Origin: an uncultured bacterium
Lineage (GTDB): Bacteria; Cyanobacteriota; Vampirovibrionia; Gastranaerophilales; Gastranaerophilaceae
Assembly (NCBI GenBank): GCA_902795965.1
Contig: CADBNI010000046.1
Coordinates: 1-36,829, forward strand
Direction: 5' to 3'
Length of the DNA stretch: 36,829 nucleotides
A model generated the notes under the pieces. It saw only the letters and a program-made list of their open reading frames with translations, had not been told where the DNA came from and did no database searches. Of this stretch, positions 1 through 36,829 are shown in pieces. The stretch's first letter is position 1, and every line of letters begins with the position of its first letter. The position numbers and the translations under genes are program-made.

Positions 1-49
1 CTCACCCATTTTTCTAATGCTCAAACTTCGTTTTCGCATTGAAAAATTT

Positions 50-73
50 CCCTCTCCCTCAAGGGGCGAGGGG
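50..73. repeat. short GC-rich inverted repeat
   Basis: CCCTC and GAGGG arms enclose an inner CCCT/GGGG pairing. It stands out from the AT-rich background, and a second weak hairpin (ATGC..AAAC..GTTT..GCAT, 17-39) lies just before it. It resembles REP-like dispersed repeats, but only one copy is in the window. Confidence 0.35.
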
Positions 74-77
74 AATA

Positions 78-112
78 AAAAACGGCACCGAAAAAATCCC
101 AATGCCGTTTTT
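78..112. terminator. terminator after pilin-like gene A
   Basis: A 10-bp perfect stem (AAAAACGGCA / TGCCGTTTTT) with a 15-nt loop lies downstream of the minus-strand pilin gene that ends at 166. The A and T tracts on both flanks allow it to work in both directions. Confidence 0.6.
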
Positions 113-123
113 GCTGATAAGTA

Positions 124-163
124 CTTACCCAACTTACCAAACTTATCCTACTTACCCAACTTT
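124..163. repeat. 9-bp tandem mini-array
   Basis: Four consecutive 9-bp units (CTTACCCAA, CTTACCAAA, CTTATCCTA, CTTACCCAA) plus a partial fifth run up to the stop codon of the pilin gene. The period is exact although the units vary. It resembles other 8- and 9-bp mini-arrays in this window. Confidence 0.7.
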
Positions 164-165
164 AT

Positions 166-882
166 TTACCAAGGATAGTCTTTCTCGATTTTCCACCCGT
201 CATGCATAATTAATGCTCCGCAGTATGTACCTGCAGAAGTTGTTGCAGTTTTTGAACAACCATACTTCCCTGATGTTAATGTTGTTCTGTCATTACCTTG
301 ACCTAACATATATAATCCGCTTTTATTAAAATTACCCCAAATATCATTTCTTGATTTATTAGATATTACAATGTCAAACCAATCTATACCTACTTTATTC
401 GGACCTTTCTTGCCGTTCAAATCAGTATAAAGTTCAACAACAGTTTCGCGTGGATAAAACGCAACAACAGTCCCGTTTGCAAGTACAATATTGTATGTTT
501 TTAAATTGCTAAAATTGAAAGTTGCTCCATTTGGACGAGTAAGATTTTCTGCCCAACATTCTGAAACTGTACAATCTTTTGCAATTTTCATATACGGTTT
601 AAGGTACTGTTCAAAAAATGCTTTTCCCTTGCTATAACAGTCATTAGCAGTGTATGATGATGTATTCGGTATCTCCCAGGTTTCCAAAAGTCCGTTTTCG
701 GTTTCTGACATTCTGACGGCTTGATAAAGGATACTGTATGTTTGTTTAAGGCGATTTACTGTTTCACGCTTTTGGTAATTTGCAATTAATGTCGGCAAAG
801 TCATTGCCGAAACAACTCCGATTATGCCCAATGTTATCAATACTTCTGCGAGTGTAAATGCTTTAGCATCTTTTTTGTTCAT
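166..882 (-). CDS. type IV pilin-like protein A (prepilin-type N-terminus)
   Basis: The 238-aa protein starts with a short basic leader (MNKKDAKA) followed by FTLAEVLITLGIIGVV. This is the class III prepilin signal: cleavage before Phe, Glu at +5 and a hydrophobic helix that packs into a pilus or pseudopilus core. Residue -1 is Ala instead of the usual Gly. The C-terminal part has two cysteines and the ending GWKIEKDYPW, shared in form (GWKI..DYP) with the pilins at 23847 and 32924. The ATG at 882 has a GGAG Shine-Dalgarno and a TTGACA-18-TATAAT promoter. It is divergent from the XRE regulator at 1040. Whether it is a major pilin, a minor pilin or a type II secretion pseudopilin cannot be told from sequence. 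Confidence 0.85.
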   Translation of the reverse strand: MNKKDAKAFTLAEVLITLGIIGVVSAMTLPTLIANYQKRETVNRLKQTYSILYQAVRMSETENGLLETWEIPNTSSYTANDCYSKGKAFFEQYLKPYMKIAKDCTVSECWAENLTRPNGATFNFSNLKTYNIVLANGTVVAFYPRETVVELYTDLNGKKGPNKVGIDWFDIVISNKSRNDIWGNFNKSGLYMLGQGNDRTTLTSGKYGCSKTATTSAGTYCGALIMHDGWKIEKDYPW

Positions 883-915
883 AATTTCTCCTTTAACAAT
901 TTAGTTGATTTTATA

Positions 916-969
916 AGCAAAATACTACTTGCTAAAAATATTATATACCTATTTGTAATATTTTGTCAA
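916..969 (-). promoter_or_regulatory. promoter and operator-like repeat of pilin A
   Basis: On the minus strand TTGACA (969-964) is followed after 18 nt by TATAAT (945-940). An inverted repeat AGCAA-N8-TTGCT (916-933) lies just downstream of the -10 box, near the expected start of transcription. That is a position suited to repression by the divergent XRE protein, which is inferred. Confidence 0.6.
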
Positions 970-1039
970 TATAAATATTCTAAATTAGTAGTTTTATAAG
1001 TCGTTTATATATTTTAGATTTATTGACAAGAGGTTATTT

Positions 1040-1360
1040 ATGACAAATGATGAAAAATTTTTTGGAAAAAGATTAAAAGAAATCAGAAAAGAAAACGGTT
1101 TGTCGCAATCCGAACTTGCCGAAAGACTAAACGTTGACGAAAAATATGTATCAAGATTGGAAACAGGAAGCTCTACCCCTTCTTTTTCAATGTTAGTAAA
1201 ATTGTCAAAAGCACTAAATTCCGAAATAGAAAACTTTTTCAAATTTAAACATTATAAACCGGTCGAAGAATTAATAGAAATAATAACCTCAAAAATAAAA
1301 AACACTTCCGAACATAATGTAAGACTGATTTACAGAATAGTTGAAGATATCATAGAATAA
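1040..1360 (+). CDS. XRE-family HTH transcriptional regulator A
   Basis: A 106-aa protein with an N-terminal HTH_3/Cro-C1 domain at about residues 8-65. The RLKEIRKENGLSQSELAERL start and the YVSRLETGSSTPSF recognition-helix region are typical. The remaining 40 residues are a helical tail with no recognised ligand domain. The ATG at 1040 has an AGAGG Shine-Dalgarno 6-7 nt upstream. It is divergent from pilin-like gene A, an arrangement repeated at three other pilin genes here, so it most likely regulates that gene and itself. The protein size and fold also fit phage-type or antitoxin-type repressors. No toxin partner is present. Confidence 0.9.
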   Translation: MTNDEKFFGKRLKEIRKENGLSQSELAERLNVDEKYVSRLETGSSTPSFSMLVKLSKALNSEIENFFKFKHYKPVEELIEIITSKIKNTSEHNVRLIYRIVEDIIE

Positions 1361-1455
1361 TTATTACAATTTCTTAACATTTCTTTTTCAAAAAAGGCAA
1401 TTTTTTCTTAACTATATACTTTATATATATGTAAGAGATAAGAGAGAGAAAGAAA

Positions 1456-1743
1456 ATGTTACCAACTACTGCGGAATCTAATAATAATACGAGCGGAAAC
1501 GGTCAGTTCGGTTCTTTGTTAAGAAAAAGAGCTAAGGCTGAACAGACTAAGGAATTCAGTATTGAAGATTACAATTACCTTGCTCAAAAAGACAGAAGAA
1601 TGCGTTTTAACAACTCAAAAGACCCGATTTATTACGTATTTGACGTAATTGAGGACAGACCGATTAAAACGCTGGCTAAAGAATTTGTTAGAGATTCGTT
1701 CTTTGATGCGGTAAAATTTGTATCAAAAGTCGTCAATCAATAG
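1456..1743 (+). CDS. conserved-looking small protein of unknown function
   Basis: A 95-aa protein I do not recognise. The N-terminus is polar and Asn/Ser/Gly-rich (ESNNNTSGNGQ). The rest is charged with likely amphipathic helices, and no signal peptide or membrane segment is visible. A purine-rich ribosome site (GAGAGAAAG) precedes the ATG and a strong rho-independent terminator follows within 30 nt, so it looks like a real monocistronic gene. It lies downstream of the XRE regulator at 1040, with about 95 nt of AT-rich sequence between them. Confidence 0.65.
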   Translation: MLPTTAESNNNTSGNGQFGSLLRKRAKAEQTKEFSIEDYNYLAQKDRRMRFNNSKDPIYYVFDVIEDRPIKTLAKEFVRDSFFDAVKFVSKVVNQ

Positions 1744-1766
1744 GAAAATAGGAAAACATAAAAAAT

Positions 1767-1792
1767 GACGGTCACAAGACCGTCTTTTTTTT
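1767..1792. terminator. strong rho-independent terminator
   Basis: The perfect 7-bp stem GACGGTC-ACAA-GACCGTC is followed by a run of T on the plus strand and preceded by A's. It ends the gene at 1456-1743 and directly abuts the stop codon of the opposite-strand gene ending at 1791, so it may serve both. Confidence 0.85.
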
Positions 1793-2135
1793 ATTTTACG
1801 TCCGTTTTGTTCGGACTTTCGTATTCAATGCCCATTTCTTTAAGAGTTCTAATAAAGTTTTGGGCGCAAATTTTTTGAGCTTCGGGCGGAACAATCCTCA
1901 AAATTTCTACTGTCTTTGATATTACAGGGTCTTTGTCATACCAACGGTTGTTAGCGTTGACGGGTTTTACCATTGCGTAAAATTTATCAATCGTTTCTTT
2001 GGAAACTTTTTCTTCTATTTTTTGCAAAAATATCTCTGCTTGAGCTCTCAGTTCCGTTTGATAATTCTTCAAAAGCTCAATGACTTCCAATAATAGCGGA
2101 TCGTGATCATACCAGCGTTTGTAAGCAGGTGACAT
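1791..2135 (-). CDS. small protein with duplicated RWYDxDP repeat, coupled to murA
   Basis: A 114-aa protein of unknown function built from two copies of one unit. Each starts RWYDxDP (RWYDHDPLLLEV near residue 7 and RWYDKDPVISKT near residue 64) and continues as about 40 residues of amphipathic helix with a conserved hydrophobic pattern. There is no signal peptide or membrane segment. Its ATG overlaps the murA stop codon by one base (TAATG), so translation is probably coupled to murA. I do not recognise the family. The operon position suggests, but does not show, a role near cell-wall synthesis. Confidence 0.75.
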   Translation of the reverse strand: MSPAYKRWYDHDPLLLEVIELLKNYQTELRAQAEIFLQKIEEKVSKETIDKFYAMVKPVNANNRWYDKDPVISKTVEILRIVPPEAQKICAQNFIRTLKEMGIEYESPNKTDVK

Positions 2136-3457
2136 TAGAGTAAGCCCTCCGTTAGATTAATTGTCGGATTAACGGGAGAAATTATTTCCTCATTTTTTCT
2201 CTCAATTTTTCCTCCCAATAATCTTAGCTTATTTTCAAAATTTTCGTATCCTCTATCTATATGATGTAAGTTTTCGATTGTAGAATTTCCTTCAGCCATT
2301 AATGCCGCAACAACGAGAGATGCTCCCGCTCTCAAATCACTTGCCGCAAGAGTTGTTCCCGTAAGTTTTTTAACCCCTTTAATTATTGCGTGGTTTCTGT
2401 CCTGATGAATATCCGCTCCCATACGTCTGAGTTCGGGAACCTGCATAAACCTGTTTTCGTAAAGGCTTTCGGTTATAATACCCACACCGTTTGCACATGT
2501 CAAAAGAGTCATTGCCATTGACTGCAAATCTGTCGGAAAACCCGGGTACGGCTGAGTTACAAAGTTTATCGAATTTAATCTGTTTTTGCAGGAAACTTCC
2601 AAAGAATTGGGTTCGATAAGTTTGATATTCGCTCCCATTTTCAAAAGTTTATCCGTAAAAAACGTCAAATGCGCGGGGAAAACCCCTTTAATTATTGCTT
2701 TTCCTTTTGTTGCAATAATTGCTGACATAAATGTTCCCGCCTCAATTCTGTCGGGAATTGTCGTATATTCGATCGGATGAAGGCTATCCTGTTTTACACC
2801 GTTAATAACGATTTCGGAAGTACCCGCTCCGTTGACGTCTGCACCCATTGAATTTAAGAAGTTTGCCAAATCAACAATTTCGGGTTCTTGAGCCGCGTTT
2901 TGAATATGCGTTGAACCTTCCGCCAAAATTGCCGCAAGCATAAGGTTTTCAGTTGCTCCGACAGAGGGGATATCCAAATAAATATCCGTACCGACCAATT
3001 TTGGAGCTTTTGCGTGAACATAACCGTTTTCGATTTTGATTTTTGCGCCCAATGCTTCCAAGCCCTTTATGTGAAAATCGACACGTCTTTCGCCGATTGC
3101 ACAACCTCCGGGAAGCGCGACAACTGCTTCTTTACAACGTGATACCAATGCACCTAATACAATAAATGATGCTCTCATTTTGCTAACGAGTTCATATTTT
3201 GCAGTTACGCTTGTCAAATCCGTTGCATCTATCACAACGGATTTTTCATTTTTGTCATAAGAAGTTTTTGCCCCTAATTGCGCAATAACACTGAGCATAA
3301 TCTCTACGTCAGTCAAATCGGGAACGTTATAAATTTTTGTTTCCCCTTTAGCCAATATTGCGGCAGCCATCAATTTTAAAACCGAATTTTTTGCTCCGCC
3401 TATTGAAACTTCACCTCTGAGGGGGGTACCGCCTTTTATATAATATTTATCAGTCAA
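2135..3457 (-). CDS. murA: UDP-N-acetylglucosamine 1-carboxyvinyltransferase
   Basis: MurA transfers enolpyruvate from PEP to UDP-GlcNAc, the first committed step of peptidoglycan synthesis in the cytoplasm. The EPSP-synthase fold is clear. It has the KGGTPLRGEVSIGGAKNS start, a PGGCAIGERRVD loop with the catalytic, fosfomycin-reactive Cys near residue 115, and a YPGFPTDLQ motif. I place the start at TTG 3457 (440 aa, MTDKYYIKGG), because it has an AGGA Shine-Dalgarno 8 nt upstream and matches family length. An upstream TTG at 3493 would add 12 unconserved residues. It is the first gene of a two-gene unit with the RWYD-repeat protein. A likely promoter lies in the 3460-3620 gap shared with tpiA. 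Confidence 0.95.
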   Translation of the reverse strand: MTDKYYIKGGTPLRGEVSIGGAKNSVLKLMAAAILAKGETKIYNVPDLTDVEIMLSVIAQLGAKTSYDKNEKSVVIDATDLTSVTAKYELVSKMRASFIVLGALVSRCKEAVVALPGGCAIGERRVDFHIKGLEALGAKIKIENGYVHAKAPKLVGTDIYLDIPSVGATENLMLAAILAEGSTHIQNAAQEPEIVDLANFLNSMGADVNGAGTSEIVINGVKQDSLHPIEYTTIPDRIEAGTFMSAIIATKGKAIIKGVFPAHLTFFTDKLLKMGANIKLIEPNSLEVSCKNRLNSINFVTQPYPGFPTDLQSMAMTLLTCANGVGIITESLYENRFMQVPELRRMGADIHQDRNHAIIKGVKKLTGTTLAASDLRAGASLVVAALMAEGNSTIENLHHIDRGYENFENKLRLLGGKIERKNEEIISPVNPTINLTEGLL

Positions 3458-3562
3458 TTTGTTATTCCTATATCTGCTATTATAATAATACAACTATATC
3501 AAGTTGATGTAAATAAGTTAAATAATGTAAAGTTGAATTTGAAAATTAATCGCCTGCCTAAA

Positions 3563-3590
3563 TTGCAAATATATTTTTTCTATATATAAT
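3563..3590 (+). promoter_or_regulatory. promoter of tpiA
   Basis: TTGCAA (3563-3568) and TATAAT (3585-3590) are separated by 16 nt. They lie 35 nt before the tpiA start, which has a good AAAGGAG ribosome site. Confidence 0.6.
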
Positions 3591-3624
3591 ATTTAGTGTA
3601 AATAGGACAAAAAAGGAGAAAATT

Positions 3625-4425
3625 ATGTCAAGAAAACCTATTATTGCAGGAAACTGGAAAATGAATTTACTTCAATCCGAAGCTAAATCGGTATTTGAAG
3701 GTGTTAAAAATTTCGTAAAAGATTACACTGCGGTAGAATTGCCGACAATCGTAATCGCTCCCGTATTCACATCAATTTCTGCAGTTCATTCGGTCTCATG
3801 CGACTGTGGCTGCGGCGGTAAAAAAATCGCTATTGCGGGTCAAAATTGCCACTGGGAATCTTCAGGCGCATTTACGGGTGAAATTTCCGTTGAAATGCTT
3901 AAAGATGCAGGTTGTGATTACGTAATTATCGGTCACTCCGAAAGACGTCAATATTTCTCTGAAACAGATGAAATGATTAACAAAAAGGCAAAAGCAATCT
4001 TGGCAGGCGGTTTGATTCCGATTATCTGCTGCGGTGAAACTCTTGAACAAAGAGAATCAGGCGTAACGGATTCTTGGATTGCAGGTCAAATTAAAGCAGC
4101 TTTGGAAGGAATATCTTCTGACGATGTTGCAAAATCCGTAATCGCTTACGAACCCATTTGGGCAATCGGAACAGGAAAAACCTGTGATGCTGATGAAGCA
4201 AACAGAGTAATTGCAATGATTAGAAACGTTGTAAAAGAAGTTTCCGGCAGTGAAGCCGCTGATTCAATCAGAATTCTTTACGGCGGTTCGGTTAAACCTT
4301 CAACAATCGAAGAACAAATGTCAAAATCGGATATTGACGGAGCTTTGATTGGCGGAGCTTCTTTGAAAGCCGAAAGTCTAAACGAAATTATCGAAAAAAC
4401 AATGAAACTTTCATTGGTTCACTAA
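3625..4425 (+). CDS. tpiA: triosephosphate isomerase
   Basis: It interconverts dihydroxyacetone phosphate and glyceraldehyde 3-phosphate in glycolysis and gluconeogenesis. The 266-aa TIM barrel has all the signatures: AGNWKMN with the catalytic Lys, IIGHSERR with the electrophilic His, AYEPIWAIGTGKT with the catalytic Glu and the flexible loop 6, and the phosphate-binding ILYGGSVKP and GALIGGASL. It is slightly longer than usual because of a small Cys/Gly-rich insertion (SCDCGCGGKK, about residues 57-66) before the conserved GQNCHWE. It ends at a bidirectional terminator. eno lies 1.5 kb downstream on the other strand, with an XRE/pilin pair between. Confidence 0.97.
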   Translation: MSRKPIIAGNWKMNLLQSEAKSVFEGVKNFVKDYTAVELPTIVIAPVFTSISAVHSVSCDCGCGGKKIAIAGQNCHWESSGAFTGEISVEMLKDAGCDYVIIGHSERRQYFSETDEMINKKAKAILAGGLIPIICCGETLEQRESGVTDSWIAGQIKAALEGISSDDVAKSVIAYEPIWAIGTGKTCDADEANRVIAMIRNVVKEVSGSEAADSIRILYGGSVKPSTIEEQMSKSDIDGALIGGASLKAESLNEIIEKTMKLSLVH

Positions 4426-4442
4426 TTTAAACTCAAATATTT

Positions 4443-4469
4443 AAAAAGGCGGATTTATTCCGCCTTTTT
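4443..4469. terminator. bidirectional terminator between tpiA and XRE B
   Basis: An 11-bp perfect stem AAAAAGGCGGA / TCCGCCTTTTT has a 5-nt loop and a T tract on each strand. It overlaps the stop codon of the convergent regulator gene at 4455. Confidence 0.85.
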
Positions 4470-4796
4470 TAGTGCTTTAAAATTTTTTTTGAGTGATTTC
4501 AAAACATCAAGATAAATTTTTAATTCCGTATCATTGGCATTTTTTAAAATATATGCAATATCATCTTTAAGATAATTCTCTTTAATTTCGTTTTGATAAG
4601 TAAAATCAGAAAGTTTTAAATCAAGTACGGAAATTATTTTTAAAAAACTGATTAAGTTTGGAAAATTTAATCCCGATTCAATTCTTGAAATTTGTTTTTC
4701 GTGTAATCCGACTTTTTCGGCAAGCATAAATTGAGTCATGTGTTTACGTTTACGTTTTTCACGTATTTTTTGCCCGATTAAGAGTTTTTCTTCCAT
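4455..4796 (-). CDS. XRE-family HTH transcriptional regulator B
   Basis: A 113-aa protein with an HTH_3 domain at about residues 7-62 (GQKIREKRKRKHMTQFMLAEKVG, then KQISRIESGLNFPNL). A helical tail follows, containing NANDTELKIYLDVL, which is similar in form to the tail of the XRE protein at 10978 (NATDTELIFYDN). It is divergent from the lectin-tailed pilin at 4929, and the 132-bp space between them holds a long inverted repeat. It probably binds that region and controls the pilin and itself. Small, basic and without a membrane segment. Confidence 0.88.
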   Translation of the reverse strand: MEEKLLIGQKIREKRKRKHMTQFMLAEKVGLHEKQISRIESGLNFPNLISFLKIISVLDLKLSDFTYQNEIKENYLKDDIAYILKNANDTELKIYLDVLKSLKKNFKALKKAE

Positions 4797-4828
4797 ACCT
4801 TACTTGTTACTTTCGTTGTTATAAAAAT

Positions 4829-4867
4829 AGAACATTATTGATTTATAATAAACAATATAAATGTTCT
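4829..4867. promoter_or_regulatory. operator-like inverted repeat between XRE B and pilin B
   Basis: AGAACATT (4829-4836) and AATGTTCT (4860-4867) form perfect arms, with a nested ATTG/CAAT pair inside. The site lies just upstream of the pilin -35 box and over the likely XRE promoter. Binding by the XRE protein is inferred. Confidence 0.5.
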
Positions 4868-4876
4868 TTTTTCATA

Positions 4877-4906
4877 TTGACAAAAGTAATATCTATGTAC
4901 TATTAT
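4877..4906 (+). promoter_or_regulatory. promoter of pilin B
   Basis: TTGACA (4877-4882) and TATTAT (4901-4906) have an 18-nt spacer. A GGAGG ribosome site follows at 4920-4924, directly before the ATG at 4929. Confidence 0.65.
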
Positions 4907-4928
4907 AAATTTATCAAAAGGAGGATAT

Positions 4929-5882
4929 ATGAAAAAGTTTAACGCTTTTACTTTGGCGGAAGTATTAATTACATTGAGTATTATCGGTGTTGTTGCGTCA
5001 ATAACTATGCCTGCGTTGATTAACAACATCAAATACCACAGCTACGACAATGCAAAAAGAAAAGTCCTTAATTCAATCGGTGAAGCGGGGAAATTGCTCG
5101 CAATCGAGGGTAATATAACGGGAGCAAGTGATGCAGAAGATTTTGTAAAAAACCGTTTGGCAAACAAATTGTCGATTGCGAAAATGTGCGACAGCGCGCA
5201 TTTGTCAGATTGCGGATTGCCTTCAAAATTTTTCAAAACAGACGGCAAAACCGAAATGGATATGCCGACAAAAATGAAAGAGCAAACCGCAAATACAGTA
5301 TTCAATTATGGAACAACCGCAACCAAAGCATACGCAGATAAAAATAGCTACGGATTTGTAATGAATAACGGATATAGCGTGAACTTATTCTACAACGGAG
5401 CATGCGAACCTGATGTTAAAAACACTGCCGCAATGAATGAAAATTATTATTACTATACCCAAAACCACATGTGTTTCTTCGCAATTTATGACATGAACGG
5501 TAAGGGCGGTCCGAACGTAGTCGGAAAAGATATAGGCTTGGCAGGAGTTTATTATCCGAACGAAGAAACAAGAGCAGTAGCAGTTTTACCTGCTGACTAT
5601 GATTGGAGTTCAGCAGGTCGTGGACAGGCTCATAGCACAAGAACTTTCCAACAAGCAGGACAAGCATGTTACGACCAGTTTGGTAAGGACTATCGTGTGC
5701 CGGATAGGGACGAAATTTCCCTTATGGCTATGACAGGCAACTTGCTTGGTATATCGGGCAGTGACTTTTGGTCGGGTACGGTCTTTAATTCGGGTAAGGC
5801 TTTGAGGCAACAGTTTGGAATCGGTGCTCGCACCATAGTACCGCTTACCTATGCTCACTACGTCCGATGCGTCAGGAGGTGA
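4929..5882 (+). CDS. type IV pilin-like protein B with C-type-lectin-like (DUF1566/Fib_succ-type) C-terminus
   Basis: A 317-aa protein. Residues 1-6 are the leader, then FTLAEVLITLSIIGVV gives the prepilin signal and helix. The middle (about 40-230) is a pilin-type globular part with the GKGGPNVVGKD motif. Residues ~240-317 are unlike the other pilins here. They contain ACYDQFGKDYRVPDRDE, a DFWSGT motif and the ending HYVRCVRR, which is the pattern of DUF1566/Fibrobacter-paralog domains with a C-type-lectin fold. The last third is richer in G/C and uses CGT, CGC and AGG for Arg, while its neighbours favour AGA. The final 33 codons resemble a diversity-generating-retroelement variable region (see findings). 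It is probably a surface-displayed binding pilin, divergent from XRE B and convergent with eno. Confidence 0.85.
   Translation: MKKFNAFTLAEVLITLSIIGVVASITMPALINNIKYHSYDNAKRKVLNSIGEAGKLLAIEGNITGASDAEDFVKNRLANKLSIAKMCDSAHLSDCGLPSKFFKTDGKTEMDMPTKMKEQTANTVFNYGTTATKAYADKNSYGFVMNNGYSVNLFYNGACEPDVKNTAAMNENYYYYTQNHMCFFAIYDMNGKGGPNVVGKDIGLAGVYYPNEETRAVAVLPADYDWSSAGRGQAHSTRTFQQAGQACYDQFGKDYRVPDRDEISLMAMTGNLLGISGSDFWSGTVFNSGKALRQQFGIGARTIVPLTYAHYVRCVRR
5766..5879 (+). other. candidate DGR variable region within pilin B
   Basis: This is the 3' end of the pilin, from the FW codons to the last sense codon. By hand count the last 117 nt of the gene contain about 20% A, far below the A-rich remainder of the gene. 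Most codons in the middle end in C or T, as expected if AAC/AAT codons of a template had been mutated at their adenines. The flanks (FWSGT and YVRCVRR) match constant parts of lectin-fold variable proteins. No template repeat or reverse transcriptase was found in the window. Confidence 0.45.
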
Positions 5883-5900
5883 ATTAAAATAACAAATACA

Positions 5901-7187
<1,287 letters not shown>

Positions 7188-7244
7188 TCATTCCCCCGTT
7201 TTTTAATACTTTGTTATTTTGACATAAATTTTCAAACTTTGCAA

Positions 7245-7598
7245 CTAATAACCCATATGCATATTTTGGATACCGCTTTGAAGTTCTTGAAACTGCATCA
7301 TATTTGAACTGTCGTAATTTTTCGGAAATCGGTCATAAGTCATGGGCGCAGTTGTTCTGTCCATATTGGATGAATTTGTAATTTCCCTTACCGATTTCGG
7401 TTTCAAAATTTCGTTTCGTCTTTGCTCGTTAAAGTTATAGTAAGAATTGTTTATACGCGGATAATTCACACGAGTTTCACTGCTGTAACCCGAAAATGTA
7501 TTTTTCGGTGTCATATTGACATTTAAAGGTTCGTTTTCTGCAAAAACCGAAGCACCTGCCATAAATAAAAATGCAAAAATTAAAAATCTCTTAGCCAT
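7245..7598 (-). CDS. small secreted protein of unknown function
   Basis: A 117-aa protein with a clear Sec signal peptide (MAKRFLIFAFLFMAGASVFA, cleavage after AxA-type VFA). The mature part is Asn-, Tyr-, Arg- and Met-rich with little predicted regular structure, and no domain is recognised. It has an AAGGAG ribosome site. Its promoter region is shared with the divergent glycosyltransferase at 7667 and holds a near-perfect 31-bp palindrome with a TATAAT box on each strand, so the two genes may respond together. It is upstream of eno on the same strand, 60 nt away. Confidence 0.75.
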   Translation of the reverse strand: MAKRFLIFAFLFMAGASVFAENEPLNVNMTPKNTFSGYSSETRVNYPRINNSYYNFNEQRRNEILKPKSVREITNSSNMDRTTAPMTYDRFPKNYDSSNMMQFQELQSGIQNMHMGY

Positions 7599-7618
7599 AA
7601 CTTTTTCTCCTTAGTTTT

Positions 7619-7649
7619 ATTATAACAGAAAAAATTTTTCTGCTATAAT
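7619..7649. promoter_or_regulatory. symmetric divergent promoter region
   Basis: CAGAAAAA (7626-7633) and TTTTTCTG (7635-7642) form a palindrome flanked by TATAAT on the minus strand (7624-7619) and on the plus strand (7644-7649). The two boxes are exactly symmetric about base 7634. No consensus -35 box is visible on either strand. Confidence 0.5.
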
Positions 7650-7666
7650 ATCAGTCGGAGAGATAT

Positions 7667-9280
7667 ATGGATTTAGGAATAGAATTAAAAGGTTCAAAAA
7701 TTATATTAAAATGGTCAAAAGTCAGATGTGATTATTACAGAGTTTTTTTGAAAAAAGACGAATTTTTTTGTGAATGCGCAAAGGTTTATAACGACACGCA
7801 AGTAAGACTTTCACTTGTTCCTTTCGGCGACAACGAATGTTTTGTTGAAGCCGTAAGAAACGGTAAAATTGTCGGAAAAACGTCAAAACGTCAATTCAAA
7901 CTCGATACGATTGATGTTATACCAACATCTGAAAATGAAAAAGATGAAAAATTTTATTACAGCAAATACGAAGGGGCAGACGGTTACAGACTTTATAAAA
8001 GCGAAAACGAAGAAAATTTCGGCGGAGTAAAAAATTCTGATGCAGAGTTTATTTCGGTTGAAAAATCCCAAAACACCGAATATAAAATCAAACCGTTTAA
8101 AAAAGGGGATAACGGCAGAGAATTTTTAGCCTCATCACCCGTATTTAAAGGCGGAGAAAATATTTTCAAATCAACTTCCATGTACAAATCCCTTAATTTC
8201 AACATGTTTTTATCGTGGAATTTTAAAGGAGATGCGGACGGATTTGTTGTTTGTACGGAAAATTCGGACATGCCCGTATTTGAAACGAATGACGGATTAA
8301 GACATTATTTTGAAATAACGGAATTTAAAGGCAGTACAAAATTTGTTGTAAAATCTTTTGTAAACACCCCTGACGGAAGATTATACACCGCAGTTTCAAA
8401 ACCGACGGGGCTTGGCATAAGAAAATACGAAAAACCTGATGTGTCACTGATAATCCCCGCATACAACGCAAAAGATTATATAGCAAGAAGTATTGACAGC
8501 GCGCTCGCATCTGATTTTGCAAACCTTGAAATCGTAATAGTAAATGACGGAAGTACTGATGATACTCAAAAAATTATTGACTGGTACGCAAAAAATTACG
8601 ATAACGTTGTTTCTTTCCAAAAAGAAAACGGCGGAGTTGCCGATACAAGAAACTTTGGTATAGCAGAGGCAAAAGGTGAGTATATCGCGTTTATGGACAA
8701 TGATGATTTAATCCGTCCCGATATGATAAGCTCGCTTTACAAAACAATAAAAGAAAATGATTGTGATGTTGCTATCGCGCCTTTGTACAGAATAAACAAT
8801 AACGGTTATACAATACATTGCGATTTGCCGTTTATGGAAAATGTTCCTTATGATATCGACAAATATCTTGAAATTATGTACACCCCGGGCTATTACAACT
8901 GTGCGATTTGGAACAAACTCTACAAAGCCTCAAAGGTAAAAGAACACCCGCTCGGCAAGGGTTTGAAATATGAAGATGTTTCTTGGACTCCCTGTATATT
9001 GTCTTATGCGGAAAAATTCTGTTTCTTAAAGACCCCTTTCTACGAATGGGACAGAAAAACAAGACCCGAAACATTCGGTGACGTTCTTGCAAAACAACCC
9101 GAAGATCAGCTTTTTGAACACAGAAAACAGGCTATGTTATTCTTTATTCAAAACGGAAATCCCGCAAAAAAAGAATATCTTAAAACAATCGCAAAACGCA
9201 GACTTGCACGTTATGCAAAAAATTCGCCAAACCCCGCATATCAGGATATGATAGGACAAATTGATGCGGGAAAATACTAA
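7667..9280 (+). CDS. family 2 glycosyltransferase with N-terminal Fn3-like repeats
   Basis: 537 aa. The C-terminal half (about 255-470) is a GT-A fold GT2 domain: VSLIIPAYNAKDYIARS, then IVNDGSTDDTQKII with nucleotide-binding Asp residues, and AFMDNDD as the metal-binding DxD. GT2 enzymes use nucleotide sugars to build polysaccharide, LPS or glycoprotein glycans. The first ~250 residues hold about three beta-rich units of fibronectin-III type (IILKWSKVRCDYYRVF, YEGADGYRLYKSENEE, FLSWNFKGDADGFVVC), unusual in front of a GT2 domain. There is no membrane segment, so it is probably cytoplasmic or peripheral. The ATG has GGAGAG 5 nt upstream. It overlaps the YkgJ-like gene. Confidence 0.85.
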   Translation: MDLGIELKGSKIILKWSKVRCDYYRVFLKKDEFFCECAKVYNDTQVRLSLVPFGDNECFVEAVRNGKIVGKTSKRQFKLDTIDVIPTSENEKDEKFYYSKYEGADGYRLYKSENEENFGGVKNSDAEFISVEKSQNTEYKIKPFKKGDNGREFLASSPVFKGGENIFKSTSMYKSLNFNMFLSWNFKGDADGFVVCTENSDMPVFETNDGLRHYFEITEFKGSTKFVVKSFVNTPDGRLYTAVSKPTGLGIRKYEKPDVSLIIPAYNAKDYIARSIDSALASDFANLEIVIVNDGSTDDTQKIIDWYAKNYDNVVSFQKENGGVADTRNFGIAEAKGEYIAFMDNDDLIRPDMISSLYKTIKENDCDVAIAPLYRINNNGYTIHCDLPFMENVPYDIDKYLEIMYTPGYYNCAIWNKLYKASKVKEHPLGKGLKYEDVSWTPCILSYAEKFCFLKTPFYEWDRKTRPETFGDVLAKQPEDQLFEHRKQAMLFFIQNGNPAKKEYLKTIAKRRLARYAKNSPNPAYQDMIGQIDAGKY

Positions 9281-9851
9281 TATTGCGGATTATCTGTTGT
9301 ATATAGCATATTTGAACAAAAAATTGGCGGGATTTTTTGAAAATCAATCGCCGTATATTTTTTGTAAAAAAGGGTGTTCAAAATGTTGTGAAAACGGGGA
9401 GTATCCGTTTTCGCAAGCGGAATTTAATTTTTTGATGATAGGATTTTCAAAACTTCCGCCCGAAAAACAAAAAATCATAACCGAAAAAATTTCTCAAATA
9501 AAATCACAAAAACAAACCGAAGGTTTTACTTACGAATGTCCGTTTTTGATTAATAAAGAATGTTCCGTCTACGATTTTCGCGGAATAATTTGCAGAAGTT
9601 TCGGACTTATGTCAATAAATCCCGAAGGTTTGTCAAAAATTCCTTTCTGTGCATTTGAGGGATTAAATTATTCAAACGTTGTCGATAACGAAACCAAAAT
9701 AATCTCAATGGAAAAATACAAAAAATTGGGCGAAAATATCCCCGAACCCTTAGCTTTTAATACGGGATACAAATTTCTTACAAGTGATGAAATCGCAAAA
9801 AATTTTCATATAAATTTTGGCGAAAAAAAGGCACTTATAGATTGGTTCTAA
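9264..9851 (+). CDS. YkgJ-family cysteine-cluster protein
   Basis: 195 aa with the metal-binding cysteine pattern of YkgJ/UPF0153 proteins. It has FCKKGCSKCCENG near residues 35-50, then YECPFLINKECSVYDFRGIICRS and PFCAFEG. These proteins are predicted zinc or iron-sulphur chelators of unsettled function, sometimes near cell-surface glycan genes. I choose ATG 9264 (with AGGA upstream) over the TTG one codon earlier. The gene starts inside the end of the GT2 gene (17-nt overlap), which implies coupled translation. Its 3' end overlaps the convergent GT2 gene by 4 nt. Confidence 0.85.
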   Translation: MRENTNIADYLLYIAYLNKKLAGFFENQSPYIFCKKGCSKCCENGEYPFSQAEFNFLMIGFSKLPPEKQKIITEKISQIKSQKQTEGFTYECPFLINKECSVYDFRGIICRSFGLMSINPEGLSKIPFCAFEGLNYSNVVDNETKIISMEKYKKLGENIPEPLAFNTGYKFLTSDEIAKNFHINFGEKKALIDWF

Positions 9852-10804
9852 GTTAAAGAATTTTCAAGATTGAATTTTTCTATTTCTATCAATGTTATAA
9901 AGCCAAAAAGTTTATATTTTATTGTAGCAGGATAATAATACTCTATTTTCAATATTTGTAATCCTAATAGCTTTATTTTATCTTTTTTTCTAATTTTATA
10001 TGATAACAAAATATTTATATTATTTTCTTTTATAAATCTGTTAAATTCCTGTACCGCAACAGAAAAATCTCTTTTATGCTTTACTGATTTTTGCATGACA
10101 GTTGAATTTTTATTTCTTCTGTAATAATAGAAAGTATTCGGAACAGTTACAAATCCGTTTAGATAATATATGATTTTTACAAGCCAACAAATATCTTCAA
10201 AATACATTCCTTCGGGAAATAAAATATTTGTTTTTAACAATGCTTTTCTGCGATAAATTTTATTCCATACATAATTATATTTTGGAATAAATGCTTTTTG
10301 GATTTTTAAATCCGTTTCATATAAAACTTCCGTATTTACATAATTAACCTTGACGGATTTAAAAATTTTACCCTGTCTGTAAAAGTTTCCGGCAGCAATA
10401 TCACAATCAAATTTTTTTGCTGTTTCATAAAGTTTTTCAAAATAATCATTATCAACCCAATCATCAGAATCAACAAAACCTATATATTCTCCTTTCGCTT
10501 CTTTTATTCCGTAATTACGGGCAGCACTCTGACCGCAATTTTTTTGCGATAACAATTTTATTCTTTTGTCTTTTTCCGCAAAAACTGCAATTAATGATTT
10601 CGTATTATCCGTTGAACCGTCATCAATACAAATAATTTCTATTTCTTTCAATGTTTGTTTAATAATTGAATCCAAACATTTAACAATAAATTTTTCCGAA
10701 TTATAAGCAGGTATAATTATAGATACTTTTACATTATCAATGTTATCTTCAAAAACAGGAATACTAATACTTAAATTGTTTATAAAATTTGCAAAGTCAC
10801 CCAT
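9848..10804 (-). CDS. family 2 glycosyltransferase, divergent from an XRE regulator
   Basis: 318 aa. The GT2 domain covers about residues 28-230: VSIIIPAYNSEKFIVKCLDSI, CIDDGSTDNTKSL, then GQSAARNYGIKEAKGEYIGFVDSDDWV, with the DxD-type SDD. The C-terminal ~100 residues are basic and helical, as in capsule and LPS GT2 enzymes that dock at membranes. It is more AT-rich than the GT2 at 7667. The start is ATG 10804 with GGAG 7 nt upstream. It has the same divergent XRE arrangement as the four pilin genes, and its promoter overlaps TGTATACA palindromes, so its expression is probably switched. Confidence 0.88.
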   Translation of the reverse strand: MGDFANFINNLSISIPVFEDNIDNVKVSIIIPAYNSEKFIVKCLDSIIKQTLKEIEIICIDDGSTDNTKSLIAVFAEKDKRIKLLSQKNCGQSAARNYGIKEAKGEYIGFVDSDDWVDNDYFEKLYETAKKFDCDIAAGNFYRQGKIFKSVKVNYVNTEVLYETDLKIQKAFIPKYNYVWNKIYRRKALLKTNILFPEGMYFEDICWLVKIIYYLNGFVTVPNTFYYYRRNKNSTVMQKSVKHKRDFSVAVQEFNRFIKENNINILLSYKIRKKDKIKLLGLQILKIEYYYPATIKYKLFGFITLIEIEKFNLENSLT

Positions 10805-10821
10805 AAGCAATCTCCATTATG

Positions 10822-10926
10822 TGTATGCATATAGTTTATTAAAAAAATAGTTGTATACAAATAATTATAATAAAAAGTTTATATTTCTTTACACATATTA
10901 CAACCCTATTTATTAATGTATACATT
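10822..10926. promoter_or_regulatory. GT2/XRE E intergenic control region with TGTATACA sites
   Basis: The minus-strand promoter of the GT2 gene is TGTAAA (10893-10888), an 18-nt spacer, then TATAAT (10869-10864). Palindromes TTGTATACAA (10851-10860) and AATGTATACATT (10915-10926) share the core TGTATACA. A related TGTATGCATA lies at 10822-10831. The 10851 site is just downstream of the GT2 -10 box; the 10915 site is upstream of the XRE gene. They are good candidates for XRE E operators (inferred). Confidence 0.6.
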
Positions 10927-10977
10927 GTTAAATTATTGTTGTTTACATCATATTTTTATAGTGGAGATGTGATTATT

Positions 10978-11328
10978 ATGAAGTTTGATGACAAATTTTT
11001 CATCGCACAAAAAATTAAAACATATCGTAAAAAACAGGGTTTGACACAAGAAAAACTTGCCGAACTTATTGATTTGAGTGTACAGCATGTTTCCCGAATA
11101 GAAAACGGTTGTTATATTCCGTCATTAAAAACTTTTTTTATGATAATTAGCGTTTTAAATATTGATTTAAGAGAATTCGGCTTTAATCCTAAAAGCACAA
11201 ACAACCCCACAAGAGATAAACTCATTGAAAAAATTGTTAATGCTACCGATACGGAACTGATTTTTTATGACAATATGACAACCGCTATCGGCAAAAGTTT
11301 ATCCGATATGAAACAAAAATTGTTATAA
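10978..11328 (+). CDS. XRE-family HTH transcriptional regulator E
   Basis: 116 aa from ATG 10978 (MKFDDKFF), preceded by a GGAG site. An in-frame TTG 42 nt upstream is less likely. The HTH_3 domain at residues ~9-65 has KIKTYRKKQGLTQEKLAELIDL and HVSRIENGCYIPSL. The tail contains NATDTELIFYDN, close to the tail of XRE B at 4455, so the two are probably paralogs. It is divergent from the GT2 gene at 9848-10804 and convergent with the GT9 gene, whose stop lies 2 nt away. Confidence 0.88.
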   Translation: MKFDDKFFIAQKIKTYRKKQGLTQEKLAELIDLSVQHVSRIENGCYIPSLKTFFMIISVLNIDLREFGFNPKSTNNPTRDKLIEKIVNATDTELIFYDNMTTAIGKSLSDMKQKLL

Positions 11329-11330
11329 AA

Positions 11331-12362
11331 TTACATCATTTTGATAATTTTTTCATAAACTTCTTCAACCGAAGGCGACTTTGTACAAATATATTTATTT
11401 TCGGTTTTGGGGCATTTTTTGTGGTGGCAGGGTTTGCAGAGAGTATTTTCTGCCGATTTGTATTTATTTTCGTCCCCTCTCGGAGCATAGATTTTCGAAG
11501 GAGTACAGCAAAATATCGAAAGGATTTTTGGAATACCAACCGCCCACGCAAGATGAGTTGTACCGCTATCAAGCGATATAACCAAATCAGCACGTTTCAA
11601 AACTTCGACAAGTTCTTTCCTTGAGGTTTTGCCCGTCAAGTCAATCCCTTTTCCCTTGATATAATCGGTCATTTCCTGATTTTCTTTCATGCCCGTATAA
11701 ATAAGAGAAAATTTATCCTCGATTTTTGAAACGAGTTCCCTCCAGTTATCTTTATCCCAATGTTTTCCAATCCAAGTGGTAGAAGGTGCAATAACCGCAA
11801 TCGGTTTTGTTCTGTCAAGATTTTCCAACAATTTGTCAACACTCTGCTTAACTTCCGCACTGCTTTCGGGGAAAGTCATTTTTATATTATCGGTATTCAA
11901 CCCTAAATGTTTTGCAAAAGCCAAATAGTTATCCAAAACGTGAAATTCTTGATTTTTATTTGAAAAATTAACTTTTTCATTCGCACCGAACTGCGATAAT
12001 TCTTTGGCATCTTTATTCACAATTCTGCGTTTTGCTCCGCAAAACAGCGTAAACGGAAGGCTTTTTATCCTCATTTGAGTATCAAGCGCAATATCAAATT
12101 TTTCTTTTCTGAGTTCTTTAATTATGCTTAAAATTTCTTTTATATTTGCAAAATAATTACCGCTCTTTTTCCATTTTTCAACGGGTGCAAAAAATACTTT
12201 ATCGACACAAGGGTTGTCTTTTACAATATCAATCCCCTTTTCGCTCGTCAGCCAAGAAACTTCGTAACCGTTATCCTTCAAAACATTCGCCAGCGGGATG
12301 TTAAATATTACATCTCCCATTGACGACAATTTTATTATCAAAACTTTTTTACGAATTTCCAT
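11331..12362 (-). CDS. glycosyltransferase family 9 (heptosyltransferase-like)
   Basis: 343 aa, a GT-B fold of the WaaC/WaaF type that adds heptose or a related sugar to LPS core in the cytoplasm. The N-terminus is KKVLIIKLSSMGDVIFNIPLA, the hallmark GD motif of GT9. The C-terminal half has IAVIAPSTTWIGKHWDKDNW and VISLDSGTTHLAWAVGIP for ADP-sugar binding. Near the end is a cysteine cluster (CKPCHHKKCP, then ICTKSP) seen in several GT9 proteins. Its presence supports a diderm envelope with LPS-like glycan. No Shine-Dalgarno is visible; TTGTAA-16-TAATAT ends 7 nt before the ATG, so the mRNA may be leaderless. Confidence 0.9.
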   Translation of the reverse strand: MEIRKKVLIIKLSSMGDVIFNIPLANVLKDNGYEVSWLTSEKGIDIVKDNPCVDKVFFAPVEKWKKSGNYFANIKEILSIIKELRKEKFDIALDTQMRIKSLPFTLFCGAKRRIVNKDAKELSQFGANEKVNFSNKNQEFHVLDNYLAFAKHLGLNTDNIKMTFPESSAEVKQSVDKLLENLDRTKPIAVIAPSTTWIGKHWDKDNWRELVSKIEDKFSLIYTGMKENQEMTDYIKGKGIDLTGKTSRKELVEVLKRADLVISLDSGTTHLAWAVGIPKILSIFCCTPSKIYAPRGDENKYKSAENTLCKPCHHKKCPKTENKYICTKSPSVEEVYEKIIKMM

Positions 12363-12390
12363 ACTATTTATATTACAATAAAAATCAATG

Positions 12391-12419
12391 TTTACAAAAT
12401 TAATTTATCGGGCAATAAT
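12391..12419 (+). promoter_or_regulatory. promoter of the HD hydrolase gene
   Basis: TTTACA (12391-12396) and AATAAT (12414-12419) have a 17-nt spacer. An AAGAGG ribosome site stands 5 nt before the ATG at 12437. Confidence 0.45.
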
Positions 12420-12436
12420 AGTATTAAGAGGTTTAT

Positions 12437-13243
12437 ATGAAATCGGTTAAAGAACTTTCACTTGAACAAAAAATACTCAAACGTCTTGAAAACACACCTA
12501 TATGTTTGAAATTGGCGAATTTTCTTTTTGAAGATGAAGAACTTCAAATAATGCAGGAATATGCAAACAATGTATCCATAAAACGTTTGGGTTACAACGA
12601 TCATGGCCCTGTTCACATGCGTCAGGTTGCGGCAAATGCAATCAAAATGTTAAACATTTTGCACCGTTCGGGAATACAGACATCTCTTGAAGCTGAGGAA
12701 ATCGGAACTTTTGACGACAGCATGTGTGCGGTAATTATTGCGGGTTTGATGCACGACCTCGGAATGATGATAGGACGTCAGGGACACGAAGATATGTCTG
12801 CTCTTTTGGCACAACCTATCATAAAAAGAACTTTGGAACATATATTTCCCGACGACCTTGAAAGACGTGTGATAATAAAATCACTTGCAACGGAAGCCAT
12901 TGTCGGACATATGTCGTCAAGAAAAATTCATTCAATAGAAGCGGGAATTATACTTATTGCGGACGGTTGCGACATGACAAAAGGCAGAGCGCGTATTCCG
13001 ATGTCAATAAATACAACACCGAGAGTCGGAGATATCCACAAATATTCCGCTAACGCAATCAACCGTATCGGAATACATCACGGGCAGAGAAAACCCATTA
13101 GAATTGATATTGAAATGTCGGGTGATGTAGGATTTTTCCAAATCGAAGAAGTATTGCTCACAAAAATCGACTCAAGTCCCGCAAAACAATTTGTTGAACT
13201 TTATGCGGGCGTAGCAGACAAAGAACCGAAGTGCTATATTTAA
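12437..13243 (+). CDS. HD-domain metal-dependent phosphohydrolase
   Basis: 268 aa. The HD superfamily pattern is visible: NDHGPVHMRQVAANA (His56, His60), LMHDLGM (His106-Asp107), then HEDMSALLA, VGHMSS and IADGCDM (C-terminal Asp). Such enzymes hydrolyse nucleotides or cyclic nucleotides, and the substrate cannot be told. There is no N-terminal sensor domain; the last ~70 residues are a beta-rich extra part. It stands alone, divergent from the GT9 gene and convergent with the GNAT gene across a 26-bp perfect inverted repeat. Confidence 0.88.
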   Translation: MKSVKELSLEQKILKRLENTPICLKLANFLFEDEELQIMQEYANNVSIKRLGYNDHGPVHMRQVAANAIKMLNILHRSGIQTSLEAEEIGTFDDSMCAVIIAGLMHDLGMMIGRQGHEDMSALLAQPIIKRTLEHIFPDDLERRVIIKSLATEAIVGHMSSRKIHSIEAGIILIADGCDMTKGRARIPMSINTTPRVGDIHKYSANAINRIGIHHGQRKPIRIDIEMSGDVGFFQIEEVLLTKIDSSPAKQFVELYAGVADKEPKCYI

Positions 13244-13433
13244 AAGTGAGTTGAGTGAGTGAAGTGAGGCACTTCGTTAGTGAGTGTTGTGAGTAAGATG
13301 AGTAAAGTGTTATCAGAAGTTATGTTGATAAAATTTGCTCTCCTAATGACAATGAAAAAGTAACAATGTAAAAGAGGTGCTATTTCGTAAATTCTTTACT
13401 CACTCAACTCACTTCACTCACTCAACTCACTTT
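13243..13433. repeat. 26-bp perfect inverted repeat made of 9-bp units
   Basis: The arm at 13243-13268 is the exact reverse complement of 13408-13433, and together they span the whole gap between two convergent stop codons. The right side is built of four 9-bp units (ACTCACTCA, ACTCACTTC, ACTCACTCA, ACTCACTTT, 13398-13433). The left side continues with further GTGAGT-type 9-bp units to about 13304. The 139-nt middle has no ORF. It could act as a long hairpin terminator or be a small mobile or amplified repeat. Confidence 0.85.
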
Positions 13434-13434
13434 A

Positions 13435-14454
13435 TTAATTTTTTACGGGTAAATATGCCTGCGGGTAGTTATAATCCTCTTTGAACCCTAAATGTCTGTA
13501 CATTCTTAGGGCATTAAAATTATTTGTTTCTGTTGTCGTATTAACTTCCGTTATCGGCTTTTCACCGTTATCAACCCATTCAATAAGTTTTTCAACCGAC
13601 TTTTTGAGCATGTGTTTTGACAAACCCTTACCCTGATGTTCTTTTTTAATCGACACAAGCGGAATGTTCGCTATTCTTCCGCCCGTTAAATTCATAAAAC
13701 AAAATCCGACAGGTTCGTTATTATAAAGCATAATTGTAGTTGCTTCGGGCAAAAATTCCGCATACAAATCTTTTACAATCTTCGTTATAATATCCTGCGT
13801 ACCTTCTATACTTTTAAATCTCGGGTCAAACAAAGCATCTGCACTGTTTTCAAAGCCTTCCTGAACAACTTCCACAGCATCAGCAAAATACTTGTCGTCC
13901 CATTCAACCATTTTATATCCTTCTTCCAACTCGGAAAGCTCTGACATTTTCAAAATATCGCGGGAATTTGTTCCCGACATCATAAATCTCAAAACCGCAA
14001 TACCGACAAACTTAAATCCGTATCTGGCAATTTCGCCTATGATATTTTTTTGAGAACCGAGCATCGGATAACAAACAATTTTTTCGGCTCTTTCGGCTTT
14101 GGTAAGTTCAAGGAATTTTTTCACAAGATAAATTCCGCGTTCCGCCATATTTTCCATCTTAAACGAATGGATAATATTAAGCTCAATAGCCTCCGAAATT
14201 GCCGTTGTATAAACCAAAAACGCAACGGGTACGGTGTTTTCAAAAAGTACAAGACAATCTATAAGATTTTTTTCAACGGAATCGACAAAATCTTCAAACC
14301 CCAAAGGTTCAAGCTCAAACTTGTATTCGCTTACGGCTCTTTCTCTAAAATCCTCATATATAACGGCAAAACCCTTATAATCGTCAGCCGTCAAAAGTCT
14401 TGCCTCAAAATTGAGGTTATCGTTTTCATTTTCGTAATGTGTGTAGGGGAGCAT
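13435..14454 (-). CDS. GNAT-family N-acetyltransferase (two-domain)
   Basis: 339 aa from ATG 14454 (AAGGA 8 nt upstream; the in-frame TTG at 14460 is too close to that site). The C-terminal domain (about 180-339) has the GNAT acetyl-CoA motif, VSIKKEHQGKGLSKHMLKKSV, followed by TNNFNALRMYRHLGF. The N-terminal ~170 residues look like a second, diverged GNAT fold. The substrate is unknown. It follows ribBA by 10 nt, so it is the last gene of the riboflavin operon. A role in flavin metabolism is not shown and it may simply share the promoter. Confidence 0.85.
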   Translation of the reverse strand: MLPYTHYENENDNLNFEARLLTADDYKGFAVIYEDFRERAVSEYKFELEPLGFEDFVDSVEKNLIDCLVLFENTVPVAFLVYTTAISEAIELNIIHSFKMENMAERGIYLVKKFLELTKAERAEKIVCYPMLGSQKNIIGEIARYGFKFVGIAVLRFMMSGTNSRDILKMSELSELEEGYKMVEWDDKYFADAVEVVQEGFENSADALFDPRFKSIEGTQDIITKIVKDLYAEFLPEATTIMLYNNEPVGFCFMNLTGGRIANIPLVSIKKEHQGKGLSKHMLKKSVEKLIEWVDNGEKPITEVNTTTETNNFNALRMYRHLGFKEDYNYPQAYLPVKN

Positions 14455-14464
14455 ACTCAATTCC

Positions 14465-15673
14465 TTATATCATGTGATGCATTTTTTCGCGTTTTGTATC
14501 CATATAACGTTTGTTATAAGAATTTATCTGCGGTTCTATTTTTACTATATCATGTACTTTTAATCCGTAACCATTCAAACCGATGATTTTTTTCGGATTA
14601 TTTGTTATCAAATTAAAATTATTGAACCCCAAATCCGCAATAACCTGCGCCCCCATGCCGTAATCTCTCAAATCAGGTTTAAATCCGAGAGAAATATTTG
14701 CCTCAACGGTATCCTGTCCCATTTCCTGCAAATGATAGGCTTTAATTTTATTAATAATCCCGATTCCTCTGCCTTCGTGTCCTTTCATATAAACAAGCGC
14801 ACCTTTGCCGTATTCGTTAATCATTTTCAAAGCACTGTGCAGTTGATAATTACAATCACATTTCAAACTGTGAAAGATATCACCCGTAAGACACTCACTG
14901 TGAACCCTGACAAGAGGAATTTTATCCGAACCGTCATCTTTTACGAGAGCAACACATTCCTGCCCGGTAATTTTATTAACGTATCCGTAAATTTCAAATT
15001 CTCCAAACTGTGTCGGCAAATGCGCTTCCGCCTCACGAGTAACAATTTTTTCGGACTTTAAACGATAAGCAATCAAATCCGCAACGGAAATAAATTTCAA
15101 ACCGTGTTTTTTCGCAAATTCATACAACTCATCACGTTTTGCCATGTGACCGTCTTTTCCCATAATTTCGCACATCGCACCTGCGGGAGCATGCCCGCAC
15201 AACCTTGCCAAATCGACAACCGCTTCGGTATGACCCGTTCTTGTCAAAACTCCGCCCCGTCTTGCAACACAAGGAAACAAATGCCCCGGTCTGCGCAAAT
15301 CGGAAGGTTGCGCGTCATGCGCAAGACAAACCTCAATGGTTTTTGCCCTGTCAAATGCCGAAATCCCCGTTGTGACACCGTATTTTTCCGCAGCGTCAAC
15401 ACTTACCGTAAACGCGGTTTTCATGGCTTCGGAATTTTGTTCGACCATTTGCGGAAGCTGCATTTTTTCGGCAATTTCCTGCGAAATTGCAAGGCAAATC
15501 AAGCCTTTAGCATTTTCTGCCATAAATTTTATTATTTCGGGAGTAACCATCTGCCCCGAACAAATTATGTCGCCTTCGTTTTCTCTGTCCTCATCATCGG
15601 CAACAATAATCATTTTGCCGTTTTTAAAATCTTCAAGCGCGTCTTCAATTTTATCAAATTTAAAATTTTCCAT
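14465..15673 (-). CDS. ribBA: bifunctional 3,4-dihydroxy-2-butanone 4-phosphate synthase / GTP cyclohydrolase II
   Basis: About 402 aa, covering the two entry reactions of riboflavin synthesis. The RibB half (1-200) has IVADDEDRENEGDII for metal and ribulose-5-phosphate binding, RRPGHLFP and GHTEAVVDLARL. The RibA half (205-402) has RVHSECLTGDIFHSLKCDC, with the zinc cysteines, and GHEGRGIGIINK for GTP. I choose ATG 15673 over an upstream TTG (15682) that overlaps ribE by 8 nt. No clear ribosome site is present, so translation is probably coupled to ribE, whose stop is directly before. Order: ribE-ribBA-GNAT. No FMN riboswitch was recognised upstream. Confidence 0.97.
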   Translation of the reverse strand: MENFKFDKIEDALEDFKNGKMIIVADDEDRENEGDIICSGQMVTPEIIKFMAENAKGLICLAISQEIAEKMQLPQMVEQNSEAMKTAFTVSVDAAEKYGVTTGISAFDRAKTIEVCLAHDAQPSDLRRPGHLFPCVARRGGVLTRTGHTEAVVDLARLCGHAPAGAMCEIMGKDGHMAKRDELYEFAKKHGLKFISVADLIAYRLKSEKIVTREAEAHLPTQFGEFEIYGYVNKITGQECVALVKDDGSDKIPLVRVHSECLTGDIFHSLKCDCNYQLHSALKMINEYGKGALVYMKGHEGRGIGIINKIKAYHLQEMGQDTVEANISLGFKPDLRDYGMGAQVIADLGFNNFNLITNNPKKIIGLNGYGLKVHDIVKIEPQINSYNKRYMDTKREKMHHMI

Positions 15674-15674
15674 A

Positions 15675-16271
15675 TTACACAAACCCGTTTTCTTTCAAAA
15701 AATCCTCGGTAATAGTTTTATTATCGCGAATTGACAAAAATTTTTCAATATATCGTCCTAAAATATCCGTTTCAATGTTTACAAAATCACCCGTTTTCAA
15801 ATTTTTCAACGTAGTATTTTCAAGCGTATGCGGTATAATTGCAACCTCAAAAACATTTTCGTCCGCTTTTGAAACCGTCAAACTGACACCGTCAATACAG
15901 ACAGAACCCTTGTACACAATATATTTTGCCAAATCATTGTTAATTTGAAACCTTGAATTTCCGAGATATTTTGCCGTTCCGTCAATATGCCCCTGTACAA
16001 TATGCCCGCCCATTCTGTCAGAAGGAGTTAAGGCTCGTTCAAGATTAACCCTTTTACCCGATTTAAAGCCTTTTGTGATTTTCAAAGTTTCATTGCTAAC
16101 ATCAGCACAAAAAGTATCACAGGTCATAGAAACTACCGTTTGACAACAACCGTCAATCGCAATACTGTCACCGATTTTGGTATTTTCCAAAACTTTTGAA
16201 CATTCGACAACAAGCCTTGACCCGTCAAAACTTTTTATAACACCTGTTTCTTCTACAATCCCTGTAAACAT
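15675..16271 (-). CDS. ribE: riboflavin synthase alpha subunit
   Basis: 198 aa, two tandem lumazine-binding domains, each starting with the typical pattern (MFTGIVEETGVIKSF and HIVQGHIDGTAKYL). It has the second-domain VCIDGVSLTVS and PHTLENTTL motifs. The enzyme dismutates two 6,7-dimethyl-8-ribityllumazines to riboflavin. It is the first gene of the rib operon. There is no Shine-Dalgarno: an extended -10 box TGC-TAAAAT ends exactly 6 nt before the ATG, which predicts a leaderless transcript. Confidence 0.96.
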   Translation of the reverse strand: MFTGIVEETGVIKSFDGSRLVVECSKVLENTKIGDSIAIDGCCQTVVSMTCDTFCADVSNETLKITKGFKSGKRVNLERALTPSDRMGGHIVQGHIDGTAKYLGNSRFQINNDLAKYIVYKGSVCIDGVSLTVSKADENVFEVAIIPHTLENTTLKNLKTGDFVNIETDILGRYIEKFLSIRDNKTITEDFLKENGFV

Positions 16272-16277
16272 AGTATT

Positions 16278-16286
16278 ATTTTAGCA
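16278..16286 (-). promoter_or_regulatory. extended -10 promoter directly before ribE
   Basis: On the minus strand TGC-TAAAAT is followed by AATACT and then ATG. The A of ATG falls at the expected +1. The same geometry precedes recJ, mfd and aroK. Confidence 0.55.
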
Positions 16287-16319
16287 CAAAAAATAAATTT
16301 ATAATAATATATTATTTAA

Positions 16320-16560
16320 CTTATCCGACCTTTACGTAGTGAGCAATAATTGTAGGCGAAACAACGACAAGGGCGGACATTGTCTGAACGATAAGCATTG
16401 ATAGACCCTGAAACAAGTTCAGGGTGACATCGAGTGAGTTTGTTCGCCTTGGGTTGAGCCGTACAAATTATTAGCGAACGAAGTTCAGGTCGGGAGTTTC
16501 TTTGGGTACTTTCTTGTACCGACAAGAAAGTACCTGCGGGGTGCAGGGGCAGCATAAGCC
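16320..16560. repeat. non-coding stretch of dispersed repeats between ppdK and ribE
   Basis: The gap of about 360 bp has no credible gene. It contains CCCTGAA-N5-TTCAGGG followed by TGACAT (16406-16430), the same kind of element as at 36701-36728. It also has a perfect 13-bp stem with 4-nt loop, GGTACTTTCTTGT / ACAAGAAAGTACC (16505-16534), and a GC-rich tail. The base composition differs from the flanks. These are REP-like intergenic repeats; the 79-codon ORF across them is an artefact. Confidence 0.75.
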
Positions 16561-16588
16561 CCGCGATATTATTTATAATATTTCACAA

Positions 16589-16620
16589 AACAACGGAGTG
16601 AAAAATTTCACTCCGTTGTT
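16589..16620. terminator. terminator of ppdK
   Basis: A 15-bp perfect stem AACAACGGAGTGAAA / TTTCACTCCGTTGTT lies 14 nt beyond the ppdK stop on the minus strand. The stem is long but the T tract is short. Confidence 0.75.
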
Positions 16621-16634
16621 TGTTTATAATCGAA

Positions 16635-19280
16635 CTATTTGTTTTCGATAACCGCTTGAGCTGCCGCAAGTCTTGCTTGAGGAACTCTGTAAGGTGAGCA
16701 GGATACGTAATCCAAACCGATTTTGTGTGCGAATTTTACGGAATCGGGATCACCGCCGTGTTCGCCGCAAATACCGCCTTTAAGATTTGCATTTACCGCT
16801 TTGCCTTCTTTGATAGACAAGTCGATAAGTCTGCCGACACCTTCTTTATCAAGGGTAATGAACGGATTGTAAGGCAAAATCTTCTGTTCTACATAATTTT
16901 TGAGGAATTTGCCTTCAGCATCATCTCTTGAGTAGCCGAATGTCATTTGTGTCAAGTCATTCGTACCGTAAGAGAAGAATTCCGCTTCTTTTGCGATTTC
17001 ACCGGCAGTCAATGCAGCACGAGGAATTTCAATCATTGTACCGAATTTGTAATCAATTTTAATTCCTTTTTCCTGCATAACCTGTTCTGCAACGGATACA
17101 AGAGTTGCTTTTGCGGTTTTGAGTTCGTTTACGTGACCGATAAGAGGAATCATAATCCAAGGTTGAATATGATGACCTTCTTTTGTCAAATCACAGCATG
17201 CTTCAAATATTGCTCTTACCTGCATTTCGTTGATTTCGGGATAAGTAAGACCCAAACGGCAACCTCTCAAGCCCATCATCGGGTTTGATTCGGACAAGTT
17301 TTCAACGATTTCAAGCATTTTTTCATCTTCGGAGTAATCCTGACCCAATGCTTTTTTCGTTGCAACTTTTTCTACCAATTCGATTTTTGAAGGCAAAAAT
17401 TCATGAAGCGGCGGATCAAGCAAACGAACCGTCAAAGGTTTGTCGCCCAAAGCCTTGAACATCGAGTAGAAGTCCGAATACTGCATAGGCAACAATTTGT
17501 CTAATGCTTCTTTTCTTGCTTCTTTTGTGCCTGCAATAATCATTTTTTGTACCCAGGGCAATCTGTCGGGATCCATAAACATGTGTTCCGTTCTGCAAAG
17601 ACCTACACCTTCAGCACCGAATTTGATAGCGTTTTCAATATCTTTCGGAGTATCAGCGTTAGCTTCAACTTTCAAAGATTTAATATCGTTAACCCAGCCG
17701 AAGAAAGTTTCAAAATCTTTGTCAATACCTGCTTCAACAAGTTCGATAGCACCTTCCATAACTTCACCCGTTCCGCCGTCAAGCGAAATAATGTCGTTTT
17801 TGTGGAATACGGTACCGTCTGCACAGGTAATTGTTTCGTTTGCAAGGTCGATTTTCAAATCTTCACAACCCGAAACGCAGGGTTTTCCCATACCTTTTGC
17901 AACAACTGCTGCGTGAGAAGTAGCACCGCCTCTGAGTGTCAAAACACCCTGAGAAACAGCCATACCGTGAATATCATCAGGACAGGTTTCAATTCTGACC
18001 AAAATTACTTTTTCACCTGCTTCACCGCGTTGAGCAGCTTCTTCGGTATCAAATACGATTTTACCTACTGCAGCACCCGGAGATGCGTTTACACCTTTTG
18101 AAACTTTGTGAGAATGTTTAACCTTATCGGGGTTAAAACAAGGCAACAATACCTGATATACAGAATAAGGATCAACCTGCATAATTGCTTGTTCTTTGGA
18201 AATAATACCTTCGTTGAACATATCTACGGCAATTTTGATAGCTGCTTTTGCGGTTCTTTTACCGTTTCTTGTTTGCAAAATCCAAAGTTTACCGCGTTCA
18301 ACCGTAAATTCCATATCTTGAACATCATGATAACCTTTTTCAAGTTGTTTTGCGATATTTACATATTGTTCGTAAATATCGGGCATATCGGTTTCGAGTT
18401 CGGAAATTTGTTTGGGGGTTCTGATACCTGCAACAACGTCCTCACCTTGAGCGTTTACAAGATATTCACCGTAGAATTTGTTTTCACCGGTAGCCGGGTT
18501 ACGAGTGAATGAAACACCTGTTGCACAGTCGTTACCCATATTACCGAATACCATTGTTTGAACATTTACCGCAGTACCATAGTTATGGTCGATTTTGTTC
18601 ATATTTCTGTAAGCAACGGCTCTAGGAATATTCCAGGATCTGAATACGGCTTCAATAGCTTCTTGAAGTTGTACGTAAGGATCTTGAGGAAATTCTTTTC
18701 CCGTAACTTCTTTAATTGTTGCTTTATAGATAGGAATTAAAGATTTCCAGCCTTCTGCGGAAATTTCGGTATCTTCTTTAACACCTTCTCTTGCTTTTAC
18801 TTTTTCAACTTCACTTTCAAAATATTTTTGTCTGTCCATTTCCCAAGCAACAGAACCGAACATTGTCAAAAATCTTCTATATGAATCGTAGCAGAAACGG
18901 GGGTTTTGAGTTAAGTTAACCATAGCTTCGACTGTTTCGTCATTCAAGCCGAGGTTAAGAATAGTTTCCATCATACCGGGCATTGAAACTCTTGCGCCCG
19001 AGCGAACAGAAACCAACAACGGATTAGTTTTGTCGCCGAATTTTTTACCTGCCTGTTGTTCAACATCTTTCAATGCTGTTTTAACTTCGTCCATCAAACC
19101 TTCAGGCATTTTGTTGCCATGATTGATGTAATCCATACAAGTTTCCGTTGTTATGGTCAAACCCGGAGGAACGGGAAGTCCCAAATTGGTCATTTCAGCT
19201 AAGTTTGCGCCTTTACCGCCAAGCAAAGCACGCATGTCGGCATTGCCCTCTCTGAATAACCATACACGTTTTTCTGTCAT
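16635..19280 (-). CDS. ppdK: pyruvate, phosphate dikinase
   Basis: 881 aa. It interconverts PEP, AMP and PPi with pyruvate, ATP and Pi, and in anaerobes it often replaces pyruvate kinase. The ATP-grasp N-terminal domain begins LLGGKGANLAEMTNLGLPVP. The swivelling His domain has LRGGATSHAAVVAKGMGKPC with the phosphorylated His near residue 450. The C-terminal TIM barrel has GLCRTEHMF, GTNDLTQMT and the active-site Cys in GGICGEHGGDP. I use ATG 19280 (GGAG 8 nt upstream) instead of the TTG 10 codons earlier. It is monocistronic with its own promoter and terminator, and with eno it fits a PPi-linked glycolysis. Confidence 0.97.
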   Translation of the reverse strand: MTEKRVWLFREGNADMRALLGGKGANLAEMTNLGLPVPPGLTITTETCMDYINHGNKMPEGLMDEVKTALKDVEQQAGKKFGDKTNPLLVSVRSGARVSMPGMMETILNLGLNDETVEAMVNLTQNPRFCYDSYRRFLTMFGSVAWEMDRQKYFESEVEKVKAREGVKEDTEISAEGWKSLIPIYKATIKEVTGKEFPQDPYVQLQEAIEAVFRSWNIPRAVAYRNMNKIDHNYGTAVNVQTMVFGNMGNDCATGVSFTRNPATGENKFYGEYLVNAQGEDVVAGIRTPKQISELETDMPDIYEQYVNIAKQLEKGYHDVQDMEFTVERGKLWILQTRNGKRTAKAAIKIAVDMFNEGIISKEQAIMQVDPYSVYQVLLPCFNPDKVKHSHKVSKGVNASPGAAVGKIVFDTEEAAQRGEAGEKVILVRIETCPDDIHGMAVSQGVLTLRGGATSHAAVVAKGMGKPCVSGCEDLKIDLANETITCADGTVFHKNDIISLDGGTGEVMEGAIELVEAGIDKDFETFFGWVNDIKSLKVEANADTPKDIENAIKFGAEGVGLCRTEHMFMDPDRLPWVQKMIIAGTKEARKEALDKLLPMQYSDFYSMFKALGDKPLTVRLLDPPLHEFLPSKIELVEKVATKKALGQDYSEDEKMLEIVENLSESNPMMGLRGCRLGLTYPEINEMQVRAIFEACCDLTKEGHHIQPWIMIPLIGHVNELKTAKATLVSVAEQVMQEKGIKIDYKFGTMIEIPRAALTAGEIAKEAEFFSYGTNDLTQMTFGYSRDDAEGKFLKNYVEQKILPYNPFITLDKEGVGRLIDLSIKEGKAVNANLKGGICGEHGGDPDSVKFAHKIGLDYVSCSPYRVPQARLAAAQAVIENK

Positions 19281-19326
19281 AGTTAATTCTCCTTTTTTAC
19301 AAAATAACAATAATCTTGATACAAAA

Positions 19327-19354
19327 ATTGTACCATGAAAAAAATGATTGTAAA
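19327..19354 (-). promoter_or_regulatory. promoter of ppdK
   Basis: On the minus strand TTTACA (19354-19349), a 16-nt spacer, then TACAAT (19332-19327) with an extended TGG before it. It lies about 47 nt upstream of the ATG. Confidence 0.6.
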
Positions 19355-19416
19355 AAAAAGTTTGGTAAGGTTAAAAATTTTTCGCACTGACAAAATTTCT
19401 TATTATCTTTGATTGT

Positions 19417-20262
19417 TTAGTCTTTTTTCTTTATCTGCTTAGGCTTTTTGCTTGTCGACAGAAAATTTTTATCGGTAACAACTTTCCGACCTGTTGTTTT
19501 TTCAAAATCTATTCTTGCCCTGTTAGCGACTTTACCGCCTTTTCGTGCCGCATTCTTATTTTCTTCCATACCTGTTGCATTAACGCTTTCAGCCACCTGC
19601 CGAGTTGACAATTCTGCTAATGCGGTAAATATAAGTTCAGCTTCTGACATGTGGTCACGCAAATTTTGTGATTTAAGACCTTTAAGGTTTTTGTGTTCTT
19701 TAACTGACAGCCCGCTCCATTCTTGATGAATTATGTTCGTAAGAATTGCATATTCTTCACCTTCCGAAATTTCATGGTCTTTCCAATAATCTGTTAGCTT
19801 ATTACGGGTTTCTTGCCCCGTCATTCTTTGCTGAATCCATTTTTCAGATCGTCCGAGTTTCTTATAAGTTTCTCTTGCTCTATCTATGGCAGTTGAAGGA
19901 TCTGCCATTTCTTTTACTCTTTCTTGACCGACTTTTGCAAGCCACTGCTTTATGGGTTCGGCTTTTTTGGAAGGTACGGACTGAATAATTCTAAATATAG
20001 TTTTAATATCAGCCACATCAGTCTTACGCATTTTGCCGTCATCAGCCTGCAATTTCAACCGGTGACAATTTGTCACCGTTTGCTCTGAACCCTCGTCACG
20101 CAAGCGTTGTGCCAATTTGTTCCAATATTTTCTCGCCGTTTGGTAATCCTTTTCAATGAGTATTGCAACTATATCAATAACCGAAAAATACCAAGTTTCC
20201 TTTTCTTCGTCATAAACAGATCTTATTTTTTTATTTTCAAAAATCTTTAATTCTTCTGCCAT
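19417..20262 (-). CDS. BRO-N domain protein with DinD-like C-terminus (antirepressor type)
   Basis: 281 aa from ATG 20262, with GGAG upstream. Residues ~5-105 match the Bro-N/antirepressor fold: KIRSVYDEEKETWYFSVIDIV, then KYWNKLAQRL and ADIKTIFRIIQSVPSKKAEP. The rest resembles the C-terminal part of DNA-damage-inducible DinD-type proteins: HQEWSGLSVKEHKNLKGLK, LRDHMSEAELIFTALAE and ATGMEENKNAARKGGKVA. Such genes come from phages or SOS-regulated islands, and the molecular function is not settled. No phage or LexA-like neighbours are seen. Between ppdK and rubrerythrin it looks like a single-gene insertion. Confidence 0.85.
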   Translation of the reverse strand: MAEELKIFENKKIRSVYDEEKETWYFSVIDIVAILIEKDYQTARKYWNKLAQRLRDEGSEQTVTNCHRLKLQADDGKMRKTDVADIKTIFRIIQSVPSKKAEPIKQWLAKVGQERVKEMADPSTAIDRARETYKKLGRSEKWIQQRMTGQETRNKLTDYWKDHEISEGEEYAILTNIIHQEWSGLSVKEHKNLKGLKSQNLRDHMSEAELIFTALAELSTRQVAESVNATGMEENKNAARKGGKVANRARIDFEKTTGRKVVTDKNFLSTSKKPKQIKKKD

Positions 20263-20365
20263 TTCCAATTCTCCGTTATATACATGCTATAAAATTATAT
20301 TAATGTTGTCAATATAAAACATACCAAATGACAAATTGCAATAAGCACTTACCCCAAAAGAAAAA

Positions 20366-20382
20366 CCTCCCTTTTGGGGAGG
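20366..20382 (-). terminator. terminator of the rubrerythrin gene
   Basis: On the minus strand CCTCCCC-AAAA-GGGAGG is followed by a run of T's, 20 nt after the rubrerythrin stop. Confidence 0.8.
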
Positions 20383-20402
20383 CTGTTTTTATGAAAAAAG
20401 AT

Positions 20403-20942
20403 TTATGAGAAATATCTTTTTAACAAGCCGTCAAAACCTTTGCCGTGACGAGCTTCGTCTTTTGCCATTTCATGAACGGTATCGTGAATTGCGTCATAAC
20501 CCAATTCTTTTGCTCGTTTTGCAATAGCAAGTTTTCCTTCGCAAGCACCAAATTCAGCTTCAGCACGAAGTTCCAAATTTTTCTTTGTAGAATCCGTAAC
20601 AACTTCGCCCAAAAGTTCAGCGAATTTTGCAGCGTGTTCAGCTTCTTCAAACGCATATCTTTTGTACGCTTCGGCAACTTCGGGATAACCTTCTCTTTCG
20701 GCTACTCTTGACATTGCAAGGTACATACCGACTTCCGTACATTCACCCGCAAAGTTTGCTCTCAAACCGTCCATAACTTCTTTATCTTCAACTTTTCCGT
20801 CACCCACTTTGTGTTCGCAAGCGTAAACTTTTTCGCTTCCGCCGACTTCTTTAAAAGTTGTAGCTCCGCACAACGGACATCTGTCAGGCATTGTATCGGA
20901 TTCTGTTGACCAACCGCATACGGTACATATAAATTTTGCCAT
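20403..20942 (-). CDS. rubrerythrin / NADH peroxidase (reverse-rubrerythrin type)
   Basis: 179 aa. The N-terminus is a rubredoxin-like iron site ([21 protein letters not shown], about residues 5-25). A four-helix diiron domain follows, with Glu and His ligands in [48 protein letters not shown] and [15 protein letters not shown]. The rubredoxin-first order is that of reverse rubrerythrins, which reduce hydrogen peroxide and protect anaerobes in the cytoplasm. The ATG has an AGGTGG ribosome site. It is monocistronic with its own terminator. Confidence 0.93.
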
Positions 20943-21022
20943 ATAAAACCACCTTTCTTATATACTACAAATTTGATTCTATCACAGAAAATTATTTTTT
21001 TAAAGGTAAAATTTACATTTCG

Positions 21023-23344
21023 TCAACAAAGCGAATAAACATCATCTTCCAGCAAAGATTTTTGGAACTGTTCGCATTCGTCAATCAAATCAAGCATCAA
21101 AGAATATTTTTGAGAATGCAAAACTTTCGATATATCAGTATTTCCCGTCAATTCAATAACATAATAATCTTCTGCTTTCTCTTTAATATTAATAATTTGA
21201 GACTCCTCAAACATTGAAAACAAAAGTTCAAAAACCTTATAAGACTTGCCCAAATAACTTGCACAGCGTTTCAGCTCAACCTTCCCGCCGTTTTTGTCGG
21301 CAAATTTCAGCATTCCGTAAACCGTTTTTAAAAATTCTTCTTCGTCAAAATATTTCAAATCATAATTCATAAAATGGATTGCGTTCGGCGAAGTCTGAGC
21401 AACAATCCTGTCAAAAGTTTCTTTATCCGCAGGATAATCAAAAAACATCAGCGAATCACACGGTTTCAAATCATCACGCGAAACAACCCTTTCATAAAGG
21501 TACGGGAACGGTTTCAACTTATCCAAAACAGGCTTGCTTTCGGCAAAAACCAAAATATTTAACTTTGAAGTTTTGACATAATCGTTAACCTGAGGCAAAA
21601 TATCCGTCTTTTTGCGGTGGTCATACAATTTTTGTTCCGGAAGAACTTCTTCTTTTAAATATTCGGAATGAATATCGTCAATAATCAACTGAACGCTTGT
21701 ATTGCCGTTAAACTCATTAATCTTCGGGTGAAATGCCAAATCATAAGTATCTCCCGCAACAAGCGAAATATCTCCCGCTTTCCAGCGAATACAGTTAAAT
21801 TCGGACGTTCCCGCAATACTTGTCAGGCGCAGGTGATTTTTGCTTTCGCCCATAAGTTTTTTTTCTTTGATTTTTAGATTTTTCAAAACAAAAATCGGAC
21901 TCGGATTATTTGCCCCAAAAGGCTCGAGTTTTGATATTTCTTCAACCAAATCAACAGTAATATCATCAGGCTGAAGTTCCAAATCTATGTTCAAAAAGGG
22001 TTTTAAATCTTTTCCCTGCGACATTTCTTTAACCGTTTGACAGAGTGCCGATTTTACCTGTTCAAAAGAAGATTGCGAAAAAACAAGCCCCGCCGCCATA
22101 GCATGCCCGCCAAACCCGTCAAGAAGTTCGGAATTAGCAGAAATTATTTCATAAAGATTTAATCCCTCAATACCCCTCGCCGAACATCTGTACTGCTTTG
22201 TTTCTTCGGAATAAGTCATTAAAAACGCGGGTTTGTAATATTTTTCGACAAACATTGAGGCAACAATACCGATTATCCCTATATGCCAATCTTTATTAAA
22301 AAGAACAATCGCACTGTTTTTATTGCCTTCTTTTTTATACATTTCATCAGCTTCGGCAAAAATATTCTGGCACAATTCCTGTCGAACTTTATTAAGCTCA
22401 TTAAGCGATTGAATAGCCATTTCAATTTCTTGTTTGTTATCAGAAATAAGAACTTTCAAAGCAGCATCAACCGTATCGAGCCTTCCTGACGCATTTATTC
22501 TCGGTGCAACCCCGAATGCTATATCTTCGGAAGTAATCTGACCCTTGCAGCCTGCACTTTCCAAAAGTCTTGAAAGTCCGTAATGCTTTTGATTAGAGAT
22601 AAGTTCAAGCCCTTTTGTCACAAAATACCTGTTTTCACCGATAAGCGGAACAATATCGGCAACAGTTCCGACCGCAACATAGGGAAGAATTTCCGAAATA
22701 AATTCCAATTTGTTATGTTTTTCCAAAAGAGCCTGAGCGGTTTTGAAAGCAACACCGACACCCGCAAGAGACGTAAGGCTCAAAATTTGTTTTGCGGAAA
22801 GGTTTTCATCAAGAGCGTTCGGGGCTTTCGGATTAATTATTGCATAAGCATTCGGGAGTTTTTCGGGGGCTTCGTGGTGGTCGGTAATAATTACGTCAAT
22901 CTTAAAACTGTTCAAAAAATTAACCGCATCAACATCACTTATACCGCAATCGCAAGAAATAATGACTTTCGGTTTTGCCTGTGTCATAATCTTTACGAGT
23001 GCTTTTGTATCAAAGCCGTGACCTTCTTTTTCTCTGTCGGGGATAAAATAATTTACGTCCGCTCCGAGATATTTAAAAGTTCTGTAAAGCAGAGAAGTAG
23101 AAGTAACTCCGTCAGCATCAAAATCCCCGTGAATAACGATTTTTTCGCCGTTATCAATGGCTTTTGAGAGTCTTTCGACACATTTTTCCATATCGACAAA
23201 GGCTTTTGGGTGCGTAAGTTTCATTTCAAGCGGGTTTAAAAACTCGTTTATATCATCTTCCGTCTTTATCCCTCTTGAATATAAAAGTTTTTTAATAAGT
23301 GATTTTTCACTTCCGTCGTATTCGTTAAATCTCCACTCTTTCAT
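21023..23344 (-). CDS. recJ: single-stranded-DNA-specific exonuclease RecJ
   Basis: 773 aa, a DHH/DHHA1 5'-3' ssDNA exonuclease used in recombination and mismatch or base-excision repair. The catalytic motifs are present: VIHGDFDADGVTSTSLLY (near residue 72), SCDCGISD, ITDHHEAPE (the DHH) and ASGRLDTVDAAL. The DHHA1 motif is LLDGFGGHAMAAGL near residue 400. It is longer than E. coli RecJ (577 aa) because of a ~200-residue C-terminal extension with no recognised domain. There is no Shine-Dalgarno: the extended -10 TGA-TAAAAT ends 6 nt before the ATG, directly behind the T tract of the XRE C terminator. Confidence 0.95.
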   Translation of the reverse strand: MKEWRFNEYDGSEKSLIKKLLYSRGIKTEDDINEFLNPLEMKLTHPKAFVDMEKCVERLSKAIDNGEKIVIHGDFDADGVTSTSLLYRTFKYLGADVNYFIPDREKEGHGFDTKALVKIMTQAKPKVIISCDCGISDVDAVNFLNSFKIDVIITDHHEAPEKLPNAYAIINPKAPNALDENLSAKQILSLTSLAGVGVAFKTAQALLEKHNKLEFISEILPYVAVGTVADIVPLIGENRYFVTKGLELISNQKHYGLSRLLESAGCKGQITSEDIAFGVAPRINASGRLDTVDAALKVLISDNKQEIEMAIQSLNELNKVRQELCQNIFAEADEMYKKEGNKNSAIVLFNKDWHIGIIGIVASMFVEKYYKPAFLMTYSEETKQYRCSARGIEGLNLYEIISANSELLDGFGGHAMAAGLVFSQSSFEQVKSALCQTVKEMSQGKDLKPFLNIDLELQPDDITVDLVEEISKLEPFGANNPSPIFVLKNLKIKEKKLMGESKNHLRLTSIAGTSEFNCIRWKAGDISLVAGDTYDLAFHPKINEFNGNTSVQLIIDDIHSEYLKEEVLPEQKLYDHRKKTDILPQVNDYVKTSKLNILVFAESKPVLDKLKPFPYLYERVVSRDDLKPCDSLMFFDYPADKETFDRIVAQTSPNAIHFMNYDLKYFDEEEFLKTVYGMLKFADKNGGKVELKRCASYLGKSYKVFELLFSMFEESQIINIKEKAEDYYVIELTGNTDISKVLHSQKYSLMLDLIDECEQFQKSLLEDDVYSLC

Positions 23345-23350
23345 AACAAA

Positions 23351-23359
23351 ATTTTATCA
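23351..23359 (-). promoter_or_regulatory. extended -10 promoter directly before recJ
   Basis: TGA-TAAAAT, then TTTGTT, then ATG on the minus strand. It shares the 14-mer TATGATAAAATTTT with the sequence before mfd. A leaderless transcript is predicted. Confidence 0.55.
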
Positions 23360-23360
23360 T

Positions 23361-23385
23361 AAAAAAAACGACCGAAAAATTCGGT
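23361..23385 (-). terminator. terminator of XRE C
   Basis: On the minus strand ACCGAA / TTCGGT form the stem, followed after CG by eight T's. The T tract runs straight into the recJ -10 box. Confidence 0.7.
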
Positions 23386-23387
23386 TC

Positions 23388-23708
23388 TTATTCCGTTAAA
23401 GCCTTAGTAATTTTGTATAAATCTTGCAAACGGTTTCTGTCAACATTTTTTATACTCTTGACAATCCCGTCAAACAAATCCTCATTATCCTGATGATAAT
23501 CAAAGTCAAAAAGATCCTTGATTTTACAACCCAATGCAGATGCTATTTTTTCAATATTATCGGGTGAGGGGAAACATCTCCCCGTTTCAATATTACTCAA
23601 ATTTCTTGTTGCAATATTAATTTTTTCCGCCAATTCGTCTTGTTTTATTTTTTTATTTTTACGTAATTCCTGAATTTTTCTTCCTAAAAGTTTCTTTAAT
23701 TCTGCCAT
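23388..23708 (-). CDS. XRE-family HTH transcriptional regulator C
   Basis: 106 aa with an HTH_3 domain at about residues 6-63 (GRKIQELRKNKKIKQDELAEKI, then NLSNIETGRCFPSP). A short helical tail ends DLYKITKALTE, similar in pattern to the tail of XRE A (LIYRIVEDIIE). The ATG has an AGAGG site. It is divergent from the pilin at 23847, with overlapping promoter options and a 28-nt inverted repeat in the space between. It probably represses the pilin and itself (inferred). Confidence 0.88.
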   Translation of the reverse strand: MAELKKLLGRKIQELRKNKKIKQDELAEKINIATRNLSNIETGRCFPSPDNIEKIASALGCKIKDLFDFDYHQDNEDLFDGIVKSIKNVDRNRLQDLYKITKALTE

Positions 23709-23763
23709 AATATCCTCTTTATAAGAGTATAAATTTTTATTTAATTTTTAAAAGGATATAATC

Positions 23764-23792
23764 TTTACAGTTGACAAATAATAAGATATAAT
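23764..23792 (+). promoter_or_regulatory. promoter(s) of pilin C
   Basis: TTTACA (23764-23769) with a 17-nt spacer to TATAAT (23787-23792). An overlapping second option is TTGACA (23771-23776) with a 17-nt spacer to TATCAT (23794-23799). Confidence 0.6.
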
Positions 23793-23818
23793 GTATCATA
23801 TCGAAAGATATGTTACAT
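23791..23818. promoter_or_regulatory. 28-nt hairpin/operator with GAAA loop before pilin C
   Basis: ATGTATCATATC and GATATGTTACAT pair over 12 bp with one mismatch around a GAAA tetraloop. The element overlaps the -10 box and start region. It could be a DNA operator for XRE C or a 5' leader hairpin. Confidence 0.55.
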
Positions 23819-23846
23819 CATTATTAGTTTAAGAAAGGATAAGATT

Positions 23847-24608
23847 ATGAAAAAAAATACTATTAAATTTAATTATAATGAGATTACTACGTCGAATGCA
23901 AAGCATTCTCCTCGTAATGACATGAATATTTCGTGCGTAAGCACCGATAACAACCATACCTCTATCCCTCCATACCTCTATACTTCTAAAAAAACAGCGT
24001 TCACTCTCGCCGAGGTCTTAATTACTATTGGTATTATCGGTGTTGTCTCAGCAATTACAATGCCTATATTAGTTCAAAATCACAAAAAGTCAGTTGTAGC
24101 AAATAAACTTAAAAAAGCATCTTCGACTTTAATGCAGGCTTATAATATGTCGTTAATTGACTACGGTGACGGAGAAAGAGAAGGGTTTGAACCAAATAAT
24201 CCCGATACGGCTTTGGAGATGTTTAACAAATATTATGTGCCTTATATAAAATTTTTAAAAGTTGAAAAAGGTCAAAAGGGTGTTTTTGGCTATATGACGG
24301 ACGGAATGGTTTTATATTTTAGGAAAGCAGGCAGTCCAAATAATTGGGGATCTACTTATATAATTGTATGTATTGACAACAAGGCTTGTGAAAATATAGA
24401 TGAAAACGAAGATTACAAAAAAGCCGTAAACGGTAAAAATACATTCGGATTTTATATTGACGGTACAGTTCCAAGTAATCAATTAAGGAAAAAAACTCAT
24501 AATCAATTAATAGACGGATGTAAAAATCAAACCAGCGTTGAATCATGTACGGGTCTGATTTTTAAGGCGGGTTGGAAAATTCCTGACGACTATCCCATTC
24601 GATTTTAG
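23847..24608 (+). CDS. type IV pilin-like protein C with repeat-derived long leader
   Basis: 253 aa from ATG 23847, which has AAAGGA 7 nt upstream. The prepilin signal TAFTLAEVLITIGIIGVV starts only at residue 50, so the leader is about 51 residues instead of the usual 6-25. That leader is encoded by dispersed repeats: a REP-like segment (about 23880-23925) and a 4 x 8-bp CATACCTC-type array (23955-23986). The globular part ends with two Cys and GWKIPDDYPIRF, the ending shared with pilins A and D. A prepilin peptidase could still cut before Phe52, but a leader this long is odd. A start further downstream is not supported by a ribosome site. Confidence 0.82.
   Translation: MKKNTIKFNYNEITTSNAKHSPRNDMNISCVSTDNNHTSIPPYLYTSKKTAFTLAEVLITIGIIGVVSAITMPILVQNHKKSVVANKLKKASSTLMQAYNMSLIDYGDGEREGFEPNNPDTALEMFNKYYVPYIKFLKVEKGQKGVFGYMTDGMVLYFRKAGSPNNWGSTYIIVCIDNKACENIDENEDYKKAVNGKNTFGFYIDGTVPSNQLRKKTHNQLIDGCKNQTSVESCTGLIFKAGWKIPDDYPIRF
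23955..23986 (+). repeat. 4 x 8-bp CATACCTC-type array inside pilin C
   Basis: Units CATACCTC, TATCCCTC, CATACCTC, TATACTTC. The array encodes part of the pilin leader (HTSIPPYLYTS). Loss or gain of one 8-bp unit would shift the frame. Confidence 0.8.
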
Positions 24609-24627
24609 TAACTATTTTTTCTAAAAA

Positions 24628-24652
24628 AAACGACCGAACTTTTCGGTCGTTT
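24628..24652. terminator. bidirectional terminator between pilin C and the foldase gene
   Basis: AAACGACCGAA / TTCGGTCGTTT with a 3-nt loop. The strongest T tract is on the minus strand, serving the gene that ends at 24673. Confidence 0.8.
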
Positions 24653-24672
24653 AACTTATTGGAATTATGAAT

Positions 24673-25824
24673 TTATTTTTTTGTTTCTTTAGCTTTTTCT
24701 TCTTTAGCCTTTTTCTCTGCTTCAGCTTGATTTTTTATGGTTTGCTGAATACCTTTTTGAATTTCTTCGGGATTGTATTCGGCATTTACATATTTAATTT
24801 CTGCCTGTTTTTTCAAAGATTCTGTCAAATTGTCAATCAATTCGAGTTGTTTTTGGTTTACAAGATATGCTTTGATATCGTTTTTAACCTTTTCAAAAGG
24901 TTCGGTACCTGCCGCAATTCTGTCGGTTACAAGAATAATATGATAACCGTATTGGCTTTTTACCAATTTTTCGGGAGCTACATTCGGTTTTTGAGAGAAT
25001 GCAGCTTTAGAAAATTCGGGAACCATTTCTTTTGCGGCAAAGAAACCTAAGTCACCGCCTTTTACGGCTGTTGTTGTATCGTCAGAATTTTCTTTTGCAA
25101 TTTTTGCAAACTGTGTCAAATCTTTTTTGACTTCCGCGAGCAACTGTTGAGCTTTAGCTTCTCTTGCTTTAATTTCTTCATCAACTTTGGCTTTTACTCC
25201 CGCATCATCAAGAGATTTGTTTTTTTCGTCAGATTTAATTATTTCGGTAATTTCTTCGGGGTTAATCGAAATCAAAATATGAGATGCTCTTACTTTGTCG
25301 GGGTGTTTAAATTTGTCGATATTTTCGTTGTAGAATTTTTTTGCATCTGCATCGGAAACTTCAACAGAACCCAAACTTTCAGCCAATTTTTTCATTTTGA
25401 TTTCATTAGTCAAATCTTTTTTGAACTGAGCGTTAGAAACACCGTTTTGTTTCAAAATTGCATCAAGTTGTTCTTTTGAACCGAGTCTGTCAATAATTTC
25501 TTTGATTGCTGCATCAACATCATCATTGGTAATTTTAATACCGCGTTTTTCAATTTCTTCATCAAGCAAAGTTTTTATAATAAGTTCGTTAACCACTCTT
25601 TCTTTCAACATAAGATAAACAAAAGCATTTTTGTCGGCTTTTACGTCAATGCCCATAGCCTTGAACATACCGCCCGAAGCCTGTTTGTCAAACATTTCGT
25701 CAAACTGACCCTGAGTAATTTTTTTATCGTTTACTGTAATAATAGCCTCACCGGATTTCAAACCGCAACCTGCAAAAAGTACTGCCGAAACGGCAAGTGT
25801 TGCCAATAATTTTTTCCCTCTCAT
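24673..25824 (-). CDS. PpiC/SurA-type peptidyl-prolyl isomerase lipoprotein
   Basis: 383 aa from ATG 25824 (AAGGAG upstream; 11 extra residues from an earlier ATG are unlikely). The signal peptide ends in a lipobox (VLFAGCG), so the mature protein is lipid-anchored outside the cytoplasmic membrane. A SurA_N-type chaperone region spans about 25-160. A parvulin domain spans about 175-305 (VRASHILISIN, GGDLGFFAAKEMVPEF, SQYGYHIILVTD). The C-terminus is a Lys/Glu/Ala-rich coiled-coil tail. It is expected to help fold exported proteins. It follows mfd by 13 nt, so the two may be co-transcribed. PrsA is an alternative name. Confidence 0.92.
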   Translation of the reverse strand: MRGKKLLATLAVSAVLFAGCGLKSGEAIITVNDKKITQGQFDEMFDKQASGGMFKAMGIDVKADKNAFVYLMLKERVVNELIIKTLLDEEIEKRGIKITNDDVDAAIKEIIDRLGSKEQLDAILKQNGVSNAQFKKDLTNEIKMKKLAESLGSVEVSDADAKKFYNENIDKFKHPDKVRASHILISINPEEITEIIKSDEKNKSLDDAGVKAKVDEEIKAREAKAQQLLAEVKKDLTQFAKIAKENSDDTTTAVKGGDLGFFAAKEMVPEFSKAAFSQKPNVAPEKLVKSQYGYHIILVTDRIAAGTEPFEKVKNDIKAYLVNQKQLELIDNLTESLKKQAEIKYVNAEYNPEEIQKGIQQTIKNQAEAEKKAKEEKAKETKK

Positions 25825-25837
25825 TAATTTCTCCTTT

Positions 25838-28800
25838 TTAATTTTGGTAATCATCACTAACTTTACGTATATAATAGAACAAATCCGTCAAAATGTTAAA
25901 TATTTCATTAAAATTCATATAAGAATTGTTTAACAAAAGTATAGAATTACCCTCAGCACAAGATTTTGGCGCGATTGTAAATTTTATTTTCTTTAAAATT
26001 TCCGATGGCAGATTTCTCTGAATAATTTTCCATTCGGGTTGACTGAAAGGTGTGTAAATCCTTATATTTTCCTGCGTTTCACGTATTAAAGAAACTTTTA
26101 CGTTTGTTGCGGAAAGTCTTATTCTTATCAATTTTATGAGATTTTCAACACTTTCGGGCGGTTTGGCAAAACGATCTTTCCATTCATCAGTTATATAATC
26201 CAATTCCACGTCGGATTTTACATCAGCCAAACGTTTATATTCAATCATTTTTTGCTCTTTAGAACCCACCCACTCATCAGGAATAAATGCCGTAACGTTA
26301 ATATCGACAATAGTCGGATTGGATTTGTCAACAACCTGCCCCTGAAGCTCCTGAACGGTTTCTTCCAAAAGTTGACAATAAGTATCAAACCCGACATTTA
26401 CCATGTGTCCGTGTTGTTTTGTACCCAAGATATTTCCGACCCCGCGAATTTCCACATCACGCATTGCAATCTGATATCCGCTGCCAAGGGTTGTAAATTC
26501 TTTTATCGCCTTCAATCGTTGAACAGCATCACGCGTAATTTCTTTTGATTTTGTATAAAAACAATAGCAATAAGCCTGTCTTTGCGAACGTCCGACACGC
26601 CCTCTAAGCTGATAAAGCTGTGCAAGCCCGAATTTATCGGCATTATGAATAATCATAGTGTTTGCATTCGGAATATCAATACCGTTTTCAATAATAGTAG
26701 TTGCCAAAAGCACGTCATACTCACGATTTGCAAAATCTATAATAACTTTTTCGAGCATTTTTTCGTCCATTTGCCCGTGACCAACGGCAATTCTTGCGTT
26801 CGGCACAAGTTTTTGGAGCTGAAATTTAAATTCGTCAATGGTTTCAACACGATTGTAAAGATAAAAAACCTGTCCTTCCCTGTCAAGCTCATGAACAATG
26901 GCATTTTTCACCATATTTTCATTCCATTCGCCAACATAAGTTCTGATTGGCAGTCTGTTTTTGGGCGGGGTGTTTATCACAGACATATCCTTTATACCCG
27001 AAAGCGACATATAGAGCGTTCTCGGAATAGGAGTTGCCGACATTGTAATAATATCAATATTTTCACGCAAAGTTTTCAGTTTTTCCTTATGCCGAACCCC
27101 AAAACGGTGTTCCTCATCAATAACCACAAGCCCCAAATCCTTGAAAACAATTCCTTCCTGCAAAAGTCTGTGAGTTCCGATAACCACGTCACATTCACCC
27201 GTTGCAAGATGTTTAATCGTTTCTTTTTGCTCTTTTGACGAACGAAAACGCGACAAAAGCTCAACATTAACCCCAAACGGCTTAAATCTTTCCGAAATCG
27301 TTTGAAAATGCTGAAACGCAAGAATAGTAGTCGGAACAACAACGGCAACCTGTTTTCCCGAAGTTACGGCTTTAAAAATTCCGCGCATTGCAACTTCCGT
27401 CTTTCCAAACCCGACATCACCGCAAATCAGTCTGTCCATAGGCTGTTCGCTTTCCATATCGGCTTTAACTTCATTAATCGCGCGCATCTGATCGGGAGTT
27501 TCGGTGTATTCAAACGCCTCCTCCATTTCAACCTGCCAGGTCGTATCAGGCAAAAATTGAATACCTTTTTGCATTTTTCTGCGTGCATACAACCTCAAAA
27601 GGTCATACGCAACCTGCTCAACCTCTTTTTTAACTCGGGTTTTCGTATTTTCCCAATCTTTTCCGCCCATTCTCGAAAGTTTCGGTTTAATCGTTCCCGA
27701 ACCTCTGTATCTGACAAGCAAATTAATCTGTTCGGCAGGAATATGCAATCTGTCTTTGTTTGCGTATTCAATGGTCAAATAATCCTTTAATTGACCGTCA
27801 ATTTCCTGTTTTGACAAACCTATGTAAATTCCGACCCCGTGAATACTGTGGACAACATATTCACCCTCTTTAATATCGTTAATACTCTCGATATATTCGG
27901 GTTTTTCCTTATAATACGAACGTTTGGAGGACGTAACCTCTTTTGAACGCTTATTAAAAAGCTCTCTGTCCGTTAAAATAACGGTGTTAAAATCCTCTAA
28001 AATCGCACCATGAGAAGAAATGCTCTCATTATATTCAACATCAAAAATATTTTTTTCCGACAAAATTTCTTTCACACGCTCGGGATAATCGGTCGCGATA
28101 ATGATTTTAGAGGTATGGTTCTGCCATACATCCATACCTCCGGCCCTCCGGCCCTCTTGAATAAATTTCGCAATATTATCCAAATTCGCCCCAAAATTCG
28201 GAACGGGCTGAGAATTAAATTCGATTAAATTACAGTTATGAGATTCTTCGGCTTCCGTCATCCTGAGCGAAGCGAAGGATCTCATATCTTTTTCCGCCTC
28301 AGAATGACCAAACGGGTTACCGTCAATAAAATTGTTCAATCCGATTTTTACAAACCCTGCAATTTTTCGGATAAAATCCTCAAAAGGTATATGATTACGA
28401 CCTTTTAGGTCATTATTCATCTCAAGTTTTTTGTTTTCCTCAAGTTGTTCTTCAAAATTTTTGTCGACAAATTCGTATTTTGAATAAACCTCGGAAGTCT
28501 CGTCAAAAACCAAAATATAATCCTTAAAATAATCCAAAATACCGACTAATTCGTCATTAAAATAATTTTGGTAAATCTCAATCCCTTCAAAGTAGCCTTC
28601 TTCATTAGCAGAGGTACGGAGGGCTTGAGGTATGGAGGTATGGCTATAATCCTGACATATATCTGTATCTTCGGTTCTTCTGCCCCCCAATATAAACTTA
28701 TACATCGGCATGATTTTGACGGTTTTAAGTTTTTCTATTGATTTTTGGGTTTCGTTGTTAAAATATCTGATATCAACAATTTCGTCCCCCCAAAGCTCAA

Positions 28801-29356
28801 TTCTTGCAGGATATTTGTCCAACGAATAAAAATCAATAATATCGCCTCTTATACTGAATTCACCTATATCGCTGACCATTGTTGAGCGTTTGTAACCCAA
28901 ATCGACAAACTTTTGGGCAATTTTTTTCATGTCAATTTCTTCGCCAACCTTTAAAGAAAACGAATTTTCATCATAAAATTTTTGGATCGGAAATTTTTCC
29001 AAAAGCGTTTTGACAGGTGCAATGACAATGTCGGGTTTTTCAATTAAAATTCGTACCTGTTCGGCATAATCGTAAAGGTTTGGGGATACGGTTTCGTACA
29101 TTGAAATGTTTTGAAACGGTATAATTTCAGCTTTTTCACCAAATGCTTTTAAAAGATCGTTTTGGTATTTGAGTGCGTTTTGTTCGGTGGGTGTTATTAC
29201 AAGCACTTTTTTTTCGGTAATTTTTTTGATTTGCTTTATCAAAAGCAGACGTAAAATAGTCGTCAATCCCGTAACCGCAAATGAACATGACCTTGTCAAA
29301 TATTTTTCAAACAAAGTGTAATTAGGGTTATTTTCGGGAATATTTATGTTGAACAT
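25838..29356 (-). CDS. mfd: transcription-repair coupling factor
   Basis: 1172 aa. Mfd removes RNA polymerase stalled at DNA lesions and recruits UvrA. The UvrB-like N-terminal module runs to about 220. The RNA polymerase-interacting domain is near 499-516 (YVVHSIHGVGIYIGL). The RecG-type translocase has Walker A GDVGFGKTE (~644), DEEHRFG (~747), TMSATPIPRTLYM and GRVGRSQRQAYCY. The TRCF domain is C-terminal. The segment at ~237-416 is inflated by repeat-derived peptides: HTSIPQALRTS (~239-249), RSFASLRMT (within 347-373) and GRRAGGMDVW (~403-412). It has no Shine-Dalgarno and an extended -10 box 6 nt before the ATG. Confidence 0.95.
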   Translation of the reverse strand: MFNINIPENNPNYTLFEKYLTRSCSFAVTGLTTILRLLLIKQIKKITEKKVLVITPTEQNALKYQNDLLKAFGEKAEIIPFQNISMYETVSPNLYDYAEQVRILIEKPDIVIAPVKTLLEKFPIQKFYDENSFSLKVGEEIDMKKIAQKFVDLGYKRSTMVSDIGEFSIRGDIIDFYSLDKYPARIELWGDEIVDIRYFNNETQKSIEKLKTVKIMPMYKFILGGRRTEDTDICQDYSHTSIPQALRTSANEEGYFEGIEIYQNYFNDELVGILDYFKDYILVFDETSEVYSKYEFVDKNFEEQLEENKKLEMNNDLKGRNHIPFEDFIRKIAGFVKIGLNNFIDGNPFGHSEAEKDMRSFASLRMTEAEESHNCNLIEFNSQPVPNFGANLDNIAKFIQEGRRAGGMDVWQNHTSKIIIATDYPERVKEILSEKNIFDVEYNESISSHGAILEDFNTVILTDRELFNKRSKEVTSSKRSYYKEKPEYIESINDIKEGEYVVHSIHGVGIYIGLSKQEIDGQLKDYLTIEYANKDRLHIPAEQINLLVRYRGSGTIKPKLSRMGGKDWENTKTRVKKEVEQVAYDLLRLYARRKMQKGIQFLPDTTWQVEMEEAFEYTETPDQMRAINEVKADMESEQPMDRLICGDVGFGKTEVAMRGIFKAVTSGKQVAVVVPTTILAFQHFQTISERFKPFGVNVELLSRFRSSKEQKETIKHLATGECDVVIGTHRLLQEGIVFKDLGLVVIDEEHRFGVRHKEKLKTLRENIDIITMSATPIPRTLYMSLSGIKDMSVINTPPKNRLPIRTYVGEWNENMVKNAIVHELDREGQVFYLYNRVETIDEFKFQLQKLVPNARIAVGHGQMDEKMLEKVIIDFANREYDVLLATTIIENGIDIPNANTMIIHNADKFGLAQLYQLRGRVGRSQRQAYCYCFYTKSKEITRDAVQRLKAIKEFTTLGSGYQIAMRDVEIRGVGNILGTKQHGHMVNVGFDTYCQLLEETVQELQGQVVDKSNPTIVDINVTAFIPDEWVGSKEQKMIEYKRLADVKSDVELDYITDEWKDRFAKPPESVENLIKLIRIRLSATNVKVSLIRETQENIRIYTPFSQPEWKIIQRNLPSEILKKIKFTIAPKSCAEGNSILLLNNSYMNFNEIFNILTDLFYYIRKVSDDYQN
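28125..28156. repeat. 4 x 8-bp array inside mfd (downstream copy)
   Basis: Plus-strand units CATACATC, CATACCTC, CGGCCCTC, CGGCCCTC. An opposing GAGGTATGG (28110-28118) can pair with CCATACCTC (28132-28140). It encodes about residues 401-411 of Mfd. Confidence 0.8.
28240..28318. repeat. REP-like element in frame inside mfd
   Basis: The sequence includes CATCCTGAGCGAAGCGAAGG and, further on, a CTCAGAATGA arm, forming a palindrome-rich dispersed repeat. It gives the peptide RSFASLRMT, which often marks translated copies of such repeats. It lies between conserved Mfd blocks. Confidence 0.75.
28611..28642. repeat. 4 x 8-bp array inside mfd (upstream copy)
   Basis: Plus-strand units GAGGTACG, GAGGGCTT, GAGGTATG, GAGGTATG: the CATACCTC family in the opposite orientation to the copy at 28125. 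It encodes HTSIPQALRTS in Mfd. Confidence 0.8.
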
Positions 29357-29362
29357 AAAAAA

Positions 29363-29371
29363 ATTTTATCA
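29363..29371 (-). promoter_or_regulatory. extended -10 promoter directly before mfd
   Basis: TGA-TAAAAT, then TTTTTT, then ATG on the minus strand. It lies just after the T tract of the upstream terminator. A leaderless mRNA is predicted. Confidence 0.55.
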
Positions 29372-29381
29372 TAGGCGCATA

Positions 29382-29412
29382 AAAAAATCACCTCTTTTTG
29401 AGGTGATTTTTT
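29382..29412. terminator. terminator of the gene at 29430
   Basis: A 13-bp perfect stem AAAAAATCACCTC / GAGGTGATTTTTT with a T5 loop and a T tract, between the unknown gene and mfd. Confidence 0.85.
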
Positions 29413-29429
29413 ACTGATTATTATAAAGA

Positions 29430-30104
29430 TTAAACTTCAGCGGGTTTCCAATCGTTGTTGAAAGTGAATTTTCCTTTTACATCTTTAAATCTGGATTGGA
29501 AATCAAACTTGATACCTTTTTCTTCAAATTTTTTGATTAAGGCTTCACGTCTTGCTTTTCTTGCTTCTTTGTTTTTATCGCTCATATATCTGGTTCTTTT
29601 GCCCTTAAGTGTTGAATCAGCCTCACGTCTGATGAATGTTGCGCCTGATTCAAGCCCTAATTCTTTAGGAGTTTTTCCTTCTTTAAGACCTTTCAATACT
29701 GCTTCAGGGTCATAGTTTTTGAATGTTTCTTCAAATGATTTTTTACGAGCTTTTCTGTACGCTTTTGAATACCCTGCGGGAGCATCGGAATGGAACAATC
29801 TGTCCCATATCTTTGTGAAAAATTTACCAATTTCTTTACGGTAAATTACACCCGCAACAACTGCTGCCGTACCGACTGTCGCTGCGGCAATTTTCAACGT
29901 CTTTTTATTATCTTTTTTGAACTCAAAATCTTCGCCGTTTTGAATTTTTTCGGCATTTTGTTCAACTTGTCTTTCAAACTCGTCCGCAGAAAGTTTCTTA
30001 ATTTTTCCCTGACCGTTTTGAACGCGGAATTTTACACCCGATAAATCCATTTGTACAAGGTTTCCGCCCATTTCAAAAGGCCCGACCATCATGTTACTTG
30101 TCAT
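29430..30104 (-). CDS. predicted single-pass membrane protein of unknown function
   Basis: 224 aa. I do not recognise it. Residues ~1-70 are polar and acidic. One hydrophobic helix follows (IAAATVGTAAVVAGVIYRK, about 72-90). The rest is strongly basic, rich in Lys/Arg/Glu, with a KTPKELGLESGATF stretch. There is no signal peptide, so it is probably anchored by the internal helix with a basic cytoplasmic domain that could touch nucleic acid or membrane. The ATG has an AAAGGTG site. The gene ends at a strong terminator. The gene at 30276, also unknown, lies upstream on the same strand. Confidence 0.75.
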   Translation of the reverse strand: MTSNMMVGPFEMGGNLVQMDLSGVKFRVQNGQGKIKKLSADEFERQVEQNAEKIQNGEDFEFKKDNKKTLKIAAATVGTAAVVAGVIYRKEIGKFFTKIWDRLFHSDAPAGYSKAYRKARKKSFEETFKNYDPEAVLKGLKEGKTPKELGLESGATFIRREADSTLKGKRTRYMSDKNKEARKARREALIKKFEEKGIKFDFQSRFKDVKGKFTFNNDWKPAEV

Positions 30105-30252
30105 AGTTTACACCTTTCACACTTTTATGCTCTCATGAAAATACATAAAAGTAAAATTATGCTATTTCCGTAACAAAAAATTTACAAAAATTTACAATTA
30201 GAAGGTTAGAGAAATTAAGAAATAGAGGAGCAGTCATTTACATGATAAAGAC

Positions 30253-30284
30253 CATTCATCTATACCTCCATACCTCTATTCCTC
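30253..30284. repeat. 4 x 8-bp CATACCTC-type array, intergenic
   Basis: Units CATTCATC, TATACCTC, CATACCTC, TATTCCTC. The array runs across the 3' end of the gene that stops at 30276. A related AATAGAGGAG sequence about 30 nt to the left could pair with it. Confidence 0.75.
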
Positions 30285-30656
30285 TTTCTTCAAATCCCTT
30301 GCAATATTATAAAACTCTTTTTCAAGTTCGATTTGTTCTTCGTTTTCTTTTTCTTCAACGGATTGTCGTTCGCGCTCTCTTTGTTCTTCAAGGGCTTTTT
30401 TGCGCGAATTTATTACGTTTGCAACATTCATCATAGCGAGTGAATTGAGTGTTGCACGTAAAATTGCGCTCCTGTCAGTGTATTTTTGACTGTCAGATTC
30501 GTTTTCATCATCTTCGCGTTTTTGTTGTGCAAAATATTCACCGCCCTGCCCCATTTTGTCATCTTGTGTCTTGGCTGCAGTGCCTGAGATATCTCCGCTT
30601 TTGAAATTGAATGAGCCGCCGATTCCAAAGAATCCTGCCGATCTGTTATCGACCAT
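30276..30656 (-). CDS. small coiled-coil protein of unknown function
   Basis: 126 aa from ATG 30656 (GAGGG 5-6 nt upstream; a TTG 10 codons earlier has no good site). The N-terminus has a Gly/Phe-rich stretch (SAGFFGIGGSFNFKSGD). The C-terminal ~45 residues are a highly charged coiled coil (RKKALEEQRERERQSVEEKE...). There is no signal peptide or membrane helix. The 3' end runs into the CATACCTC-type array, so the last residues may be repeat-derived. It lies about 170 nt upstream of the 29430-30104 gene on the same strand. The function is unknown. Confidence 0.65.
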   Translation of the reverse strand: MVDNRSAGFFGIGGSFNFKSGDISGTAAKTQDDKMGQGGEYFAQQKREDDENESDSQKYTDRSAILRATLNSLAMMNVANVINSRKKALEEQRERERQSVEEKENEEQIELEKEFYNIARDLKKEE

Positions 30657-30762
30657 ACTAACCCTCGTTTTATCCGATTTTACCAAATCGGGTATTATAT
30701 AAAATCATCTAAATATATTATTTTGCTATTTGTGTAACAAATATTTACAATTAGGGAAAATG

Positions 30763-30852
30763 GAAGTTAGGCAGCTAAGATTTAAGTTTTATAACAGTTA
30801 ATATATTATGCTAATAATGTATTGTCTGCTTAGCCGCCTAACTTCTTAGCTT
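30763..30852. repeat. inverted octamer mini-array upstream of rnpB
   Basis: GAAGTTAGGCAGCTAAG (30763-30779) pairs with CTTAGCCGCCTAACTTC (30829-30845), 16 of 17 bases. The right side shows 8-bp units CTTAGCCG, CCTAACTT, CTTAGCTT. It ends 8 nt before the rnpB promoter. Similar words (CTTAGCTGCTTAA) appear in the leader of pilin D. Confidence 0.7.
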
Positions 30853-30859
30853 CTTTTTA

Positions 30860-30868
30860 TGCTACAAT
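30860..30868 (+). promoter_or_regulatory. extended -10 promoter of rnpB
   Basis: TGC-TACAAT, about 10 nt before the predicted 5' end of RNase P RNA. Confidence 0.55.
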
Positions 30869-30875
30869 ACAATCA

Positions 30876-31330
30876 AATAAAGTAATCGAACAATCGCGCC
30901 CTTTTAGGGTGAGGAAAGTCCGTGCATTCAAGGACAGGCAGCCGGAGAAACTCCGGACGGCGTGAGCCGGTGGAAAGTGCCACAGAAATGCCGAATTTTG
31001 GCAAGAGCGCCGTGTCAGCGAAGCTGACCCAGCTCGTGCAGGCGAGGAAAACCACGCTTTTTCGAGCCGCCAATAATTCGGGTAGTAAAATTATTTACTG
31101 CCAAGACTGCCGATGGACGAAAGTCACAGGCGATGGTGCAACGGTGAGGTAAGAGCATCACCAACGATATCGAGAGGTATCGGTTAGGTAAACCCCTGCC
31201 GAATGCAAGGTTAAGTCGAAAATATAAGGTGTCCGCCTTTTTCGAAAAAAACCGCTTAAGATTGAAAGTAATTTCAATATCAGACAGATGATTGTTTAGA
31301 AACAGAACACGGCTTATGAGTTACTTTATT
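30876..31330 (+). ncRNA. rnpB: RNase P RNA, bacterial type A
   Basis: This is the catalytic RNA that matures tRNA 5' ends. Conserved regions are clear: GAGGAAAGTCCGTGC near 30911, the CGGCGTGAGCCGGTGGAAAGTGCCACAGAAA block, GATGGACGAAAGTCACAGGCGATGGTGCAA-type helices, and ACAGAACACGGCTTATG at the 3' end (about 31301-31317). The terminal P1 helix can form between AAAGTAA (30879-30885) and TTACTTT (31321-31327). A T-rich tract follows. It is convergent with aroB, with almost no gap. The exact ends are estimated from P1. Confidence 0.95.
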
Positions 31331-31333
31331 TTT

Positions 31334-32398
31334 TTATTTTATTTCTTCATAAGAAATCTTGAACATATCAACGGAAAAATAATCAGTCGGCAATACAAAT
31401 ATCAAACGGTCAAAATCCGACTTTTTATCCGTTTTCATTATTTCAACAATTTTTTTCATATTAAATTTCGGGATTTGACGAAAATTAAATTTTTTTATTA
31501 AATCGTCCGCAAAATATCCGTAATTTTTTTCGGTGATATTTTTTTGCAACGCTAACTTAAACGCAAATTTTATCCCCTCAACAACGCATTCGCCGTGCGT
31601 GTATTTGCCGTAACCCGTAATTTTTTCAACGGCATGCCCGTATGTATGCCCAAAATTCAAAATTCGCCTCAAATTGCTTTCTTTTTCGTCTTTTTCAACA
31701 ACTGATTTTTTCAATTTTATACAAATTTCAATAAGCTCGGAAAGCGTTTTTTCATCTCTATCGAGAATTTGCGACGATTTTTCGTTCAAAAAATTCGTCA
31801 AATTCAATTCTTCATCACACTGACAACTTTTTTCAATAAACGCATATTTTACAACTTCGCCAAGACCCGACTTAAACTGACGTTCATCAAGCGTTTTGAG
31901 GAATTTCGGATTAATAAAAACTTTTTTGGGCTGATAAAACGCACCGACAAGATTTTTGCCGAAATCGGTATTAATCGCGGTTTTTCCTCCGACGGAACTG
32001 TCAGTGCAAGCCAAAAGTGTTGTCGGCACTTGAATAAATTCAATTCCCCGCATATATGTTGAGGCGGCAAACCCCGCCAAATCCCCTACTACACCGCCAC
32101 CTACGGCGATTATGCAGTCTTTGCGGGTAAGTTTCATTTTCAATGCGCGATTTAAAATTTTTTGATAATTTTTGAAATTTTTTTCTTTTTCACCGTCTTT
32201 GAGTACAAATTTGTTATTTTTCGGAAAATTCAAAATTTTTCCGTACAATTTTTCAACTTTTGCGGAAATTACGACAAGAAAATTCTTGCCTTCAATTTGT
32301 TCGGCTAATTTTTTGCGCAAGTCGGCAACCGATTCGTTTTCAATAATTATTGAATAATTTTTTTCTTTGGAATTAATTTTTACTTTAATTTCCGTCAT
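31334..32398 (-). CDS. aroB: 3-dehydroquinate synthase
   Basis: 354 aa. It cyclises DAHP to 3-dehydroquinate using NAD and a divalent metal, the second step of the shikimate pathway. The NAD-binding GGGVVGDLAGFAAST, the active-site VPTTLLACTDSSVGGKTAIN, GEVVKYAF and metal-binding NFGHTYGHAVE with KYTHGECVVEG are all present. The ATG lies inside the 3' end of aroK (14-nt overlap) and has a GGAG site, so the two genes are translationally linked. It ends convergent with rnpB. Confidence 0.97.
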   Translation of the reverse strand: MTEIKVKINSKEKNYSIIIENESVADLRKKLAEQIEGKNFLVVISAKVEKLYGKILNFPKNNKFVLKDGEKEKNFKNYQKILNRALKMKLTRKDCIIAVGGGVVGDLAGFAASTYMRGIEFIQVPTTLLACTDSSVGGKTAINTDFGKNLVGAFYQPKKVFINPKFLKTLDERQFKSGLGEVVKYAFIEKSCQCDEELNLTNFLNEKSSQILDRDEKTLSELIEICIKLKKSVVEKDEKESNLRRILNFGHTYGHAVEKITGYGKYTHGECVVEGIKFAFKLALQKNITEKNYGYFADDLIKKFNFRQIPKFNMKKIVEIMKTDKKSDFDRLIFVLPTDYFSVDMFKISYEEIK

Positions 32399-32903
32399 TT
32401 AGCACTCCGACAATTTCTTTTGCAATATTTTCGGGGGATTTTCCCGTTGTATCAATTATTATATCAGCTTTTTTGTAATTTGGTTCACGTTTTTTCAAAA
32501 TATCGGCAATTTTTTCGACCGAAAAATCTTTTCTCAAAAGCGGTCTGTGAGTTTCGTTTTTTATTCGGTTAAAAATCTCTTTTGGTGCGGTTTGGAGGTA
32601 AATTAAAGTCCCGTTTTCCGACATAATTTTTCGGTTGGTTTCGTTTTCACACGCACCGCCGCCCGTTGATATAATTTGTTTTTTGCCGTTTTGGCAGAAT
32701 TTTTTAATTTTTTCGGTTTCAAGCATTCTGAAAAACGGTTCACCATGCTTGAGAAATATTTCGGAAATTTTTTTCTGCGTACTTTTTTCGATTTCGTTGT
32801 CAATATCAACATAAGCGTACCCGTCAAGGATTTTTGCCAATTCCTTGCCAACGGTAGTTTTCCCGCTCCCCATCATACCTGTCAGAATAATGTTTTTCTT
32901 CAT
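32385..32903 (-). CDS. aroK: shikimate kinase
   Basis: 172 aa. It phosphorylates shikimate with ATP. The P-loop GMMGSGKTTVGKELA (residues 9-23), shikimate-binding DIDNEIE and RMLE, STGGGACENE (Walker B side) and the LID arginine region HRPLL are present. It lies 20 nt after pilin D and overlaps aroB. There is no Shine-Dalgarno: the extended -10 TGA-TACAAT ends 6 nt before the ATG. It may therefore be transcribed leaderless from its own promoter as well as by read-through from the pilin. Confidence 0.96.
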   Translation of the reverse strand: MKKNIILTGMMGSGKTTVGKELAKILDGYAYVDIDNEIEKSTQKKISEIFLKHGEPFFRMLETEKIKKFCQNGKKQIISTGGGACENETNRKIMSENGTLIYLQTAPKEIFNRIKNETHRPLLRKDFSVEKIADILKKREPNYKKADIIIDTTGKSPENIAKEIVGVLNDGN

Positions 32904-32909
32904 AAAAAT

Positions 32910-32918
32910 ATTGTATCA
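32910..32918 (-). promoter_or_regulatory. extended -10 promoter directly before aroK
   Basis: TGA-TACAAT, then ATTTTT, then ATG on the minus strand, in the short gap after the pilin D stop. Confidence 0.5.
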
Positions 32919-32923
32919 TAAAG

Positions 32924-33688
32924 TTAAAATCTGATAGGATAGTCCTTGGGTATTTTCCAACCGTTAAGTTGAATTAGTGCAGTACAAAATGCCCTTTCTT
33001 TTGAAACGTCTTTTTTACATCCTATTGTATTATTGTTTCGCAACATGCTTTCAGATCCGTCCCAATTCCATTTATACGGTTCTATGCCTTTGTTACGATA
33101 ATATGTACTATTAGGAGCGAAATGGAATGTAAAAATTTTTGTACCAACATCATTTTTATTATATTGATATATGCCGTGTTCGGGCAATATAAAATTATAA
33201 TTTTTTGCATCAACAAAATAATAAATTGACATTGGTGAATATTGTGCAACGCTTCCGTCCGGAAAATATATTACAAAAAATCTTCCGTCATTATCAGAAA
33301 CCTTTTTAATAATCGCATTTTTATAATATGGCGCAATATATTTATAAAACCAACTTTCATATTTTGACTTTGAATAATCAGTATTTCCGTTTTCATCTGT
33401 AAGCCAACCGTTTTCGGGAGTTTCCCAAAGCGATTTATCTCCATAATCAATCTCCGCTCTTTGAATAGCTTGATTTGAAATTGAATAAAATCTTTTTAAT
33501 TTAGTTTCGACAACATGTTTTCGATAATTTTGCACAAGTGTCGGCATTGTTACCGCCGCAACAACACCGATAATTCCAAGGGTGATTAGGACTTCTGCTA
33601 AAGTGAAAGCAGTATTTTTAACAGAATTTCTAACGTTTGGCTCGCTTCTTAGCTGCTTAAATTTTCTTACTCCTGCAAATCGGTTCAT
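32924..33688 (-). CDS. type IV pilin-like protein D inside the aro cluster
   Basis: 254 aa. A 27-residue leader, basic and longer than that of pilins A and B, precedes FTLAEVLITLGIIGVVAAVTMP. Ala is at -1 and Glu at +5. The globular part has a Tyr/Asn-rich middle and ends with two Cys and GWKIPKDYPIRF, as in pilins A and C. The start has a GGAGG ribosome site and a fully consensus promoter. It sits between aroC and aroK and is divergent from the HTH gene at 33821, splitting the shikimate genes. Part of the leader is encoded by CTTAGCTGCTTAA-type repeat words. Confidence 0.85.
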   Translation of the reverse strand: MNRFAGVRKFKQLRSEPNVRNSVKNTAFTLAEVLITLGIIGVVAAVTMPTLVQNYRKHVVETKLKRFYSISNQAIQRAEIDYGDKSLWETPENGWLTDENGNTDYSKSKYESWFYKYIAPYYKNAIIKKVSDNDGRFFVIYFPDGSVAQYSPMSIYYFVDAKNYNFILPEHGIYQYNKNDVGTKIFTFHFAPNSTYYRNKGIEPYKWNWDGSESMLRNNNTIGCKKDVSKERAFCTALIQLNGWKIPKDYPIRF

Positions 33689-33743
33689 TTTTTATCCTCC
33701 AATATAACTCCGCTTAATTAAACATCACTTTATAATTATATAC

Positions 33744-33786
33744 ATAACTATATAGTTATTATAAAAGATTTTATTGTAAATGTCAA
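33744..33786 (-). promoter_or_regulatory. consensus promoter and operator of pilin D
   Basis: TTGACA (33786-33781), a 17-nt spacer, then TATAAT (33763-33758): a perfect sigma-70 consensus on the minus strand. A perfect 16-bp palindrome ATAACTATATAGTTAT (33744-33759) overlaps the end of the -10 box and the start site. It is an ideal repressor site (binding inferred). Confidence 0.75.
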
Positions 33787-33820
33787 GTGTTTCAACAAGT
33801 TATAAAGTATAATTATGTTG

Positions 33821-34033
33821 ATGAATATTAGGGAAGAAATAAAGGTTATTATTGCAAGACGAGGTACAACCCTTAAAAAAGTATGCGAGATACTTTCGGA
33901 AAAAACAGGTAAATATTATTCCTATAACAACATATCAAACAAATTGCACCGCGGCACAATAAAGTTCAACGAAGTCCAACAAATTTTTGAAATATTGAAT
34001 TACGAATTATTTTATAAAGACTTAAAATCCTAA
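33821..34033 (+). CDS. small HTH regulator D (XRE-like)
   Basis: 70 aa from ATG 33821 (MNIREEIKVIIARRGTT); an ATG two codons earlier (33815) is possible. The whole protein is a compact helix-turn-helix: TTLKKVCEILSEKTG as the scaffold, YSYNNISNKLHRGTIKF as the recognition part, then FEILNYELFY. It is shorter and more diverged than the other XRE proteins here. There is no ribosome site: TATAAT (33808-33813) ends 7 nt before ATG 33821, so the mRNA may be leaderless. It is divergent from pilin D and overlaps the aroC 3' end by 12 nt on the opposite strand. Confidence 0.75.
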   Translation: MNIREEIKVIIARRGTTLKKVCEILSEKTGKYYSYNNISNKLHRGTIKFNEVQQIFEILNYELFYKDLKS

Positions 34034-35071
34034 ACGTCTAAAAATTTCATCAAAACTGTCACCGCCGAATTTTTGCAAAACTTCGTCCGCCAAAACACAG
34101 GCAATTCTTGCTTCCGCAACAACGGCGCAAGCCTCAACGGCACAGGTATCCGAACGTTCAAAATGTGCCTGACATTCCTTCATATCCGCTAAATCAACCG
34201 TATTTAGCGGTTTGCGCATTGTGGGAATTGGTTTCATTACCGCTTTTACGACAAGAGGCTCACCGTTTGTCATTCCGCCTTCTATTCCGCCCGCATTATT
34301 GGTTTTGCGGGTAATTTTTCCGTTTTCGACAAACATTTCGTCGTGATATTCACTGCCCGAAAATCCGAGCGGATTTTGACCGATTTCAACCGCTTTCACT
34401 GCAGGAATACTCATTACGGCTTGTGCAATTTTGCCGTCAAGCATTCTGTCCCAATGAACGTAAGAACCAAGCCCGACAGGCAAATTTTCAAAAACAACTT
34501 CAAATTTTCCGCTCAATGTATCACCGATTTCTTTGGCTTTATCAATTTCAAGTTCAAAATTTTCATATGCTTTGCCGATTTGAAGAATTTTTGATGAGCA
34601 TTTGACGTTAAATTTCGACAAAATTTGTTTTGCAACCGCACCGACAGCAGTTTCTATTGCGGTTTTGCGCGCACTTGAACGTTCAAGGACATTGCGCAAA
34701 TCCTTGTGGTTATATTTTATACTGCCTGCGTAATCGGCATGCCCCGGACGGCATCGGGTAAAAGATTTTTCTTCAGTAAAATCTTCAGGCAAGACACTCA
34801 TAATTTTTTGCCAATTTTCAAAATCTCTGTTTTGAATAACAACAGTAACAGGTGAACCGAGAGTTTTCCCAAATCTTACACCCGAAGTAATTTCCGCGGT
34901 ATCGCATTCGATTTGCATTCTCTCACCGCGCCCGTAGCCCGATTGTCTGCGTTTCAATTCCGCATTAATCAAATCAATATTAATTTCAAATCCTGCGGGA
35001 ATCCCCTCGATTATTGCGGTTAAACATTTTCCGTGGCTTTCGCCCGAAGTTAAAAATCTGAATTTACTCAA
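34022..35071 (-). CDS. aroC: chorismate synthase
   Basis: 349 aa. It makes chorismate from EPSP with reduced FMN, the last shikimate step. The signatures are FLTSGESHGKCLTAIIEGIP at the N-terminus, RRQSGYGRGERM, RPGHADYAGSIKY with LERSSARKTAIETAVGA, and GGMTNGEPLVVKAVMKPIPT. The start is TTG 35071, with AAGGAT 8 nt upstream; no ATG fits better. aroB and aroK lie 1.1 kb downstream on the same strand, separated by the pilin D/HTH pair. The other shikimate genes (aroA, aroE, aroQ) are not in the window. Confidence 0.96.
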   Translation of the reverse strand: MSKFRFLTSGESHGKCLTAIIEGIPAGFEINIDLINAELKRRQSGYGRGERMQIECDTAEITSGVRFGKTLGSPVTVVIQNRDFENWQKIMSVLPEDFTEEKSFTRCRPGHADYAGSIKYNHKDLRNVLERSSARKTAIETAVGAVAKQILSKFNVKCSSKILQIGKAYENFELEIDKAKEIGDTLSGKFEVVFENLPVGLGSYVHWDRMLDGKIAQAVMSIPAVKAVEIGQNPLGFSGSEYHDEMFVENGKITRKTNNAGGIEGGMTNGEPLVVKAVMKPIPTMRKPLNTVDLADMKECQAHFERSDTCAVEACAVVAEARIACVLADEVLQKFGGDSFDEIFRRLGF

Positions 35072-35143
35072 TGTTGTATCCTTTTTGAATTTATTAAAAG
35101 TATAGAGGAATAGTTAATTTTGTGCTTTACTCACATAAACAGC

Positions 35144-35175
35144 TATACCTCTATTCATCTAATCTTCCATACATC
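35144..35175. repeat. 4 x 8-bp CATACCTC-type array after the secreted protein gene
   Basis: Units TATACCTC, TATTCATC, TAATCTTC, CATACATC. Together with GTATAGAGGAATAG near 35099 it can form a hairpin (12 of 14 pairs). It abuts the stop codon of the gene at 35175. Confidence 0.7.
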
Positions 35176-35651
35176 TACTTTGCATACCTCAAGAAAATCT
35201 GTTCTTTTGTCTGCATTAATTCTTCTACGATTTGTAATTTACCGTTTACGGGTTTTACAATCATATAGGCTTTAAGTTTGTATGTTTCACCTTTAGGTTG
35301 TCTGAGCGAACTGATTTTGAAGGTATCTTTACCCACCTGAGTAACCTTAATATTCGAATAACTGTTAGTGTAACCCCTCATTTTTGCGGTTGCCTGACCT
35401 ATTTTCATTTGCGTAATATAGGTTGAAGTGTTTGTATAAGCATTCGCCAAACCGCCATCAGGCTTTACAACCTGTCTGATAATTTTCGCATCGGGCGCAT
35501 ACATTGTTGTTAAGGTATTACTGTAAGTATTTGCGGCTTTTACATAATTGTTAAAAAAGTTCAACGCATCTTGAGATGTAACCGCAAATGCGCTCATGCC
35601 CGTTGTTATCATTATTGTTAATGTAATTACCAAAGATATTATCTTTTTCAT
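35175..35651 (-). CDS. secreted protein, possibly NTF2-like
   Basis: 158 aa from ATG 35651 (GGAG upstream; the TTG five codons earlier is unlikely). The Sec signal peptide is MKKIISLVITLTIMITTGMS followed by AFA. The mature part begins with a helix (DALNFFNNYVKAANTYSNTL), then MYAPDAKIIRQV and a series of beta strands ending VNGKLQIVEELMQTK. This pattern of a helix followed by a curved sheet suggests an NTF2/SnoaL-like fold, but the match is by eye and weak. It may be a small exported binding protein. It lies upstream of aroC on the same strand. Confidence 0.7.
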   Translation of the reverse strand: MKKIISLVITLTIMITTGMSAFAVTSQDALNFFNNYVKAANTYSNTLTTMYAPDAKIIRQVVKPDGGLANAYTNTSTYITQMKIGQATAKMRGYTNSYSNIKVTQVGKDTFKISSLRQPKGETYKLKAYMIVKPVNGKLQIVEELMQTKEQIFLRYAK

Positions 35652-35720
35652 GAATTTCTCCTTCAAATATATAACGATTAATATTTCTTTTTGTTCAAAT
35701 TATAACATATTCAAAACAAA

Positions 35721-35749
35721 TTGTCATTAATCAAAATATGTAGTATAAA
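35721..35749 (+). promoter_or_regulatory. promoter of xerD-like gene, predicted leaderless
   Basis: TTGTCA (35721-35726), a 17-nt spacer, TATAAA (35744-35749), then TTGTTT and ATG at 35756. No ribosome site is present. Confidence 0.6.
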
Positions 35750-35755
35750 TTGTTT

Positions 35756-36619
35756 ATGAATACTCAAATTTTGTCGGAATATCTTGATTATCTTGAAGTT
35801 GAAAAAGGGCTTGCGCAAAATACTATTGAGGCTTACGAAAGAGATTTGAACGATTTTTTGAATTTTTCCGACAATGTTGAATTGAATAATATTAAGCGTA
35901 CCAATATAAATTCTTATATCAGAAATCTCCATGAACAAAAGTATTCTCCGACAAGTATAATGAGAAAAATAGCCTCATTGCGCGGATTTTTTAAATGGGC
36001 AAACGCAAACGAAATAATTTCCGCAAATCCCGCACTTACTCTTGAACAACCGAAAATTCCGAAAAGATTGCCGAAAGTTATGAGCCTGTCGGAAATTGAA
36101 GATATTTTGAACAGAGATTTGACAAAACTCGAACGAGTTATCATAGAACTTTTGTACGGATGCGGATTGCGGGTTTCCGAATTGACAAACATGAACATAA
36201 ATGATTTTGATTTGAACGGGAAATATCTCCAATGCACGGGAAAAGGCTCTAAAGACAGAGTAGTTCCGCTCGGCAAAAAAGCCTGTGAGGCGATAAAAAA
36301 TTATTTGCCCGAACGTGAATTTCTTGTTCTTAAATTTAATTTGACAACAAAACGGCTTTTGATTGACGAAAAAGGGAAAAATGTAACGCGCCAACAGGTT
36401 TATACATTTATTCACGAGCAGGGAAAACGCTTGCACAAAGCTATTTCTCCGCACACTTTGCGCCACAGTTTCGCAACACATTTGATAGAAAACGGGGCGG
36501 ATTTAAGGGTTGTGCAGGAACTCTTGGGTCACAGTGACGTTTCTACAACCCAGCTTTATACTCATATAAGCAAAAAACGACTGAAAGAAGTCTATTTTGC
36601 AATTAATAACGGTATATAG
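35756..36619 (+). CDS. xerD: tyrosine recombinase XerC/XerD
   Basis: 287 aa, the usual Xer length. The N-terminal SAM-like core-binding domain (about 1-85) has YLEVEKGLAQNTIEAYERDL. The catalytic domain carries the first Arg in YGCGLRVSELTNM, the Lys in TGKGSKDRVVPLG, HTLRHSFATHL (His-x-x-Arg), LLGHSDVSTTQLYTH and the nucleophile Tyr in the last motif. Xer enzymes resolve chromosome dimers at dif. It could be the XerC or XerD paralog; the symbol is a best guess. It stands alone with a promoter that predicts a leaderless mRNA. No dif-like site was recognised nearby. Confidence 0.93.
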   Translation: MNTQILSEYLDYLEVEKGLAQNTIEAYERDLNDFLNFSDNVELNNIKRTNINSYIRNLHEQKYSPTSIMRKIASLRGFFKWANANEIISANPALTLEQPKIPKRLPKVMSLSEIEDILNRDLTKLERVIIELLYGCGLRVSELTNMNINDFDLNGKYLQCTGKGSKDRVVPLGKKACEAIKNYLPEREFLVLKFNLTTKRLLIDEKGKNVTRQQVYTFIHEQGKRLHKAISPHTLRHSFATHLIENGADLRVVQELLGHSDVSTTQLYTHISKKRLKEVYFAINNGI

Positions 36620-36652
36620 CACTTTTTACTAAAATAATTTATGATTGACTTA

Positions 36653-36728
36653 ATGTCATTCCGAACTCGTTTCGGAATCTGTCCGCTTTTATCATTAGTA
36701 AGATTCTGAAACAAGTTCAGAATGACAT
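36653..36728. repeat. 28-bp inverted repeat of REP-like elements
   Basis: The arm at 36653-36680 pairs with 36701-36728 with three mismatches around a 20-nt middle. The right arm contains a smaller perfect palindrome (ATTCTGAA-N5-TTCAGAAT), and the left arm a version of it with one or two changes. The same core (CTGAA-N5-TTCAG followed by TGACAT) occurs at 16406-16430. It lies 33 nt after xerD and may also act as a transcript-end hairpin. Confidence 0.85.
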
Positions 36729-36759
36729 ATAGCGAGTTTGCACGCTTTTTATGCTATGT

Positions 36760-36789
36760 TTGACAATTATTGTTTAGACTTAATATATC
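36760..36789 (+). promoter_or_regulatory. possible promoter at the window edge
   Basis: TTGACA (36760-36765) and TATATC (36784-36789) have an 18-nt spacer. The remaining 40 bases hold a small GTGC-GTA-GCAC hairpin and no identifiable gene, so the transcript would belong to something beyond the window. Confidence 0.35.
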
Positions 36790-36829
36790 TACGTGCGTAG
36801 CACTGAGTTTAGTGGTGATTAAACGGTTA

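Follow-up and report, generated by a model that had tools for sequence, protein, structure and literature searches.

The gene at 4929-5882 encodes a type IV prepilin whose tail descends from the variable region (VR) of a diversity-generating retroelement (DGR). We think it most likely that this gene is a remote DGR target now off-template, with a frozen binding specificity, and give this reading a probability of about 0.65. The gene lies in the 36,829-nucleotide stretch analysed here (the window), which forms contig C46 of a 97%-complete draft genome (1.81 Mb, 85 contigs). The features of the locus are:

4455..4796, minus strand: divergent XRE/HTH_3 regulator, 113 aa (PF01381, E 6e-10)
4807..4889, no strand: 30-nt imperfect inverted repeat (4807-4836 / 4860-4889), candidate operator/promoter of the pilin gene (repeat and promoter scan)
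4929..5882, plus strand: type IV prepilin with a C-terminal C-type-lectin-like (Lcl_C/DUF1566-like) domain, 317 aa (Pfam, AlphaFold2 model, fold matches 8q4e and 8oks)
4929..5006, plus strand: prepilin peptidase/N-methylation signal MKKFNA-FTLAEVLITLSIIGVV (PF07963, E 2e-5, residues 1-26)
5634..5879, plus strand: predicted C-type-lectin-like domain, residues 236-317 (Lcl_C residues 236-316; pLDDT; VIA-align Z 9.8-10.3)
5754..5879, plus strand: remote, off-template VR homologue (ungapped alignment with the template repeats of congeners G001 and G010)
5857..5878, plus strand: conserved VR 3' end (22 bases, 95% identity to the inferred shared template of paralogues C14, C29 and C68)

The window prepilin carries a predicted lectin-like domain

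The window protein is a type IV prepilin by its N-methylation/prepilin peptidase motif, and its N-terminus scores above cut-off in both TIGR02532 and PF07963. The protein would be displayed on a pilus, probably as a minor pilin. Three more prepilin N-termini are encoded within the window, at 709-870 (minus strand), 23988-24161 (plus) and 33491-33619 (minus). In the whole genome (G000, 1.8 Mb), the window prepilin has 135 matches at E <= 0.01, nearly all of them in the N-terminal prepilin region, so that the pilin repertoire is unusually large for a genome of this size.

We built an AlphaFold2 model of the protein from five sequences (mean pLDDT 65). Residues 241-317 have a pLDDT of about 75-87 by ten-residue blocks; the N-terminal half is of low confidence and we leave it uninterpreted. 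The best solved Foldseek match is the C-terminal domain of Legionella Lcl (PDB 8q4e; E 9.2e-5, 23% identity), to which VIA aligned the model with Z 9.8 and an rmsd of 2.0 over 91 residues. Bdellovibrio Bd2740 aligned with Z 10.3, many C-type lectins match as well, and a sequence profile of nine paralogues finds the Legionella Lcl domain with E 3.4e-5. The model therefore predicts the C-terminal lectin fold that an earlier note on this DNA had proposed, and places the VR within it; the modelled domain may bind a ligand. The note had also proposed a kinship to DUF1566, the present Pfam Lcl_C (PF07603). This kinship is borne out by the fold but not by the Pfam score, which in the window protein stays under the Lcl_C cut-off (17.1 bits versus 34.9, E 0.0068). 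Paralogue C64 scores 28.8 bits (E 1.6e-6), and the G001 homologue has an E of 3.9e-6. Since the fold agrees despite the low score, we treat the window domain as a distant relative and not as a filed Lcl_C member.

The tail aligns with templates of DGR cassettes in related genomes

The tail reads exactly as the earlier note had quoted it, FWSGTVFNSGKALRQQFGIGARTIVPLTYAHYVRCVRR. Its described composition also holds: adenine makes up 19.3% of 5766-5879 versus 35.6% upstream in the gene, and C or T is the last base in 22 of the 38 tail codons. The proposed switch in arginine codons away from AGA is weak, with AGG (3), CGC (1) and CGA (1) in the tail versus AGA (3), CGT (3) and AGG (1) upstream.

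In two congeners (G001 and G010), a homologue of the window pilin with 45-46% identity lies inside a complete DGR cassette, in the order reverse transcriptase (RT), XRE, pilin, bAvd, template repeat (TR), with tpiA next in G001. The tails of these two pilins differ from their own TRs at 10/31 and 12/31 adenines, and at 0/83 other positions in both. The G001 template, TSGNYWSASEASAELGWNQNFNNGNRNRNSKSNGNNVRCVR, aligns without gaps to the window tail, confirming the alignment to an Asn-rich template pattern that the earlier note had proposed. The motif GTCCGNTGCGTCAGGAG at the VR 3' end is common to the window, G001 and G010. The conserved segment 5857-5878 sits where known DGRs have their initiation-of-mutagenic-homing sequence, and by analogy may serve the same role.

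A gene beside the window pilin (3625-4425, upstream), which from its translation we take to be tpiA, also has a counterpart beside the G001 cassette (L094 6740-7534), on the opposite side; the outer neighbours of the two loci also differ. The minus-strand gene 3' of the window pilin is, again from its translation, presumably eno.

The family of DGR-rewritten pilins extends to three genomes of two other genera, whose TRs are adjacent to the pilin gene or elsewhere in the genome. Differences from the TR are found at 19/42 adenines and 1/99 other positions in G182, at 15/37 and 4/99 in G189, and at 14/39 and 6/98 in G091. The window pilin thus belongs to a family of DGR targets, with adenine-specific VRs in all five of these genomes. 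Among 383 sampled family genomes, one per species, the pilin family occurs in 14, an RT in 45 and both in 13 (Fisher p 2e-12, uncorrected for relatedness). In six family genomes (G246, G297, G335, G292, G200 and G333) the RT match contains one in-frame stop, hinting at repeated RT decay. We found no relatives among viral contigs, and a scan of the genome-contig collection returned four distant loci only.

Nine paralogues vary at the columns predicted by the template

The genome holds nine copies of the window pilin including the window copy, with the other eight 64-80% identical to it. The nine form one clade against the congeners' copies, with a mostly unsettled inner order, and are a single lineage-specific expansion. 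Using the G001 template, we predicted ten variable columns, the Asn columns from the conserved Trp onwards. Across the nine paralogues, these columns have a mean entropy of 2.27, compared with 0.94 in the remaining tail columns and 0.55 in the part upstream (permutation p 1.5e-5, or 5e-6 when the window copy is left out). The Asn columns of the template are the variable columns of the paralogues, so the template alignment proposed in the earlier note is correct. Together with the ungapped Asn alignment and the adenine-rewritten homologues in congeners, this column prediction identifies the window tail as a DGR VR by descent.

A mere chance likeness of a diverged pilin tail to the template motif is extremely improbable. 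The tail is just 36-38 residues long and its Lcl_C match is under the Pfam cut-off, but real templates align to it ungapped, the fold match and the column permutation are significant, and DGR-rewritten pilins of the same family in G182, G189 and G091 contradict it too.

Retrohoming overwrites the backbone, so VRs drawn from a common template should be alike at sites that are not template adenines. Three sister copies show this pattern in the third positions of their non-Asn tail codons. C14 and C29 differ at 0/26 of these versus 79/282 upstream (binomial P 2e-4), C14 and C68 at 4/26 versus 135/279 (P 5e-4), and C29 and C68 at 4/26 versus 124/279 (P 2e-3). The near-unmutated tail backbone of these copies (C14, L021; C29, L023; C68, L020) points to a recent common third template that the assembly does not contain. 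We rejected gene conversion as the source of the shared backbone, because the copies are alike in the backbone but not in the Asn columns.

The variable columns could instead be ligand-contacting residues under positive selection on the lectin binding face, with no DGR role for the window copy. Lectin binding faces generally evolve fast, and the window codons at Asn columns include AGG, CAG, GGA and GTA besides NNY. Yet the same columns are DGR-rewritten in the homologous genes of two congeners, the family is DGR-rewritten in three further genomes, and the backbone of three sister copies has been homogenised in a template-like manner, all of which make this explanation improbable.

Two DGR cassettes act in trans on dispersed genes, mostly prepilins

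The earlier note saw no RT in the window and proposed that one would act in trans. The window indeed contains no detected RT or Avd, and two DGR RT genes lie elsewhere in the genome, on contigs C48 (L001) and C10 (L002), each beside bAvd and an Asn-rich template. The RT and Avd of both cassettes score above cut-off (PF00078 and PF22296); PADLOC and NCBIfam matches place the two RTs no more precisely than among RTs in general. TR1 rewrites C42 and C44, with differences at 24/72 adenines versus 0/164 other positions, and also matches C7, with more drift. TR2 matches 11 dispersed VRs (C17, C8, C41, C25, C10, C40, C13, C6, C36, C21 and C82), which in pooled, summed rows differ at 205/440 adenines versus 33/847 other positions. 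These TR2 targets are prepilins wherever the locus includes the gene start. Between them, the two cassettes thus rewrite 13 or more dispersed genes in trans and change hardly any position but template adenines, the classic DGR signature.

Six further loci (L030, L032, L033, L038, L044 and L045) encode TR2-type lectin pilins whose tails now have about 42-52% identity to TR2, and are further off-template VRs. We found no third RT or Avd in the assembly. Weak Avd matches on C66, C38 and C8 were considered as marks of a third cassette and rejected: tblastn of those regions gave no remnant of either Avd or RT, and the C66 match sits in another frame than the intact 643-aa ORF around it.

The window copy has probably drifted away from template control

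The earlier note had proposed searching the genome for a near-copy of 5766-5882. We found no template-like near-copy of the tail, and no template whose mismatches are confined to adenines, in the 97%-complete draft assembly. We rejected TR1 and TR2 as its template, as neither gave a DNA match above noise. At non-adenine positions the window tail is as different from every template and paralogue as the remainder of the gene is, which argues that this copy has not been overwritten recently. Compared with C64, the window copy differs at 12/26 third positions in the tail and 135/272 upstream, and compared with C29 and C14 it differs from both at the third position of 14/26 non-Asn codons; neither comparison shows homogenisation. 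With no matching template and this degree of drift, the hypervariable binder that had been envisaged is not borne out for the present tail, and from its sequence the window copy is probably frozen.

Alternatively, the tail could be hypervariable now, served by a further DGR cassette with a matching template that the draft lacks. The 85 contigs of the assembly break beside several such genes, so a template for the window copy could have been lost in assembly, and the recent third template implied by C14, C29 and C68 means that one cassette component or more is lacking. The C14 contig ends in an interspersed repeat 189 bp past the pilin ORF, and the intact VR 3' end in the window means that a homing event there could be accepted. 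However, the inferred template of C14, C29 and C68 misfits the window tail at 14/26 third positions, which requires yet another template, and an extra RT or Avd was not detected. We consider a presently active window target rather unlikely. Interspersed repeats with CCCTCACCC / GGGGCGAGG-like motifs also occur near contig ends (L098 1-190, L097 after 1000, L100 end), and such repeats by these genes may account for the assembly breaks.

A divergent XRE gene faces the pilin

The regulator that the earlier note placed beside the pilin is present as a divergent XRE gene. The inverted repeat between the two genes overlaps the -35 box (TTGACA) of a good sigma-70-like promoter at 4877-4906, ahead of the pilin. 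Promoter-like sites do not exceed the shuffled count, making the operator/promoter call suggestive only; the repeat may be an operator through which XRE controls the pilin. Among the lectin pilins of this genome whose upstream sequence is intact, most face a divergent XRE gene, including those of C14, C29, C68, C49 and C54 and the majority of the TR2 type. Some non-lectin pilins likewise face a divergent XRE gene, so this arrangement is a habit of the genome's pilins and not of DGR targets alone.

Proposed mechanism and relation to known systems

We propose that genes of this type encode type IV pilins, probably minor, that would display a C-type-lectin-like binding domain on the pilus. Reverse transcription of the template-repeat RNA would introduce errors at adenines, and the resulting cDNA would be written over roughly 120 bp at the 3' end of the pilin gene, so that about 11 residues that presumably make up the ligand face would change. 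At least C14, C29 and C68 would have been rewritten recently in this way from their common template outside the assembly. The window copy would have kept the VR layout while drifting at non-adenine positions with no recent overwriting, and would be expressed under the control of its own divergent XRE regulator.

DUF1566/Lcl_C proteins, including pilin-like ones, are described DGR targets with a lectin-fold VR at the gene 3' end, as in the window family, and with a cassette of bAvd, TR and RT, as in the homologous loci here (PMC6642488). In that survey, multi-VR DGRs make up 28.6% of 948 DGRs. Unlike those targets, the window copy lacks a matching TR in the assembly and has drifted at non-adenine positions. 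A precedent is found in Treponema denticola, where strains without RT and TR keep leftover DGR target genes (PMC4891356): a VR-bearing target persists without its own template, like the window gene. The present genome, in contrast, still has two other DGRs whose VRs, rewritten at adenines, lie in other genes (prepilins for the most part), and the target itself encodes a type IV prepilin. Dispersed lectin-domain paralogues, with VR/TR homology in some and not in others, are also known among the remote variable proteins of cyanobacterial DGRs and their homologues (PMC7517822); most of those are predicted to be cytosolic, whereas the paralogues here are prepilins that face divergent XRE genes. 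The bimodular Streptococcus sanguinis PilB, which has a direct role in adhesion (PMC8179133), likewise joins a binding module to a type IV pilin. The PilB module differs from that of the window, and Legionella Lcl, which shares the lectin-like fold (8q4e), is a collagen-like adhesin and not a pilin. To our knowledge, no DGR acts on Legionella Lcl and PilB is not diversified by a retroelement. Our literature search, in which many journals were outside coverage, found no paper on DGRs in this bacterial group.

These data tie DGR diversification to type IV prepilins in several genera of one bacterial family, which appears to comprise gut-associated, non-photosynthetic relatives of Cyanobacteria, and show that a single small genome holds 13 or more dispersed targets. 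The window gene offers a testable case of VRs leaving template control. More speculatively, and with a rather low likelihood, XRE-gated lectin pilins may form a large repertoire in which several template RNAs rewrite subsets in trans and off-template copies are kept as fixed specificities, giving two tiers of surface binders, mutable and archived. If such an XRE-gated repertoire exists, it would be a form of bacterial surface variation that combines hypermutation with separate gene control.
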